A DNA stretch of 64,000 bases. It comes from Pseudoalteromonas sp. DL-6 (lineage in GTDB: Bacteria; Pseudomonadota; Gammaproteobacteria; Enterobacterales; Alteromonadaceae). A model generated the notes under the pieces. That model was not told the DNA's origin and did not search any database. It saw only the letters and a list, made by a program, of their open reading frames with translations. The stretch covers positions 248,001 to 312,000 of the forward strand of contig NZ_CP019771.1 in assembly GCF_004328665.1 (NCBI RefSeq). Reading direction: 5' to 3'. A program made the translations under genes and the position numbers. Below are positions 1 to 64,000 of the stretch, piece after piece; position 1 is the stretch's first letter; every line of letters starts with the position of its first letter.

Positions 1-46
1 CAGGAATCTCTTTTTAACTAACTTCAAATCTCAAATACAAAATAAT

Positions 47-421
47 CTAACTATTAGACATACAATTTATAAACTTTTCAGATACCAGCGTGATGGCCAC
101 TTTATCAGTGTACATAGCCTCACTGTTTTTTCTTGTAAAGTCAGCACATTGTGCTTGTGATTGTTTAAATTTTTGCTTGCATGAGTTCACTGACTCACCA
201 ATAACTTCTTGATAAATGCTTTCATCGCATAAGCTATCGGCAAACTGGCTTGCGCCAGTAATAATCTCATCAATGCTGATGGAGGAGGATTCTAATTTGA
301 AGAATATATCGCTATAAGTTTCAACCGTTATGCTATCGGTTGGGCTAAATAAAGTGGCTTTTGCACTTAAATATGAACCACCTATTAATAGGGCTACAGC
401 AGCGATTGTTGTGTATTTCAT
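47..421 (-). CDS. Small secreted protein of unknown function
   Basis: 124 residues. The N-terminus is a short basic start followed by a hydrophobic stretch and a small-residue site (AKA at about 20-22), which fits a Sec signal peptide. The mature part is about 100 residues with four cysteines (DSLC, NSCKQ, AQCAD, INCMS), possibly two disulfides in the periplasm. A good ribosome site (AAGGA) lies about 7 bases before the ATG. I do not recognise a family. It stands alone, with about 255 bases of untranslated DNA separating it from the Lrp-type gene on the same strand. Confidence 0.7.
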   Translation of the reverse strand: MKYTTIAAVALLIGGSYLSAKATLFSPTDSITVETYSDIFFKLESSSISIDEIITGASQFADSLCDESIYQEVIGESVNSCKQKFKQSQAQCADFTRKNSEAMYTDKVAITLVSEKFINCMSNS

Positions 422-676
422 AACATTTCCTTGTAATGTCTTTGAGCAGTAGTTCTTAAAAACGTCCTATTTTAAGCGTACTTTTTATCTACGAATGCTC
501 TAAAGAGTGATAACACTGTGTGTCAGATTTTTTAGTGAAGAAGGTTGCAATATACGGGTAGAAAAGCCGATGGGTTAGCTTATAACAATCCTTGTTCCTA
601 ATATCGAACAGATTACAATTAAGTGAGCTTAAATGCAAATAGTTAATACTCACTGAATGTAGAAAAATAAATCGAA

Positions 677-1105
677 TTAACGCTTAAATTTGGTTTCTAA
701 AATAACCGATGAGCGAGTGCGCTCTACCCCATCTAAATTACCTATATCGTCCAGTAAATGGCTCAACTGCTCAAGATTTTGAGCCTCAACAATGGCAATT
801 AAATCAAACTCACCACTAATTGCATACAACTGAGATATAGCATCTATTTGCTTTAACTCCACGTTGGTTTTAGTGGTTAGCTTTTGTTTAACCTTTATAG
901 AAACATGTGCAGAAACTAAGCTATTTAAAAAGTCATCTCCAAAGTCAACGCTATATCCTTTAATTACCCCACTTTGCTCTAACTTAAGCATACGGCTTTG
1001 CACTGTTGAGCGGGATAAATTTAAATGCCTTGCCAAGTCAGAAATACTCGCACGAGCGTTCGTTTTTAGTACAGACAGTAGCTTTTCGTCTTGGGGAGTT
1101 ATCAT
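677..1105 (-). CDS. Lrp/AsnC family transcriptional regulator
   Basis: 142 residues from the ATG at 1105. An upstream in-frame start would add a 14-residue tail with no counterpart in the family; MITPQDEKLLSVLK is the usual Lrp/AsnC beginning. The N-terminal winged helix-turn-helix (about 5-50, with SISDLARHLNLS and STVQSRMLKLE) is followed by a RAM ligand-binding domain (GEFDLIAIVEAQNLEQL at about 95-115). Lrp-type proteins form dimers to octamers and often sense amino acids. It is divergent from astC with 189 bases between the starts, so by position it is a candidate regulator of the arginine-degradation genes; this is inference. Confidence 0.9.
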   Translation of the reverse strand: MITPQDEKLLSVLKTNARASISDLARHLNLSRSTVQSRMLKLEQSGVIKGYSVDFGDDFLNSLVSAHVSIKVKQKLTTKTNVELKQIDAISQLYAISGEFDLIAIVEAQNLEQLSHLLDDIGNLDGVERTRSSVILETKFKR

Positions 1106-2500
<1,395 letters not shown>

Positions 2501-2515
2501 TCACTAAGTAAAACA

Positions 2516-2555
2516 AATAAAGCCCTGAGATAAATATTTATCTCAGGGCTTTATT
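2516..2555. terminator. 40-bp perfect palindrome between astC and astA
   Basis: Positions 2516-2555 form a perfect inverted repeat, with GC-rich arms AGCCCTGAGA (2521-2530) and TCTCAGGGCT (2541-2550) and no fixed loop. It starts 15 bases after the astC stop codon and ends one base before the GGAG ribosome site of astA (2556-2559). Only a short T-poor tail follows, so it may be a partial terminator, a transcript-stabilising 3' end for astC, or both. Confidence 0.7.
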
Positions 2556-2569
2556 GGAGTAAGTAGTTA

Positions 2570-3604
2570 ATGCAAGTATTACGTCCTATTACTGTCAATG
2601 ATTTTGCAGCACTTAAAGAGATTGCCATTGAATCAGGTCATGGTTTCACCTCTTTACCTGTCGATGACGGGCAACTACAAGAAAAAATAGACCGTGCACA
2701 AAACAGCTTTACTAAAAATGTAAATAAGCCTATCGATGAAAGCTATTTATTTGTTTTAGAAGACAGTGACACTGGCAAAGTAATTGGTACTACCGCCATA
2801 GAAGCGGCCGTCGGTTTGTCTGTGCCTTTGTATCACTACCATTTAGGTAAAACTGTCCATCATTCACCCACCTTAAACGTTTACAATACCGTTGATATTT
2901 TAAGTATGTGTAATGACTACACAGGCTGCTCAGAAATATGTACTTTATTTTTACGTGAAGACAGCAGAAAAGGCTTAACAGGCCGGTTTTTATCACGTTC
3001 ACGCTTTTTATTTATGGCACAACATAGTGAACGCTTTGCCGACACTGTAATTGCTGAAATGCGTGGCGTGAGTGATGAACAGGGGCACTCTCCATTTTGG
3101 CAATGGTTACAAGAACACTTTTTTAGTATTGAATTTCCACAAGCTGATCACTTAGTTGGTTTAGGCGATAAAGTATTTATTAGCGAGCTTATGCCTAAAT
3201 ACCCTATCTATGTAAACTTGCTAAGTAAAAAGGCACAAGCGGTGATTGGTCATGTTCATGATAAAACCAAGCCTGCACTTAAGTTGCTTGAAAAAGAAGG
3301 GTTTGAACATCGTGGCTACGTTGATTTATTTGACGCAGGTCCCACGGTAGAGGCAAAGCTCGGTAATATTCGCAGTATTCGTGATTCACAAGTGTGCCCA
3401 ATTACCATTGGTGAGCTTGAGCATATTAATGAGCAAAGCTCAGATACCCTTGCTATTTGTAATCAAGGGGTTAGCGACTTTAGAGCCACGTTCACTAAAC
3501 ACGCTCATTATAATCAAGCAAAGCACACCTTAGTTATCAGCCAAGAAGTAGCTGATGCACTTCATTTAAATCAAGGAGATGCAGCGCGATTTTTCCGCCT
3601 GTAA
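2570..3604 (+). CDS. astA: Arginine N-succinyltransferase
   Basis: 344 residues, the length of E. coli AstA. Cytoplasmic acyltransferase that moves succinyl from succinyl-CoA to the alpha-amino group of arginine, the first step of the ammonia-producing AST pathway. The start ([19 protein letters not shown]), the SEICTLFL strand, the [22 protein letters not shown] segment and the C-terminal [18 protein letters not shown] region match the family. GGAG lies 10 bases before the ATG. It follows astC across a strong hairpin and precedes astD by 8 bases. astB and astE, needed to finish the pathway, are not in the window. Confidence 0.93.
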
Positions 3605-3612
3605 CACTATTT

Positions 3613-5079
3613 ATGAACACACAACTAATTAATAACCAATGGCACGCAGGCCAAGGCCCAGCGTTTAATTCTGTTAACCCAAGTAATGGCGAAATTGTTT
3701 GGCAAGGTAATGGTGCCAGCCCAGAACAAGTTAGCAGTGCAATTGAAGCGGCAAGAGCCGCACAAGTGCAATGGGCCGATATGCCAATTGAACAACGTAT
3801 TACCATTTTAGAAAGCTTCGTTGGCCAATTAAAAGAACACAGCGAAGAGTTTGCCAGCATTATTGCCCGTGAAACAGGTAAGCCACTATGGGAAACGCGT
3901 ACAGAAGTCGGCGCGATGACAGGCAAGGTGGCTATTGCTATCCGTGCTTACAATGAACGTACTGGCACAACCGAAAACCCAATGCCTGGCGCAAAAGCCT
4001 TTATTCGCCACAAACCACATGGTGTAGTGGCTATTTTTGGCCCGTATAATTTTCCAGGTCACTTACCCAACGGTCATATAGTCCCTGCTATATTAGCGGG
4101 TAATACCGTGGTGTTTAAACCATCAGAACTAACTCCTCACGTAGCCCAGTTTACTTTAGAGCTGTGGCTAAAAGCAGGCTTACCTGCTGGGGTTATAAAC
4201 CTTGTTCAAGGTGAACTAGAAACAGGTAAAGCGCTTGCCTCACATCAAGATATCGATGGCTTATTTTTTACTGGTAGCTCAAACACAGGGCATTTATTAC
4301 ATAAACAATTTGCTGGTCATCCAGGTAAAATCTTAGCGCTTGAAATGGGCGGTAACAATCCGCTAGTGGTTAAAGATGTTGCTGATGTGAGCGCCGCCGT
4401 GCACGATATTATTCAATCGGGCTTTATTACTTCGGGTCAGCGTTGTACTTGTTCACGTCGATTATTTATTGAAAAATCAGCCAATGGCGATGCGATTTTA
4501 GAAAAGCTGATCAGTGCAACCAAAAATATCCTTGTCGATGATAGCTTTGCTGACGATCAACCATTTATGGGCGCCATGATCAGTGAAAAAGCCGCGTTAG
4601 GCATGGTTGCAGCGCAAGCTGACCTAGTTAAACAAGGTGCTGAAGTACTCGTTGAGCTTAAACAATTAAAACCAGGCACTGGCTTTGTCAGCCCAGGGAT
4701 TATTGATGTCACTAATATCGATGAAATCGCCGATGAAGAACACTTTGGTCCGCTAATTAAAGTATACCGCTACACTGACTTTGATAGCGCCATAGCAGAA
4801 GCGAACAACACCAGCTTTGGTTTATCTGCAGGTTTACTTGCAGACAGCGAAGATGATTACAGCCACTTTTTAAAGCGTATTCGTGCCGGTATTGTTAACT
4901 GGAACCGCCCTATTACAGGCGCATCAAGCGCAGCGCCATTTGGTGGCATAGGTGCCAGTGGTAACCACAGAGCCAGTGCATACTATGCTGCAGATTACTG
5001 CGCATACCCAGTGGCCTCAGTAGAGTCAGAGAAAGTTAATTTACCGCAAACCCTCGCGCCGGGCTTAATAATTGAATAA
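3613..5079 (+). CDS. astD: Succinylglutamate-semialdehyde dehydrogenase
   Basis: 488 residues, the usual AstD length. NAD-dependent aldehyde dehydrogenase that oxidises N-succinylglutamate semialdehyde to N-succinylglutamate. Visible family features: [14 protein letters not shown] cofactor and substrate loop (about 142-155), general-base Glu244 in LEMGGNN, catalytic Cys278 in [10 protein letters not shown] (the RCTC form is typical of AstD), and EEHFGPL. It starts 8 bases after the astA stop with only a weak ribosome site, so translational coupling to astA is likely. Confidence 0.93.
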
Positions 5080-5107
5080 CAATTTTAGAAAAATTTAAGG
5101 ATTTACC

Positions 5108-5911
5108 ATGCATACCAATGTAAACACATTATTTGATAACTTATGGCAAAACTACCTAAGCGTAACGCCATCAGCTGATAAAATTCATGACTTATTAGGC
5201 TCAACTCAAAAAGACGACATTATTAACGACCATATTGCTTTGCGTACTTTTAATATTGAAAAAGTAGGCCTTGAAAAGCTGGCTGCGCACTTTTTAGCGA
5301 TTGGTTATAAAGAATGTGGTGAGTACCACTTTGAAGCAAAAAAACTCTACGCCAAACATTATGAGCATAGCGACCCGACACAGCCTAAAGTTTTTATCTC
5401 TGAGTTATTAGTTGAAAAATGCTCGCCTGAACTACAAGCAATTGTTACTGATATGGTGGCACAAATTGACGGAAGCGCAGTGACTGCCGATAACTTTTTA
5501 TATTCAGGCACGCATTGGCAAGTAAGCACCGATACATACAAAAAGTTATTAGCTGAGAGCGAATATGCGGCGTGGATGTCTGCGTGGGGTTACCGTGCTA
5601 ATCACTTTACTGTGAACATTAACACCTTAGCTAAGTTTGATAACATCCATGATGTAAACCAAGCTCTTAAAGATGCAGGCTTTGCACTGAATACCTCAGG
5701 AGGCGAAGTAAAAGGCTCGCCAGAGGTGCTATTAGAGCAATCATCAACATTAGCTGATGAATGCGCCGTAACCTTTAGTGATGGCGATATGCGCATTCCT
5801 AGCTGTTTTTACGAGTTTGCTATTCGTTACCCAAAACCAGATGGTGAAATTTACACTGGATTTGTTGCAGCCTCTGCAGATAAAATTTTCGAGAGCACCA
5901 ACGCACGTTAA
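5108..5911 (+). CDS. DUF1338 family protein, 2-oxoadipate dioxygenase/decarboxylase-like
   Basis: 267 residues. The DUF1338 family has a vicinal-oxygen-chelate fold; its member HglS uses Fe(II) and O2 to turn 2-oxoadipate into D-2-hydroxyglutarate in lysine breakdown. The expected metal ligands are visible: His42 in DHIALRTFN (with Arg46), His166 in YRANHFTVN and Glu236 in CFYEFAIRY. AAGGA lies just before the ATG, 28 bases after astD, and a terminator follows, so it is the last gene of the ast transcript. Its real substrate here is unknown; arginine-derived 2-oxo acids or lysine-derived 2-oxoadipate are both possible. Confidence 0.8.
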   Translation: MHTNVNTLFDNLWQNYLSVTPSADKIHDLLGSTQKDDIINDHIALRTFNIEKVGLEKLAAHFLAIGYKECGEYHFEAKKLYAKHYEHSDPTQPKVFISELLVEKCSPELQAIVTDMVAQIDGSAVTADNFLYSGTHWQVSTDTYKKLLAESEYAAWMSAWGYRANHFTVNINTLAKFDNIHDVNQALKDAGFALNTSGGEVKGSPEVLLEQSSTLADECAVTFSDGDMRIPSCFYEFAIRYPKPDGEIYTGFVAASADKIFESTNAR

Positions 5912-5930
5912 CTGTGTTGTGCTAAATTAA

Positions 5931-5957
5931 AAAAAGCCCGTTTTTGGGCTTTTTTTG
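5931..5957. terminator. Bidirectional intrinsic terminator
   Basis: Arms AAAAAGCCC (5931-5939) and GGGCTTTTT (5946-5954) around a 6-base loop, with A and T tracts on the two sides. It lies between the DUF1338 gene on the plus strand and the convergent DUF1704 gene on the minus strand and can serve both. Confidence 0.85.
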
Positions 5958-5983
5958 TCTCTGAGAAAAAGCTCACTTATAAA

Positions 5984-7264
5984 TTATAAAAACAACGGCT
6001 TGTAGTCGTTTTCTAATTGTTCAAATGACAAATTACCAATAAAACGACCAAAGCTCAGCCACGTAGCAAGACCTCTTAAATCTTTAAAATGGGGCGGCAC
6101 AAATTGCGGGTTTTCAATCACACCTAAATCATGTAGTTGCGATATTAACCTAAAGTCATCAATTGATATTTTACCCACCAGCAATAGCGGTAATTGGTCA
6201 ATTCTGCCAAGCTGTATCGCCACCCGAATTAAGTTATAAACCAATACAAAGCCTTTTATATAAGCAATGTCTTTGGTAAACGGTAAGCCGGTTGCCGTGC
6301 TACCTCTAAATACCCGCTGTGCAAGGGTATAGCTGTCGTCTTTCGATAACCCTTGTGCCACATAATCTCGGTATATATCTACAAACTCTGCACCATCAAT
6401 CACTTTGGTGACGGCTTGAATACGGTTTACTAATTTTGATAAGCGCCTAGGCGTTGACTTTAAAGTAATAATTTCAGTCAGTACTGCAAGCCCCTCCTGG
6501 GTAACGGTAGAGCTTGGTGTGCCTTTACTCAAGCAAGTTAAATAAGGTTGCGCTAAGCCATTTTGAGTGGTGCCTACATGGATCCAGCCCTCGTGTACCT
6601 CTAAAATATCTAATTCGCGCTGAGAAAACTTAACATCCTGATTAAGCTTTATATTATTAGCGCCTGCGGCAGCATCACTGACAATACCATCGCTAAGCAT
6701 TACTTCAACATTAATCCCTTGCATACTGGCATTGACCTGCTCAGACAAAATACGCACTGCATCACTGGCATCAATGTTTTTTGGATCTTCAGGCAAAATA
6801 TTCGCATCAAGCAAACTTTTTAATGGCTGCTCAAGCATATTAGCCAGTTCAGATAACGAAGGTTCACCGGCATGAAAAAGATCTTTTGGATGACCAAAAA
6901 GCTCTACCGACAAGTCATGAAACTCAGCAGTACCTCGGTACTCCAGCATATTAAGCACTGTTTTATATTCACTACACATTTTACCCATATATTGAGTAAT
7001 TGGATTTAATTGCCCCAATTGGTTAATTATATTACGGTGTAGTGTGGAAAATGCTTGGCGCAACTCGCTAGGTACAAACCCTAAATCGCGCTGTTGATAA
7101 TAAGCACGGTCAATTAAAGGGTTTTTTTGACATTTTTGCCTAAAAAACTCTTCTTTAGTCTGTTTATCCCAATTAATTGCATCGAGTATTCTAATGGGGG
7201 TTTGCAGCGCAATGAGTTGCTCAGATAATTCACGAGTTTTTAGAAGTAACGCCTTGTCTATCAT
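5984..7264 (-). CDS. DUF1704 / QEGLA-motif putative zinc metallopeptidase
   Basis: 426 residues. The family is annotated as flavohemoglobin expression-modulating QEGLA motif protein. HEGWIH at 224-229 fits the HExxxH zinc motif known in the related eukaryotic tyrosine carboxypeptidase MATCAP, and QEGLA at 256-260 would supply the third ligand (Glu257). A cytoplasmic metallopeptidase is therefore the likely activity; the substrate is unknown. No signal peptide is visible. It is a single gene between convergent DUF1338 and a divergent pair of small genes. The effect on flavohemoglobin comes only from the family name and I cannot support it from the sequence. Confidence 0.8.
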   Translation of the reverse strand: MIDKALLLKTRELSEQLIALQTPIRILDAINWDKQTKEEFFRQKCQKNPLIDRAYYQQRDLGFVPSELRQAFSTLHRNIINQLGQLNPITQYMGKMCSEYKTVLNMLEYRGTAEFHDLSVELFGHPKDLFHAGEPSLSELANMLEQPLKSLLDANILPEDPKNIDASDAVRILSEQVNASMQGINVEVMLSDGIVSDAAAGANNIKLNQDVKFSQRELDILEVHEGWIHVGTTQNGLAQPYLTCLSKGTPSSTVTQEGLAVLTEIITLKSTPRRLSKLVNRIQAVTKVIDGAEFVDIYRDYVAQGLSKDDSYTLAQRVFRGSTATGLPFTKDIAYIKGFVLVYNLIRVAIQLGRIDQLPLLLVGKISIDDFRLISQLHDLGVIENPQFVPPHFKDLRGLATWLSFGRFIGNLSFEQLENDYKPLFL

Positions 7265-7410
7265 GGTAAAAGCTCAACATAAAGTGAACTTTGAGCATAA
7301 TTTATAAATTAAAAATAACAAAGCAATATCACACATTTTTGACTATTATTTTTATGATGATCGACCCGATTCTCTATAGCGTATGAGAGAGTAAATACAA
7401 GGTTTAGATA

Positions 7411-7668
7411 ATGAAAAATGAAATCGACAACAAACAAATTTTAGCGGTTTACGAACGTATTCAACAACGTGGTGAAACCACAGAAGAAGGTAAGTTTTAT
7501 CAAGGCGTTACTGCATTTTCAGACATAGACGGCTATACCGTTTATTTACAAGGCAGTGGCGTATTATTGCGCTTTGGATTTCATAACACTTACCACTTAG
7601 ATTACGAACATGACAAACACAAAGACGACTTTTTGCAAAAACTATACAACATAGCCAATGAAGAGTAA
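7411..7668 (+). CDS. Small conserved-looking protein of unknown function
   Basis: 85 residues, cytoplasmic, no signal or membrane segment. A charged N-terminal helix (about 1-28, ending in RGETTEEGKFYQG) is followed by a predicted beta-rich middle (YTVYLQGSGVLLRFGFHNTYHLDY) and a basic helix. AAGG precedes the ATG at 7411. Its stop overlaps the next gene's start by one base (TAATG), so the two are probably co-translated. I do not recognise a family. Confidence 0.65.
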   Translation: MKNEIDNKQILAVYERIQQRGETTEEGKFYQGVTAFSDIDGYTVYLQGSGVLLRFGFHNTYHLDYEHDKHKDDFLQKLYNIANEE

Positions 7669-7970
7669 TGCGACAAACAAACAGACGAAATAGGCCAACC
7701 AGCTCACGTAACTTGCAGTTTATTAACCAGGTTATTGCGCAATTAAAAGCAGAGCCTGAAAAGCTGCAATTGATAAAAAATAACCTTGCTTATTACCGTG
7801 CACAAACACACTTAAAGCGCGGCTTTTTGCTGGCAATAGAACGCTTTGATTGGGTGTTTGAAGCCACTGATAACATCGACGAAATCTGTGAGCAGATCAT
7901 GGCCGATGATTATATTGGCAATCGCTTAAGACGTTATCCCTTATTATTTAAAGGTGTTGTTAAAACCTAA
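7668..7970 (+). CDS. Small basic protein of unknown function
   Basis: 100 residues. The first 15 residues are rich in Arg and Asn (NRRNRPTSSRN), suggesting nucleic-acid or membrane-surface contact; the rest looks helical (LQFINQVIAQLKAEPEKLQLIKNNLAYYR, IDEICEQIMADDYIGNRLRRYP). The ATG shares its A with the stop codon of the preceding gene, which argues for a two-gene operon. No family recognised. Confidence 0.65.
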   Translation: MRQTNRRNRPTSSRNLQFINQVIAQLKAEPEKLQLIKNNLAYYRAQTHLKRGFLLAIERFDWVFEATDNIDEICEQIMADDYIGNRLRRYPLLFKGVVKT

Positions 7971-8393
7971 ACAGCGCCTTACTTACCCTATCTCGCATTA
8001 ACCTTTATTTAAATTCCCCCCCCATACCTTTCTATATATTCAGTTTTTTATCACAACAATCCGCGCACTCGCTTTGCCTTGATATATGCTACCTGACTGC
8101 AAAAAATACAATTAGTACTCTAATAGTTAACGCACTAACAAATAAATCACTAAAAGTTTCACTCACCTCGTAAACAATTAATTACACTATATATACCAAT
8201 ACCAATAAAACATGCAATGCATTGTTATTTAATGACTTTTTATGAATTACCAAGTTGTTAATTTTGCATCATTCAGGACTCATTTTGTTAATTTTTTATC
8301 CACATTTTACTTTCTTACCATTCGCACAAGCCTTGAATTGTTAGAGTTATTACCTTAAGCTTATGTTTATTGAACGATCAATTAATAAAAATT
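7971..8393. promoter_or_regulatory. Long AT-rich region upstream of betI
   Basis: About 420 bases without a gene. It holds two copies of TTGTTAATTTT (8255-8265 and 8285-8295) exactly 30 bases apart, a run of eight C at 8019-8026, and near its right end the BetI-type operator. The repeat spacing of about three helical turns would suit a DNA-binding protein, but I cannot name one. No RNA gene is evident. Confidence 0.5.
8366..8385. promoter_or_regulatory. BetI operator
   Basis: Core ATTGAACGATCAAT at 8369-8382 has perfect ATTGA/TCAAT arms around ACGA, and outer TT/AA pairs extend the symmetry to 8366-8385. This is close to the ATTGAACGTTCAAT type of site bound by BetI repressors. It ends 8 bases before the betI ATG, as expected for autoregulation with release by choline. 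Confidence 0.7.
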
Positions 8394-8984
8394 ATGCCTA
8401 AAGTTGGAATGGAACCTGTAAGGCGTCAGCAGCTAATTGACGCGACCATAGAGTCAGTTGCTCAGAAAGGATTACAGGCAACCACGATCAATAGTATTAG
8501 TAAAAATGCAGGAATGTCATCAGGCATAATTAGCCATTACTTTGGTGGGAAACAGGGGCTAATTGAAGCAACTGTGCGTTACTTACTGTCTAACTTGAAA
8601 AACGACTTAATTAGTAAGGTTGATGAAAATACCACAGCAACTCAAAGGTTAATGTTTATTGTTGAATCAAACTTTGCGCTAGTACAACAACGAAAAGACA
8701 CCACTCGGACGTGGTTAAGTTTTTGGGCGCAATCAATGCACGATAAGGAACTTCATCGTTTACAAAATGTAAACAGCAAACGCTTGCAAAGCAATTTAAC
8801 CGTTTCATTTAAGCAATTAATGCCTTTAGCGCAAGCAAATCTCGCGGCTGAATTAACCGCAGCAATGATTGATGGCTTATGGCTTCGTGCCGTATTAAGC
8901 CAATCAGACGAAAATCAGTTTAAACACAGTGAATCACTGGCTAAAAACTATGTGCATTCACTTATCAAGCAATATGGAGCCTAA
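8394..8984 (+). CDS. betI: Choline-responsive TetR-family repressor BetI
   Basis: 196 residues from the ATG at 8394; E. coli BetI has 195 and also begins MPK-GM. A TTG at 8370 would add 8 residues but lies inside the operator, so I reject it. The N-terminal helix-turn-helix (about 10-55, [32 protein letters not shown]) and the conserved [11 protein letters not shown] and IDGLWLRA segments match the family. BetI represses choline-to-betaine genes and is released by choline. It is first in the betI-betB-betA run. Confidence 0.93.
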
Positions 8985-8985
8985 C

Positions 8986-10449
8986 GTGACTACACCTATC
9001 TATCAAAACTTTATCAACGGCCAATTCCTTGCAAATAAAAGCGGCGAAACATTTGATGTAGTAAATCCTGCAACCGGCCAGGTAATTTATGCCGTTGAAG
9101 TCGCTGACAAGCATGTTCAAAACGCAGCGATAGAAAGTGCAAAGCAAGGCTTTAAAGTTTGGTCAGCGATGACCCCTATTGAGCGCAGCCGTATTTTACT
9201 AAACGCCGTTGCTATTTTACGCGAGCGCAATGATGAGCTTGCACTGGTTGAAGTGCTCGATACTGGTAAACCAATGCAAGAAGCTAACTGCGTAGATGTT
9301 GAAACAGGCGCAGATGTAATTGAATATTTTGCAGGTCTTGCCCCTGCACAAGTTGGTCAACAACAAATGGTTGGCGATGACTTTTACTACACACGCAAAG
9401 AGCCTTTAGGTATTTGTGCCGGTATTGGTGCATGGAACTACCCATTACAAATTGCATGTTGGAAATCAGGCCCTGCCCTTGCAGCGGGTAATGCATTTAT
9501 TTTTAAACCTTCAGAAGAAACCCCGCTTGGCGCAATTAAATTAGCAGAGGTGTTTATTGAAGCAGGTGTACCCGCTGGCGTATTCAATGTAGTTCAAGGC
9601 GCGAGTGAAGTAGGCCAATGGCTTACTGCACACCAAGATATTGATAAAGTATCGTTTACTGGTGAAGTAGGTACCGGTAAGAAAGTCGTCTCCAGTGCTG
9701 CAGGTACATTAAAAGATGTGACTATGGAGCTAGGTGGTAAATCGCCATTATTAGTATTTGACGATGCCAATATAGAACAAGCAGTAAGTGCTGCCATGCT
9801 AGGTAACTTTTATACCCAAGGTGAAATTTGCACGAACTGTACTCGTATATACGTGCACAAAAATGTGTACCAACAATTTATCGATGAACTTAAAGCTCGG
9901 ACCGAAAAAAATATTATTGCCGGTGACCCGCAAGATCTAAACACTAACTTTGGCGCGCTTATTTCTAAAAAGCATCAAGATTTAGTAATGAGCTACATCA
10001 ATAAAGGCCTTGAAGAAGGTGCAACATTATTAACGGGTGGTTCAACGCTTTCTCCAGCATCTGCACCAGATGGCTATTTTGTAGCGCCAACCGTGTTTGT
10101 TGATTGCAACGATGAAATGACCATCGTTAAAGAAGAAATTTTTGGCCCAGTAATGAGCGTTTTAGTCTTTGATGATGAAGATGATGTAATTGCCCGCGCT
10201 AACGGCACTCACTTAGGTTTAGCTGCAGGCGTTTTCACTAGCGATATTAAACGCGCTCATCGCGTAATTCATCAACTTCAAGCCGGTATTTGTTGGATTA
10301 ATGCTTACGGTAACTCGCCAGCAGAAATGCCAGTGGGTGGCTATAAGCAATCGGGTATTGGTCGTGAAAATGGTATAGAAACACTTGATCATTACACGCA
10401 AACTAAGTCTGTTTATGTTGGTATGGCCGACATAGAAAGCCCGTTTTAA
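8986..10449 (+). CDS. betB: Betaine-aldehyde dehydrogenase
   Basis: 487 residues from a GTG start (E. coli BetB 490). GGAG at 8976-8979 lies 6 bases before this GTG; the ATG at 8974 contains the ribosome site itself and longer reading frames run into betI, so they are less likely. NAD(P)-dependent oxidation of betaine aldehyde to glycine betaine. Visible: [23 protein letters not shown], general-base Glu248 in MELGGKS, catalytic Cys282 in [10 protein letters not shown], and EEIFGPVMS. It follows the betI stop by one base, so the two are tightly coupled. Confidence 0.93.
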
Positions 10450-10458
10450 GGAATCATT

Positions 10459-12126
10459 ATGAACCACTCTTTTGATTATATTATTGTAGGCGCGGGCTCA
10501 GCTGGATGTGTGTTAGCAAATCGCTTGTCTGAAGATTCAAGTAACAAGGTATTGTTACTTGAAACCGGCGGCAGCGATAAAAGCATCTTTATAAAAATGC
10601 CTACCGCATTGTCTATTCCAATGAATACCGATAAGTTTGCGTGGCAATTTCATACGCAACCAGAGCCACACTTAGATAACCGTGAAATGCATTGCCCTCG
10701 CGGTAAAGTACTTGGCGGCTCTTCATCGATTAATGGCATGGTGTATGTACGTGGCCACGCTAAAGATTTTGATGAATGGCAACAGCACGGCGCTAACGGC
10801 TGGGATTACCAAGCGTGTTTACCGTATTTTAAAAAAGCAGAAAGCTTTTATTTAGGTGAAAATGATCATCGTGGTGGTAAAGGCCCGCTAGGTGTTAATA
10901 ACGGCAATAACATGGAAAACCCGTTATACACTGCTTTTGTTGAAGCAGGTGCTGAGGCAGGTTATGCCACGACAAATGATTACAATAGTGCTCAGCAAGA
11001 AGGCTTTGGCCCCATGCACATGACCGTTAAAAACGGTGTGCGTAGCTCAGCCTCTCGCGAGTACTTAGACCCAATTAAGCATCGTAGCAACTTAACAATC
11101 GTTACCGGTGCACTTGCTCAGCGCGTTATTTTAGACGGTAAAAAAGCAACCGGTGTTGAATACAAACTCAATGGCGCAGTTAAAACAGCGCAAGCAAGTA
11201 AAGAGGTTATTTTAAGTGCGGGCTCTATTGGTTCGCCACACCTACTACAGCTTTCAGGTATTGGTGATACGCAAGCACTTGAAAATGCAGGTGTTGAAGT
11301 AAATCACCACTTACCAGGTGTAGGCCAAAACCTGCAAGATCATTTAGAGTTTTACTTTCAATATAAGTGTAAACAACCAATTACCTTAAATGGTAAGTTA
11401 GGTTTGTTTTCTAAAGGCTTGATTGGTGCAAAATGGCTGCTTACCCGTAAAGGTTTAGGCTCAACTAATCACTTTGAATCATGTGCCTTTATTCGCTCAA
11501 AACCTGGTGTGGAATGGCCAGATATTCAGTATCACTTTTTACCGGCAGCGATGCGTTACGATGGACGCAGTGCTTTTGCAGGGCATGGTTTTCAAGTGCA
11601 TGTAGGTCATAACAAGCCTAAAAGCCGTGGCAGTGTCACTATTTCATCAGCAGACCCAACACAACCACCAAAAATTGTGTTTAATTATCTTGAGCATCAA
11701 GATGATATTGAAGGCTTTAGAGCGTGCGTACGTTTAACGCGTGAAATCATTGAACAACCTGCCTTTGACGACTTCCGTGGTGAAGAAATTCAACCAGGGC
11801 AACAAGTTCAAACTGATGAGCAAATTGATGCCTTTGTCCGCCAAGCAGTAGAAAGTGCTTACCACCCTTCTTGCTCTTGTAAAATGGGTGAAGACGACAT
11901 GGCGGTGGTTAACTCAAACACCCAAGTGCATGGCATACAAAGCTTACGTGTGGTTGATTCATCAATTTTTCCAACCATACCTAACGGTAATTTGAATGCG
12001 CCTACCATTATGGTTGCCGAAAAAGCCGCGGATATTATTTTAGGTAATAAGCCCTTAGCTCATACAGGAGTTGATGTTGTGAATGCCACTGATTGGCAAA
12101 CTACACAACGAAATAAAACCCTTTAA
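10459..12126 (+). CDS. betA: Choline dehydrogenase
   Basis: 555 residues, the family length. GMC oxidoreductase with [21 protein letters not shown] dinucleotide-binding motif at about 8-25, [22 protein letters not shown] (GMC signature) at about 75-96, [15 protein letters not shown] second signature, and the catalytic His in [13 protein letters not shown]. It oxidises choline to betaine aldehyde, feeding electrons to the respiratory chain at the inner membrane face. AAGGA precedes the ATG, and it starts 9 bases after betB. Confidence 0.94.
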
Positions 12127-12136
12127 TTTAGCCTGC

Positions 12137-12184
12137 CATAAAGGCCACTCTTTTAAGCAAAATGCTTCAAGGAGTGCCTTTATG
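12137..12184 (+). other. Structured intergenic element between betA and the transporter gene
   Basis: Left arm CATAAAGGCCACTC (12137-12150) and right arm GAGTGCCTTTATG (12172-12184) pair along their length with one bulged C; an inner hairpin AAGCA/TGCTT (12155-12159, 12163-12167) sits inside. There is no T-run after it, so it is not an ordinary terminator. It may set the relative expression of betA and the transporter gene, or be a small repeat element. Confidence 0.45.
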
Positions 12185-12292
12185 CGCCTTGCAGTGGCTC
12201 ACAAGCATAAATAGGTTATGCCTGTGTTAATGCAAGCACAATAAAAAACGGAGTATATATGTGTTACTTTTATTCATTCTGGGAGGGCGATA

Positions 12293-13510
12293 ATGACTAT
12301 TTGGCTTAATGCTGGCATTATTTTCACCTTACTTGCGATTGTTGCTATTTTAGTTAAATGGGGCAACGTACGCGTAGTAGGCGTCACACCAGTGAGAACA
12401 TTCACCTTTATAGCAATCCTGTTTACCTCAGGCCTAGACGTTGGCCTTATTATGTTTCCTTTAACCGAATTTGCCGGTTATGCAGACATAAAAGCAAGCC
12501 CAGAATATGCATTTGCCAATCCTCTCTCTATTGAGTTTGGTTATTGGGGATTTTTAATTTGGGGATTTTATTTTCTTACGTGCTTTTATTTCTGTGTAAT
12601 AGAACCCAAAGTGAAGTTTTTTGAAATTCCATGGGTTAAATTTTTAAACAACGTGGTCATTATTGGTACCTGTGCGTTTACTGCTTACTTACTACTGAGC
12701 AACCTACCGTGGTATTTACCTGAGCTTGGGGATGGCTCAAGTGTTATTCCAACGTTTTACTTAATCGTGCTTGCCGCTATTTGTTTTGCGGTGTATTCAA
12801 GCACCGATATTAAATACGTACGCTTTTTAAGCATTGCCACTACTTGGCTGTTTATAGCCCTAATTGGCTTTATGTGGGCTGATGCCTTCTTATTTGGCGA
12901 CAGTGAACTCTCTGCATTTACCAAGAACATCGGATTAATTGGTAATTACTTTGCCAACATCAATGAGTTTGTATTACCACTGAATGATTACCATGAGTTT
13001 TACCTATTTTGGTGGTTTGCGTGGAGCATCATGATTGGTCAATTTACATCACGCTTTGTGGGTGGTTTAAAAACATACCAAGTACTGGGCGCTATGTTAA
13101 TTTTCCCGTCAATTCCAATCGCTATCTGGTTTAGTGTGTTATATCACTACCACGAAGCGGGTATTCCAACCGCAGGTATTAAAAACTTTGCCATGGTGTT
13201 TGTAGGTATCGTGTTTGTTATTAACTCGCTTGATTCACTGATCCGCTTATACACAGATAATTTAAATTTAACAGTAAAACGCTTAGGTAAATTTAAATAT
13301 ATTGCCATGAATGTTATCGCTCTATCGTTACTAACATTGCTATTTAAACTTGAGTTTTTGCAAATTCAATGGGTTGGTGCTTTAGTTATAGGGTTATTCT
13401 TTATTTGCATTGGTTTTATTGCCTACAGCAAACTTAAAACGGTCAGCAATATCGAAGGATCGCCTAAAGCGAATAAAATTGATTACACAAAAATAGAAAC
13501 CATCAGCTAG
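12293..13510 (+). CDS. Compact BCCT-type transporter, probable choline uptake
   Basis: 405 residues with about 10-12 hydrophobic segments; the segment FYLFWWFAWSIMIGQFTSR (about 236-254) resembles the Trp-rich eighth helix that marks betaine/choline/carnitine transporters. Well-known members (BetT, BetP, OpuD) are 500-680 residues, so this is a short branch, with a brief cytoplasmic tail. Placement between betA and a porin gene suggests choline or betaine import across the inner membrane. The ATG has GGGAGGGCGATA just upstream; the next gene starts 8 bases after its stop. Confidence 0.75.
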   Translation: MTIWLNAGIIFTLLAIVAILVKWGNVRVVGVTPVRTFTFIAILFTSGLDVGLIMFPLTEFAGYADIKASPEYAFANPLSIEFGYWGFLIWGFYFLTCFYFCVIEPKVKFFEIPWVKFLNNVVIIGTCAFTAYLLLSNLPWYLPELGDGSSVIPTFYLIVLAAICFAVYSSTDIKYVRFLSIATTWLFIALIGFMWADAFLFGDSELSAFTKNIGLIGNYFANINEFVLPLNDYHEFYLFWWFAWSIMIGQFTSRFVGGLKTYQVLGAMLIFPSIPIAIWFSVLYHYHEAGIPTAGIKNFAMVFVGIVFVINSLDSLIRLYTDNLNLTVKRLGKFKYIAMNVIALSLLTLLFKLEFLQIQWVGALVIGLFFICIGFIAYSKLKTVSNIEGSPKANKIDYTKIETIS

Positions 13511-13518
13511 GAAATCAC

Positions 13519-14223
13519 ATGAACAATAAATTAAAACACCTTTTTATCGCTTTACCATTAACTGTTTTATCAACAACGGCAGCAGCTAATTGGTCAACAA
13601 CTATTACCGCTGCATCTGATTACACCTTTAATGGTGTTACTCAAACAGATAACGATCCTGCGCTACAAGCAAGCCTTGACTACGCTTATGATAACGGTGT
13701 TTATGCCGGTGTATGGGCATCAAACGTAGATTTTGGTGATGACACCGACTTCGAACTAGATGCTTATGTAGGCCGATACATTCAGTTAAACCAACAAGTA
13801 AGCCTTGACTACGGTATTGCTTATTACACCTATCAAGGTAATAACAGTGATGGTAACTACGCAGAAGCGTATACTAAATTTGGTTACGCCGGTGACTACG
13901 GCCAAACAGAGCTTAATTTTTGGTACAGCTGGGATTACTTTGGCTACGATACTGGCCATGTGATCTCGATGATTGCGCACACTTACGAGCTTGCGCCAAA
14001 TCATGCAATTCGTGCCAGCTTTGATATTTCAAACTCACTCGATGGCAATAAATTTCAGTGGGATGAAGCTAAGGGCGATAAATCGTATCATCATTACCGC
14101 TTAGCTTACCAAACAAGCTATGAAGGATTTGGTATTGAAGTAGCAGCTGAGAATACTAGCTTGGATTACGATTACGCCGATGAGCGAATTGTACTTGCTA
14201 TATCACGTACTTTTGACTTGTAA
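13519..14223 (+). CDS. TorF-family putative porin
   Basis: 234 residues. Signal peptide of about 23 residues ending in AAA-NWS. The mature protein begins with alternating strands (WSTTITAASDYTFNGVTQTDNDPALQ), the hallmark of the TorF/Gcw_chp family of small outer membrane beta-barrels, and ends in a strand with a near-terminal Phe (ISRTFDL). It starts 8 bases after the transporter gene with AGGAAA before the ATG, so it probably supplies outer membrane passage for the same solute. The function of the family is not firmly established. Confidence 0.85.
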   Translation: MNNKLKHLFIALPLTVLSTTAAANWSTTITAASDYTFNGVTQTDNDPALQASLDYAYDNGVYAGVWASNVDFGDDTDFELDAYVGRYIQLNQQVSLDYGIAYYTYQGNNSDGNYAEAYTKFGYAGDYGQTELNFWYSWDYFGYDTGHVISMIAHTYELAPNHAIRASFDISNSLDGNKFQWDEAKGDKSYHHYRLAYQTSYEGFGIEVAAENTSLDYDYADERIVLAISRTFDL

Positions 14224-14250
14224 TAACTAGGTTTACCATTTAGTAAAACA

Positions 14251-14280
14251 AAAAACACGCTACCCAGTAGCGTGTTTTTT
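14251..14280. terminator. Bidirectional terminator after the bet/porin genes
   Basis: Arms ACACGCTAC and GTAGCGTGT around CCA (14264-14266), flanked by A and T tracts on both sides. It lies between the TorF gene and the convergent DUF5916 gene. Confidence 0.9.
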
Positions 14281-14319
14281 ATTGCCTAGCAAAACCTTGC
14301 TTTTATAGTATTTATAGCG

Positions 14320-16572
14320 TTATAACTGCCACGCATAACTGACTTTAGTAAAGAAAGTACGTTGGTCACGCTCAATGCTTTTTAACGAGTCATCCTGATA
14401 GCCTTTATCTGAATAACCTAAATAAAATAGCGTTTGTGCGTTAATTTTGTATGAGTAAACCAGCTGACTACCATAATCTTTGTTGATTTCGCTAACCTGA
14501 TAAAAGTAAGCATCTTCATTTCTGTCTATATCTTCAAACTGTAAAATCAGCTTAAGCATAGCGCGCATACTAAACTTATAATAAAGCCTAAAATCAACAA
14601 GGTTTGCGGTAAAAACTCGTCGCCCTTGGTAATCATCTAAATGACTATAGTTGTGTCTAACATCCACCTGCCAATGATTATTAATATCCCAAACAGCCTG
14701 CGATTGTGTAGTTAAAACATCACCTAGCTGCTCATTAGTGTAATCTATACGGCTTGCGTATTCAGCGTATAACGATAATCTTAGATCTTTAGTCGGCCTA
14801 AAAGCCGTATATAAATAACCAATATTTTGGTTATAAAAATTGCCATTGTAGTTTTCATAGCGATTTAACAAACCAAGCTCAAATACAGACTGCTTTTGAC
14901 CTTGAAAGGTCATGTAACCTTCATATTCTTCTTCAAGCAAGTCGCCATTTTGAGCCCACGTTTTATCCCAATCGGCGGTGTATGACCAAGTTGTTAGCAT
15001 GTCATGTTCATCACCATACCAAGTTTGTCCACCACCAAAGCCTACTTTTTCATAGTCTACTTTTTCTTGATAACCTAAATCGGTGCGGTAATCCTCACCA
15101 ATATTGTCATAGGTAGCGTAAAGCTTATAATCGCGCTTATCGCGAGTAAGCTTTAATGCATAGGCCATATCAGACTGAGACTCTGCCAAATTGTAGTTAT
15201 CTACTAAAAATTTAGAGTTGTTGGTGTCAGCATTGGCTACTTGATAATTAAGTGTATCTGACTGATTAAACCAATAGCTGCCATCAACCGATAACACTGT
15301 ATTGTGGTAGTCGCTACTTTCGCGATGTGTTGAAGTAACACCAATAGTGCCTTGTTGGCCAATATCATATTGGTATCGAGCCACTGCCGCCTTGGTTTTA
15401 TCATTTAGGCTAGCAAAACCAGACCCTTGGTTACTAGGCAGTAAAACATTACTGTTGTCGTCATCAGCAAACATAACCGCATAGCTATGGCTGTCGGTTT
15501 TACCGGTGAGCTTGGCGCCAATATTAGGCTCAGCTATGGTGCGGGTATAGAGCAGCTCAAATAAATTACTTTTAAAGTAAGACGCGCCATCCAAGAAAAA
15601 CGGGCGTTTTTCAGCGTAATAAATAGAATATGTGGTGTTTACATCCAGTTCTAACGAATCGGTTTCTACCTGAGAAAAGTCAGGGTTTATGGTTGCATTA
15701 ATTACTGCATCTTTAGTAATACCCCAACGAAGATCAAGCCCTATTTCAGTGTCAACATCGCCGTTATCCCACGCACCAGGCACCTGTGTTTTTTGATCGT
15801 TTCTTAATGCGGTTAATGTTGGCGTTAGTTGCAGGTTTTTACTCGGTGCTAAATTATTAAATCCGGTTATTTTGTCAAACTGACACAAACTACATTTAAT
15901 ATCACGGTCAAAGCCTGTACTTGATAATTGATACAACACATCACGCTGATAGTTTCGCATCATCGAAAAGCCCCAAGTAGAGTCGGCTTGGTTTTGTGCA
16001 AAGCGCAGAGCTTTAAACGGGATACGCATTTCAACCACGTAACCTTGCTCGTTTATGGTACCGGCACTATCCCAAATAGCATCCCACGATAAATCAGATA
16101 CCCACTCATCGGTATCTGTCATGCGAATGTCGCCTTGAGCACCCAGTGGGTTTACATAAAACTCATAGCCGGTACGCTCATCGTTAAAGGTATCAATCAC
16201 CAAGCCGACGTTGTCATCTTGCCAAAGCGTGTCTCTGTCACGAAGCGCAGCGCGAATTTTACTCGGCTCGGGGTCATAAGCGACAAAAGCTACATACAAA
16301 TTATGACCATCATCATAAATATACGCATCGGTTTTTACCGGTGGTGTGCCCTTTTCATTCGGCTCATCTTGATAATTTACCGCAACACGGGTTGCTTGTT
16401 GCCAATGCGGCTCATTAAGCACGCCATCCACATCAATGTTTTTATTAATGTGTGCGAGTTGATAATTAAGCTTATCGGCAAGTGCATTAGGGCTAAGAGT
16501 TAAAACAAGGCTGAAGCTGAACAACAACAGCCATTTTATTATTTTTGTAGGTATAAAGTACTGCATAAACAT
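14320..16572 (-). CDS. Outer membrane protein with CBM9-like N-terminus and DUF5916 barrel
   Basis: 750 residues (or a few fewer from internal Met3). A hydrophobic signal segment ending in ALA (about 30-32) is followed by a CBM9-like beta-sandwich (about 40-225: IDVDGVLNEPHWQQA, DAYIYDDGHNLYVAFVAYDPEPSKI, VVEMRIPFKALRF) and a long DUF5916 region rich in aromatic alternating strands ending in SYAWQL, typical of a C-terminal outer membrane barrel strand. Proteins of this type are thought to sit in the outer membrane; their substrate is unknown, though the N-terminal domain resembles carbohydrate-binding folds. It is a single gene, convergent with the bet cluster. Confidence 0.85.
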   Translation of the reverse strand: MFMQYFIPTKIIKWLLLFSFSLVLTLSPNALADKLNYQLAHINKNIDVDGVLNEPHWQQATRVAVNYQDEPNEKGTPPVKTDAYIYDDGHNLYVAFVAYDPEPSKIRAALRDRDTLWQDDNVGLVIDTFNDERTGYEFYVNPLGAQGDIRMTDTDEWVSDLSWDAIWDSAGTINEQGYVVEMRIPFKALRFAQNQADSTWGFSMMRNYQRDVLYQLSSTGFDRDIKCSLCQFDKITGFNNLAPSKNLQLTPTLTALRNDQKTQVPGAWDNGDVDTEIGLDLRWGITKDAVINATINPDFSQVETDSLELDVNTTYSIYYAEKRPFFLDGASYFKSNLFELLYTRTIAEPNIGAKLTGKTDSHSYAVMFADDDNSNVLLPSNQGSGFASLNDKTKAAVARYQYDIGQQGTIGVTSTHRESSDYHNTVLSVDGSYWFNQSDTLNYQVANADTNNSKFLVDNYNLAESQSDMAYALKLTRDKRDYKLYATYDNIGEDYRTDLGYQEKVDYEKVGFGGGQTWYGDEHDMLTTWSYTADWDKTWAQNGDLLEEEYEGYMTFQGQKQSVFELGLLNRYENYNGNFYNQNIGYLYTAFRPTKDLRLSLYAEYASRIDYTNEQLGDVLTTQSQAVWDINNHWQVDVRHNYSHLDDYQGRRVFTANLVDFRLYYKFSMRAMLKLILQFEDIDRNEDAYFYQVSEINKDYGSQLVYSYKINAQTLFYLGYSDKGYQDDSLKSIERDQRTFFTKVSYAWQL

Positions 16573-16707
16573 CCATTTAAGTTGATTTACTTGTTAAAAG
16601 TAAACTTTGTTCAGGAGTGTAAATTATACAGGTACATTTGTTAATACTTACAGGCTAATATTTGCAATAAAATTAACAAAAAACTAATAATAAGCGTTGG
16701 GAGGTGG

Positions 16708-17031
16708 TTATGTGTCGAGAAGTTTTAATTTATTAGCCACACCATTCCAGCTATCGGCATCTTCGGGAGCGGGTTTAACTTGCGTTATGCGTGGCCATAT
16801 TTCTGCTAATTCGGCATTAAGTTGGGTGAATTCTTTTTGTGATTCAGGTAATTCATCTTCTTGATAAATAGCATCAGCAGCACACTCAGGCACGCATAAA
16901 CCACAGTCAATACAGTCTATTGGGCTAATAGCCAAAAAATTAGGACCTTCAAAAAATGCATCTGCTGGGCACACCGATACGCAATCAGTGTACTTACATT
17001 TTATACAGTTTTCGGTGACTACAAACGCCAT
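16708..17031 (-). CDS. fdxA: Seven-iron ferredoxin FdxA
   Basis: 107 residues, the usual size. Cysteines at 9, 12, 17, 21, 40, 43, 46 and 50 with CP motifs match the [3Fe-4S][4Fe-4S] ferredoxin I family of Azotobacter type; the second [11 protein letters not shown] motif is complete. It also has the usual acidic C-terminal extension. It is a cytoplasmic electron carrier and is divergent from the COG2509 flavoprotein gene, which may share its promoter region; an electron-transfer link between the two is speculative. Confidence 0.94.
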
Positions 17032-17219
17032 AATGGTTTAATACCTAATGTTTAACTTTACCAGCTGCGGATCATACCCAACCCTTACCAAAACACAATA
17101 AATAAGTGCCAAAAGCGGGCAATTTAACGTAATATATCGCGCTTATAAATTAGCGCTTTGTGCACTCCCCTTATTGTGAGCGGTATTTACTTTCCGCTAT
17201 GACACCAAAAGAGATATTA

Positions 17220-18827
17220 ATGATACGTTTAACCGAAATAAAGCTGCCACTTGACCATGACGAAAATGCTATTGGCCAAGCCATCATCAATAAATTAAAT
17301 ATAAGCCCAGAGCAGCTACACAGCTACAATGTGTTTAAACGCGGTTACGATGCACGTAAAAAAAGCGCCATTTTACTGATTTATACGCTTGATATTGAGG
17401 TAGATAACGAAGCACAACTGTTAGCCTCGTTTGAAAAAGATCAACACGTTAAAGTCTCTCCTGACACCAACTACAAATTTGTAGCACACACTAATAGCAG
17501 CATTAAAGAGCGCCCTGTGGTAATTGGCTTTGGCCCTTGTGGCTTATTTGCCGGTTTAGTGCTGGCACAAATGGGCTTTAAACCAATAATTTTAGAACGC
17601 GGCAAAGAAGTGCGTGAACGCACCAAAGACACCTTTGGCTTTTGGCGCAAAAAAGCCCTCAATACCGAATCAAACGTTCAGTTTGGTGAAGGTGGTGCAG
17701 GCACGTTCTCAGACGGTAAGCTCTACAGCCAAGTAAAAGATCCTAAACATTATGGTCGTAAAGTGATCACTGAATTTGTAGAGGCTGGTGCTCCTGAAGA
17801 AATTTTATACGTTAGTAAGCCGCACATTGGCACCTTTAAACTGGTGACCATGATTGAAAAAATGCGCGCCCGTATTATTGAACTCGGTGGCGAAATTCGT
17901 TTTAGCACACGCGTTGATGATATCCATTTAGACAACGGCCAAGTTACAGGGCTGACACTTTCTAATGGTGAACAGCTTAACACTCGCCATGTGGTATTAG
18001 CAGTTGGTCACAGTGCCCGTGATACATTTAAAATGATCCACGATAAAGGCATTTATGTTGAAGCAAAACCCTTTTCAGTGGGCTTTAGAATAGAACATAA
18101 ACAATCAATGATTGATGAGTGCCGCTTTGGCGATAACGCGGGTAACCCTATTTTAGGCTCTGCAGATTACAAATTGGTACACCATTGTAATAATGGCCGA
18201 ACTGTATACAGCTTTTGTATGTGCCCTGGCGGCACTGTAGTTGCCGCAACCTCTGAAGAAGGCCGTGTGGTTACCAACGGTATGAGTCAATATTCTCGTA
18301 GTGAGCGAAATGCGAACAGTGCCATTGTAGTGGGGATTTCGCCAGAAAAAGATTTCCCTGGACACCCTTTAGCTGGTATCGATTTACAGCGTAAGCTAGA
18401 AGAGCAAGCCTACGAACTTGGTGGTAAAAATTACGATGCCCCAGCTCAGCTGATTGGCGACTTTTTAAAAGGTAAATCATCAGCTAACTTAGGGGATGTA
18501 CAGCCTTCGTATACGCCAGGCATAAAATTGACTGATTTGAGCAACGTATTACCTCCTTTTGCAATTGAAGCCCTGCGTGAAGCAATTCCTGCCTTTAATA
18601 AACAAATTCGTGGCTTTTCAACTAACGATGGTTTGCTCACGGGAGTAGAGACACGTACCTCTTCACCTATCAGTATCAAGCGCGATAAAACCTTCCAAAG
18701 CATTAATACTAAAGGGCTTTACCCTGCAGGTGAAGGTGCAGGTTATGCAGGCGGTATTTTATCAGCGGGTATTGATGGTATTAAAGCCGCTGAGGCGGTT
18801 GCGTTATCGATGTTAGAAAACGCTTAA
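17220..18827 (+). CDS. COG2509-type FAD-dependent dehydrogenase
   Basis: 535 residues from the ATG at 17220, where AGAG precedes the start; a GTG at 17160 would add 20 residues unlike the family (MIRLTEIKLPLDHDENA). The N-terminal 80 residues form a small conserved domain, then comes the FAD-binding VVIGFGPCGLFAGLVLAQMG (about 101-120), VQFGEGGAGTFSDGKLYSQ, VVLAVGHSARDTF, and the C-terminal GLYPAGEGAGYAGGILSAGIDG FAD loop. The family is widespread, with unknown substrate; it is related to geranylgeranyl-reductase and HI0933-like flavoproteins. Cytoplasmic. Confidence 0.85.
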   Translation: MIRLTEIKLPLDHDENAIGQAIINKLNISPEQLHSYNVFKRGYDARKKSAILLIYTLDIEVDNEAQLLASFEKDQHVKVSPDTNYKFVAHTNSSIKERPVVIGFGPCGLFAGLVLAQMGFKPIILERGKEVRERTKDTFGFWRKKALNTESNVQFGEGGAGTFSDGKLYSQVKDPKHYGRKVITEFVEAGAPEEILYVSKPHIGTFKLVTMIEKMRARIIELGGEIRFSTRVDDIHLDNGQVTGLTLSNGEQLNTRHVVLAVGHSARDTFKMIHDKGIYVEAKPFSVGFRIEHKQSMIDECRFGDNAGNPILGSADYKLVHHCNNGRTVYSFCMCPGGTVVAATSEEGRVVTNGMSQYSRSERNANSAIVVGISPEKDFPGHPLAGIDLQRKLEEQAYELGGKNYDAPAQLIGDFLKGKSSANLGDVQPSYTPGIKLTDLSNVLPPFAIEALREAIPAFNKQIRGFSTNDGLLTGVETRTSSPISIKRDKTFQSINTKGLYPAGEGAGYAGGILSAGIDGIKAAEAVALSMLENA

Positions 18828-18850
18828 CTCTATTTAATCACCCTTTATCG

Positions 18851-18877
18851 AAAAACCTCACAACGTGAGGTTTTTTT
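18851..18877 (+). terminator. Intrinsic terminator after the COG2509 gene
   Basis: Arms AAAAACCTCA (18851-18860) and TGAGGTTTTT (18866-18875) with a 5-base loop and a T-run. Confidence 0.88.
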
Positions 18878-18919
18878 GTGCTAAAAATAACCTATGTTTG
18901 CACAAAATAGATAATAACA

Positions 18920-20425
18920 ATGAGTATAAAACGACTACTTTTAACCTTATGTGTGTGTACGATACCGAATTTACACGCAGCGGATAACAATACAGAGCTT
19001 AAAACCATTAGTGACATTCACAATGCCTATAAAAATAACACCACCACGGCTGAACAGCTTACCCGCACTTATATCAACAGAATAAACGCGCTCAATCCTA
19101 AATATAATGCGGTAATTAGTATTGAGCCCACTGCAATTGAACAAGCCAAACAACTCGATACTCTGTTTAAAGCCGGAAAATGGGCAGGCCCTTTACATGG
19201 TATTGCGGTATTACTAAAAGATAACATTGAAACAACAGGTACATTACCCACCACAGCGGGCTCATTAGCACTTAAAAATAACGTTACTAATAACGATGCC
19301 TTTGTGGTTAAACAATTACGCCAAGCAGGGGCGATTATTTTAGGCAAAGCGAACTTAAGTGAATGGGCTAATTTTCGCTCATCGTATTCATCATCTGGCT
19401 GGAGTGCCATTGGCGGACAAACCCATAACGCCCATGATGTAACTCGTAATCCGTGTGGTTCAAGTTCGGGCTCTGCTGTGGCGGTTGCTTTAAATTTTGC
19501 GCCTATTGCACTTGGCACAGAAACCGATGGTTCAATTACCTGCCCTGCTTCGGTTAATGGGGTGTACGCCATTAAACCCAGTATGGGGCAAGTTTCGCGC
19601 GCAGGCGTGATCCCCCTTTCTAGTAGCCAAGATTCGGTAGGCCCAATGGCGCATTCTTTGAAAGATGCACTCGCGGTATTATCAGTCATTCAAGGTGAAG
19701 ACTCAGACGATGTATCGACACTCAACATAAATAGAACGCTTGATAGCATAGCGCCTAAGCCATCACTGAGGATAGGCGCGCTTCCAGCCAGTAAGTTTAC
19801 TGTGGCAACACAAAAGCTTTACGCTAAGCAGTTACAAACATTAAAAGACGCAGGTCATACCGTTGTCAATGTTGCAGTAAAAGATGACTTAAGCACGCTT
19901 TACGTTGATGAATACGCCATCCTACTTTACGACTTTAAAGCCGAAATTAACCACTACTTAAGCAAAACACCAGCGCAGGTAACCGTAAAAAGTTTAGATG
20001 AGTTAATCGCATTTAATAGCGCAAATAAACAGCAGGAAATGCCCTACTTTGAGCAAGATATTTTACAACAAGCCAATGCGGTTGATTTGAGTGAAAAACA
20101 ACAATATCAAAACACCAAAGCGCGATATCACGCACTTGCAAAGCGCGCTATCAGCAATTTATACCGCAATAATAAGCTCGATATTGTAATTGCCCCCACC
20201 GTTTCACCGGCGTGGAAAACCGATTTAATTAACGGCGATAACTTTAAAGGCAGTAGTAGTTCATTACCTGCCATTGCAGGGACGACCCATATTACTTTAC
20301 CGGTTGGTAAAGTAAGCCACTTACCGGTTGGCTTATCAGTTATAGCTAATCAGAACGATGAAGCGGCTGCGTATGCGTACGCTGCAATTATCGATAATGT
20401 ATTAGGCACAAAAAAACCTGAGTAA
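18920..20425 (+). CDS. Exported amidase (amidase-signature family), possible peptide amidase
   Basis: 501 residues. N-terminal signal peptide (MSIKRLLLTLCVCTIPNLHA, cleavage near 20). The amidase signature triad is visible: Lys in VLLKDNIETTG, cis-Ser in GSSSGSAVAVAL and nucleophile Ser in GTETDGSITCPAS; the following SVNGVYAIKPSMGQVSRAGVIPLSSSQDS matches exported bacterial amidases of about 500 residues, including the peptide amidase of Stenotrophomonas. It would hydrolyse amides, possibly C-terminal peptide amides, in the periplasm. It is a single gene with its own terminator overlapping the stop codon. Confidence 0.85.
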   Translation: MSIKRLLLTLCVCTIPNLHAADNNTELKTISDIHNAYKNNTTTAEQLTRTYINRINALNPKYNAVISIEPTAIEQAKQLDTLFKAGKWAGPLHGIAVLLKDNIETTGTLPTTAGSLALKNNVTNNDAFVVKQLRQAGAIILGKANLSEWANFRSSYSSSGWSAIGGQTHNAHDVTRNPCGSSSGSAVAVALNFAPIALGTETDGSITCPASVNGVYAIKPSMGQVSRAGVIPLSSSQDSVGPMAHSLKDALAVLSVIQGEDSDDVSTLNINRTLDSIAPKPSLRIGALPASKFTVATQKLYAKQLQTLKDAGHTVVNVAVKDDLSTLYVDEYAILLYDFKAEINHYLSKTPAQVTVKSLDELIAFNSANKQQEMPYFEQDILQQANAVDLSEKQQYQNTKARYHALAKRAISNLYRNNKLDIVIAPTVSPAWKTDLINGDNFKGSSSSLPAIAGTTHITLPVGKVSHLPVGLSVIANQNDEAAAYAYAAIIDNVLGTKKPE

Positions 20426-20440
20426 ACTCAGGCTTTTTTT
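20411..20440 (+). terminator. Terminator overlapping the amidase stop codon
   Basis: Arms ACCTGAG and CTCAGG(c)T with A and T runs. The TAA stop of the amidase (20423-20425) lies in the 4-base loop, so a terminating ribosome would cover the hairpin. Confidence 0.85.
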
Positions 20441-20455
20441 AATGGCTTAGCTGTC

Positions 20456-21757
20456 TTACTTTTTAAGTGACAGCTTTTCGCCTTTTAAGCTTTTACGTAC
20501 ATTAGAAATACGCGAACGGTTTTTCGCTCTCGCTTCACCGGTAGCTTGGCCTGATGGCTTATTAGCACGGGTACGGCGTAAATGCGCTGGCTTTTTACCA
20601 ATTTTATCAATCAGTACTTCACGATTACTTACTTCGTAACCTTCTAAGTAAACACGTTTAATTTTTTGACCAATTAAGGTTTCAATTTCAAACAACATGT
20701 TTTCTTCTTCGCGGCTAACAAATGAAATTGCTTGTCCTTGGTTACCAGCACGGCCTGTACGGCCAATACGGTGAACATAATCTTCAGCAAGCCAAGGTAA
20801 ATCAATATTAATAACGCGCGGTAAACCGTCAATATCGATACCACGGGCTGCCACTTCTGTTGCAACTAGCACGCGTACTTTGCCTTCTTTAAATTCACGC
20901 AACGCACGACGACGGTTACCTTGCGATTTATCGCCATGACATACTGCCGCTGGGATACCGTCAAGGTTAAGTTCAGTCACTAACTCATCTGCGGTTTCTT
21001 TCATGTTTACAAACACTAGCACTTGCTGCCAGTTTTTCTTACCAATCAGCTCAGAAAGCAACTCTTGCTTACGGCGCTCTTCTACTGGGTAAACCACGTG
21101 TTGTACTGTACTTGCAGTGCTGTTAGTTTGATCAACACGAACAATTTCAGGCTGCTTTAACACTTTAGAGGCAAACTGTTTAATTGCTGCTGGGAAAGTA
21201 GCTGAAAACAATAAAATTTGACGCTCATCTGCACAGCTTTTTATTACGCTTTGCATGTCATTAATAAAGCCCATATCAAGCATACGATCAGCTTCATCAA
21301 GGACTAAATGTTTTACTTGAGCAAGGCTTAAGTTACCTAAACGAATATGATCAAGTAAACGTCCAGGTGTTGCTACGACAACATCCACACCTTCTTTAAG
21401 TGCAATTTCTTGTCCTGCGGTATTAACACCACCAAATAAGCTCACTACTTTTAACTGAGTGTACTTAGCAAAGTCTTTAAAGTTATTCGCAATTTGCTCT
21501 GCAAGCTCACGCGTAGGCGCAAGGACTAAGGCGCTTGGCGCATTCGTAGTACTGCAATCTGACTCAAATAACTTTTGAATAATAGGGAGTGCAAAGGCAG
21601 CGGTTTTACCTGTACCGGTTTGTGCACTTGCTAAAACGTCTTTACCTTTACGAACAGCCGGAATAGCTGCGCGCTGAATGGGCGTAAGGGTGTGGTAATT
21701 AAGTTCGTCTAACGCCTGAATTAGTTCAGGGGCAAAACTAAAAGATTTAAAATTCAT
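20456..21757 (-). CDS. DEAD-box ATP-dependent RNA helicase, RhlE-like
   Basis: 433 residues from the ATG at 21757 (a GTG at 21778 would add seven). All helicase motifs are present: Q motif (FAPELIQALDELNYHTLTPIQ), ASAQTGTGKT, PTRELAEQI, GG, TPGRLLDH, DEAD in VLDEADRML, SATFP, CHGDKSQGNR, VATEVAARGIDIDGLPRVIN and HRIGRTGRAG. The C-terminal tail is short and basic (RRTRANKPSGQATGEARAKNRSRISN), as in RhlE-type enzymes that help ribosome assembly or mRNA decay, often in cold conditions. Cytoplasmic, single gene. RhlE is the nearest named group; exact orthology is not certain. Confidence 0.9.
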   Translation of the reverse strand: MNFKSFSFAPELIQALDELNYHTLTPIQRAAIPAVRKGKDVLASAQTGTGKTAAFALPIIQKLFESDCSTTNAPSALVLAPTRELAEQIANNFKDFAKYTQLKVVSLFGGVNTAGQEIALKEGVDVVVATPGRLLDHIRLGNLSLAQVKHLVLDEADRMLDMGFINDMQSVIKSCADERQILLFSATFPAAIKQFASKVLKQPEIVRVDQTNSTASTVQHVVYPVEERRKQELLSELIGKKNWQQVLVFVNMKETADELVTELNLDGIPAAVCHGDKSQGNRRRALREFKEGKVRVLVATEVAARGIDIDGLPRVINIDLPWLAEDYVHRIGRTGRAGNQGQAISFVSREEENMLFEIETLIGQKIKRVYLEGYEVSNREVLIDKIGKKPAHLRRTRANKPSGQATGEARAKNRSRISNVRKSLKGEKLSLKK

Positions 21758-22074
21758 TGCTGTATAACCTGCGGCCACATTATCAAGGGTCGCAAATTAT
21801 ACAGCAAATTCACTTAAACAGTTAGTTTTAAACACCAGAAACCGCTAATTTATAAAATGCAGGATAATTAGCGATTATCAGCTGTTGTTTAAGTTAGCTA
21901 AATGGTATTAACTCGCAAGATTTATTCCCGTTAATTCGCGATTTTATTGCACTTTTATAAATTTTACACCGTTATTTTACATTGTGTTACATAACTATTT
22001 GCATTTAAATAACCAAAACAGGTAAACTTCTTCGCCCGTTTTGTGGGGTGTATATAAATTAAAGGAAATTAATA
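21758..22074. promoter_or_regulatory. Intergenic region between the helicase and DUF3015 genes
   Basis: About 317 bases with divergent starts. It holds the inverted repeat CGCTAATT (21843-21850) / AATTAGCG (21866-21873) with a 15-base spacer and an AT-rich stretch at 21950-22060. AAAGGAAAT lies before the DUF3015 ATG. No small gene is apparent. Confidence 0.45.
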
Positions 22075-22542
22075 ATGATAAAAAGATGTTTAACTGCTGC
22101 GGTATTAGTAAGCGCGTTCGTTTCAATGCCGTCACAAGCAAAAAGTGGCATCAACCCATGGCAACAATGTGGTATTGGTGCAATGGTTTTCCCAGACAAT
22201 GGCGTTGCGGCAGCAATTTCTAATATTATTTGGGATTTAGGAACAACCGCTGTATCGTCTAACATTTCTTCAGTAGAGAGCTGTGAAGGCGCTAACGTAA
22301 AAACAGCGCAGTTTATTCAACAAACTTTTCCTGTATTAGAACAAGAAATAGCACAGGGTGAAGGCGAGTATATCTCTGCAATGCTTAACGTACGTGGTTG
22401 TGATGTAACTGCTCATCAGCAAATTATCACTTCGGTACGCAGCGATTACGCAAACGCACCAATAGACAATGCTCAAGCATTTTATGAATTAGTTGAAGGT
22501 AAAATTACCACTAACTTTTCATCTCAATGCGCTGCAATCTAA
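22075..22542 (+). CDS. DUF3015 family exported protein
   Basis: 155 residues. A signal peptide ends at SQA (about 22). The mature protein begins KSGINPWQQCGIGAMVFPDNGVAAAISNIIWDLGTTA, the typical DUF3015 opening, and has four cysteines (QQCGIG, ESCEG, RGCDV, SQCAAI), probably disulfide bonded. The function of the family is unknown. A terminator follows and the DUF4105 gene starts 39 bases after the stop; the two are probably functionally linked. Confidence 0.85.
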   Translation: MIKRCLTAAVLVSAFVSMPSQAKSGINPWQQCGIGAMVFPDNGVAAAISNIIWDLGTTAVSSNISSVESCEGANVKTAQFIQQTFPVLEQEIAQGEGEYISAMLNVRGCDVTAHQQIITSVRSDYANAPIDNAQAFYELVEGKITTNFSSQCAAI

Positions 22543-22547
22543 TAATT

Positions 22548-22572
22548 AAAGGGCTTAACAGCCCTTTTTTTT
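22548..22572 (+). terminator. Terminator between DUF3015 and DUF4105 genes
   Basis: Arms AAAGGGC (22548-22554) and GCCCTTT (22561-22567) with a T-run to 22572. It ends 10 bases before the next ATG, so it may attenuate rather than fully block transcription into DUF4105. Confidence 0.8.
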
Positions 22573-22581
22573 GGTTAAACA

Positions 22582-24399
22582 ATGAAACCTCTATTTTATT
22601 TAATTAGCTTTTTTTTATTCACCTCTTTCTCAAGTTCTGCCTCGCAATCTGTCGCTGTTTTAGCTAAGCATCCAATATGGTTGAAATTAGGGCATTACAA
22701 AAATCAACCAACTACTATTAGTTATATTACTAACGCATCCTTTTTTATTGCAGATAACGGACGTAATGATCCCGTTGCCGAGTTAAAAGCAACAATCCAC
22801 GCTTTTGATAGCCAACCCTTAATGCAATGTCGCTACCCTGCCCGTTATCAATGGCTCAAAGAGCAAGGTTTAACCTTTTCAATGCCTAAAGCAGAGTGCC
22901 CAAAATTACAGCAATGGCGAGAGCAACAAGCCATTCACTCTGTTAGTTTAGTATTTGCCTCTGGTTATATGAGTAATCCAGCGTCGTTATATGGTCATTT
23001 ATTACTTAAACTTAATCGCTCAACCGAATCAAAAAACAAATTATTAGATTACAGCATAAACTATGGCGCACATGTTCCTGACAATGAAAACGGCTTAGTT
23101 TATATTCTTAAAGGCTTATTTGGTGGTTATAAAGCTGGTTTTTCAGATCAACTATTTTACCGCCACCAGCATAATTACGGCGAAATAGAGTTAAGAGACT
23201 TATGGGAATATACCCTAAATCTAAACGAGCGCGATGTGGCTTTTATTGCTAATCATTTATGGGAAATTTTAGGCACTGAATTTGATTATTACTTTGCCGA
23301 TGAAAACTGCGCGTTTCATCTCGCACAAATTATTGAGTTGATCATTGGCGATCAACTAACTAGCGAAAGCTCTCCTTGGGTAATACCTGCCACTATTTTT
23401 TCAAGGTTAAACTCGGCCACTTACCAAGAGCAACCAGCGGTTAAAAACATCACATTTACTCCCTCGCGCGACACTGTATTTTCAAAATATGTGCAATCTT
23501 TAAGTGAAAAAGAGCTCAGCTTTGCTAAACAAATCTTTGCCGAATCAGCAGTACTTAAAAACGAATCGTTTTTAGCTTTGCCAGTGCAGTCTCAAAAAGC
23601 CATTATTGGCGCTTTATTTGAACTTGTACAAGTGAAACAAATTCAAAAGCAAACTCCTGTAAAAATAAGTGAGTTAAAAAATGCGCTAATCAAAGCGCGC
23701 TTAAAGCTACCAATGGGCGAAAACAAAGTTAAATTTCAATTTACCCAGCAGCCACCACATAAAGGTCAAAAGCCCTCTAACAGCTCAATTTCTGCGATGC
23801 ACACGGCTGAGCAAACACAGTACACTATGGGTTTTAGGCTGAGCTATTTTGATACCCTTGCCTCTGATATTGCTCGCATTCCATTTTCTAATTTAGAAAT
23901 GTTAGATACCGAGCTGATGTTTACAAATGGCGAAACTTACATAAATAAAATTCATTTATTAGATTTGGAGTCATTCAATCCAAACCAATTTTCTTGGGCT
24001 AATGAATCTAAGTGGTCATGGAAAATCAATGTTGGATTCGACAGACAACCAGCACTGTGCAGAACCTGTAAACGAAGTTTTGTTATGGGGGGAGCCGGAC
24101 AAGCTTGGCAATTTAGCAACAACACCTTAGCCTATAGCTTAGTTAATGGTTACTTGGGTGATTTAGCTAAAAATAGTCAATTTTATGATTCGTCGGTAGA
24201 GGTGGGTATTATTACTGGTACTGACTCAGGTATTAAACTCAGAGCATCCTATGAAAAGTCATTCTTAAATGCTAAAAACCCAGCGCAAACCAAACTAGAA
24301 CTGGCAGTGCCTATTAACCAAGATATTGATATTAGATTAGCGGTAACACATGCCAACTCAGCTATGTGGCAGCTTAAACTCAACTACTATTGGCAGTGA
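22582..24399 (+). CDS. DUF4105 (Lnb N-terminal domain) protein
   Basis: 605 residues. A signal peptide of about 20 residues ends in SSASQS. The central region has the DUF4105 motif SGYMSNPASLYGHLLLKLN (about 134-152), SINYGAHVPDN, YGEIELRDLWEYTLNLNERD and the Cys-containing DENCAFHLA; the C-terminal 200 residues look like beta strands of an outer membrane domain, with a CRTC pair near 492-495. The domain is annotated as the periplasmic N-terminal domain of lacto-N-biosidase-like proteins, but its activity is unknown. It follows the DUF3015 gene. Confidence 0.85.
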   Translation: MKPLFYLISFFLFTSFSSSASQSVAVLAKHPIWLKLGHYKNQPTTISYITNASFFIADNGRNDPVAELKATIHAFDSQPLMQCRYPARYQWLKEQGLTFSMPKAECPKLQQWREQQAIHSVSLVFASGYMSNPASLYGHLLLKLNRSTESKNKLLDYSINYGAHVPDNENGLVYILKGLFGGYKAGFSDQLFYRHQHNYGEIELRDLWEYTLNLNERDVAFIANHLWEILGTEFDYYFADENCAFHLAQIIELIIGDQLTSESSPWVIPATIFSRLNSATYQEQPAVKNITFTPSRDTVFSKYVQSLSEKELSFAKQIFAESAVLKNESFLALPVQSQKAIIGALFELVQVKQIQKQTPVKISELKNALIKARLKLPMGENKVKFQFTQQPPHKGQKPSNSSISAMHTAEQTQYTMGFRLSYFDTLASDIARIPFSNLEMLDTELMFTNGETYINKIHLLDLESFNPNQFSWANESKWSWKINVGFDRQPALCRTCKRSFVMGGAGQAWQFSNNTLAYSLVNGYLGDLAKNSQFYDSSVEVGIITGTDSGIKLRASYEKSFLNAKNPAQTKLELAVPINQDIDIRLAVTHANSAMWQLKLNYYWQ

Positions 24400-24405
24400 T
24401 ATAAA

Positions 24406-24438
24406 AAAGCAGCCTCTGTGTTTACAGTAGGCTGCTTT
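24406..24438. terminator. Terminator between convergent DUF4105 and DapA-like genes
   Basis: Arms AAAGCAGCCT (24406-24415) and AGGCTGCTTT (24429-24438), with an inner CTGT/ACAG pairing, giving one long stem. The A and T tracts on its sides suit either direction. Confidence 0.8.
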
Positions 24439-24471
24439 GAAAATTTAGTAGTTAATAAATAGTCTAATAGT

Positions 24472-25389
24472 TTAAGATAAAATCAAAACCTTACTAATAT
24501 CCACACACTGCGCTCGGCTACCGACAAAGTCTTGCTCATTAAGCTGATTAATTAGCGTTTCACCTTGTTGCTGTTGCTCATCGTTAAGCGGCACGTAAGG
24601 CATTCTAAACACAGGTTTTACCGCGCCGGTCATCATCATCGCGGTGTTAATCGCAATTGGGTTTGGCTCGCAAAACAGCCAGTTCATTAATGGTTGTAAT
24701 GAGTTATTAAGCGCATCATTTTTACTATCCATTAATTGACGGAACAACCCTGGGATCAGGTTAGACGTAACAGAAATAACGCCATGTGCATTATGAGTAT
24801 GGCGTGCATCGTGTGATTCGTCATCATTACCAGACCAACATGCAATACCTTGTTGTTCATAGTGCGCGATACGCTCATTACCACCACATTCTTTAACACC
24901 AATAAAGTGCTCATGCTGTGCCAGTGGTTCAATAATATCTGGAGTGAGGTCTTGGCCTGTGCGCCCTGCTACGTTGTAAATAAACGCCGGACCAATATCA
25001 AGCACGCGTTTAAAGTGCTCTTTAACACCGGCAATTGATGTGCGCCCGTAGTAAGGGTTAATTTGTAATGAAGCATGCATGCCGCTGGCAAAACCATATT
25101 TAGTTGCCTTAATTGCTTCGCGCGTATTATTACTGCCGGTGTTACCTACAATCAGTAATTTATCACCAAATTTATTGGCACTGTGCGCAATTAGCATTAA
25201 GTGCTCTTCCCAGTTCATTAACTGGCCTTCACCGGTGGTGCCACCAACAACTATACCGTCAACACCCGCTGCAATTTGTATTTCAACGAGTTCATCATAC
25301 TTCGCAAGATCGATTTCACCATTGGCTAAGTAAGGTGTTTTAATTGCAGTAATAAGGCTTGCTTGTTTAATTTGTTCTAGGGTGCGCAT
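24472..25389 (-). CDS. dapA: 4-hydroxy-tetrahydrodipicolinate synthase (DapA-type aldolase)
   Basis: 305 residues; DapA is about 292. Class I aldolase (TIM barrel) that condenses pyruvate with aspartate semialdehyde in lysine and diaminopimelate synthesis. GTTGEG at 50-55, Tyr138 in FIYNV, Arg143 in AGRTG and Schiff-base Lys166 in GVKECGG all match DapA positions. A single gene with a terminator on its 3' side. Paralogues that act on other aldehydes share these residues, so the assignment to lysine synthesis is likely but not certain. Confidence 0.8.
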   Translation of the reverse strand: MRTLEQIKQASLITAIKTPYLANGEIDLAKYDELVEIQIAAGVDGIVVGGTTGEGQLMNWEEHLMLIAHSANKFGDKLLIVGNTGSNNTREAIKATKYGFASGMHASLQINPYYGRTSIAGVKEHFKRVLDIGPAFIYNVAGRTGQDLTPDIIEPLAQHEHFIGVKECGGNERIAHYEQQGIACWSGNDDESHDARHTHNAHGVISVTSNLIPGLFRQLMDSKNDALNNSLQPLMNWLFCEPNPIAINTAMMMTGAVKPVFRMPYVPLNDEQQQQGETLINQLNEQDFVGSRAQCVDISKVLILS

Positions 25390-25561
25390 AAAAAAATCAT
25401 TGTTATTAATACTTGGCCTATTTGTACCATATTTACTGCGCTATTTGCAGTGATAGCCAGTATTTAATTATAAAATGGCTTGTGTTATTGAGTTTGATGA
25501 TACAAAATAAATAACTGTATAAATAAACAGTATTTTATTTTTTACTATTAAGCGAGCCACT

Positions 25562-26215
25562 ATGCGTTTATCTGACTATTTAAGCACTCACTTTTATCAC
25601 ACTGATGAGTTATGCCAAGCTCTCAACATAGACACTGAAACCCTTGAAAACTGGCAAGCACAGAGCATTTTCCCTAAACCCAGTTATTGTATTAAAAATC
25701 AAATGAGCTGCAGCTCTTATTCAGGGTTATATGAATGTGAAGAATACGACGATTATTACCCCCGTGGCTGTGTAAACTGGGGTCAAGGATTAGTTAAGCA
25801 AAAAATTGAGTCATCTAACCAGGCTTTTAATCTGTTTGCCCAGCACTATACCCAATGTTTGGCAAAGCTTGCACAGCAAGGCTTTATATTTAACGAAGAA
25901 TTGTTTGGCTGTGAAATAGAAGAGCATTTACAGCAAGTGTGGCAACAATTTTTATGCAGTAAATATGGGGTGCTCACCCAAAACGGCTTAATTGATGAAA
26001 TTGTGGCTGTGGATATTGGCAGATTATTAGTAGACGATATAACCGAACTGCGCAGCAAAGCCAGTTTAGATAAAGATGAGCGCACCCGTATTCACCCTGC
26101 CATGAAGCTTTTAAATAAAGCCCTTAGCCATGGCGCCGATCACGAAAAGCAACTCACATTACGTAGCCGCTATATTGATGCCCTTATTTTAAAATACGAC
26201 TTATCGATTAAATAA
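25562..26215 (+). CDS. DUF6058-like protein of unknown function
   Basis: 217 residues, cytoplasmic, no signal peptide. The N-terminus (LSDYLSTHFYHTDELCQALNIDTETLENWQAQSIFPKPSYCI) looks like a small helix-turn-helix-like segment followed by a proline-rich turn, then a Cys- and Tyr-rich stretch (CSSYSGLYECEEYDDYYPRGCVNWG). The layout fits the DUF6058 family, described as associated with natural-product loci, but I know of no activity and this assignment is from memory of the pattern only. It stands alone next to the first accessory island. Confidence 0.6.
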   Translation: MRLSDYLSTHFYHTDELCQALNIDTETLENWQAQSIFPKPSYCIKNQMSCSSYSGLYECEEYDDYYPRGCVNWGQGLVKQKIESSNQAFNLFAQHYTQCLAKLAQQGFIFNEELFGCEIEEHLQQVWQQFLCSKYGVLTQNGLIDEIVAVDIGRLLVDDITELRSKASLDKDERTRIHPAMKLLNKALSHGADHEKQLTLRSRYIDALILKYDLSIK

Positions 26216-26255
26216 AGGGTAGTGTTTGGCTGGGGGATTTAGCTATGTATGGATT

Positions 26256-26353
26256 GTTGGTTTTATTAAGCAATGCCAACACTGTGCTTTGCGGCTTATT
26301 TTTTAGTGCAACGAGACAAACAGTCCGACAACTAAGCCTTGTTAATTGCAGAT
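26256..26353 (-). repeat. Cassette-end-like palindromic sequence downstream of the 104-residue gene
   Basis: Read on the minus strand, the sequence after the stop at 26354 begins AACAAGGCTTAGT, followed by CGGACT, and later has arms GTTGG/CCAAC (26256-26260 and 26276-26280 on the plus strand). The AACAA...TTAG...GGAC opening is shared with the elements at 44.8-45.8 kb. Degenerate; boundaries are uncertain. Confidence 0.35.
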
Positions 26354-26668
26354 TTACGATTTAGATATGATTTCATTAACCGCATGAGATACATCATCTT
26401 TTATTACTGACTCTTCAATAATTGGTATTACCCATGAGGCACCAAGCATTTCTAAAGAAGAGCGCCAATCTTTCCATAGTTTCCCTTCAATGGTATCAAG
26501 ACTATCAAGTCCAAATCTTGAAGATGCCCCCCACTGAGCAATTGAAGGAAGCTTTGGATCAACACTTTGCGCACCTAAAATAAACGGACGCTCCATATGG
26601 TCTGACATGATTGCAAAATAATACTCTACTCTTTCGGTCTTGCTTAGAAATCTAGAGATAATCTTCAT
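26354..26668 (-). CDS. Hypothetical protein in accessory island
   Basis: 104 residues, cytoplasmic. Contains aromatic and acidic segments (FILGAQSVDPKLPSIAQWGASSRFGLDSLDTIEGKLWKDWRSSLEMLGASWVIPIIEES). No family recognised. The gene and the neighbouring DUF4145-type gene have no apparent link to surrounding core genes, and two 27-base direct repeats lie upstream of its start, so it is probably acquired. Confidence 0.55.
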   Translation of the reverse strand: MKIISRFLSKTERVEYYFAIMSDHMERPFILGAQSVDPKLPSIAQWGASSRFGLDSLDTIEGKLWKDWRSSLEMLGASWVIPIIEESVIKDDVSHAVNEIISKS

Positions 26669-26692
26669 TTTCCACCATTCTGCTTCTGTCTT

Positions 26693-26800
26693 AAAATTAA
26701 AGATGGGAGTCCTGTTAATGTGTTAATTTCCTATCTGCACTGAACAAAATCTAGTTTGAAACATAGAAGGTACAAAATTAAAAATGGGTGTCTTGTTAAT
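26693..26800. repeat. Pair of 27-base direct repeats
   Basis: Copies at 26693-26719 and 26774-26800 match at 24 of 27 positions (shared core AAAATTAAA, then ATGGG, GTC and TGTTAAT) with 54 bases between. They lie between the two genes of the island, upstream of the 104-residue gene. Confidence 0.7.
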
Positions 26801-26804
26801 TTTG

Positions 26805-26876
26805 TTATAACGCTCACATAAAAGGCGGAGCGTCAGCGAAGCCCAGCCCGTAGGGCGATTTTTGATGCGTTTTTTA
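26805..26876 (-). repeat. attC-like palindromic element after the DUF4145 gene
   Basis: On the minus strand, AACG then ACATAAAA (plus-strand complements at 26867-26876) pairs with TTTTATGT and CGTT (26808-26824) around a GC-rich middle with a CGCCCTACGGGCTGGGC hairpin and a GCTTCGCT motif. The sequence directly abuts the stop codon of the gene. Layout and size (about 70 bases) resemble an integron recombination site, but the core-site consensus is imperfect. Confidence 0.4.
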
Positions 26877-27554
26877 TGTTCGTTGCATCGACTGCATATA
26901 CTCTTGAGTCATTAGGCTGCTAACGACCCAGTGAATTACTAAGTTGATCAACAGTTTAAGATCACCAATATCTTTGTCTTTCCACTTGCGTTGATAGTGT
27001 GTTTCATCGTTGCCCAACCAAACTGCACGAGTGGCACATTCTTTGACATTTATGTCAGTGATATATTGATTAATGCATTGCATCAACATCATTTTCCTGA
27101 TCTTTTCAGCATCATCAGTTTGTGATGATACACAGTAATCTTTTATCAGGAACTCAAGTGCTTTTCGATAGCCCATACCACAAACTTCACTCAACCCAGC
27201 TTGCTCTGCATTTGTTGATTGGTTGAATATTTCAACAAAACTTGGGGATATAGTGGCTATTCTTTCATCAAACTCAACTGTTTTAAAGAGATTAGGTGTC
27301 GAATGCGTATAAGTAAAATAGCCATCTCTTGCACCTTTACTTTTAGACTTTCTCTCAAAGTGAGCAAGAAACAGATGCCCACATTTAAGTGATGGACATT
27401 CGTATAGTCCCTCTAAATATCGACTCCAATTCGAATTCTCTGTATTAATTTCTTTAAATATCTCAGTTCTGTTTGGAGATACTAAATGATTGCAAACAGG
27501 ACAACTGTTTGGCTCTTGATCTATTTGGATGCCATTTCTACCAATATTAATCAT
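26874..27554 (-). CDS. DUF4145 domain protein
   Basis: 226 residues from the ATG at 27554, which has a perfect GGAGG ribosome site 5 bases upstream; an upstream start would add six residues. Near the N-terminus, CPVCNH and a later CPSLKCGH could form a zinc knuckle. The C-terminal part (about 125-225) with SEVCGMGYRKALEFLIKDYC, RAVWLGNDETHYQRKWKDKDIGDLKLLINLVIHWV fits DUF4145, a helical domain often found in defence and restriction-associated proteins. Here it is alone, so a defence role is only a possibility. Confidence 0.7.
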   Translation of the reverse strand: MINIGRNGIQIDQEPNSCPVCNHLVSPNRTEIFKEINTENSNWSRYLEGLYECPSLKCGHLFLAHFERKSKSKGARDGYFTYTHSTPNLFKTVEFDERIATISPSFVEIFNQSTNAEQAGLSEVCGMGYRKALEFLIKDYCVSSQTDDAEKIRKMMLMQCINQYITDINVKECATRAVWLGNDETHYQRKWKDKDIGDLKLLINLVIHWVVSSLMTQEYMQSMQRT

Positions 27555-27931
27555 TTTTCCTCCGTAGAACATAACAATTTAGTCTACGACATCTATCGGT
27601 TTATAAACCGTCAAATGTCCATACATTCCTTTTGTATTTATATTAACCATCAAAGAATATTTGTAAACAACTAGTTATCTCCTAACCTGTTTATGATTAT
27701 GCAAAATTATACCAAAAAGGGTGTAATCAGTAATATCAGGCAACCCTGTACTACCGATGCAAACAGCAGTGTCTTATTAAAGATAACTATTATGAAATCG
27801 CCTTTATAAACGGCTTTGGGTTTAAAAGAACAGCGGAGAAAGGATGATATTTGAAGGGGGTATTTGGAGATGATATTTCAAAAAAAGAGCTGTAAGTTAC
27901 AGCTCCTGCTTTGCTATTAACTGAGTGTCAT
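27555..27931. other. Gene-free stretch at the edge of the accessory island
   Basis: About 377 bases. Besides the terminator at its right side I see a repeated GATGATATTT (27843-27852 and 27870-27879) and short broken reading frames, but no supported gene or RNA. It may be a degraded remnant. Confidence 0.4.
27881..27905 (-). terminator. Terminator of the quinol monooxygenase-like gene
   Basis: GAGCTGT/ACAGCTC arms (27887-27893, 27899-27905); on the minus strand the hairpin is followed by a T-run (plus-strand A-run 27880-27886). Confidence 0.85.
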
Positions 27932-28219
27932 TTAACCAATAGTTTTATACACATCAATATTAATAGAGGTAATAAATTCACCTACTGCATCACCAAACGC
28001 TTTAAAGTGTGGTGCGTTTTTATGGGCTTCAAAATGCTCATTAGACGCCCATTGCTCACTCACTAAATAGCTAGTTTGCTCAGCATCGTTTTTAACTGAT
28101 AGCTCGTAACGCAGGCAGCCTACTTCTTGGCGAGAGGACTGTTGTAAGTTTTCGAGCTCGGTTAAAAGGCGCTCTGCATCGCTATTTTCACTCGATAGTG
28201 TGGCAATTACCGTTAACAT
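27932..28219 (-). CDS. Antibiotic-biosynthesis-monooxygenase (YgiN-like) domain protein
   Basis: 95 residues, a single ABM ferredoxin-like fold: LTVIATLSSENSDAERLLTELENLQQSSRQEVGCLRYEL, YLVSEQWASNEHFEAHKNAPHFKAFGD. Proteins of this size are dimeric cofactor-free monooxygenases or quinol-modifying enzymes. The H in EHFEAHKNAPHFK is typical. It is downstream of an aldo/keto reductase gene; after the reading-frame correction described below, a terminator and a 66-base gap separate them. The physiological substrate is unknown. Confidence 0.8.
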   Translation of the reverse strand: MLTVIATLSSENSDAERLLTELENLQQSSRQEVGCLRYELSVKNDAEQTSYLVSEQWASNEHFEAHKNAPHFKAFGDAVGEFITSINIDVYKTIG

Positions 28220-29100
28220 GGGTGTTCCTTGTTTAAAAAATAAAGGTGCAGCTTTACTGCACCTGTTTTAGCTTTAGCTCTTTGGTTATTGATCCCACTG
28301 CGGTGCAAAGTCTGGCGATGCTTGGCGGTCGTTACAGTCAAGCCATCTATACGCGCTATGTCTTCATCATCAAGTTTAACTTTGTCGTTAAAGTTATCTT
28401 CTAAGTTTTTACGCTTGGTCGATGATGGAATGGTGGTCATGCCATTGGCATTTTCCCATGCAATAACCACTTGCGCTGGCGTTGCATCGTGCTTGTTAGC
28501 AATATCAATAATGGTTTGATCTGTTAATACCTTACCTACAACAAACGGCATATAGGCGGTAACATGAATTTTATGTTGATCGCAAAAAGCGCGCAGTTTA
28601 GTGTTAGTTAAATAAGGATGAACCTCAATTTGGTTAGTGAATATTTCGCGAGGATCTAAGGTTTGCATTGCCTCATTTAAGTTGGCAATGGTGAAGTTAG
28701 ATACACCAATATGTTTAGTTAAACCCAGCTTTTTAGTCAACAGCAGCTCGGTTAAGTATTCACTCATGGGTTCATTATTTGCGGGTGCTGGCCAGTGGAT
28801 TAATAATAGGTCGACATAATCAAGCTGTAGCTTCTCTAAAGATGTTTTAACACTGTCAACAAAATCAGCTTTGTTGAGCTTGTTATTCCATACTTTGGTG
28901 GTTATAAATAATTCTTCACGAGGAATATTGCTGTCTTTAATTGCTTGGCCAACTTGCTCTTCATTGCCATATATTTGCGCGGTATCAATGTGGCGAAATC
29001 CAACTTCTAACGCCATTTTTACTGATTCATAGGCTGTTTTACCTTCTAAACGAAAAGTACCCATACCTAAATCTGGCATTTCAATTACACGTTGTGTCAT
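28213..29100 (-). pseudogene. dkgB: Aldo/keto reductase (DkgB-like) with a one-base frameshift near its 3' end
   Basis: The N-terminal 250 residues are a complete aldo/keto reductase: MPDLGMGTFRL, GFRHIDTAQIYGNEEQVG (catalytic Asp and Tyr), TTKVW (Lys), LLLIHWPAP (His), KHIGVSNF and TIPSSTKRKNLEDN. This fits 2,5-diketo-D-gluconate reductase B. After IDG (codon 28342-28344) the frame ends in an unrelated basic tail, whereas the next frame encodes LDCNDRQASPDFAPQWDQ and a stop at 28286-28288, exactly the C-terminus the family has. One base is missing. The downstream terminator (28244-28264) supports the corrected stop. Either a real mutation or a sequencing error. Confidence 0.75.
28231..28264 (-). 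terminator. Terminator after the corrected aldo/keto reductase stop
   Basis: AGGTGCAG (28244-28251) / CTGCACCT (28257-28264) with loop CTTTA. On the minus strand it is followed by TTTATTTTTTA. It lies 22 bases beyond the corrected stop codon and before the ABM gene start. Confidence 0.8.
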
Positions 29101-29420
29101 AGCTTTATCCTTGTTTAATAATAGGTTTAAAATTCAAACGATGTGTTTACTAAATACACCTATTACTTTTTTGATTTAAAATTTTGACCTCATGTGAATA
29201 CTGAGGTCATTAATTTTTATTTCAAGACTAACCTATATGAGTTCGGCTTTATTTATACTGAACTGCATAGTTTTTTATATGCAAGTAAAGCTAAATTTAT
29301 AAATTAGGGTATTTATTACATCAATTTTAAAAGTAACTTAATGAAATAAAATATAACAATGACGGTTTTAAGATTAAGCTGAGTATAAACACTGCAGTTG
29401 CATTATTTGGATGAGGTAGT
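29101..29420. promoter_or_regulatory. Intergenic region with a TGACCTCA inverted repeat
   Basis: 320 bases between divergent genes. It contains perfect arms TGACCTCA (29185-29192) and TGAGGTCA (29202-29209) with a 9-base spacer, a plausible operator about 85 bases upstream of the aldo/keto reductase start. GATGAGG lies before the ATG of the plus-strand gene. The rest is AT-rich with no visible gene. Confidence 0.5.
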
Positions 29421-30461
29421 ATGGATTCTTTAACACAAGTCGCATTAGGCAGTGCCGTAGGCTACGCGGTACTAGGCAATAAAGTAGGTAGAAAAGCCGT
29501 TGCGTGGGGCGCTATTTTAGGCACTTTACCCGATCTAGATGTATTTTTACCCTATGGCGGTAGTGTAGAGGCATTTACCTATCATCGCGGTTTTAGCCAT
29601 TCTTTATTTGTGCATTTATTAATAAGCCCGCTGATTGTGTGGCTAATATTAAAAATACACACAGGCATGCAGGCTTATAAAGTTCGTTGGTTTTGGTTGG
29701 TTTTTTTGTGCTTATCAACACATGCTTTATTAGATTCACTCACCGTTTATGGTACTCAGCTAATGTGGCCCTTAAGTGAATACCCTTTTGCGGTATCCAG
29801 CATGTTTATTATTGACCCCCTTTACACCTTGCCGTTATTAATTGGCTTAGCTTTTACTTTATTACCTAAAATAAGCACAAGTAAAGCCTATAAAATCAAT
29901 GCAATTACACTTAGCCTAAGCACAGCCTATTTATGCCTTGCCTTTGTGTTTAAACTCAATATTGACGACACAGTAAAAACAGCACTGAACAATCGCGATA
30001 TTGACGCAACCGGCTATATTAGTACGCCTGCCCCGCTCACTACTTTGCTTTGGCGTGTAGTGGTTATGTCTGACGGGCACTACTACGAGGGTTATGCCTC
30101 CGTGTTTGACTCGCCCAGTGATGTGACCTTAAATGCCTACAATACAACACCGTCTTTAATTAAGCCTATTGACAACCAATGGGGCATTCAAAGGCTACAA
30201 TGGTTTACAAAAGGGTTTTACTCTATCCGCCAGCAAACCGATAACGTGATTTTGTCAGATTTAAGAATGGGTATGGAATGCCAATATGTATTTAACTTTG
30301 TGGTGGGTGAGCAAGCTGAGTCAGGCATTAAGGTGGGTAGTTTTGAGCGACTCTCTCAGCGCCCTAGTTTTAGCAATGCCAGTAATATTTGGCAGCGAAT
30401 TTGGCAACCCGACGTCTCGCTGGCATCTCCATTGGCTAAAAATAACTGCTCGCTGCCATAA
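29421..30461 (+). CDS. Membrane-bound metal-dependent hydrolase, DUF457/YdjM family
   Basis: 346 residues with about five membrane segments in the N-terminal 190 residues. Motifs of the family: MDSLTQVALGSAVGYAVLG, LGTLPDLDVF (metal-site Asp), YHRGFSHSL (His-Arg-x-x-x-His), THALLDSLTVYGTQL and IIDPLYT. The C-terminal 150 residues face one side of the inner membrane. Members resemble zinc-dependent phospholipases or the SOS-regulated YdjM; the substrate is unknown. Single gene, convergent with the diguanylate cyclase, separated by a hairpin. Confidence 0.85.
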   Translation: MDSLTQVALGSAVGYAVLGNKVGRKAVAWGAILGTLPDLDVFLPYGGSVEAFTYHRGFSHSLFVHLLISPLIVWLILKIHTGMQAYKVRWFWLVFLCLSTHALLDSLTVYGTQLMWPLSEYPFAVSSMFIIDPLYTLPLLIGLAFTLLPKISTSKAYKINAITLSLSTAYLCLAFVFKLNIDDTVKTALNNRDIDATGYISTPAPLTTLLWRVVVMSDGHYYEGYASVFDSPSDVTLNAYNTTPSLIKPIDNQWGIQRLQWFTKGFYSIRQQTDNVILSDLRMGMECQYVFNFVVGEQAESGIKVGSFERLSQRPSFSNASNIWQRIWQPDVSLASPLAKNNCSLP

Positions 30462-30505
30462 TTAAGGGTTAAGCGAGCGCAGTCTGTAGATAAAGAGCCA
30501 AACAA

Positions 30506-30538
30506 CATTGTTGCTTAATCACTCGAATAGCAACAATG
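30506..30538. terminator. Hairpin between convergent genes
   Basis: CATTGTTGCT (30506-30515) and AGCAACAATG (30529-30538) form a 10-base-pair stem with a 13-base loop. The T-run is poor on both strands, so its strength as a terminator is uncertain. Confidence 0.45.
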
Positions 30539-30540
30539 AA

Positions 30541-31449
30541 TTAAGGATGCATGTAAGTAGTGTTTTTGCCGTTTGCCTTAGCCTGATAAACAGCGTTATC
30601 AGCATGCTTAAACAGTTCAGTAAACGTGCTGTTACTATCACTCATACATGCACCAATACTGACTGTTAGCCCTTCACTACCTACTTTAATTTCAGCAATT
30701 AGTTGGTGTAGTCTTTGGCAAAATATTAAGGTATCTGCGCTATGGGTGTCGGGTAACATAATTAAAAACTCTTCCCCACCATAACGCGCAACTAAATCTG
30801 TTTGTCTGCTTATTTTTTTAAGACATTCACCTAGCTCTTTTAGCACCCTGTCGCCCTGTAAATGCCCATAGGTATCGTTGATCTGTTTAAAATCATCAAT
30901 ATCAATCACTAATAGTGCAACTGAACGGTGTGTTCTTTTTGCTTGTTCGAGTAATAAAACACTGCGGTAATCCATTTCACGTCGGTTTAATAGCGATGTT
31001 AGCTCATCGGTAGACGCTAAAGATTGCAAGCGCTCGGTTTGTGCTTCTAACTTTTCCCGTGTTTTTATCAGCTCATCGTAGAGCTTATCTCGCTGCGTAG
31101 CATTAAAAAAGCTCCAGTATATATACCCTTTTTCATCAAGCTGTGCATTAACGGTAACTGCAATCCGCTCCCCTTGAGCACTGAGCATAATTAACTGCAT
31201 TTCTTGGCATTTTTTTTCGTGTATTAAGGTAGGAAGCACATAACTTTGTAAAAATATTTTTGAAGATTTAGTTAGGATTTTGTCAATATACTTGCCAATA
31301 AGTTCATTGCAATGCCAGTGTAGTTCCTTTTTAAAATAAGCATTTACATAAACAATCACGCTATCCGCATTGGTCACCAATACGCCATTTAAAAAGTAAT
31401 CAGCAGAGAAATCCGCAACCTTATTATTATCTAATTGATACAGTGGCAT
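30541..31449 (-). CDS. PAS-GGDEF diguanylate cyclase paired with an RsbQ-like hydrolase
   Basis: 302 residues. PAS domain at about 15-115 (GVLVTNADSVIVYVN), a linking helix (about 120-145) and a GGDEF domain with GGEEF at 224-228, so it should make cyclic di-GMP from two GTP. The inhibitory RxxD site is present (RQTD 215-218, five residues before GGEEF), so product feedback is expected. No membrane segment. It begins 5 bases after the hydrolase gene stop, indicating one transcript; the PAS domain probably takes its signal from that hydrolase. Confidence 0.9.
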   Translation of the reverse strand: MPLYQLDNNKVADFSADYFLNGVLVTNADSVIVYVNAYFKKELHWHCNELIGKYIDKILTKSSKIFLQSYVLPTLIHEKKCQEMQLIMLSAQGERIAVTVNAQLDEKGYIYWSFFNATQRDKLYDELIKTREKLEAQTERLQSLASTDELTSLLNRREMDYRSVLLLEQAKRTHRSVALLVIDIDDFKQINDTYGHLQGDRVLKELGECLKKISRQTDLVARYGGEEFLIMLPDTHSADTLIFCQRLHQLIAEIKVGSEGLTVSIGACMSDSNSTFTELFKHADNAVYQAKANGKNTTYMHP

Positions 31450-31454
31450 TACGG

Positions 31455-32261
31455 CTAACTCACAAAATCAATAATCGAACGGCCGACTGTTTCTGGATGA
31501 GTCATATGAATACAATGACCATGTGCGCTTATAACTTGGAGCGTCGCGTTAGGTATTTCATTTGCGACAAATTCGCCTACAGATGGCGCGGCTAAAGCAT
31601 CGTGTTCACTTTGTAAAACTAATGATGGCTGTTTTATATGTTTAAGCGTAGCGCGATAATCAGATAAAAAAGTGGCTTCTGCAAAGGTTTTTGCAATCAG
31701 TGGATCGGTTGAACAAAAGCTTCCCGATAGTTCCGCTATAAATTCATCAGGGTGAGAGCTCCCCATAACCAAAGGTGCTAAGTAATTGGCCCAGCCAATG
31801 TAATTTTTATCCATCAGGTTAAGTAGTTCGTGCAAGTCTTGTTTTTCAAACCCGCCAAAATAATCAGGGGGTAAATTTAAAAAGCACGGTGAAGGACAAA
31901 TCATAACTAGCTGAGCAAATAACTCTGGCTGCTCAATGGCGGCAAGTGCCCCAATTGTTGCGCTAACAGAGTGACCTATAAAAGTCACATCGCTAAGATC
32001 AAGTGCGTCACATATCTCAAGTACATCTTTGGCATACCCATCAAGGGTTGAATAACGCTTTTTGTTGTATTGAGAAATATCAGACTTACCAGAGCCTACA
32101 TAATCAAACAGCACTAAAGTAAAATGTTGCTCAAGCACTGGAGTAACAAACCGCCACATATTTTGGTCACAACCAAATCCGTGAGCCAAAACCAAGGTTT
32201 TATCACCCTTGCCAATTATTTTGACGTTGTTTCTTTTGCGTATTTCATTTAAGTGCGGCAT
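31455..32261 (-). CDS. RsbQ-like alpha/beta hydrolase
   Basis: 268 residues, the size of Bacillus RsbQ. Nucleophile Ser98 (GHSVSA), Asp221 (SEHDALA) and His249 (SAHGHCIH) form the triad, two positions shifted from RsbQ S96/D219/H247; also HGFGCDQNMWRFVTP and DYVGSGKSD. RsbQ-type proteins (related to plant karrikin and strigolactone receptors) bind a small hydrophobic ligand and activate a partner with a PAS domain. Here the partner is the PAS-GGDEF protein encoded immediately downstream. Ligand unknown. AAAGGA precedes the ATG. Confidence 0.9.
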   Translation of the reverse strand: MPHLNEIRKRNNVKIIGKGDKTLVLAHGFGCDQNMWRFVTPVLEQHFTLVLFDYVGSGKSDISQYNKKRYSTLDGYAKDVLEICDALDLSDVTFIGHSVSATIGALAAIEQPELFAQLVMICPSPCFLNLPPDYFGGFEKQDLHELLNLMDKNYIGWANYLAPLVMGSSHPDEFIAELSGSFCSTDPLIAKTFAEATFLSDYRATLKHIKQPSLVLQSEHDALAAPSVGEFVANEIPNATLQVISAHGHCIHMTHPETVGRSIIDFVS

Positions 32262-32538
32262 TAGAATGATCCTTTTCTTTGTTCACCTAATAATAGTAGT
32301 ATATTTATTAAACATAGTGAGGACTACTGTTTATATAAATAAGTTTAACTCATTGCAAAGCTTTATACATCAATTAGTTAGATGAAAAATCATCAAGAGA
32401 AAAAGTACATACTATTGTATTAAAAAGTGTGATTATTTATTTTGCTTAGGGATAAAAACACACACTTTTGTTAACATTAAATTACATCCTTAGCAGCCGG
32501 CATCAGCTTAGATAAAATGGCTATTACAACCAAACGGA

Positions 32539-32808
32539 TTAGTTCTGGTGCTCGTACTGCCCACGATAAACTTCAAATACTTTTAATACGGTGTGTTGTT
32601 CTTTTGAAAGTGAGTCAAACCAATCATCAAATAATTCATCATCTTCTTGTTCGCTTAATGCTAAATAATGAGCAAGTAATTCAATGATATCGTTATGAGA
32701 ACATGCGAGTGGGTCAACTTGTTTTGCCAATACACTATGATCGCGCTCTCTGAGAGTGTCCATGACTCCTTGGTCGATTTGGTCTTGTTGTGCCTGAGCG
32801 TCACTCAT
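32539..32808 (-). CDS. Small acidic protein of unknown function
   Basis: 89 residues, acidic and likely helical (NDIIELLAHYLALSEQEDDELFDDWFDSLSKEQHTVLKVFEVY). No signal peptide. I do not recognise a family. The spacing and conserved-looking amphipathic helices support a real gene, with a usable ribosome site (AGAGGTAG, about 8 bases upstream) and non-overlapping surroundings. It lies between the RsbQ-like gene and the divergent L31 gene. Confidence 0.6.
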   Translation of the reverse strand: MSDAQAQQDQIDQGVMDTLRERDHSVLAKQVDPLACSHNDIIELLAHYLALSEQEDDELFDDWFDSLSKEQHTVLKVFEVYRGQYEHQN

Positions 32809-33008
32809 AAAACTACCTCTATTAACGTTATTAAATTTTTATTATTTTTGTTCGCTGAGTCTAGTTATAGCAGCCTAAATACTAATAGCCAGTACTTTTG
32901 ATCTAAGTGCTTATTTTTTGACTTGTTTGTGCAAATACGCAGCAATTATGCTGCGTTTAAGGCTATTTAAAATGATTTGCAAAGGGAAAATAAATACGTT
33001 AAATTAAA

Positions 33009-33023
33009 TGATATACTATCACA
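33009..33023. promoter_or_regulatory. Zur box upstream of the alternative L31/L36 genes
   Basis: TGATATACTATCACA at 33009-33023 matches the gammaproteobacterial Zur consensus TGTTATANTATAACA at all but two fixed positions and contains a perfect TGATA/TATCA repeat. It sits 18 bases before the L31 ATG. Zur represses zinc-independent ribosomal protein genes when zinc is sufficient. Confidence 0.75.
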
Positions 33024-33041
33024 TAGCATTAAAGGCATTTT

Positions 33042-33308
33042 ATGAAGCCCAATATTCACCCTGATTACCATGTGGTTGCTTTTCATGATACTGCAGCTGA
33101 TTCTTACTTTATTATTGGTTCAACCATTAAAACCAATCGCACCATAGAAATTGAGGGTAAAACATACCCTTATGTTCCTATTGATGTCTCAAGTGACTCA
33201 CATCCATTTTATACCGGCAAACAAAAAACGCTCGCTACTGATGGCCGCGTTGCGCAATTTAATCGTCGCTTTAAAAACCTCTCTACAGCTAATAAGGAAA
33301 GCAAATGA
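33042..33308 (+). CDS. rpmE2: Type B (zinc-independent) 50S ribosomal protein L31
   Basis: 88 residues. Begins [29 protein letters not shown] and has the [14 protein letters not shown] and RVAQFNRRF segments of L31 type B. There is no cysteine at all, so the zinc site of standard L31 is absent. It replaces the zinc form when zinc is scarce, freeing zinc. Its stop codon overlaps the next start as ATGA, and a Zur box lies upstream. Confidence 0.95.
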
Positions 33309-33439
33309 AAGTATTAAGTTCATTAAAAAGTGCAAAACAACGACCTGGTTGTCAAATTGTAAAGCGCAAAGGGCGAGTGTTCGTGATATGTAAAAACAAC
33401 CCTAGATTTAAAGCCGTGCAGGGTATGAAGAAAAAATAG
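33305..33439 (+). CDS. rpmJ2: Zinc-independent 50S ribosomal protein L36
   Basis: 44 residues: begins [20 protein letters not shown] and continues with [20 protein letters not shown] before a lysine tail. It is the C-minus form: of the four zinc ligands (three Cys and one His) of standard L36, one Cys is replaced and the His is Phe. The start overlaps the L31 stop (ATGA at 33305-33308). Short but clearly recognisable. It acts with the type B L31 in zinc-sparing ribosomes. Confidence 0.93.
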
Positions 33440-33448
33440 TGGGATAAA

Positions 33449-33480
33449 TAATAATGCCGAGTTTATACCCGGCATTATTA
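33449..33480. terminator. Bidirectional terminator
   Basis: TAATAATGCCG (33449-33459) / CGGCATTATTA (33470-33480) with a 10-base loop, between L36 and the convergent OsmC gene. Confidence 0.7.
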
Positions 33481-33496
33481 AGGTCTGTTTAACTGT

Positions 33497-33883
33497 TTAT
33501 TTAACTACAACAGAAAACTCAGGCACTGCTTGAATTACTTTTTTAACAGTACATGTATTTACCGCAGCAATCAGTGCTTTTTTATATTTAGCAGGGAAAC
33601 CTTCTGGCAAGCCAATTTCGATTGAAAAAAGCTTCTTACCGTTTTCATCTACATTTTCGTTATTTTGTGTCAGTGTCATCCCTTCAGTCGAGATCTCTCT
33701 TTGCTGACAAAATTTACGCGCATAAAAACCAGCACACAACACCATGCTTACTAAAAAATAGTCAAACGGTTCTGGATGCTCAGCATCACCACCGGCGTTT
33801 ATGCTTTGATCGCTTATAACTTCATGCTCACCAAACTTAGCACTTAATTTTTGACCGTCTAACATTGAAACCGAAATTTCCAT
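33497..33883 (-). CDS. OsmC/Ohr-family protein
   Basis: 128 residues. OsmC-type fold with the two expected redox cysteines: Cys50 in SMVLCAGFYARKF and Cys111 in AAVNTCTVKKVIQ. Such proteins reduce organic or hydrogen peroxides in the cytoplasm; this one is the shorter OsmC-like (YhfA/YmaD-like) type, and its substrate is uncertain. It starts 9 bases after the cytochrome b562 gene stop, so the two are one transcript. Confidence 0.8.
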   Translation of the reverse strand: MEISVSMLDGQKLSAKFGEHEVISDQSINAGGDAEHPEPFDYFLVSMVLCAGFYARKFCQQREISTEGMTLTQNNENVDENGKKLFSIEIGLPEGFPAKYKKALIAAVNTCTVKKVIQAVPEFSVVVK

Positions 33884-33892
33884 TACTAATCC

Positions 33893-34282
33893 TTATTTTC
33901 CAAACAATAATTCAAAAAAGCCTGGAGGCTCGTGTAATTCGTGATATTTTTTGCGCAAATTATCAATCGCCTTAAGTGGTTTTTTTGCCGACTCAAGCCC
34001 CTGCTCGTTCGCTACTTTTTTGGCTAACTGGGCTTGAATCAGCACCTTATCTAACCCTTGCACCGACTTTTCAGCTTCTTTATAAAACTTGGCTTGCTTA
34101 CTTTGCTCTATCAATTTAATAAATTCATCGATAGCGCCATTAAATTCTGCTAACTGGGTTGCTTCAACACTTTGTTTATAAGCAAGCCCAATGTTTTTCA
34201 TGGTCTTTTCTAAGTCGCTCATTTCATTAGCGGCAACTGTTTGGCTAAATATTAATACCATTAACAACAAAACTGCTTTCAT
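33893..34282 (-). CDS. cybC: Cytochrome b562
   Basis: 129 residues, signal peptide ending in VAA (about 18), then a four-helix bundle of about 110 residues. The two axial haem ligands of the family are present: Met28 (LEKTMKN) and His114 (LRKKYHELH). It is a small soluble periplasmic haem protein of unclear role. It lies upstream of and probably co-transcribed with the OsmC-like gene. The gene is divergent from the binding-protein gene at 34417. Confidence 0.85.
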   Translation of the reverse strand: MKAVLLLMVLIFSQTVAANEMSDLEKTMKNIGLAYKQSVEATQLAEFNGAIDEFIKLIEQSKQAKFYKEAEKSVQGLDKVLIQAQLAKKVANEQGLESAKKPLKAIDNLRKKYHELHEPPGFFELLFGK

Positions 34283-34416
34283 TAATACATCCTAAAAAAT
34301 AATTGCTGCATACATGCTAAACTTAGTGGGGTATTATATAGCATAACGCCTAGATGTCACCAAGGAGCACTTTAGCAAGGATAAAATTGAGCTTTAAAAA
34401 GTTTATAGAGAAATGT

Positions 34417-35499
34417 ATGTCCTTTTTTAAATTATACCGCCTACTAACGATTACCTGCCTACTATTAGTTAGTTATAATGCTCATGCTCTAGAGATCAGA
34501 TTTATTAATCCGGGTTTTTCCGACTCTGTTGATTCAAAAAATAACAACACCGGAAATTTTTGGTTTGATGTTTCTAAAATCATGCAAAGTGCAGCCACTG
34601 ATTTAGATGTGACATTAACAATAAAATACGCCAACCGAAATCATATTTTAATGAAAGAGCTGATCCAGCAGGCTATAAATGACAAACCCGATTACCTGAT
34701 CCTCGTAAACGAAAAAAATGTTACCAGTAAATACCTCTCTATAATAGACAGTAAACATGTCCCTATTTACTTTTTATTAAATCGCCCCTCGCCTGCGTCA
34801 GTTGATAAGTTACGCAAAAATGGCACTAATATAGTCGGTAGTATTACCCCAAATAATCGCGTTGCAGGCAAATTATTAATGCAAGAGCTTTATAATACGT
34901 TTTCTAAAAAAACAACAACACAAGCACATACCCTAGCGTTATTAGGCGATTATGCAACGCCTGCTTCTATTATGCGTACCCAAGGGTTAATGGACTTTTT
35001 AACGCAAACACCGCAAGTTACGTTAATCGCTAAAGAGGTTGCCAATTGGTCTGAGCAAGAAGGGTTTAGAAAAACCTTAGCGTATATGCAGCAAGCCCCA
35101 GAAATTAACATTATATGGTGTGCGAATGACGCCATTGCGTTTGGCGCAAAAAGGGCATTAAAGCAACTAAACAAGCAATCGCAAGTTATTGTGGGTGGTA
35201 TTAACTGGGAGGCTCCACCTAATAATGGTTCAGAGCTTGATGTATCTATTGGAGGCCATGTGTTGTTAGGCGCTTATGCCCTAGTTAATTTGTTCGACAA
35301 CCATACTCAACCAAAACATAGCCCTTTGCTTCATCGTACAGCTGATATTTTTGATCCGCTTAACGCTGCGAACATCCCGTTATACAACGCGATAAATAAA
35401 GCAGGACTAGCTGAAATAGACTTTATGCAATTTAGTAAAACACACGCTGACTGGCATGAATTTACTATAGAGAATTTACTGTTAGCGCTTGAGAAGTAG
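34417..35499 (+). CDS. Orphan periplasmic sugar-binding-type protein
   Basis: 360 residues from the ATG at 34417 (AGAG 6 bases upstream); a start at 34354 would add 21 residues of basic sequence before the signal peptide. Signal peptide ends at AHA. The mature protein looks like a type I periplasmic binding protein (LEIRFINPGFSDS, QQAINDKPDYLILVNEK, NNRVAGKLLMQEL, RTQGLMDFL, WCANDAIAFGAKRALK, VVGG-type strand). No ABC permease or ATPase gene is near, so it may serve a sensor or chemoreceptor rather than import. Ligand unknown. Confidence 0.75.
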   Translation: MSFFKLYRLLTITCLLLVSYNAHALEIRFINPGFSDSVDSKNNNTGNFWFDVSKIMQSAATDLDVTLTIKYANRNHILMKELIQQAINDKPDYLILVNEKNVTSKYLSIIDSKHVPIYFLLNRPSPASVDKLRKNGTNIVGSITPNNRVAGKLLMQELYNTFSKKTTTQAHTLALLGDYATPASIMRTQGLMDFLTQTPQVTLIAKEVANWSEQEGFRKTLAYMQQAPEINIIWCANDAIAFGAKRALKQLNKQSQVIVGGINWEAPPNNGSELDVSIGGHVLLGAYALVNLFDNHTQPKHSPLLHRTADIFDPLNAANIPLYNAINKAGLAEIDFMQFSKTHADWHEFTIENLLLALEK

Positions 35500-35575
35500 C
35501 ACTGTAAAGCCCCTTTACAGTACTATTCCCTTATTTAAAACTCTGAACGCATTTTGCCTACCATAATAAATGTCC

Positions 35576-37354
35576 CTATGCCTTATTGGATAACCAAAGC
35601 GTTTGATAGGGTGCTAACAGCATGGTTTGTTGGGATTCATCAAGTGTTGTTTTAGAAATTAGCTCAACCCATTGCTGGGTATTTATTAAGTTTAAGTCGG
35701 CTAAGGTTAAGCTTTGTGGCTGACTGCTAATATTATAAACACAAAAAATACTTTGTTGGCGGTCTATACTTTGTCGCCAAAAACCAAATAACCCCTCTCC
35801 TAAGTGCAAAGTAAATTGTGTGGCATTAGGATGGAATGCAGCTTGCCTTTTACGCACTGCTAATAATTGTTTTATTCCCTTGAACACCTGGTGATGATGG
35901 CTGTATTTTTCTTCAATTGCCGCTAATAATTTTGACTCTTGCCAGCGATGACGATTAATTGCACGATTGTGCTGCGAATTTTCAAAGCGCTCATAGTCAT
36001 TAGTGGTGCCAAGTAAACTGTGTATATATAGCCCTGGAATTCCTTCCATTGCAAACATAATGGCATGAGCACACAAAAAACGCTCAAGGCCATATTTATC
36101 TGCGCCGTTATGCGTCCCTTGTAAGGCATCAAACAAGGCAATATTTAGCTCATAGGGGGTATGTGTACCATCGTGACTGGTGCGCATTGAAACACGACCC
36201 CCAAATTGCATGGTCGTACTTACTAACGAAGCAACTTCACTCGGTTGTAATAACCCTTCAATTGGTCTCAAACCAATGCCATCATGAGAGGCAATAAAAT
36301 TAAAATATGCGGTACCGTTTTGCGCTGGCGGCATGCTCATCATCCAGTGCTTAAGCGCGGTACTATCGCCGCTAAGTAAGGTATGCAATAACAACGGCGG
36401 CAAGGCAAAGTTGTAAATTGCATGGGCTTCGTTGGCATTACCAAAGTACGATAGGTTTTCTTGATTAGGAATATTGGTCTCAGTAATAATCACCACACTG
36501 GGCTCGGCATGCTCAATCAGCGTTCGCAGTAAACGTACCACTTCATGGGTTTGCGGTAAGTTTATACAACTGGTATTGAGTTGTTTCCATAAAAATGCCA
36601 CGGAATCAAGGCGAAACAAGCGAATACCGTTATCTAAATAATGGCGAATAATGCCAACAAACTCTTTTAATACCTCAGGGTTTTCAAAATTAAAATCCAC
36701 CTGATCATGACTAAATGTACACCATACATGCTTATCACCGCTTGCTGTGGCTACCGTATGTAATAATGGCGAGGTTCGTGGGCGCACGACTTGGCTTAAA
36801 TCGTCAGTTAAACTAGCTGTTTTAAAATAGTCTTTCCCTGGGTGTGTATCGGTTAAAAAGTTTTCAAACCAAAGACTTCGGCTAGAACAATGATTAATCA
36901 CTAAATCAGCCATTAACTTTACATCGTTGGCAATGGCGTTAATGTCTTGCCAATCGCCCAGCGCTTCATTAACTTGCGCATAGTTCATTACCGCAAATCC
37001 TTCATCTGAGCTATACGGATAAAAAGGTAAAATGTGCAGCGCATTAAGCTGATGATCGCACTGCTCTTTTATAAAGCGGTGCAAGGTTTTTAACGGCGCC
37101 TCTAAGGCAGTTCCAACTGCTAACTCACTGTCTTCATGATTTATAATAGAATCGCCATAGGCAATTAAAACAATATCTTGTTCATCCCAGCGGTTCGTGT
37201 GCGGCGTAGGATCTCGAAGTGGGTTATTCCCCAATATCAAGGTGATTAATTCCTCAGCCAATTCGATTACTGCTATCGGTAACTCAACCCCTTGATAAAT
37301 AGTATGTAAATGTTGTTCGACTCGTTGAAAAAACTGTTCCCTAACTATGTCCAC
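35576..37354 (-). CDS. Glucosylglycerate phosphorylase (YcjM-like, GH13_18)
   Basis: 592 residues from a GTG at 37354 with GAGG five bases upstream; a TTG at 37408 would overlap the upstream gene and add 18 residues, while E. coli YcjM (559) begins near here. Counted from that TTG, catalytic Asp268 (LFRLDSV), acid/base Glu310 (IITETNIP) and Asp376 (IASHDGIGL) are present. Sucrose-phosphorylase relatives split a glucoside with phosphate; YcjM acts on glucosylglycerate. Here it should give glucose-1-phosphate and glycerate. Its genomic partners (glucosylglycerate synthesis) strongly support that substrate. Cytoplasmic. Confidence 0.85.
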
Positions 37355-37379
37355 AGGCGCCTCGTTTAAGTATACCAAT

Positions 37380-38600
37380 TTAACTGTATTGTTCGTTATC
37401 AAGCTCAACGGCTTCTTTTAATCGATCTAGTACATCGGGCATCGCCGAAGCTACACGGTTCCAACTCGGCACAAATGGCGCTTCCATTGGGTTTTCTAAA
37501 AAGTGTTGGCCAGCATTCATAATATTTTGTGCAAACATTTCTACCGCTTTTTCTTCTTGGTGAATATCAAGTGTTAAGCCGTTCATTAACGCATCATTAT
37601 GATAGGTTTCAATAAAGTCTAAACCAATGCGGTAATAAGTCGCTTTTAATGAACGTATGGTTTCGCTGGTAAAAGTAACCCCCTGAGTCGCTAACTTTCT
37701 AAATAGTGCTTTGGTTATATCAATCGACATTTTAGAAAGGCCAGCTGTTTGGTCGTCCAACGATAATTCTTGGTGTTTATGATCGTAGTTATCGGCAATA
37801 TCAACTTGGCACAAGCGGTTATGAGAATAATTACGATACATCTCGCTTAATACGCCAATTTCTAATCCCCAGTCACTAGGAATACGAATATCGTTTAATA
37901 CATCGCGTCTAAATGAAAATTCACCGGCTAATGGGTAACGAAACGAGTCCATATACTCAAGGTAATCACGGCTGCCTAAAATGGTTTTAAACGAGCGTAA
38001 TAACGGAGTAACCAGTAAACGCGATACTCGACCATTTATTTTTCCATTGGCAGTACGCGGGTAAAAGCCTTTACAAAACTCATAGTTAAATCGAGGATGT
38101 GCAACTGGATAAATTAATCGCGCTAATAAGCCTCGGTCATAAGTTAAAATATCGCAATCATGTAGTGCTATTGACTCAACCTCCGCGGTAGCGAGTTTAT
38201 AGCCCATGCAATACCACACATTACGGCCTTTACCGAGCTCGCGTGGCGCCACACCTAAAGCTTGAAGCTCTTTATCGAGCGCCTGCAAACGTGGGCCATC
38301 GTTCCACAACACTTTATGGTTTTGATCAAGCGATTTAAAAAAGTTCAATGCATAGCGATACTGGCTTTCGTCGGCTCTGTCTAAGCCTATGGTTATTTGC
38401 GATAAATACGGTACTTGTTGCAGCTCTTTAACTATGTTTTGTAAAGCAGGGCCTTCTAACTCACTAAATAATGAAGGCAATATAAGCCCCATTGGTCGCT
38501 GTTTACTAAAGCTAAGTAACTCTTTTTCTAAATCGTCTACGGGTCTATTGGCAATGTTATGTAGTGTTGTAATAATGCCATTTTGATAAAAATCAGCCAT
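37380..38600 (-). CDS. gpgS: Glucosyl-3-phosphoglycerate synthase
   Basis: 406 residues from the ATG at 38600 ([15 protein letters not shown]); a longer start at 38666 overlaps the kinase/phosphatase gene more deeply and is unlikely. GT-A fold: GKGRN at 123-127 (as GKG in GpgS), DCD at 148-150 for metal and nucleotide sugar, and [18 protein letters not shown] later. It would transfer glucose from a nucleotide donor to 3-phosphoglycerate. It overlaps the upstream gene by 8 bases with GGAG 10 bases before the start, so is co-translated. Mannosyl specificity cannot be fully excluded. Confidence 0.8.
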
Positions 38601-40332
38601 GCAAACTATACTCCTCAGAACTGGGTAAAATACTGTTAATACAAGGTAGTGCTGTAATTTCTTCAACCCAGCCTAGCGGTGCCGGCAATTGAGAATAGCG
38701 CGCTTTGTTATAGGTTAATTTAACTGGCTTTTTACTCTCTGGATTGGTAATGATGATGGCGATATCAGCCTCTTCTAGCATTTGCTTATCGTTATCGCTA
38801 TCCCCGAGCGCAATAATGCTCAGCGCTTTAGAAAACTGCGCATTAAACTGCTGCACTAACCATTGCTGAGCCATGCTTTTATCGGTATTCTTTCCAATGT
38901 GAATAAAGCGCCCGCCTACTTTAACCTCGTAGCCATATACTGATATCGCATTGATAAATTCATTAAGTTGCTGCTCATCGCCATGCCAGTAGAGCGGATC
39001 TGAGTATTGACGGGTTTGTGCTTGCGTTGCTTGTAGCTGGTTTAATCCTGTCATTTTCATTACCTGCTCACTCGTAAGCTCACTAAACAAACTATATTGG
39101 TCGCCGTAGTCTTTTTTTAAGCGTTTTAAATCAGTCCATAAATTGCTAATGGGTGCAGCAAACGAGTAACACCAGTAGCCTTGGTATTCGCTGCAGCCAA
39201 TTGGCCTGAGATTAAAATAATTTTTAGGAATATAAACAGCCGAGCCATTTTCAACAATGAAAGGCTGTGTAATATTAAGCGCTTGTTGCAGTGCCACTAC
39301 TTCACTAAATGTTTTGCTGGTATTAAATACCACAGGTACACCGCTGTATTGCAGCTCTTGTAATAAGGTATCTACCGCATCGGTGTTGTAATCTCTGTGA
39401 TTGAGTAATGTGCCATCTAAATCGGTAAAAATGATAGGTTGTACAATACTATCGCTTGTAAGCACCATCGCAGTTACATCTCGATTACTATCGAGCTCTA
39501 TAAGTGCATTTGCTTTAGCACTAAGGGTGTTGAGGTTTTCACGCGTGATGCGTTCAAAATGAGAAATAAACCACAATAACTGCTCATCGGTCATAGTGCC
39601 TGCGCCCTGCCCTTGTTTGGCAATTAACTTGTGTTCTTGCTCTTGGCGCCACGCAAACACATCATCAAAACTCGGGGCTTTGAGCATAATTGTGTAATCG
39701 ATTTTATCAAAAACGGTTTTATATTCATTGGCTAAACAGCTGTTAATACAGCGACGCCATAACCCTTGTTGATCGTATGATTTTTCTAGCTCGTTAATAG
39801 GCTCAACTAGCGTAAAAGGCTGCTGTGGTTCACTGGCTACACACCACCCTTCTAAAATAACAACATCGACCGGCTGACTATTGGTTAACCATTTGTTTTT
39901 TGCTACGGGTTCATCTTGTTGCTTATCAAAACGCGGCAGCGGTACATTTAGTTCTGCATTTAATAAACGGCTAATGGTGTTATCCATCAGCGCAACATCA
40001 TGTGTACCCGGTACACCTCTAGTGGCGAATAAACAATGCACATCTTGGGCTAACTGTTGGCGTTTTTGAATTGATAAATAAAAGTCATCAATAGAGAGCG
40101 CAACACAGTTTAGGTGGGTATTTTGGCTAAACCAAGTTACTAAATAATCACCAAGTGTGGTTTTTCCTGAGCCTTGGCAGCCATTAATCGCGACAAATAT
40201 AGGGGCTGTTTTTTTACTGGTTAGAATGTCCTGCGCAATAGCAGAAAAATACTGCTCGCTAATATACTGATATTTCAACGGCAGTTGGTGTTTTACTAAA
40301 AAAGCATTTATATCCACACTCTTGGTCTCCAT
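38593..40332 (-). CDS. Fused glycerate kinase and sugar-phosphoglycerate phosphatase
   Basis: 579 residues, two enzymes. N-terminal 1-290: D-glycerate 3-kinase of the GLYK/Tda10 P-loop type: GCQGSGKT (51-58), LSIDDFYLS (79-87), RGVPGTHDV (105-113) and LEGWCVA (160-166). C-terminal 298-575: HAD phosphatase of the mannosyl-3-phosphoglycerate phosphatase group: FTDLDGTLL with Asp304 and Asp306, VFNTSKTF, VENGSAVYIP and GDSDND. One protein therefore makes 3-phosphoglycerate from glycerate and dephosphorylates glucosyl-3-phosphoglycerate. It is first in the three-gene run. Two-enzyme fusion of this kind is not one I know as characterised. Confidence 0.85.
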   Translation of the reverse strand: METKSVDINAFLVKHQLPLKYQYISEQYFSAIAQDILTSKKTAPIFVAINGCQGSGKTTLGDYLVTWFSQNTHLNCVALSIDDFYLSIQKRQQLAQDVHCLFATRGVPGTHDVALMDNTISRLLNAELNVPLPRFDKQQDEPVAKNKWLTNSQPVDVVILEGWCVASEPQQPFTLVEPINELEKSYDQQGLWRRCINSCLANEYKTVFDKIDYTIMLKAPSFDDVFAWRQEQEHKLIAKQGQGAGTMTDEQLLWFISHFERITRENLNTLSAKANALIELDSNRDVTAMVLTSDSIVQPIIFTDLDGTLLNHRDYNTDAVDTLLQELQYSGVPVVFNTSKTFSEVVALQQALNITQPFIVENGSAVYIPKNYFNLRPIGCSEYQGYWCYSFAAPISNLWTDLKRLKKDYGDQYSLFSELTSEQVMKMTGLNQLQATQAQTRQYSDPLYWHGDEQQLNEFINAISVYGYEVKVGGRFIHIGKNTDKSMAQQWLVQQFNAQFSKALSIIALGDSDNDKQMLEEADIAIIITNPESKKPVKLTYNKARYSQLPAPLGWVEEITALPCINSILPSSEEYSLHG

Positions 40333-40422
40333 ATAACAATCCCTGAGTCAACTATAGGGTATGACTAAGGAAATGCAGTTACTAGACCAATATTATTTAT
40401 TGTTACTTTTTAGTAGGTTAAA

Positions 40423-40451
40423 AAAAAAGCGCATTTAAAATGCGCTTTTTT
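40423..40451 (-). terminator. Terminator after uraA
   Basis: Arms AAAAAAGCGCATTT (40423-40436) and AAATGCGCTTTTTT (40438-40451). On the minus strand it ends in a T-run and follows the uraA stop. Confidence 0.88.
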
Positions 40452-40480
40452 GGTGCAATATTTTTAACCACAGTGCAAAC

Positions 40481-41719
40481 TTAACTCTGGTTGCTCTGTG
40501 CTTTGGGTAATACTAAGTTTAATACTATGCCTAAAATAGCACATAAGCTCACACCTTCTAGGCTGAACTCACTACTACCTATGTACATACCACCAATACC
40601 ACAAATTAAAATAAGTGCCACAATACTTAAATTGCGCGGCTCACTTAAGTCATCGCCCGATTTAACTAAGGTGTTTAAACCAATAACCGCAATAGAGCCA
40701 AATAATAAAATCATTATGCCACCCATCACAGGCACCGGAATGGTTTGCAAACTAGCGCCCATTTTAGCAACAAATGCTAAGCAAATTGCAATAATAGCAG
40801 TCCACATCATTACTTTAGGGTTAAAGTTTTTAGTAAGCATTACCGCACCAGTTACCTCTGAGTAAGTGGTATTAGGTGGGCCGCCAAATAAGGATGCGGC
40901 AGACGTGGCTAAACCATCACCAAATAAAGTGCGATGTAATCCTGGTTTTTTCAAATAATCTTTTTTTGTAACTTGGCTAATTGCCATCATATCGCCAATG
41001 TGTTCAATAGCAGGCGCAATTGCCACCGGCACCATAAATAATATGGCTTGCCATTTAAACTCTGGTAACACAAAGTTTGGTACTGCTAGCCACTGTGCAT
41101 TACTTACGGCTTCAAACTGCACTATACCCATAAATAACGAAAGCGTATAACCGGCAACAACACCGGCTAAAATAGGTATTAATTTAAATACCCCTTTACC
41201 CCACACGGCAAACACTAAAGTAACGAGCAATGAGAACATAGAGATAATAATAGCGCTGTCGTAGGCAATAATTTGTGTGCCACCATCGCCACTTTTACCC
41301 ATGGCCATATTAACTGCTGCAGGCGCAAGCGCTAGACCAATTACCATAATCACTGGGCCTACCACAATTGGCGGCAAAATTTTATGTAAGGTTTTTGTAC
41401 CTTTAAACTTCACTAATAAACTTAATAGCATATAAGTAAAGCCCGCCGCCATTAACCCCCCCATAGTGGCGGGTATGCCCCACATTTGCACTGAGGCAAT
41501 AATGGGTGCAATAAACGCAAATGACGACGCTAAAAAAATAGGCACTTGGCCTTTAGTCACAAATTGAAACAACAAAGTACCTAAACCAGCGGTAAACAAG
41601 GCTACGCTAGGATCTAGGCCAGTTAATATTGGCACTAATACTAACGCACCAAATGCAACAAACAGCATTTGGGCACCGGTTAAAATGGTTTTTATAGAAA
41701 ATGTAGAATTATTTTGCAC
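40481..41719 (-). CDS. uraA: Uracil permease
   Basis: 412 residues, NCS2 nucleobase:cation symporter with about 14 hydrophobic segments. QMLFVAFGALVLVPILTGLDPSVALFTAGLGTLLF, the PAIEHIGDMMAISQVTKKDYL segment (Glu and Gly of the substrate site), and GGPPNTTYSEVTGAV match UraA. It imports uracil with protons across the inner membrane and lies 9 bases after upp, which converts the uracil to UMP. Confidence 0.92.
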   Translation of the reverse strand: MQNNSTFSIKTILTGAQMLFVAFGALVLVPILTGLDPSVALFTAGLGTLLFQFVTKGQVPIFLASSFAFIAPIIASVQMWGIPATMGGLMAAGFTYMLLSLLVKFKGTKTLHKILPPIVVGPVIMVIGLALAPAAVNMAMGKSGDGGTQIIAYDSAIIISMFSLLVTLVFAVWGKGVFKLIPILAGVVAGYTLSLFMGIVQFEAVSNAQWLAVPNFVLPEFKWQAILFMVPVAIAPAIEHIGDMMAISQVTKKDYLKKPGLHRTLFGDGLATSAASLFGGPPNTTYSEVTGAVMLTKNFNPKVMMWTAIIAICLAFVAKMGASLQTIPVPVMGGIMILLFGSIAVIGLNTLVKSGDDLSEPRNLSIVALILICGIGGMYIGSSEFSLEGVSLCAILGIVLNLVLPKAQSNQS

Positions 41720-41728
41720 TGCTAAACC

Positions 41729-42361
41729 TTAGTAAACCGTACCGAAAATTTTGTCACCTGCATCGCCAAGCCCTGGGATAATGTAACCTTTTTCATTTAA
41801 ATGGCTATCAACTGAGGCAGTAAAAATCTCAATATCAGGGTGAGCGGCTAATGTTTTTTCAACGCCCTCAGGTGCAGCAACCAGTACGATTACTTTAATG
41901 TCCTTACAGCCTGCTTTTTTAAGCATATCGATGGTGGCGATCATAGAACCACCAGTAGCCAGCATTGGGTCAATCACTAAGCTTAAACGCTCATCAATAT
42001 TACCCACTAGTTTTTCAAAGTAGGGAACTGGCTCAAGCGTTTCTTCATTACGCTCTAAACCCACTACACTCACTTTAGCCGCTGGAAGTAACGACATTAC
42101 GCCGTCCATCATACCAAGGCCCGCACGTAAAATTGGCACCACGGTAATTTTTTTACCCTTAATGTGCTCAACTTTAAGTTTATTGCCGTCCCAGCCTGTA
42201 ATTTCGTTATCTTCTAATTCTAGATTTTTAGTGGCTTCGTAAGTTAATAATGTGCCCACTTCTGAACACAACTCGCGAAAACTTTTCGTGCTAATTCCAT
42301 GCGCGCGCATTAAACCTAACTTATGTTGAACAAGGGGATGAGAAATAACGTGAATAGCCAT
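41729..42361 (-). CDS. upp: Uracil phosphoribosyltransferase
   Basis: 210 residues (E. coli 208). PRPP-binding [10 protein letters not shown] (about 131-140), [19 protein letters not shown] uracil-binding C-terminus. It makes UMP from uracil and PRPP in the cytoplasm and forms an operon with uraA. Confidence 0.96.
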
Positions 42362-42494
42362 AGTAATAAACCTAGTGATAAAAAATTTGACGTATTTTAT
42401 ATTAAAACAGGCCGTTTGACTGTTAATTTTAGTCTTGATTTCATAGTTCGTGCCAAAATATTTAATTTAGCCACAACTATAAAGATTTTTGTGT

Positions 42495-43448
42495 TTATGA
42501 ATTGTTACTCGCTAACCAATTATTTACCTGAGCGTGCATGTAGCTGTTAATCTTTTTGTGCTCTGGGCTCCACCCAAGTAAAAACCGATAAAAGTCTGCC
42601 CATGCCACTGGCCATAAATGAGCCCATTGTGTAACAACATCATCAGCATTAATGTGTGGTTGATAGTCACTCAGAGCTTGCTTCAATTGGCTAAAGTAAT
42701 AGTCGAGGTAGCTCTGTGCGTGTTTATGAAGCTCAGATTCATCCATACAACTGGTCATAAAATACATTACATCGACCACCCCAACGCCTGGACCCACATA
42801 CTGAAAGTCGTAACCGCGTATATGCCTTTGGCTATTAGCGGCAAAGTTATCAAGCTTGGCATCACCATGAATTAATGTTTTATAATTACACTGCTTTAAT
42901 GCGCCGTTTAACAGAGATGCAGCCTGTTTAATATCGGACTTTTCAGGTAAGTTATTAAATTCATCTGGCCGGGTATCCAAATGCCAATAACTTCCTTGCT
43001 GCCATAAGCCATCAAACTTTGCATTTAAATGAAAGGCATGAAAATGTGCCAACCACTTTAATATTGCTTTTATATTCTCGGTGGTTGCTTGGCTGTACCC
43101 CAGCTTTGAAAAATCTTTAAAAACCAAGGCAAACTCATCGCCCTTGTTGATTGCTTTAATGCATTCAATACTTGCTGCTTGCTTAGGCAATTTATGGCTA
43201 AATTGCTTATAAAACGTATATTCAACGTTGTAAGAGTCACGCTTTCTATTAAGTGCAAAGTTGCTTTGTTTAATTTTAGGGTGATTAATATGATCGGGTA
43301 CTTTAATCGCTTTAATCACACAGGCTTGCTCATCAAGTTGGCACTTCACAATTTGACCACAGCCACTCCAAAGCGAGGTTAGGGTTTCGCCAATAGCTAT
43401 ACGTTGAAAATGCGGGGTAAGTAATGGAAGATAAAAAGACATAGCCAT
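42495..43448 (-). CDS. CHK/aminoglycoside-kinase-like phosphotransferase
   Basis: 317 residues (an internal Met3 start would be 315). Kinase-like fold with catalytic loop LIHGDAKLDNF (HGD, as in the ecdysteroid/choline and aminoglycoside kinase families) and DFQYVGPGVGVVDVMYF for metal binding. It probably phosphorylates a small molecule. The substrate is not predictable from sequence. It stands at the start of the second accessory island and upstream of upp, with which it shares no obvious link. Confidence 0.75.
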   Translation of the reverse strand: MAMSFYLPLLTPHFQRIAIGETLTSLWSGCGQIVKCQLDEQACVIKAIKVPDHINHPKIKQSNFALNRKRDSYNVEYTFYKQFSHKLPKQAASIECIKAINKGDEFALVFKDFSKLGYSQATTENIKAILKWLAHFHAFHLNAKFDGLWQQGSYWHLDTRPDEFNNLPEKSDIKQAASLLNGALKQCNYKTLIHGDAKLDNFAANSQRHIRGYDFQYVGPGVGVVDVMYFMTSCMDESELHKHAQSYLDYYFSQLKQALSDYQPHINADDVVTQWAHLWPVAWADFYRFLLGWSPEHKKINSYMHAQVNNWLASNNS

Positions 43449-43653
43449 ATTAGATTGCTAAATTTTAGTTAGCTTAACATTAGACGGTGTTTTTAATAAA
43501 AGGTCTTAGTAAAAAGCTCTGTATGTTTTTTCACAACCCTGTATGTAAAAAACGAATGCTAGTTTTTGAATGGGCGGCAAAATTAACTATGCCACTACAA
43601 ACTTATCGTCGAATTGAGCGCTTTACCCGCTGAAATACTTTGTTGTATCCATT
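43449..43653 (-). repeat. Intergenic segment with possible cassette-end element E0
   Basis: Read on the minus strand, AACAAAGTATTTCAGCGGG follows the stop of the serine hydrolase by about 15 bases, matching the start of the elements E1-E3. Farther on, CTGTATGT is repeated twice within 30 bases. The remainder shows no clear second arm. Confidence 0.35.
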
Positions 43654-44760
43654 TTAGTTATGGTTTTGTTTAACAATAGAAAGGATAAGACTATCAATGT
43701 CATTATTCACTGCGCCAATACTACTATTACTTAAAATCACATAACCAAAGTTAAGGTCAGTGATAGAGCGTGATAGCGAGACCCAACCACGATTAAATCC
43801 AGCAAAGCCAAGACTGCTATTCTTTGCGTCAACAACATAGCTCATACTCCAGCGCCCATTAGTGTTTGGCGCGGGCTTTATCATCAGATCAATTAATTTT
43901 TCTGGTAGCAACCCTAAACCATTATAATCACCATCGTTGTTGCGCAACACAGCCATATTAAAGCGGGCTAAGTCTATTGGCGTTGTCTGTAAACCAGCAG
44001 CTGCTTTCTCATTAAAATAAACCATGCCCGTGACTTTGCCGGAATTATCGTAAGGTGTTGCCGACTTTTTGATAACTTTTTTAGTAATTTTAAAAGTAGA
44101 ATCCTTCATATTTAGAGGCTTAAACACGTATTGCTGCATATAATCTTCAAATGCCATGCCTGACACATCTTCAATTAAAAGTTGCACCACTGAATACCCA
44201 CCACCAGAATAAGACCATTTTGTATCGGGCACATGAATAAGTTCAACAGATCCGGCGCCATTGTTATTGCCATTTAGTGAGTCAACTATAGTTGTTAACT
44301 TTTCTGGAGACTCCCAGCCTGTATATGGGCCAAGTGACAAGCCTGAAGTGTGAGATAAGATATTTCTCAATGTTACTTTTTTTGCGTTAAACTCAGACTT
44401 AGGGATCTGCCAACGTTTGAGGTATTGGTTTATTGGCGCATCTAAATCGACTTTGCCTTGAGCTACAAGTTGCATTACTCCCCAAACAGTAACCAGCTTA
44501 GAAATAGACCCTACGTTAAACATTGTGCTTTGGGTAATCTCAGTTTTGGCTGCTACGTCGGCAAAACCATAGGATCGAAACTCTAGAACTCTATTTCCAT
44601 TGACAAATGCAAGTGCAACACCAGGAGCTTTGTGTTTATCTAAAATCTTTGGTATGTCATCTTCCAAGCGCTCTGTGATCTCAGACACATCAGTAAACTC
44701 TTCAGCGGTAGCAAGACTAGCTAAAAACAATGTAAATATTATCAGTATTGATTTAATCAT
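43654..44760 (-). CDS. Exported serine hydrolase, class C beta-lactamase/esterase type
   Basis: 368 residues from the ATG at 44760, preceded by AAGGAAAG; a longer start at 44787 breaks the signal peptide. Signal ends in ATA (about 20). SxxK nucleophile in VGSISKLVTV, Tyr of the YSG form (KWSYSGGGYSVVQ) and IEDVSGMAFEDYMQQYVFKPLNM belong to the beta-lactamase/D-Ala-D-Ala peptidase group. The usual HxG third motif is changed (FAGFNRGWVSL), so hydrolysis of beta-lactams is doubtful; esterase or peptidase activity is as likely. First gene downstream of element E1. Confidence 0.8.
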   Translation of the reverse strand: MIKSILIIFTLFLASLATAEEFTDVSEITERLEDDIPKILDKHKAPGVALAFVNGNRVLEFRSYGFADVAAKTEITQSTMFNVGSISKLVTVWGVMQLVAQGKVDLDAPINQYLKRWQIPKSEFNAKKVTLRNILSHTSGLSLGPYTGWESPEKLTTIVDSLNGNNNGAGSVELIHVPDTKWSYSGGGYSVVQLLIEDVSGMAFEDYMQQYVFKPLNMKDSTFKITKKVIKKSATPYDNSGKVTGMVYFNEKAAAGLQTTPIDLARFNMAVLRNNDGDYNGLGLLPEKLIDLMIKPAPNTNGRWSMSYVVDAKNSSLGFAGFNRGWVSLSRSITDLNFGYVILSNSSIGAVNNDIDSLILSIVKQNHN

Positions 44761-44775
44761 AACTTTCCTTAGTTC

Positions 44776-44886
44776 GTAAAACGCCAATATAAACAGACTT
44801 GAAATAGTTGGCTAAAATATTAAACAGTGTGAAAACAGCCAACGGTTTTTTTTTCGTTTGAATATTCTTACTAAATACCGTTTGTT
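44776..44886 (-). repeat. attC-like element E1
   Basis: Between the 104-residue gene and the serine hydrolase gene. On the minus strand it starts AACAAACGGTATTTAGTA, overlapping the gene's own stop codon, has inner arms GTTGGCT (plus 44807-44813) and AGCCAAC (44837-44843) and ends GGCGTTTTAC. The arm-to-arm distance (37 bases) equals that of E2. Confidence 0.5.
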
Positions 44887-45185
44887 ACCGATAAGTATTT
44901 GCTTTTACCGAAACTGACATAATAAATAGTTAAAAAAAGCAATTTGAATATATTACTACCAAAAGAATTTTTAATAATAATTCCTTTGTCAGTAATTGAG
45001 GCTACAGGAAAAGTTTGGCTTGAACACCAATCTATTTTCGCTTGAATAGTTTTAGTTGAATCAGGGATGTTTACTGTTTGCGTAACCCCTCTTTTTATAG
45101 TGGCAACTTCTACGTCATCCGCAAACAACTTATAGTCTCTCGCCATATCTACAAATTGTTTTGGTCTAAAAACTTGAATATTCAT
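44871..45185 (-). CDS. Hypothetical protein with C-terminal membrane segment
   Basis: 104 residues. N-terminal 70 residues look like a small beta-domain (YKLFADDVEVATIKRGVTQTVNIPDSTKTIQAKIDWCSSQTF), then one hydrophobic helix (NIFKLLFLTIYYVSF). No signal peptide at the N-terminus. I do not recognise a family. It is the third of four genes that each carry a similar palindromic element at the 3' end. Confidence 0.55.
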   Translation of the reverse strand: MNIQVFRPKQFVDMARDYKLFADDVEVATIKRGVTQTVNIPDSTKTIQAKIDWCSSQTFPVASITDKGIIIKNSFGSNIFKLLFLTIYYVSFGKSKYLSVTNGI

Positions 45186-45200
45186 CTAAACTCCATTTAG

Positions 45201-45298
45201 GTATTTAACACCCCATTAGAGGCAATAAAATAGTTGGTTAAAATAAGCGACGTAGAAACAAAAGCCAACTGTTTTGTCCTGCTTAATGTGTTTGTTGT
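45201..45298 (-). repeat. attC-like element E2
   Basis: On the minus strand: AACAAACACATTAAGCAGGAC, arms GTTGGTT (plus 45233-45239) and AGCCAAC (45263-45269), ending GGTGTTAAAT, which fits the integron core-site pattern GTTRRRY. About 98 bases, directly after the stop of the 129-residue gene. Confidence 0.55.
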
Positions 45299-45688
45299 CT
45301 AAATAAAGCTATAAGCAAGTAACCCTACGCCAACCCCTAAACCAAATATAGAGAAGTTGCGTAATATATAGACTTTTTTAGAGATATCATAAATAGTTTT
45401 ACCTTTTGTTAATGACTCAACTATATAGTCTTGAGCAATTAAAGAGTTAAGAATTGAAAAACAAAAACAACCTAAAGGAATATAAACCTTTGAGCCTAAG
45501 GTAAGTACTTTTAATTGAATAAGTATAACAACAGCACCTATTATTGCTGATGATAGCCATGCATACTGTTTTAACAACTCAAAATGTAGCTCTGTTGTAA
45601 TAGTTTCATTTTGGATTTTATTTTTTTCTACACTTCGAGATTTCTCTATACTATCTTCATTATTTTCGACTTGAACTGATTCTTCCAT
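45299..45688 (-). CDS. Hypothetical membrane protein
   Basis: 129 residues. The first 40 are charged and coiled; three or four hydrophobic segments follow (YAWLSSAIIGAVVILIQL, VYIPLGCFCFSILNSLIA, FSIFGLGVGVGLLAYSF). No family recognised. It lies between elements E3 and E2, the position of a cassette gene. Confidence 0.55.
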   Translation of the reverse strand: MEESVQVENNEDSIEKSRSVEKNKIQNETITTELHFELLKQYAWLSSAIIGAVVILIQLKVLTLGSKVYIPLGCFCFSILNSLIAQDYIVESLTKGKTIYDISKKVYILRNFSIFGLGVGVGLLAYSFI

Positions 45689-45720
45689 AATTAGAATAAA
45701 ACTCCATATTTTGATAAAAA

Positions 45721-45823
45721 TCTAAAGCCCGGATAATGGGCTGATAATTGTTGGCTAAAGTGTGTAGCGAAGCGAAACCGAGCCAAACTTTAGCAGTCCC
45801 GTACTAAATGCACTTGTTATGAG
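45721..45823 (-). repeat. attC-like element E3
   Basis: On the minus strand: AACAAGTGCATTTAGTACGG, a stem GCTAAAG/CTTTAGC and TTTGGCT/AGCCAA arms (plus 45750-45787), a GTTTCGCTTCGC motif, ending GGGCTTTAGA. About 103 bases, between the 108- and 129-residue genes. A smaller hairpin AGCCC/GGGCT lies at its end. Confidence 0.55.
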
Positions 45824-45826
45824 TAA

Positions 45827-46153
45827 CTACTTAATTAAGAAAAATATTATAGGAGCTTGGGCAACTAAAACAATTAACGAGCCGATTAAAGTAGACTTTA
45901 CTCCATTCTTTACACCACGCCACTTTATAAAAACTTGTGAAGTAATGAGACAGGCTAGTGGCAATCCAATGCCACTAAATATGGAAAAAGCCTGCTTTTC
46001 AGTTGCATCTAAGTTGAAGCGATTTAATTCGCCCATAAACTGGTTAGATAAATAAATATTGAAAACAGTTATACAAATTGAAAGTATCGAAAGGATCACT
46101 ACTTTTTTAATCGAATATGTATTAATTGGTTCATGTTGATAGGGTAAATCCAT
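45827..46153 (-). CDS. Hypothetical membrane protein
   Basis: 108 residues with three hydrophobic helices (VVILSILSICITVFNIYLS, AFSIFSGIGLPLACLITSQVF, TLIGSLIVLVAQAPIIFFL). No family recognised. It is the first gene of the cassette-like run on this strand, with AGGAAAT before its ATG. Confidence 0.55.
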   Translation of the reverse strand: MDLPYQHEPINTYSIKKVVILSILSICITVFNIYLSNQFMGELNRFNLDATEKQAFSIFSGIGLPLACLITSQVFIKWRGVKNGVKSTLIGSLIVLVAQAPIIFFLIK

Positions 46154-46510
46154 GTTATTTCCTTATTTTTGACAATCCTGACGTTACGGTTATAAATTAC
46201 TCGTAACAGCTTATCAAACAACACTTTGGGGGGTTATAACCCTCAAAACGGCGTATATTACATACGCTCAATAATTCCACTAAACAACTCTAATGTAAAC
46301 AAGTAATTACGTAGGTTATTTACCACCCATTGTTAAAATACACTAAATCAACGTTTAATTATGTTCTGTACCATCAAATTAGTCGTCATTAGTTATGGGC
46401 TTAAATTACACCCATAAAAAAGCCCCGCTTGATGTTACTCAAGCAGGACTCCACACTAATTTTGTATCAATAAAAGCGCCTAAACTGCAGGCGCTTTGCA
46501 TTATTGAATT
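46154..46510. other. Gene-free region upstream of the cassette-like run
   Basis: 357 bases. Contains the 12-base palindrome GGGTTATAACCC (46231-46242), an imperfect hairpin GCTTGA/TCAAGC near 46424-46446 and the terminator at 46473-46497. Any attI-like site or promoter for the minus-strand genes would be here, but I cannot identify one. No coding region is supported. Confidence 0.45.
46473..46497 (-). terminator. Terminator of the fadE gene
   Basis: AAAGCGCCT (46473-46481) / AGGCGCTTT (46489-46497), loop AAACTGC. On the minus strand it ends TTTTATTG and follows the acyl-CoA dehydrogenase stop at 46511. Confidence 0.82.
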
Positions 46511-48766
46511 TTATTGGTTAACCACGCTTTTAAGCGGATTAACTGGCTGTGCGTTGTCGTCTAGGATGTTCATATCGAAGTCGAACTCATCAACACGAAT
46601 CGCTTTTTCACGCTTTTTGTTGTAATCACTTAACTGAACAAATTCAGCGTCGTTAATTACTTTTGCAGCAAGTGCATTTTCAAGTGTGATTGAAAAACGC
46701 GTGCCCGGCTTGAAGGTTTTAGCACGTAGCGCTTTTTTCACTTTTGCTAACAGCTCTAATGATGCCATTTTAGCTTTGTAAGCTTGTTCGTTGATGTGAT
46801 GACCATCACCTTCAATTGGCTTAACTAAATGCGTGATTTGCGCTTTAAATGCCGTATCAAGCTGAGCTTGTTTTGCTAGTTCACGGATTAAATCATCGCT
46901 GATTTTTGGCATTTTAGTTGAGTAGTTCATAGTAATGAAACGAATGAACTTACGAGTACCACTTGCAGGGAAGTTGTCTAAGAACTTGTGCAATGCTTCT
47001 TCTGCACTTTGTAGTGCAAAACGAGTCGCATAATGGAAGTAAGGAGCCGCTTGCTCACGCTCGCTGCTTGCTACTTTTTGCTCGTAATACTTAATAGATG
47101 CCATAGCTGCATACAAGAAGCTCATTACATCGCCTAAACGTGCTGAAAGCATTTCAGCTTGCTTTAATTTACCGCCAAGTACTAGTAACGAGAAGTCAGC
47201 ATATACAGCTAATTTAGCTGATAGTTTTTGCACTGCTTTTTCGTAGTCACGTACTTCTGGTAATGCTGAGTTTGCACTCGCGGTAAACGGTAGCACACCT
47301 AAGCGGAATGCACGTAAGCTGTTTGCTGTGCTGTAGCCAATTGTTTTACGTAAAATACCGTTAAATTCTGCGTCTGCGTTTTTGTCATCGCTGTGGATAG
47401 ACTCAACCATAGACTGTAGGTATGGGTGACAACGCATAACACCTTGACCAAAGATCATCAGGTTACGAGTAAGAATGTTCGCGCCCTCTACCGTAATGGC
47501 AATTGGCTGCGCCACATAACCGCTAGCAAGCGTGTTTTGAGGGCCATTCTGAATTGCTTTACCCGCTTGAATATCCATTGCTGAGTCAAGCACATCACGG
47601 CCAAGCTCTGTCATATGGTATTTAGCGATTGCAGTTACTACCGATGGTTTTAAGCCCATGCCTAAACCTTCAGTTGTTAATACTCGCATTGCTTCTTGTA
47701 GGTATGTTTTCCCTGCAATGTCAGCTAGCTTTTCTTGAATACCTTCAAATTGGCCAATTGATAAACCAAACTGTTCACGCACGGCTGCATATTCAGAAGC
47801 TGACTTTAACGCCACTTGCGCTGTACTTACACCTAACGCTGGTAATGAAATACCACGACCTGCGCCTAAACAGCTAACTAGCATTTGCCAACCGCGACCG
47901 ATGTTTTTCTGACCACCGATAACAAAATCCATTGGTACAAATACTTTGTTACCACGTGTAGTACCGTTGTAAAAACGGATACCCATAGGATCATGGCGAT
48001 TACCAAGCTCTACGCCTGGGTGCTCTTTTGGAATAAGGGCACAGGTAATACCTAGGTTTTCTTTACCACCTAGTAAACCATCAGGGTCAACTACTTTAAA
48101 CGCTAAACCAAGTACAGTAGCAATTGGCGCGAGTGTAATGTAGCGTTTGTCCCATGTAATTTCTAAGCCAAGTACTTCTTCGCCATTGTACATGCCTTTA
48201 GTAACAGTACCTACATCAGGAATACCGCCTGCATCAGAACCTGCTTCTGGGCTGGTTAATGCAAAACATGGAATGTCTGTACCATTTGCTAAACGTGGTA
48301 AATAATGTGCTTGTTGCTCATCTGTACCGAAGTGAAGTAATAACTCACCTGGGCCTAACGAGTTTGGTACCATTACAGTTACCGCAACCGCTGAACTTTT
48401 GGTTGCAATAGTACCTACAATAGTTGAATTGGCGTATGGGCTGAACTCTAAACCGCCAAACGATTTAGGGATAATCAGCGAGAAGAAACGCTCTTTTTTC
48501 AAAAACTCTAAAATGTCGTTTGGTAAATGAATACCATTTTGAATGACTGAATCATCAATCATGCTTAGTAGTTCTTGTACTGGGCCGTCTAGAAACGCTT
48601 GCTCGTCTGCGGTTAATTTTGCCGCGGGTACATCGCGTAGCGCGCTAAAATCTGGTTTACCTTGGTAGATAGACCCTTCTAGCCATACATCGCCAGCGTC
48701 TAGCGCTTCTTGCTCAGTAACTGAAATACTTGGTAATACTTTTTTTAATTTTGTACGTAAACTCAT
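46511..48766 (-). CDS. fadE: Acyl-CoA dehydrogenase, FadE type
   Basis: 751 residues; E. coli FadE has 814, the difference lying in the absent N-terminal membrane region. FAD-dependent first step of beta-oxidation. Visible: IPCFALTSPEAGSDAGGIPDVG (FAD/substrate loop), WDKRYITLAPIATVLGLAF, REQFGLSIGQFEGIQEKLADIAG and ITVEGANILTRNLMIFGQG with the Glu of the catalytic base region; the C-terminal 250 residues are the DUF1974 part of FadE. Cytoplasmic or membrane-associated. Single gene; its promoter lies in 48767-49000. Confidence 0.92.
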   Translation of the reverse strand: MSLRTKLKKVLPSISVTEQEALDAGDVWLEGSIYQGKPDFSALRDVPAAKLTADEQAFLDGPVQELLSMIDDSVIQNGIHLPNDILEFLKKERFFSLIIPKSFGGLEFSPYANSTIVGTIATKSSAVAVTVMVPNSLGPGELLLHFGTDEQQAHYLPRLANGTDIPCFALTSPEAGSDAGGIPDVGTVTKGMYNGEEVLGLEITWDKRYITLAPIATVLGLAFKVVDPDGLLGGKENLGITCALIPKEHPGVELGNRHDPMGIRFYNGTTRGNKVFVPMDFVIGGQKNIGRGWQMLVSCLGAGRGISLPALGVSTAQVALKSASEYAAVREQFGLSIGQFEGIQEKLADIAGKTYLQEAMRVLTTEGLGMGLKPSVVTAIAKYHMTELGRDVLDSAMDIQAGKAIQNGPQNTLASGYVAQPIAITVEGANILTRNLMIFGQGVMRCHPYLQSMVESIHSDDKNADAEFNGILRKTIGYSTANSLRAFRLGVLPFTASANSALPEVRDYEKAVQKLSAKLAVYADFSLLVLGGKLKQAEMLSARLGDVMSFLYAAMASIKYYEQKVASSEREQAAPYFHYATRFALQSAEEALHKFLDNFPASGTRKFIRFITMNYSTKMPKISDDLIRELAKQAQLDTAFKAQITHLVKPIEGDGHHINEQAYKAKMASLELLAKVKKALRAKTFKPGTRFSITLENALAAKVINDAEFVQLSDYNKKREKAIRVDEFDFDMNILDDNAQPVNPLKSVVNQ

Positions 48767-49000
48767 AACGAACTCATCCGACCAGATAATAATACCTACA
48801 TTACGTCATAAAAATCGGTTTAGATCAATTACTCTATTCAATTAATTAACAGTTTTTGCAATTTATTTTCTTTATCTGAACGTAAACTGTTGAAATAAAA
48901 AGGCTTACAACTGTACGCTGAATTATTATTTTTTTGTTAAAAGTTTAATAGTTCTGGTTGTTGGCGCCGCAAATACAGATTTGGTAAGAAAGTAGAAACA

Positions 49001-49036
49001 AAAAAAACGCAGCCTAAAATTAGGCTGCGTTTTTTA
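49001..49036 (-). terminator. Terminator of the RND efflux operon
   Basis: AACGCAGCCTAA and TTAGGCTGCGTT arms around AA, with A and T tracts on both sides. It follows the oxidoreductase stop at 49057 on the minus strand. Confidence 0.88.
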
Positions 49037-49056
49037 ATACGAGAATTTCGCTGGAA

Positions 49057-50085
49057 TTAGCTTACTTTAACCACCTGTTTACCAGTAAAACCACCTGCTA
49101 ACTGGTTGTTTAAGGCGCTAGATACGGCCTGCGCGTTAAAATCAACAGCTAGAATTTCAGGGTGTTTTATATCGCCATTAGAGACTGTTTCAAGCAATAA
49201 ATTCCCCATAAAACTCATACGCTGCTGCGCACATAAGCTGTTGGCTAACCACGCTCCGCCTAAAGAGACAATACTAATATTGGGCGCACGCCTAAACATT
49301 AACTGCTGTTCAAACTTAGGCAGTGGATTTAAACAAGCAATACGGCCACAAAAACGCATTAGTTCGATGTTTTGAATGGTCGATTCCCCGCCCATAATAT
49401 CAATAATGGCATCAAATCCTTGTGGTCCTAACTCTCGGCGAATTTTGTCACACAAGGTTTTGTCGTTGTAATCAAAAACTACATCAGCCCCTAGCTGCTT
49501 AACCAATTTGTGGTTACGCTTGGAGGCAGTTGTAAATACATCGGCACCACGCTGCTTTGCAAATTGAATAGCAAATTGACCTACAGCACCTGCGCCCCCT
49601 TCAACAAAGAGGGTATCGCCTTCAGTTACGGCTAATTTATCTAAGCTGATAAGCGCTGCCATTCCGGCGCAGGGCAAAGTAGCAGCCTTGTCACTGGCTA
49701 ATTGCTTGGGAATGATAGACACCGCATAATTAGGTACTTTTGCGTATTCGCTCAACACCCCTTGCTCACCAATACTGGCATGCCACATTACACGCTCACC
49801 CACACCAGGAAATACACCTTTACCCGCTTTAACCACTACACCCACTGCATCTAAGCCTAAAACATGCGGATATTGCCATAAACAAAAGCCAGATTTAGCA
49901 AATTGCGCATCCACCGGATTTAAACCAACATACTCCACTTTTACTAACAGCTCATTACCTGTGCATTGAGGCACAGGTAATTGAATATCCGTTAAGTTAA
50001 TATCCTCATTAGGCTCTATTAAGGCAATAGCCTGCATAGATGAAGGAATAGTATCTGGGTTTGTAACTACAGTATTAGGCATCAA
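49057..50085 (-). CDS. Zinc-independent quinone-oxidoreductase-like MDR enzyme
   Basis: 342 residues. Medium-chain dehydrogenase fold with GGAGAVGQFAIQFAKQRG (NADPH site, about 164-181) and the N-terminal GroES-like domain (VEYVGLNPVDAQFAKSGF). The zinc-binding Cys/His set of true alcohol dehydrogenases is absent, so a quinone or enone reductase is likely. It is the last gene of the efflux operon, 8 bases after the outer membrane factor, and may deal with the same toxic compound. Confidence 0.85.
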   Translation of the reverse strand: MMPNTVVTNPDTIPSSMQAIALIEPNEDINLTDIQLPVPQCTGNELLVKVEYVGLNPVDAQFAKSGFCLWQYPHVLGLDAVGVVVKAGKGVFPGVGERVMWHASIGEQGVLSEYAKVPNYAVSIIPKQLASDKAATLPCAGMAALISLDKLAVTEGDTLFVEGGAGAVGQFAIQFAKQRGADVFTTASKRNHKLVKQLGADVVFDYNDKTLCDKIRRELGPQGFDAIIDIMGGESTIQNIELMRFCGRIACLNPLPKFEQQLMFRRAPNISIVSLGGAWLANSLCAQQRMSFMGNLLLETVSNGDIKHPEILAVDFNAQAVSSALNNQLAGGFTGKQVVKVS

Positions 50086-50093
50086 AAACTCTA

Positions 50094-51503
50094 CTAGTTA
50101 GTATTACTTAACGCGTAACTCCATCGTCCATTAAATGACTGGTAAGCATTTACCTTAGCAAGTAACGATGAAATAGTTGAATCAACGGCATTTTCTTGTG
50201 CTATTAAAACATCCTGACGTGCATCTAACAACTCTAAGTAAGGAATTTGCCCTTCTTCATACATTGCTTGTGCTTGTAAAAATGCTTTATTAGCAAACTG
50301 ATACCGCTGCTCAGCAAAACGCGATTGCTGTGCTTGATTGACCAAGTATTGCAATGAAAGTTCACTCTCGTTAATGGCTTTTAAAACCACTTGTTGATAG
50401 TCAGTATAAGCAGCTTGACTTAAAAACTGCTGCGCATCACGCTGAGCTAACAAAGCAGGATAACTTAATAAAGACCATTGTACTTGTGGTGCAACTTGCC
50501 ATTGCTGCTGGGTATCGCTAAAACCATTACTGCCTAAACTTAGCACGCCTGCAAAACTACTTAAGCTGATATCCGGCAATAAGGCTTTACTGGCTGCCAC
50601 ACTTAAACTATTTGCTTGGCTAAAGTCATATAATGCTCGGCTAATATCGGGTCTAAGTGCAATCGCTTGATTAGGCTTTGCTAATGACACTTGAAATGCC
50701 TTACTCAATATAGCGCGCTCATCATCAATACTCAGTAATTGCGTTGGTTGTGCACTTAATACCGCCAGCGTAGATAAGTCACGAAACTTAGCATATTCAA
50801 TCGCCGGAATGAGCGCTTGTTGCTGCCTAAGTTGCGCCATGGTGCGGTTTAAATCAAGCTCATTTGCCACACCTTCATCTACTTGCGCCTGCAGTACTTG
50901 AATGCTTTGTTCAAGTGCTTCTATTTGCATTTCAATAATTTGTTGCTTTTGCAGGTTGCCCTGATAGCTAGCAAACCCTTTAACCACAGATGACACAACT
51001 TCAATTTGTAATAGCCTAACTTGCTCGGCTTGGCTCATAGCTTGTGAATTTGCGGCATCAACGAGTGCAGTAATTCGGCCAAATAAATCGAGCTGCCAAT
51101 CAAGTGCTACATTCGCACTTGATTGTCGGCTATTGGTATCGCCTAATCCACTTCGCTTAGCTCCAACCGCAACACCGCCTTGCGGTAAGTATTGTGCTTG
51201 TTGTTCGCCAATACGTGCCAACGCACTTTTGAGCACCAGCTGACTCGTTTGTAAGTCGTAGTTATTAGCCAAAGCCTTGCTAACCAGCTGGTTTAATTGT
51301 GCTGAACCTAGCTTGTGCCACCAATTTCGCTCATCTTCACCAACATACTGCTCTGCCGATATTGCTTGGGCAACAAACTCGTTTACTTGTTGTTGCTCAA
51401 CTGCTGTATCTATTTTGCTCGCACAGCCAGATAACACTGCAATTGCTAACACTGAGCCTAAAAATGCCGGCATTTTAAATTTGTTTAAATGTAATTTAGT
51501 CAT
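50094..51503 (-). CDS. NodT-family outer membrane efflux lipoprotein
   Basis: 469 residues. Lipobox SGCAS with Cys27, so the mature protein is a lipoprotein; two OEP repeats of long helices (LNQLVSKALANNYDLQTSQLVL, LQVDEGVANELDLNRTMAQLRQQ, DARQDVLIAQENAVDSTIS). It is the outer membrane channel of a tripartite RND pump and overlaps the pump gene by 8 bases. Confidence 0.92.
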   Translation of the reverse strand: MTKLHLNKFKMPAFLGSVLAIAVLSGCASKIDTAVEQQQVNEFVAQAISAEQYVGEDERNWWHKLGSAQLNQLVSKALANNYDLQTSQLVLKSALARIGEQQAQYLPQGGVAVGAKRSGLGDTNSRQSSANVALDWQLDLFGRITALVDAANSQAMSQAEQVRLLQIEVVSSVVKGFASYQGNLQKQQIIEMQIEALEQSIQVLQAQVDEGVANELDLNRTMAQLRQQQALIPAIEYAKFRDLSTLAVLSAQPTQLLSIDDERAILSKAFQVSLAKPNQAIALRPDISRALYDFSQANSLSVAASKALLPDISLSSFAGVLSLGSNGFSDTQQQWQVAPQVQWSLLSYPALLAQRDAQQFLSQAAYTDYQQVVLKAINESELSLQYLVNQAQQSRFAEQRYQFANKAFLQAQAMYEEGQIPYLELLDARQDVLIAQENAVDSTISSLLAKVNAYQSFNGRWSYALSNTN

Positions 51504-54500
51504 TTGAAGACTCCTCAGCGCGCTGCTTCTTTACCACCAGCATGTAAAACACTGGCGTAAATAATAGCCCAAATACAGTCACTCCAATCATACCTGAGAA
51601 TACAGCGTTACCCATGGCATGACGCATTTCAGCCCCTGCGCCGGTTGCCAACACTAACGGTATAACACCCGCAGTAAAGGCAATTGAGGTCATTAAAATA
51701 GGACGTAAACGCATGCGACACGCTGCCAACATAGCCTCAAGGTGCGATAATCCAGTGTCGTGTTTATCTTTGGCAAATTCCACCATTAAAATGGCGTTTT
51801 TAGAGGCCAGTGCCACCAGTACAATTAACGCTATTTGGGTAAATATATTGTTGTCTGAGCCTACAAACCACACCCCTAATAACGCAGAGAATATAGTCAT
51901 AGGTACAATTAAAATAATGGCCAATGGTAAACGTAGGCTTTCATACTGTGCAGCCAGTACCATAAATACAAGCAATACCACCAGTGGGAACACGTACACC
52001 ATAGTATTGCCGGCAAGTACTTGCTGATACGTTACCTCAGTCCACTCATATTCAATACCAGTAGGTAGCGTTTTCGCCAATACATTTTCAATCGCTGTTT
52101 GCGCTTGGTCTGAGCTGTAACCTGGCGCTGGGCTGCCGTTAAGTTCAGCACTTGGGTAACCGTTGTAGTGCATAACACGATCAGGGCCTATAGTTGGCGT
52201 TACCGTAAGCACTGAGCCTAGTGGCACCATATTACCTGCACGATTACGTACTTTTAGGTTTAGTATTTGCTCTGGGTCTACCCTAAATTCAGCATCTGCT
52301 TGAGCATTTACTTGGTAAGTACGACCAAACATATTAAAGTCGTTTACATACACTGAGCCTAAATAAATCTGCAATGAGTTAAATACTTCATCGAGCGCAA
52401 TACCTTGGATAAGTGCTTGCTCGCGGTCAATATCAATATCCATTTGCGGCACTTGAATTCTAAAGCTTGAATACAGCCCCATTAACGCCGGATCTTTTTG
52501 CGCCGCAGCAATCACTGATTGCAAGCTATTAAATAATGCTTCAAAGCCTTTGTTTGCTCTATCTTCAATTTGCAGTTTAAAGCCACCTGTAGTGCCTAAG
52601 CCTTGAATTGGCGGGGGCGGAAATACAGCCACAAACGCTTCATCAATAGCTGCAAAACGTTGGTTTAGTTGCGCTGCAATAGCCGAAGCCGACATACTCG
52701 GATCGGTACGCTCTGCAAAAGGCGCCAGTGGTGTAAACACAATGCCGCTGTTAGGGCTATTAGTAAACCCATTTACAGATAGGCCAGGAAACGCCACGGT
52801 GTTTGCAACCCCAGGTACCTCGAGCGCTATTTGCTGCATTTGTTTTACTACCGCTTCAGTTCTGTCTAAGCTTGCTGCATCTGGTAGCTGCGCAATGGCA
52901 ACTAAGTATTGCTTATCTTGCTGTGGTATAAAGCCACCAGGGACCGCGTCAAACAGCTTAATCGTGCCGCCAACTAAAGCAACATAGGCAACCATTACCA
53001 CCACGCTCATACGAATAAGTTTTTGTACTAGCTTTTCATACCCTGTTGCACCACGGTTAAACAGTCGGTTAAATGGCTTAAATAACCAGCGACCAAATAA
53101 TTTATCTAATAAGCGGGTAAACGCATCTGGTTTTGCGTCGTGCGATTTTAACAATAAGGCTGCTAGCGCCGGTGACAATGTTAGTGAGTTAAACGCTGAA
53201 ATAACTGTTGAAATAGTTATGGTTAAAGCAAATTGCTTATAAAACTGCCCAGAAAGTCCAGTAATAAAGGCCGTTGGAATAAATACCGCACACAATACCA
53301 ATGCAATGGCAATAATTGGGCCGGTTACCTCTGTCATTGCAACGCGTGTTGCTTCAAGCGGCGATAAGCCGTTTTCTATATTTCGCTCAACATTTTCGAC
53401 CACTACAATCGCATCATCAACCACAATACCTATAGCCAGTACTAAACCAAATAGCGATAAGGTATTAATAGAAACACCAAGCCACTGCATTACAGCAAAA
53501 GTACCAATGAGTGAAACTGGCACAGCTATAAGCGGAATAATAGATGCGCGCCACGTTTGTAAAAATACAATGACTACAATAACAACCAATGCGATTGCTT
53601 CAAGCAATGTCGCTATTACCGCATCAATGGAGCCACGAACGAATACCGTTGGATCATAAACAATGTCGTATTCAACACCTTCAGGAAAGTCTTTCGATAA
53701 ACGTGCCATGGTTTCACGCACCTGATCTGAAAGCTCAATGGCATTTGAACCCGGGCGTTGAAATATTGGCATTGCCAATGCGGGTTGATTATCAAGTTCA
53801 GCACGCAGTGAGTACGAGTCTTGGCCTAAGTCAACACGCGCCACATCTGACAAACGCGTAAGTTGCCCTTGCTCACCGACTTTAATAATGACCTGCTTAA
53901 ATTCTTCAATGCTATTTAGGCGGCCTTTCACGTTTAATAAAATTTGAAATTGGCTATCGTTAGAGATTGGTTGAGCACCTAAGCTACCCGCTGCAACTTG
54001 CTGATTTTGCGAGCGCAAAGCAGCCACAACATCGGTTGCTGTAAGCTCACGTGCTGCTAATGCATCTGGATTTAACCACACACGCATAGCATATTTACCA
54101 CCACCAAATAACTGAATATCACCCACGCCAGGTAAACGAGCTATTTCATCTTTAATGTTTAAATCGGCATAATTTGATAAATACGCCGTATCATGGCTAT
54201 TCTGGGGTGAATATAAATGCACCACCATGGTTAAATCGGGTGATGACTTTTCAGCAACTACCCCTAAACGCTGTACCTCTTGTGGTAACCTCGGTAATGC
54301 ACTATTTACTCGGTTTTGCACCTGTACTTGAGCACGGTCTAAGTCCGTACCTAAGGCAAATGTTACGGTTAAAGTCATGCGCCCGTCACTGGTCGCTTGT
54401 GAAAACATATATAGCATGTTTTCAGTACCGTTTATTTCTTGTTCAAGCGGTGTTGCCACTGTTTGTGCAATAACCGTTGGGTTTGCGCCCGGGTAACTGG

Positions 54501-54645
54501 CTGTTACTACCACGGTGGGTGGCACAACTTCTGGGTATTCACTGACTGGCAGCTGAAATAAAGAAATGCCACCTGCAATCAAAATAATCAGCGACAGCAT
54601 GGCCGCAAAAATCGGTCGCTGGATAAAAAAGTGTGAAAATTTCAT
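51496..54645 (-). CDS. RND efflux pump, HAE1 (AcrB/MexB) family
   Basis: 1049 residues, the full family length, with 12 membrane helices and two large periplasmic loops. MKFSHFFIQRPIFAAMLSLIILIAGG start, GIVVDDAIVVVENVERN (the paired Asp of the proton path) and FTPVFYMLVVKK C-terminus. Proton-driven export of hydrophobic or cationic drugs, trimeric. It starts 9 bases after the adaptor gene and overlaps the outer membrane factor. Specificity is not readable. Confidence 0.95.
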   Translation of the reverse strand: MKFSHFFIQRPIFAAMLSLIILIAGGISLFQLPVSEYPEVVPPTVVVTASYPGANPTVIAQTVATPLEQEINGTENMLYMFSQATSDGRMTLTVTFALGTDLDRAQVQVQNRVNSALPRLPQEVQRLGVVAEKSSPDLTMVVHLYSPQNSHDTAYLSNYADLNIKDEIARLPGVGDIQLFGGGKYAMRVWLNPDALAARELTATDVVAALRSQNQQVAAGSLGAQPISNDSQFQILLNVKGRLNSIEEFKQVIIKVGEQGQLTRLSDVARVDLGQDSYSLRAELDNQPALAMPIFQRPGSNAIELSDQVRETMARLSKDFPEGVEYDIVYDPTVFVRGSIDAVIATLLEAIALVVIVVIVFLQTWRASIIPLIAVPVSLIGTFAVMQWLGVSINTLSLFGLVLAIGIVVDDAIVVVENVERNIENGLSPLEATRVAMTEVTGPIIAIALVLCAVFIPTAFITGLSGQFYKQFALTITISTVISAFNSLTLSPALAALLLKSHDAKPDAFTRLLDKLFGRWLFKPFNRLFNRGATGYEKLVQKLIRMSVVVMVAYVALVGGTIKLFDAVPGGFIPQQDKQYLVAIAQLPDAASLDRTEAVVKQMQQIALEVPGVANTVAFPGLSVNGFTNSPNSGIVFTPLAPFAERTDPSMSASAIAAQLNQRFAAIDEAFVAVFPPPPIQGLGTTGGFKLQIEDRANKGFEALFNSLQSVIAAAQKDPALMGLYSSFRIQVPQMDIDIDREQALIQGIALDEVFNSLQIYLGSVYVNDFNMFGRTYQVNAQADAEFRVDPEQILNLKVRNRAGNMVPLGSVLTVTPTIGPDRVMHYNGYPSAELNGSPAPGYSSDQAQTAIENVLAKTLPTGIEYEWTEVTYQQVLAGNTMVYVFPLVVLLVFMVLAAQYESLRLPLAIILIVPMTIFSALLGVWFVGSDNNIFTQIALIVLVALASKNAILMVEFAKDKHDTGLSHLEAMLAACRMRLRPILMTSIAFTAGVIPLVLATGAGAEMRHAMGNAVFSGMIGVTVFGLLFTPVFYMLVVKKQRAEESSND

Positions 54646-54654
54646 TTAATAACC

Positions 54655-55824
54655 TTATTGCTTAGCAACTAAATCGGCAGGGTTAGCAGTGAGTGTAAAT
54701 GCCACACCTTGGGTATTAATTGTCACTTTATTTGGTGATATTGGCATGCCAGGTCCTACGCGAGCGGGGCCATTTACGGCAATCACATCACCCTGTTCAA
54801 GGCCAGAGGTAATAGCACGTAATGCGCCATAGCGCTCACCTACAGTAACCAATTTATATTGCAGTACATTATTTTCGCCCACAGTAAGAACAAAACGATT
54901 TTTTAAATCAGTACCAATAGCTCTATCTGGAATAATGACGGTTTCGCGTATTGCATTGGCAGCCAATTTAATCCGTGCAAAAGAGCCTGAGCGTAACTCG
55001 TTACTACGATCTTCAAATACCGCTCGTACACGTAATGTGCCAGTAGAAGCATTAATTTGGTTATCTATAAAGTTGATGTGGCCGTTGTAATTAAAATCAC
55101 TCTGCCCTACTTTTTGCATAACAACAGGTTGTTTAGTCGCTGCAGTGACTTCATCAAATGCATTGTTCCAAGTACGTTCATCGACATCAAAGTAAGCATA
55201 CATTTTGTCATTAGACACAATTGAAGTGAGCACGCTTTGCCCGGCAAGGACGTTGTTACCTTTAGTGATGTTTGCGCGAGAGATAATTCCATCAATAGGT
55301 GAAACCACAGAGGTAAACTCTAAATCAAGCTCAGCGGCTTTAAGCTGCGCTTTAAGTGCAGCAAGTTGTGCTTCACGCTGACGTAACGTTGAGGTACGTG
55401 CTTGCGCTTGTTCAGTAGAAATGGCTTTACGCTCAGTTAGACGCACTGCACGTGATGCTTCGCTTTTTGCTTGTTCAAGAGCCGCTTGTGCACTTTTAAC
55501 CTGAGCTTGTAAACTAGCTACCGTGGCTGCAAATGAACGATCATCAAGGCGAAATAACACATCACCTTGTTTAACAGCATCCCCTTCTTTAAATTCAATT
55601 TGCTCAATAATGCCTGATACACGTGGCATTAATGCCACTTTTTGCGGTGACTCTAAGCGCGTTGTATAGGTATGCCAACTTTGCACAGGCTTAACCAGGA
55701 CTTGGGCTACATCAATAGCTTGGTATTGTTGTGCGGGTGCTGATTGCGCTGTGCTTTCCTCAGCACAACCGGTCAGAGTAATTAATGCAACAGATAAGGC
55801 TGTAGCAACTAAGTGTTTGTTCAT
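54655..55824 (-). CDS. RND membrane-fusion adaptor (AcrA/MexA type)
   Basis: 389 residues from the ATG at 55824 (AGGAG seven bases upstream); the longer start at 55884 precedes the lipobox by too far. Lipoprotein signal ending TGCAEE. A lipoyl-type half (MPRVSGIIEQIEFKEGDAVKQGDVLFRLDD), a helical hairpin (LQAQVKSAQAALEQAKSEASR, RQREAQLAALKAQLKAAELD), and the beta-barrel domain follow. It links pump and channel in the periplasm. First gene of the operon, divergent from the LysR-type gene. Confidence 0.93.
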   Translation of the reverse strand: MNKHLVATALSVALITLTGCAEESTAQSAPAQQYQAIDVAQVLVKPVQSWHTYTTRLESPQKVALMPRVSGIIEQIEFKEGDAVKQGDVLFRLDDRSFAATVASLQAQVKSAQAALEQAKSEASRAVRLTERKAISTEQAQARTSTLRQREAQLAALKAQLKAAELDLEFTSVVSPIDGIISRANITKGNNVLAGQSVLTSIVSNDKMYAYFDVDERTWNNAFDEVTAATKQPVVMQKVGQSDFNYNGHINFIDNQINASTGTLRVRAVFEDRSNELRSGSFARIKLAANAIRETVIIPDRAIGTDLKNRFVLTVGENNVLQYKLVTVGERYGALRAITSGLEQGDVIAVNGPARVGPGMPISPNKVTINTQGVAFTLTANPADLVAKQ

Positions 55825-55904
55825 AACGACGCTCCTGTTAATTAGGTGGTACATAATACGGAACATGCTTGTTGACAAAAACAATAGATTTTTAAATTCA
55901 TTAG

Positions 55905-55917
55905 TGCCAAAATGGCA
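55905..55917. promoter_or_regulatory. Probable LysR-type operator
   Basis: TGCCAAAATGGCA (TGCCA/TGGCA arms) fits the T-N11-A pattern of LysR-type sites. It lies 25 bases before the regulator's ATG, in the 117-base divergent region with the efflux operon. Confidence 0.6.
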
Positions 55918-55941
55918 TCAAAGTGACACTATGGTGCAATA

Positions 55942-56880
55942 ATGGATACAACAAGCCGACTCTTAATGCTGCTTGAAGTGGTTGAGCAGGGATCATTTGC
56001 TAAAGCTGCTGAAATACGCAACATTGATCGTTCCGTGATCTCTAAACAAATCAGTCGTTTAGAAGATGAGCTAGGGGTAAGGCTATTAAATCGAACCACC
56101 CGTTCGTTTTCACTTACCGCAGCAGGCGCTGAAATGATAAAAAAAGCGGACGAGTTGCGAAGCCTACTCGGCGATACCCTGCGTATGGCAGAGAATTATC
56201 ACTTAGAACCTCGTGGCGTATTAAAAATTACCTCATCGACTTTAATTGGTCGGCGTTATTTACAACCAGTGATCAATGATTTCCAAAAGCGCTTTCCGCA
56301 AGTGGAAGTAGAACTTCGTTTAGATGATCGGCTTGTCGATATTGTCTCAGAAGGATTTGATTTGGCATTTAGAGTGGGAGAGCCAAAAGACTCCTCTTTA
56401 ATTGCTCGAAAAATTGCGCGTAATCGTTTATTGCTTTTAGCTTCACCTGCATTTATTGAAACCTATGGTATGCCAACAAACATAACTGATTTGGCACAAT
56501 TACCCGCCGCTAGTTACGCAAGCAGTTCCCTGCGTGTTGATGGGGTAAGTTACTACAACCACCTTGGTGAACAATGTGAACAAAAAATTAAAAGTGTATT
56601 TAGAGCCAATGATGCCGAAGCACTATTAATGAAAACACTCTCAGGGACCACTTACTTTTTAGCCCCCGCGTTCATCTTAGATAAAGAACTGATTGATGGA
56701 CAACTGGTGCCTTTATTAACGGATCTTAAATTAATGGAGCACAGTGCCATGTATGCGGTATACCCACATCGTGATTTACCGGTAAGAACGCGGTTATTTT
56801 TTGATGCCGTGCGCGAGTATATTGGTAAAGATAAACCAATTTGGGAAAACAGTATTCCTGACTTTGATCAAATGTATTAA
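55942..56880 (+). CDS. LysR-family transcriptional regulator
   Basis: 312 residues. N-terminal helix-turn-helix (about 5-65: QGSFAKAAEIRNIDRSVISKQISRLEDELGVRLLNRTTR) and a periplasmic-binding-type effector domain (RVDGVSYYNHLGE..., VYPHRDLPVRTRLFFDAV). The divergent position and an intervening T-N11-A repeat suggest it controls the RND operon and itself. Effector unknown; it belongs to the group with short 300-residue members that respond to aromatic or oxidised compounds. Confidence 0.9.
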   Translation: MDTTSRLLMLLEVVEQGSFAKAAEIRNIDRSVISKQISRLEDELGVRLLNRTTRSFSLTAAGAEMIKKADELRSLLGDTLRMAENYHLEPRGVLKITSSTLIGRRYLQPVINDFQKRFPQVEVELRLDDRLVDIVSEGFDLAFRVGEPKDSSLIARKIARNRLLLLASPAFIETYGMPTNITDLAQLPAASYASSSLRVDGVSYYNHLGEQCEQKIKSVFRANDAEALLMKTLSGTTYFLAPAFILDKELIDGQLVPLLTDLKLMEHSAMYAVYPHRDLPVRTRLFFDAVREYIGKDKPIWENSIPDFDQMY

Positions 56881-56890
56881 ATCATCAAAT

Positions 56891-57904
56891 TTAAGCCAGC
56901 GCTAAAATATCAGTACAGACCTCGTTACGGCCAGTTTCTTTGGCTTTATAAAGTTGTTTATCAGCCAAGTCTATTAATTCGCTAAGGCTCTGATGTTGGT
57001 ATTGCACAACACCTACACTGGCAGTTAATTTAATGGTTTCACCATTGGCGACGATTTGCTTGTTTTGTATTGCGAGTCTTAATTTTTCAGCCATAGCCAA
57101 AGCTGCTTGCGGGCTATCAAAGTTGCTCATTAGTGAAAACTCTTCACCCCCCACTCTAAACACATATCCTTTAGCAAAAGTGACGCGAAGTAGTGTTGCT
57201 AGCTCAACCAATACTTTATCACCAACCTCGTGCCCATACTGATCATTGATTTGTTTAAAGTAGTCTAAATCAAGTAAAAACAAGTAGAGTTGCGACTTAT
57301 CTCTGAGCTCTACTTCAAAATAGTGATTCATTGATAAACGATTACCAGCACCGGTCAGAGGATCAAGTAAGGCTAAGTTTTTCAAACGTTTTGAAAAGTC
57401 AGCTCTGTTACCTTCAAAAACATGCGAAATGGCCCATAAGCTTATGTATACAAATAATAAATTAAGCCCTAGGTTAATAGCTGCAAACGATGAATATGGC
57501 AGTTTTTGAGATAATACCAGCAGCTGTAGACCAAGTAATGCCGCAGACAAAAATAACCCGTAACGCCTGCCAAGTAGCAAGTAATAAAGAATAGGTAAAA
57601 TAAATGTCCATAAAAACAGGCCGTTTTCAAGGGGGGCTAAGTAAGTGCCGCATAACACAATTAGAGAGATAGTTAAGCACATGGTAATGGCATGCCAGCT
57701 TTTTGGATAATGCTTTTGTGAGTGCTTAAAGATATACAAACATAACAAGGAAAAGGCAATTTCGAGGCCACCAACAAGGTGTAAATTATTTACCGATAAA
57801 TTAAAACCGGCAAACACCAACGACAAAAAACCAAAGCAAATGCACATCCACTTAAGAACGTGCTTGCGTAGTGTTTTTGTACTATTAAGTGCAGCTATAT
57901 CCAT
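56891..57904 (-). CDS. Membrane diguanylate cyclase
   Basis: 337 residues from the ATG at 57904 (a longer frame from 57952 exists; neither has a strong ribosome site). Five or six hydrophobic helices in the first 170 residues (WMCICFGFLSLVFAGF, LEIAFSLLCLYIF, AITMCLTISLIVLCGTYL, FILPILYYLLLGRRYG, FAAINLGLNLLFVYISLW), then a GGDEF domain with GGEEF in FRVGGEEFSL. The RxxD inhibitory site is absent here (FAKG). It should make cyclic di-GMP at the inner membrane. Single gene, converging on the LysR gene. Confidence 0.88.
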   Translation of the reverse strand: MDIAALNSTKTLRKHVLKWMCICFGFLSLVFAGFNLSVNNLHLVGGLEIAFSLLCLYIFKHSQKHYPKSWHAITMCLTISLIVLCGTYLAPLENGLFLWTFILPILYYLLLGRRYGLFLSAALLGLQLLVLSQKLPYSSFAAINLGLNLLFVYISLWAISHVFEGNRADFSKRLKNLALLDPLTGAGNRLSMNHYFEVELRDKSQLYLFLLDLDYFKQINDQYGHEVGDKVLVELATLLRVTFAKGYVFRVGGEEFSLMSNFDSPQAALAMAEKLRLAIQNKQIVANGETIKLTASVGVVQYQHQSLSELIDLADKQLYKAKETGRNEVCTDILALA

Positions 57905-58014
57905 GGATAACTTAAAATATTTTTGATGGTTTATATTAACCCTGAAATGCAAAAATCACAATTTTCAGCTTAAATAAGCTCGCAAAAATAAGCTAAAAGA
58001 ATTAGAAAAAACGC

Positions 58015-58878
58015 TCACTCCGTAAGCAGTTCATTAACAGTACCCACTAAATCAGCAAATTCCTCATCAACATGCGCTAATTGTTTAGTACTCAGGGTTT
58101 TATTTAACTTAAGTAGTAGCTGCGCATAGGCTTTCAAATTTTGCTCATTTAGCTCAAGCAACTCATTACTCATATACTGCTCACGCTCTGTAATAATGGT
58201 GCGTAATTGCTGGCTAAATTCTGCCTCGCTAAGTGTTTGCTGGGTAAAAAGTGCTTCAAGTGCGGCTAAACGCGTTAGTTTATAGTCGTACCATAAATTA
58301 CTGGTACTGGTATGTGCGCTGTTGGCTTGTGATATCAACGTTTGCTGCTCAGAAGTGAGTTTACCAAGCCATTGCTTATAGTAATCTAGTTGTTTTTCTA
58401 AGCGTTGCTGCAGGTGCTCGTCTTTGGTTAATGAGGTGTGCTCTTGAATTTCCTCATTAATTTTCTCGCGTATGTTTTCTACCATTTCATTACGTTGTGA
58501 TGGAGTTAACGTCATGGCTAACTCAATTAAAGGATCACTGGTATGCAGAAGCAAGTTTCGCCAATGCTGCTTAACTTGGGTTATTTTTTTCATCAACTGC
58601 GCAGTATCGGCTTCATTATTTAGCAATTGCCTTAAGTCGAGTAAATCGGCTTTATATTTTGGTAATTCAACTTCGCGATGCCAATCACGGGTGTCGTTAA
58701 TAATCGCTTTTAACTGCTTAGATTGGCTTTTGTTAAGATCCACGTAATCATCAACCCAAAATGACGATAACCAGCCAAGGTTGTTATAAGCAAATGAGGT
58801 TGAACAGCTGGCAATAAATAACAAACTTAGTATGAAAACAAGTTTGCTTAGTTTTATATTTTTTAATCTATTAAACAT
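58015..58878 (-). CDS. DUF6279 family lipoprotein
   Basis: 287 residues. Lipobox LFIASCS with Cys about 25 after a hydrophobic signal. The mature protein is almost entirely helical, with repeated acidic helices and the start AYNNLGWLSSFWVDDYVDLNKSQSKQL typical of DUF6279. Likely anchored to a membrane facing the periplasm; function unknown. A 10-base-pair inverted repeat lies 17 bases upstream of its start. Single gene. Confidence 0.85.
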   Translation of the reverse strand: MFNRLKNIKLSKLVFILSLLFIASCSTSFAYNNLGWLSSFWVDDYVDLNKSQSKQLKAIINDTRDWHREVELPKYKADLLDLRQLLNNEADTAQLMKKITQVKQHWRNLLLHTSDPLIELAMTLTPSQRNEMVENIREKINEEIQEHTSLTKDEHLQQRLEKQLDYYKQWLGKLTSEQQTLISQANSAHTSTSNLWYDYKLTRLAALEALFTQQTLSEAEFSQQLRTIITEREQYMSNELLELNEQNLKAYAQLLLKLNKTLSTKQLAHVDEEFADLVGTVNELLTE

Positions 58879-59191
58879 GAACAGACCCCAATGTATGATG
58901 ATTTAGTTGCAAAAAATCATCATAAATAATTATGTAAGCTATTGCTCGCCTTTTATTTTTTTGCATTTTTCTATAAACTCGCTAGCTAACAAATTTGATA
59001 TTAAAGCTATATACCTAAATTAGCATTTTTTGAGCTATAGTTAAGGCAACTTGTTAATACGTTTGTACATCTAGGTTATAAACGTTGGCGTTATTAATTT
59101 AGCTCATAATCATTTACCTTCTCGAGTAAAAAGTAAATAATTAATCATTATGATGCTTACTCACAACGATAACTAATTTGGAGACATGCTT
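58879..59191. promoter_or_regulatory. Divergent intergenic region with an inverted repeat
   Basis: About 313 bases between the DUF6279 gene and the Sel1-repeat gene. The perfect arms ATGATGATTT (58895-58904) and AAATCATCAT (58914-58923) lie 17 bases before the DUF6279 start, a possible operator or mRNA hairpin. The rest is AT-rich, with GGAG at 59180-59183 as ribosome site of the next gene. Confidence 0.5.
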
Positions 59192-59917
59192 ATGTCACAG
59201 TCTAATTTAAAAGCAATATTCTTTGCGGGCATTATACTTGCTACACCTTATGCTTATGCTGGGCTTGAAGAAGGTAAAATAGCTGCAAATGCAGGTCAAT
59301 TTGAGGAAGCATTAAAAGAGTTTAATTACCTTGCTGACAAAGGCTATGCCCCTGGTATTTACGAATTAGGAAAGCTATACGAAGGCGGCCATGGGGTAAC
59401 TCGCGACTACTACAAAGCAGCCGATCTTTACCAACAAGCAGTTAAAAAAAATCACGTCGACTCGATGTTTGCACTTGCGGTATTGTATGACGAAGGTAAC
59501 GGCGTAAAATTAGACAAACAAATGGCGATTAGCTTATTTGAGAAAGCAGCCAATAAAAACCTTCCTGCGGCACAATATAACTTAGGTGTTATGTACGCTA
59601 ATGGCGATGGTGTCAGCCAAGACTACAAAACTGCCAGAAGCTGGTATGAAAAAGCCGCTGCTAATAATTACACCCTTGCACAATTTAATTTAGCACTCAT
59701 ATATTTTGAAGGTTTAGGCGTGCCAAAAAACCTTGAAATGTCGTATGTGTGGAATACCATTGCTGAATACAACGGTAATATGCAAGCCAGTCACAGCCGT
59801 AAGCTTGATGAAAGATCCATGCTACCTAAAGAAGTCGCTGAGGCTAAAGAAAAAGCCGATGCTATTTATAACAAAATTTTAGCGGGTACTTATGCTGGCG
59901 AAGGGCGAATGTTTTAA
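59192..59917 (+). CDS. Sel1-repeat exported protein
   Basis: 241 residues from the ATG at 59192 (GGAG 8 bases upstream; the ATG at 59186 is too close to it). Signal peptide ends in AYA. Four or five Sel1-like repeats (GIYELGKLYEGGHGVTRDYYKAADLYQQA, SMFALAVLYDEGNGVKLDKQMAISLFEKAA, AQYNLGVMYANGDGVSQDYKTARSWYEKAA, AQFNLALIYFEGLGVPKNLE) span the protein. Such solenoids mediate protein-protein contacts in the periplasm. Partner unknown. Confidence 0.85.
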   Translation: MSQSNLKAIFFAGIILATPYAYAGLEEGKIAANAGQFEEALKEFNYLADKGYAPGIYELGKLYEGGHGVTRDYYKAADLYQQAVKKNHVDSMFALAVLYDEGNGVKLDKQMAISLFEKAANKNLPAAQYNLGVMYANGDGVSQDYKTARSWYEKAAANNYTLAQFNLALIYFEGLGVPKNLEMSYVWNTIAEYNGNMQASHSRKLDERSMLPKEVAEAKEKADAIYNKILAGTYAGEGRMF

Positions 59918-59936
59918 GCAAATAGAATAACAAAAG

Positions 59937-59970
59937 AAGCTGAATGAGGTGATTCATTCAGCTTTTTTTG
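59937..59970 (+). terminator. Terminator after the Sel1-repeat gene
   Basis: AAGCTGAATGA (59937-59947) / TCATTCAGCTT (59954-59964) with a T-run on the plus strand. It may also limit readthrough of the convergent aldehyde dehydrogenase gene. Confidence 0.88.
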
Positions 59971-59990
59971 TTTTAGGCGCTGCAAGTTAT

Positions 59991-61409
59991 TTATTTCACA
60001 TAAAGCCATTTTAATACTTTGATCAGTAATTTATTTTGTTTGAGTAACAAACCTATACGTGGGTTAATTGAGCCTGATACTAAAGTGTTTCTTGCGTGGC
60101 TAAAGGTTAAAAAGCCTTCTTTGCCATGATAATGTCCCATACCTGAATGACCTACCCCACCAAACGGCACATCATCTGCAGCTACTTGTATTAGGGTGTC
60201 ATTAACTGCAACGGTTCCGCTAATTGTCTGGCTCATTATGTAGGCCTGTGCTTGCTTATCTTGACCTAGTATATACAACGCTAATGGATGATGGCGTAGT
60301 CGAATATAATTAAGCGCATCATCTAATTTGTCATAACTCATAATCGGTAAAATAGGCCCAAATAACTCTTCTTGCATTAATTGCATCTCGTCAGTGACGT
60401 GCGTCACAATATGTAGGCCCATCCGATGCTTATCAGCATCTTGTTGATTTTGCTCAAGCGGTTTCGTTATTTTAGCGCCTTGTTGTTGCGCTTGCTCTAA
60501 ATAACCCAGCAGACGTTGATAGTGCTCAGGACTAATAATAGAGGTCAGGTTTTTACCTTCAACACCTTGTTTAAAATGCTTTTTATAAAGTGTGCACACA
60601 GCTTTAATAAACTGATGTTCTAATGCTTTAGGCACAAATACGTAGTCAGGTGCCACACATATTTGCCCTGCATTGGCCATTTTTCCAAATAACAAAGCAC
60701 GAGCCGCTTTATTAACGTCTGCTTTTTCTAACACAATAACTGGCGATTTTCCGCCAAGCTCTAAGGTTACTGGGGTTAAATTTTTACTCGCTGCGCCCAT
60801 TACCAACTTACCAACCGCTGTTGAGCCAGTAAATAATAAGTGTGCAAAAGGTAATGATGAAAATTCGCTCGCCACATCACTACCCCCTTGAATAATTGTG
60901 CAGTGTTGGCTTAATTCACCGGCGAATACTTTTTCAAGTACCGCATTGGTGTTAGGCGTAAATTCGCTGAGCTTTAACATCACCTTATTACCCGCGGCAA
61001 TAGCAGTAATAACAGGCACAATAGCTAATTGAATAGGATAATTCCACGGTGCAATCACACCTACCACGCCAATCGGCTGATAGGTTACACTTACTTTTGA
61101 GGGCCACAAGCTTAACCCCGCACTGCGATGACTAGGCTTATACCAGCGAGGGAGCTTTTTAATAATATGTGCAAGCCCTTGCATGGTGGGTAAAATATCC
61201 CCCACTAAAGTGTCAAATGCAGTTCGATAACCAAAATCTTTGGATACCGCTGCAATTAAGTCTTGCTCTAGCGTTACAATGTTAGCCCGTACTTGCTTAA
61301 GTAAAGCAAGGCGTTGCTCAATGGGTAAATAAGGGGTGTCTTGAAAAGAGTGCTTTAGTTCATTAAATTGTGAACGCAAAGACCCTGTAGATAATGTGTC
61401 AGTGATCAA
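59991..61409 (-). CDS. Coniferyl-aldehyde-dehydrogenase-type enzyme
   Basis: 472 residues. Aldehyde dehydrogenase with APWNYPIQLAIVP, LELGGKS (Glu217) and catalytic Cys251 in AGQICVAPDY. The short length and GQICVAPDYV loop match the coniferyl aldehyde dehydrogenase (CalB) group, which also has a hydrophobic C-terminal stretch (GLLLKQNKLLIKVLKWLYVK). Substrate could be an aromatic or a long-chain aldehyde. Cytoplasmic face of a membrane is possible. Single gene. Confidence 0.8.
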   Translation of the reverse strand: MITDTLSTGSLRSQFNELKHSFQDTPYLPIEQRLALLKQVRANIVTLEQDLIAAVSKDFGYRTAFDTLVGDILPTMQGLAHIIKKLPRWYKPSHRSAGLSLWPSKVSVTYQPIGVVGVIAPWNYPIQLAIVPVITAIAAGNKVMLKLSEFTPNTNAVLEKVFAGELSQHCTIIQGGSDVASEFSSLPFAHLLFTGSTAVGKLVMGAASKNLTPVTLELGGKSPVIVLEKADVNKAARALLFGKMANAGQICVAPDYVFVPKALEHQFIKAVCTLYKKHFKQGVEGKNLTSIISPEHYQRLLGYLEQAQQQGAKITKPLEQNQQDADKHRMGLHIVTHVTDEMQLMQEELFGPILPIMSYDKLDDALNYIRLRHHPLALYILGQDKQAQAYIMSQTISGTVAVNDTLIQVAADDVPFGGVGHSGMGHYHGKEGFLTFSHARNTLVSGSINPRIGLLLKQNKLLIKVLKWLYVK

Positions 61410-61537
61410 AATAGGCTACTCGATTTATAACGTTTTCAAGACTATAACCTTGTTCTGTTACACGAGCAATAAAGAGTGATTTTGCAGCGCAATGAAAAAC
61501 GTTGCAAAAACACTCAAAAAGGTTGGTTGGAACTCAT

Positions 61538-61566
61538 ACCGATGCACAGCTTTTGTGTGCATCGGT
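61538..61566. other. 11-base-pair hairpin between the symporter and aldehyde dehydrogenase genes
   Basis: ACCGATGCACA (61538-61548) / TGTGCATCGGT (61556-61566) with loop GCTTTTG. A T-run lies only on the plus-strand side although the genes are on the minus strand, so as a terminator for the symporter it is incomplete; processing or stability are other options. Confidence 0.5.
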
Positions 61567-61597
61567 TATCTGTTTTTTTAGTTAATTGTGGGGGCTA

Positions 61598-63073
61598 TTA
61601 AAAACCAAACACCTGAGCTGCAATAGTCATTGTCACTAACGTGATTAAGACAATCGCAACAATATTTAACACAAAGCCAGCACGGATCATGTCTTTCATT
61701 TTAATTTCGCCCGAACCAAATACAATTGCATTCGGTGGTGTAGCCACTGGCATCATAAACGCACAACTACATGCAATCGCTGCAGGAATAACCCACACTA
61801 ACGGGCTGCCAGTTATTGACTCAGCAACTGGGCCTAGTAATGGTAAAAAGCCTGCGGCTGTTGCCGTATTACTGGTAATTTCCGTTAAGAAAGTAATGAG
61901 TGCCACCACCACAAGAATGCTCATAACTAATGGAATAGTACTCGCCCCTTCAATCATATTGGCAATGTAGTCAGCTAATCCTGATGACTTTATTTGCGAG
62001 GCAAGTGTTAATCCGCCACCAAATAAAAGCAACACACCCCAAGGTACTTTGGCTGCACTTTCCCAATCTAAAATTCGCTCATCACTGCCTTTATTAGCAG
62101 GTAGTACAAATAAAAGTAATGCGGCTGCAATTGCAATACCCGTATCTGAAATTTTAAGGCCGGTCACATCACCTAGTAATGGTCTAAATATCCAACACAC
62201 AGCCGCAAACATAAACACAAACAATACACCCTTTTCAGCACGTTGCATGAGTCCTAGGTCTTTTAGCTGCGAAGAAAATACCGCTTTAGTGTCAATTCGA
62301 TTGTTTGCTTGTACATTCGCATCAACCTTGTAGGTAAACTTAGTTAGCCAAATCCAGCTGATGATTAACATGCCAAGTGCTAATGGCACACCAACTATCA
62401 TCCACTGGGCAAATCCAATTTCAATCTGATAGCTATCTGATAGGTATGCAGCCATTAATGCATTCGGAGGAGTACCAATTAAAGTAGCAATCCCCCCAAT
62501 ACTCGCACCATAAGCAATAGAGAGTAAAAGTGCTTTACCAAACCCCTCATTACTTGGATCAGAGCTTTTAACTAAATGAGTGATAGATAAGGCAATAGGC
62601 AACATCATTACTGCGGTAGCGGTATTAGACATCCACATTGATAAAAATGCAGTCACTAACATCATGGCTAAAATTTGTAAGCTTGGTTTTTTACCTGCAT
62701 AAAGCATAGTTCTTAAAGCAATTCGTTTGTGTAATCCCCAACGCTCCATAGCAATTGAGATTAAAAAACCACCTAAAAATAGAAAGATCAACGGATGCGC
62801 ATAAGGGGCTGCAACACTCTTTATAGCCGCTATATCTACAATAGGCGAAATCACTAACGGAAGTAATGCAGTAGCAGGAATAGGTACAACCTCACTTACC
62901 CACCACGACGCCATCCAAAATGCTAAGCCTGCAGTTTTAAAGGCAGCAGCCGACATTCCTACTGGCGGCTCAACTAAGCAGGTCAGTAACATTACACACG
63001 GACCAAGTAACAATAACAGCCATTGCATAAACGGCTTTTTATTGGCGTTATTTTCTAAAATACGTTTTGTCAT
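61598..63073 (-). CDS. DASS-family sodium/anion symporter
   Basis: 491 residues, about 11-12 hydrophobic segments. Both conserved Ser-Asn-Thr motifs are present: WMSNTATAVMMLPIA and ITSNTATAAGFLP, as in SLC13/CitT/SdcS transporters for di- and tricarboxylates. A porin gene ends 11 bases upstream on the same strand, so the two probably import one class of anion. Sodium coupling is typical for marine members. Confidence 0.9.
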   Translation of the reverse strand: MTKRILENNANKKPFMQWLLLLLGPCVMLLTCLVEPPVGMSAAAFKTAGLAFWMASWWVSEVVPIPATALLPLVISPIVDIAAIKSVAAPYAHPLIFLFLGGFLISIAMERWGLHKRIALRTMLYAGKKPSLQILAMMLVTAFLSMWMSNTATAVMMLPIALSITHLVKSSDPSNEGFGKALLLSIAYGASIGGIATLIGTPPNALMAAYLSDSYQIEIGFAQWMIVGVPLALGMLIISWIWLTKFTYKVDANVQANNRIDTKAVFSSQLKDLGLMQRAEKGVLFVFMFAAVCWIFRPLLGDVTGLKISDTGIAIAAALLLFVLPANKGSDERILDWESAAKVPWGVLLLFGGGLTLASQIKSSGLADYIANMIEGASTIPLVMSILVVVALITFLTEITSNTATAAGFLPLLGPVAESITGSPLVWVIPAAIACSCAFMMPVATPPNAIVFGSGEIKMKDMIRAGFVLNIVAIVLITLVTMTIAAQVFGF

Positions 63074-63084
63074 TTTAACAGCCT

Positions 63085-64000
63085 TTAAAATTTATATTTA
63101 AGACCAAGTGCAACACTGTTATCAGCATTTTCTTCTAGGTCAAGGTCAGTATATAAAAGGTAAGCGGTAGTTTGCTTGTCAAAAATGTAGTCTACACCGG
63201 TAGTCCACTGAGTTGCGTCTGATGCTTGACGTAGCTTTGAATCATCTTTTGCAAATTGAACTTTAGGTACCCATTTGTCGAGCTTGTAGCTTGCACTTAA
63301 CACGTAACCATTCCCTGATTTACTACCATCAATTGATTCTGAGTGCTGGTATAACGCACCTAATTGTAGTTTTTCAAATTTATACACGCCTGCGATACGA
63401 CTTGCTTTAATGTTATTAAGCGAGTCAACATGGCTGATTGAAATAGAGTAAGGAGTTTTATTTAAACTACGGTCACCATAAATAAGGGTTGCAGCAAATC
63501 CCGCTTCGTTATCTTTGTTGTCATCTTTTGGCGCATAGGTAAATGAAAACTGTGCATTGTGCCAGTACTTAGAGGTATAGGTAATGGTATCGCCTAAGCG
63601 ATCTTGTCCGGCAATAACTTGTGAAATATCAGCTTGGGTTTCGTTAAAGTTATCGAGTCTACCTTCAGAGTATTTAAAACGCGTGTCATTTCGCCCTACG
63701 ACTACTTCACCAAACGCCCCTTTTAGACCTAAGTAGGTATTACGTGCCGCGAAAGGCTCATTGGTATCGTCGTGTTCAAAGCCTTTAACTTGAACCTCGT
63801 ATTTAAATACCGCTGTAAAGTATTCATTTAATTTATGGTCACCTTTGATGCCAATACGTGAAAAAGGCGCATCAATTTGCGTACCTTCATCAGCATAACG
63901 CATGATACCTGTATCGGTATTGGCAATTTGAACTTCAGCTTTGCCGTATACTGTGTAGTCTGCAGCGAACGCTGTAAGGGGTAACGTGGCAGCACTGCAT
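63085..64000 (-). CDS. Outer membrane porin, partial at the window edge
   Basis: At least 305 residues; the frame runs off the right end of the window and the true start lies beyond 64000. The last visible upstream codons give SAATLPLTAFAADYTVYGKAE, the end of a signal peptide and the first barrel strand, so the Met at 63903 is not the start. The rest has alternating strands and a C-terminal VALGLKYKF with terminal Phe. General porin of the Gram-negative type. Upstream of and close to the DASS gene. Confidence 0.88.
   Translation of the reverse strand, partial: CSAATLPLTAFAADYTVYGKAEVQIANTDTGIMRYADEGTQIDAPFSRIGIKGDHKLNEYFTAVFKYEVQVKGFEHDDTNEPFAARNTYLGLKGAFGEVVVGRNDTRFKYSEGRLDNFNETQADISQVIAGQDRLGDTITYTSKYWHNAQFSFTYAPKDDNKDNEAGFAATLIYGDRSLNKTPYSISISHVDSLNNIKASRIAGVYKFEKLQLGALYQHSESIDGSKSGNGYVLSASYKLDKWVPKVQFAKDDSKLRQASDATQWTTGVDYIFDKQTTAYLLYTDLDLEENADNSVALGLKYKF

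Follow-up and report, generated by a model that had tools for sequence, protein, structure and literature searches.

Can a single run of genes in a marine heterotroph both make glucosylglycerate and take it apart again, and what would switch it on? According to PMC11009771, glucosylglycerate serves cyanobacteria and mycobacteria as a solute under salt stress and nitrogen starvation. Our literature search found no paper that ties it to Pseudoalteromonas; a single listed paper contains both words. The question is raised by the window, a stretch of 64,000 nucleotides from Pseudoalteromonas sp. DL-6, whose ORF list gives three ORFs on the minus strand from 40332 to 35576: a fusion gene, gpgS and a phosphorylase (Table 1). 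A first-pass annotation had described a three-gene run with overlapping or near-abutting ends, and the ORFs are indeed found at its coordinates. The end of the fusion (stop at 38595-38593) and the start of gpgS at its ATG, which is preceded by GAGGAG, overlap by 8 nt. From the gpgS stop it is 25 nt to the likely GTG start of the phosphorylase, with GAGG 5 nt upstream of the GTG. Since a hairpin and T run predicted to be the uraA terminator lie ahead of the fusion, the operon is probably its own transcription unit, separate from uraA. The same hairpin is retained in two genomes that have only the kinase (G021 and G022). A scan of 35300-42600 gave 15 sigma-70 promoter sites against a shuffle mean of 20.4, which is fewer than in the shuffles, and 6 terminator-like sites against a shuffle mean of 7.8; neither count is informative.

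Table 1. Coordinates of the operon and its upstream elements in the window
Feature	Position	Strand	Basis or remark
Predicted 2-O-alpha-glucosylglycerate phosphorylase, GH13_18, YcjM-like	35576..37354	-	Signatures, YcjM comparison
TETN signature, residues 309-312 of the 610-aa ORF	36473..36484	-	Published motif, diagnostic of glucosylglycerate phosphorylases
gpgS, 406 aa, predicted glucosyl-3-phosphoglycerate synthase (GT81-type)	37380..38600 (from ATG)	-	NF040724, PRK13915, motifs
Fusion, 579 aa, D-glycerate 3-kinase + MPGP-family HAD phosphatase	38593..40332	-	Domain and structure matches
Sigma-54-like -24/-12 element TGGTCTAGTAACTGCA, GG-N10-GC	40374..40389	-	Conserved block, degenerate against the consensus
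Hairpin AGCGCATTT-t-AAATGCGCT then T run, predicted uraA terminator	40428..40446	-	
NtrC-like site TGCACCAAAAAAGCGCA, centre 74 nt upstream of the -12 element	40441..40457	-	11/14

The predicted enzymes

Two signatures of glucosylglycerate phosphorylases are given in PMC7178133: (T/S)ETN at the tip of beta-strand 5, and a Glu that replaces Gln in loop A. The window enzyme has TETN and the loop A Glu (PYELN), and 80/80 relatives share the first as well as the second. The genome's other GH13_18 enzyme has Gln in loop A and reads NVDLYQ, which fits the sucrose phosphorylase motif N(L/V)D(I/L/V)YQ of the same paper. By BLAST the window enzyme matches E. coli YcjM with 382 bits and 36% identity over 590 aligned columns; its match to the paralogue by tblastn is 163 bits at 27% identity. 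With the paralogue as a control, sucrose phosphorylase was considered and rejected on motifs, the sucrose motif being absent from loop A. TIGR03852 gives 188.9 bits, below the cut-off of 334.4. The first-pass annotation had named a preference for sucrose as the outcome that would overturn it, and the signatures here and in the paralogue disfavour this. Like GpgS, the phosphorylase is below the cut-off of its nearest NCBIfam equivalog. The ORF list gives it a longer frame (37408-35576, TTG start at 37408, 610 aa). For most relatives the alignment begins near residue 14-30 of this frame, for the closest ones earlier, and GTG 37354 is the most likely start.

A DxD-type motif is counted as a feature of GT81 and GpgS enzymes. 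The gpgS product has the motifs DCD, PLAGE and GRVS, and the first two, which are conserved in 80 relatives, line up with DSD and PLGGE in a GpgS structure. NF040724 (GpgS) matches over the full length, residues 25-426 of the 428-aa ORF, with 361.2 bits; as this misses the equivalog cut-off of 700 bits, the protein is classed as GpgS-like and not as this equivalog. PRK13915 gives 71.6 bits. A single-sequence search found a weak match to GpgS structures (2.5e-6). A profile made from 24 GpgS sequences did worse than that search and matched none of the solved structures.

The fusion consists of a GLYK-type P-loop domain (residues about 1-290), a short linker and a HAD phosphatase domain (about 298-579). 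The kinase half resembles two structures named D-glycerate 3-kinase, 6ckg (2.9e-17) and 7xpc (9.2e-15), and also 1odf (1.9e-17), which was deposited as a hypothetical protein. Its Walker A motif, NGCQGSGKT, is conserved across 69 kinase relatives, and no Pfam family reaches its cut-off in this half. The HAD half is predicted to be the glucosyl-3-phosphoglycerate phosphatase. It scores 212.7 bits against TIGR01486, above the cut-off of 164.75, and is under the cut-off of every listed MPGP equivalog model. Its motifs DLDGTLL (DLDGT) and GDSDND are kept in 80 phosphatase relatives.

Distribution and the fusion

We surveyed 108 Pseudoalteromonas genomes. The kinase/phosphatase, synthase and phosphorylase genes are not together by chance, because they are found in exactly the same 48. 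GpgS is absent from the remaining 60, as is any phosphorylase at 60% identity or more. A kinase match without the rest is carried by 55 genomes (broken in one of them), so the kinase is not strictly bound to the cycle, and 5 genomes have nothing. G021 and G022 have an unbroken kinase frame at the same locus with the other three functions missing; G082 has a broken kinase and has lost the remaining genes. On the uraA tree the simplest reading would be at least two joint losses of phosphatase, synthase and phosphorylase. Two other glycerate kinase families were considered. PF02595 is absent from all 108 genomes and PF05161 occurs in 11, G000 not among them. Among these three families, this leaves the GLYK domain as the only one that could feed glycerate back into glycolysis here.

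A wider survey of 585 relatives kept the 80 nearest named loci, and 80/80 have genes for the phosphatase, the synthase and the phosphorylase. The kinase is present in 69 and leads the cluster there, in the order kinase, phosphatase, synthase, phosphorylase. It is fused to the phosphatase in 16/80. The fused or split state changes 6 times on the kinase tree, and at least 4 of these changes are forced by supported branches, which indicates that the fusion was gained or undone several times. In 49/53 split loci the kinase stop and the start of the phosphatase domain are no more than 20 nt apart, which makes fusion an easy step mechanically. Among flanking ORFs of at least 150 aa, the 14 commonest families around these 80 loci include no general transporter partner; the only transporters recognised by eye are MATE-like proteins near 21/80 loci and uraA near 12/80.

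The DNA ahead of the operon

The sigma-54 consensus is TGGCACG-N4-TTGCW with GG-N10-GC, and NtrC sites are palindromes of the type TGCACC-N5-GGTGCA. Elements resembling both are found between uraA and the fusion, and they hint at control by nitrogen shortage. The sigma-54-like 16-mer of the window has the GG-N10-GC but scores 7.5/12 overall, and L058 has identical letters. The block is conserved in 13/14 operon-bearing Pseudoalteromonas rows and is missing from 2 kinase-only rows. Other genera hold stronger counterparts than the window copy. The NtrC-like site is conserved within the genus, and three further places in the window score as well as it does. One genome with the operon at a different locus (G097) has TGCACTTTTTTGGTGCG and TGGCCTAAGTCCTGCA, again with the 74-nt spacing. 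The window's genome has rpoN and ntrB, and ntrB is also preceded by an NtrC-like site.

Is the sigma-54-like element more than a chance match? Under a strict rule (GC required, 230 nt searched) it was found in 20/69 loci and in 22/490 controls. A relaxed rule (GG plus one G, 300 nt), adopted once the upstream regions of Vibrio and Shewanella had been inspected, gave scores of at least 9/12 in 61/67 named non-Pseudoalteromonas loci compared to 46/485 control upstreams. The opposite strand gave 2/67, and permuted consensus sequences gave a mean of 4 and a maximum of 20 of 67. The element is in the majority of loci for 27/30 genus groups, with near-perfect copies such as TGGCACGGTTTCTGCT and, among more distant loci, TGGCACGAATGTTGCT. 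The -12 element is frequently TTGT or TTGA, not TTGC (position 14: T 26, C 18, A 17; n=61). With the relaxed rule fixed, 41 more distant held-out loci gave 12/41 against 15/110 at a score of at least 9 (p 0.03) and 3/41 against 4/110 at a score of at least 10, so the signal is much weaker in more distant genomes. In Pseudoalteromonas itself 7/10 listed rows have another best site, 253-289 nt from the gene start, and therefore the relaxed rule would have missed the conserved block. NtrC-like sites of at least 12/14 precede 10/108 loci and 6/595 controls, and occur in some lineages only. In the genus Alteromonas 0/17 loci have one of at least 11.

A probable make-and-recycle cycle and its rivals

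Signatures, co-occurrence and gene order support the enzymes and the make-plus-recycle scheme proposed in the first-pass annotation. It had also suggested salt or nitrogen stress as the setting, and for nitrogen there is indirect support from the sigma-54-like and NtrC-like elements, which it did not mention. We argue that these three genes probably form a complete operon for making and recycling glucosylglycerate. In this scheme, whose substrates and direction of flux are predicted from the assignments above, GpgS would join glucose from NDP-glucose to 3-phosphoglycerate. The HAD half of the fusion would then strip the phosphate to give glucosylglycerate. When demand for the solute ends, phosphorolysis by the GH13_18 enzyme would yield glucose-1-phosphate and D-glycerate, and the kinase half would turn the D-glycerate into 3-phosphoglycerate. 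Running both arms at once would waste about three high-energy phosphates per turn, and therefore expression or activity must be controlled. The gap between uraA and the fusion might hold a sigma-54-type promoter at which transcription starts, with NtrC probably switching the operon on when nitrogen is short. Glucosylglycerate, a nitrogen-free anion, could then take the place of glutamate as counter-ion. We hold this regulatory part, both the use of the promoter and the identity of the activator, at a little under an even chance. The larger generalization is tentative, and somewhat doubtful taken as a whole: that a marine gammaproteobacterial clade has the operon in its sigma-54 regulon, that in Pseudoalteromonas, Shewanella and Thalassotalea it is also in the NtrC regulon, that the solute is dedicated to nitrogen shortage, and that the recurring fusion couples the re-entry of glycerate to completed synthesis.

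One can imagine a scenario in which the product is not glucosylglycerate at all. GpgS could make mannosyl-3-phosphoglycerate or use another acceptor, or the phosphorylase could act on another glucoside. The phosphatase half is in the mannosyl-3-phosphoglycerate phosphatase family TIGR01486, and GpgS, besides being under its equivalog cut-off, has Ser at the acceptor Thr position of the mycobacterial enzyme. Against this, the phosphorylase has both published signatures and accompanies GpgS in every genome of the genus that has GpgS, and the NF040724 match runs the full length of GpgS. Its PLAGE also sits where PMC2581804 places the PLSGE loop, which that paper links to discrimination against mannose. 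We consider a different product very improbable. It is a much closer call whether the kinase half serves as a general glycerate kinase, placed in the operon by happenstance and fused without functional meaning, and we put this just short of even. The many kinase-only genomes, the intact frames in G021 and G022 and the mechanical ease of fusion all favor it. Its leading place in the named clusters, the repeated gain or undoing of the fusion, and G082, with its broken kinase and none of the other genes, speak for a kinase that belongs to the cycle.

The make-and-recycle operon could also be an ordinary one in which the sigma-54/NtrC reading is wrong. An inherited element might be bound otherwise or serve another activator, and the operon might respond mainly to salt. 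The frequent TTGT or TTGA, the poor window copy, the shared ancestry of the named loci, the weak signal in distant genomes and the Alteromonas result all point this way. It does not sit well with the excess of the element over control upstreams, opposite strand and permuted consensus, its spread across genus groups, the near-perfect copies, or the excess of high-scoring NtrC-like sites. This possibility is a serious one, although we rate it somewhat below even.

Make-and-recycle clusters have already been published (PMC7178133, PMC11631117), so the core idea of the cycle is not new. The points new to us are the kinase-phosphatase fusion and the sigma-54-like element ahead of the operon. Known GH13_18 glucosylglycerate phosphorylases come from E. 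coli (YcjM), Meiothermus silvanus and Spirochaeta thermophila (Franceus et al. 2017, via PMC7178133 and PMC11009771), and their genes are frequently accompanied by those for glycerate kinase, GpgS or GpgP (PMC7178133). The window operon is like these clusters in its signatures and neighbors, but unlike them it has kinase and phosphatase in one protein. In the 16 kb covered around E. coli ycjM there is an ABC transporter, and no gene is annotated as GpgS. In Prochlorococcus NATL2A an operon for glucosylglycerate metabolism is reported, with recycling to glucose-1-phosphate and 3-phosphoglycerate (PMC11631117). It combines synthesis and recycling, as predicted here, but has an adjacent transporter in that account. 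Synthase, phosphorylase and phosphatase are consecutively numbered in Synechococcus PCC 7002 (A2021-A2023), and Marinobacter has a glucosylglycerol phosphorylase with a fused GG-phosphate phosphatase (both PMC10873239). Like the window operon, the Marinobacter system described there belongs to a marine gammaproteobacterium, handles a solute and includes a GH13_18 phosphorylase as well as a fused phosphatase, but its solute is built on glycerol, not glycerate, and the fusion partner is another. With its RpoN/NtrC-like control region, such an operon, complete and carried by common marine heterotrophs, would make the link to nitrogen directly testable. It also bears on the release of glucosylglycerate by Alteromonas to Prochlorococcus, as proposed in PMC11631117.

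Enzymes of the operon

The first-pass annotation had described a three-gene run that would both make and recycle glucosylglycerate, and this run is present. Between uraA and a periplasmic-binding-protein gene there are three minus-strand open reading frames with the expected domain matches, and the fusion stop overlaps the gpgS start. The HAD half of the fusion scores above the TIGR01486 cut-off. The TTG start of the phosphorylase in the ORF listing is probably too long, as the GTG agrees better with relatives.

Features of the operon and other positions in the window
Feature	Position	Strand	Description
uraA	40481-41719		bounds the operon on one side
Hairpin and T run	40446-40428		after uraA
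Fusion gene, first of three	38593..40332	minus	579 aa; matches to D-glycerate 3-kinase structures in the N-terminal half, HAD phosphatase of the MPGP family in the C-terminal half
GpgS-like glycosyltransferase, second gene	ATG at 38600	minus	406 aa; ATG overlaps the fusion stop by 8 nt
GH13_18 phosphorylase, third gene	GTG at 37354	minus	preferred start; GAGG in front
Phosphorylase residue 269 (610-aa ORF)	36602-36604	minus	next after the catalytic nucleophile Asp
Periplasmic-binding-protein gene	34354-35499	plus	convergent with the operon; bounds the other side
NtrC-like palindrome	54218-54234		12/14, top score in the window

These enzymes are an ordinary and well-supported example of a cluster type that is already known. 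Published work covers the phosphorylase, the clusters in which it lies and, in cyanobacteria, an operon for synthesis plus recycling (PMC7178133, PMC11009771, PMC10873239, PMC11631117). In PMC3870243 glucosylglycerate occurs in the reference list only. Our searches of open-licence papers turned up neither sigma-54 or NtrC control of this operon nor the kinase-phosphatase fusion. With its fusion and its sigma-54-like promoter, the cluster is a variant that merits an experiment.

The second gene product is filed as GpgS-like. NF040724 matches it over the whole length at 361 bits, below the model cut-off of 700, and PRK13915 gives 71.6 bits against a cut-off of 262. A single-sequence search gave a weak match to solved GpgS structures (2.5e-6), which was not recovered when a profile of 24 GpgS sequences was searched against solved structures. 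The DCD, PLAGE and GRVS motifs are present and align to the nucleotide and acceptor sites. The mycobacterial enzyme is reported to bind its acceptor by Val186 and Thr187 (PMC2581804), and the position of that threonine is Ser here.

The YcjM-like assignment of the third gene, also made in the first-pass annotation, holds up at the level of motifs. Two marks of glucosylglycerate phosphorylases have been reported, a (T/S)ETN motif at beta-strand 5 and a loop A in which Glu replaces Gln (PMC7178133). Both are found in the window phosphorylase and in 80/80 relatives examined. The genome's second GH13_18 protein, L131 (same replicon, C2:485200-487700), has NVDLYQ in loop A instead, which fits the published sucrose-phosphorylase motif. 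The window phosphorylase is 36% identical to E. coli YcjM over 590 columns (382 bits), which is annotated as a glucosylglycerate phosphorylase, versus 27% (163 bits, tblastn) to L131. Residue 269 is Ser in the window and Ala in 80/80 relatives.

Among 108 Pseudoalteromonas genomes the full-length fusion, GpgS and the phosphorylase (at least 61% identity) are each found in 48, and these are the identical 48 (Fisher p about 8e-32, kinship ignored). Of the remaining 60, 55 have a kinase match only and 5 have none of these genes; the lone kinase is broken in G082 and split over two contigs in G064. The glycerate 2-kinase PF02595 is found in 0/108 genomes, and the MOFRL-type PF05161 is found in 11/108 and is absent from the window's genome. 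Therefore the fused kinase is the sole glycerate kinase of the three families (GLYK, PF02595, PF05161) there. Eight of the 11 PF05161 genomes carry the operon, and the other 3 belong to the five genomes without GLYK.

The periplasmic-binding-protein gene is an orphan that adjoins the operon in two other genomes (G126 and G108) too. It is retained in G082, where the rest of the operon is absent.

Sigma-54-like and NtrC-like elements

A hairpin and T run lie behind uraA, so a separate promoter is expected for the operon. Between the hairpin and the fusion, TGGTCTANNNNCTGCA is common to 13/14 operon-bearing Pseudoalteromonas rows (12/13 distinct, as L144 and L058 are probably one genome). Its spacing is GG-N10-GC, as in sigma-54 elements. 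A TTGCACC half-site adjoining the hairpin is common to the same 13 rows; the exception is L059, whose upstream region does not align. Two kinase-only rows keep the hairpin and are missing both the TGGTCTANNNNCTGCA block and the half-site.

A consensus match does not equal function, so other genera were scored. The relaxed rule required GG and one G in a site no more than 300 nt from the first gene, and the controls were 485 other ORFs of the 80 nearest named loci. At 9, 10 and 11 of 12 positions it finds 61, 39 and 12 of the 67 named non-Pseudoalteromonas loci versus 46, 14 and 1 of the 485 controls; it must be noted that the 67 loci share ancestry and so are not independent draws, and that the rule was relaxed after some loci had been read. 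On the opposite strand 2/67 loci have a site; with the consensus permuted 200 times, 4 of the 67 do on average and 20 at most. A stricter rule finds 20/69 loci versus 22/490 controls. The element is seen in most loci of 27/30 genus groups. With the rule fixed, a held-out set of 41 more distant loci has 12/41 at 9/12 versus 15/110 controls (p 0.03), where permuted patterns average 2.9 loci and never exceed 9; at 10 and 11 of 12 the excess over controls is not significant. The element therefore belongs to the nearer clade, not to all GpgS clusters.

NtrC-like palindromes matching at least 12 of 14 positions lie upstream in 10/108 non-Pseudoalteromonas loci (6/67 named, 4/41 held-out) versus 6/595 controls. 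Matches of 13/14 are found at one locus each in Thalassotalea, Shewanella and Vibrio, the last within a small ORF by eye, and a 14/14 match in one genome of the more distant set. No site of 11/14 or better is found in 17 Alteromonas loci. The Pseudoalteromonas site scores 11 or 12 of 14 in 10/11 named loci. In 8 of the 9 loci where the conserved block was the element scored, the centre of this site and the -12 element downstream of it are 74 nt apart, and likewise in the window. G097, which has a diverged operon at a different locus, repeats this spacing with TGCACTTTTTTGGTGCG and TGGCCTAAGTCCTGCA. Both rpoN and ntrB are present in the window's genome, and TGCACCATTTTAGTGCG precedes ntrB. The NtrC-like evidence from the window by itself is thin, since three other places in the 64 kb also reach 11/14.

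One locus, L160, has two NtrC-like sites 103 nt apart (positions 1398 and 1501), between genes that look asparagine-synthase-like and oxoprolinase-like in sequence. This intergenic region is possibly nitrogen-regulated.

Gene order, fusion and the free kinase

The species-genome scan with GpgS kept the best 80 of at least 585 relatives, which tilts the named set towards close kin. In 80/80 of these loci there are genes for phosphatase, synthase and phosphorylase, and in 69/80 a kinase lies in front. A single ORF encodes both kinase and phosphatase in 16/80 (Pseudoalteromonas, Moritella, Glaciecola HTCC2999-type and a Methylophaga MAG). The two are separate in 53, and in 49/53 the kinase stop lies less than or equal to 20 nt from the start of the phosphatase domain. 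In a quick kinase tree (95 rows), fused versus unfused requires 6 changes, and supported branches force at least 4. The fusion is gained or undone repeatedly; change counts do not separate gain from loss.

Identity to 11 named Pseudoalteromonas loci is 90-95% for GpgS, 72-86% for the phosphorylase, 59-74% for the kinase half and 45-65% for the phosphatase half. GpgS has thus hardly changed where the other parts have diverged, the phosphatase half being least conserved.

In a class-wide sample GpgS is matched in 50/369 genomes. These gave 41 scannable loci. The phosphorylase runs in the same direction in 16 and in the opposite direction in 15; in the other 10 none was seen within the sequence fetched. 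A phosphorylase pointing against the synthase suggests separate control of making and breaking. The 15 opposite-direction gammaproteobacterial loci are L183, L190, L192, L199-L201, L203-L209, L212 and L214.

In two Pseudoalteromonas genomes, G021 and G022, the kinase is unfused and its frame unbroken, but phosphatase, GpgS and phosphorylase are absent. The neighbourhood is that of the operon genomes: an EcKL gene, upp, uraA, then cytochrome b562 and OsmC-type genes. Loss of the other genes is the simplest reading, as the uraA tree nests both genomes among those that carry the operon, with good support (98/93 and 99/98). In the kinase tree they branch immediately outside the fused group (support 94, not starred), so an ancestral free kinase is a less likely alternative. 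G082, which lacks phosphatase, GpgS and phosphorylase besides having the broken kinase, falls inside another operon-bearing group in the uraA tree with lower support (88/91). The kinase can clearly persist without the cycle.
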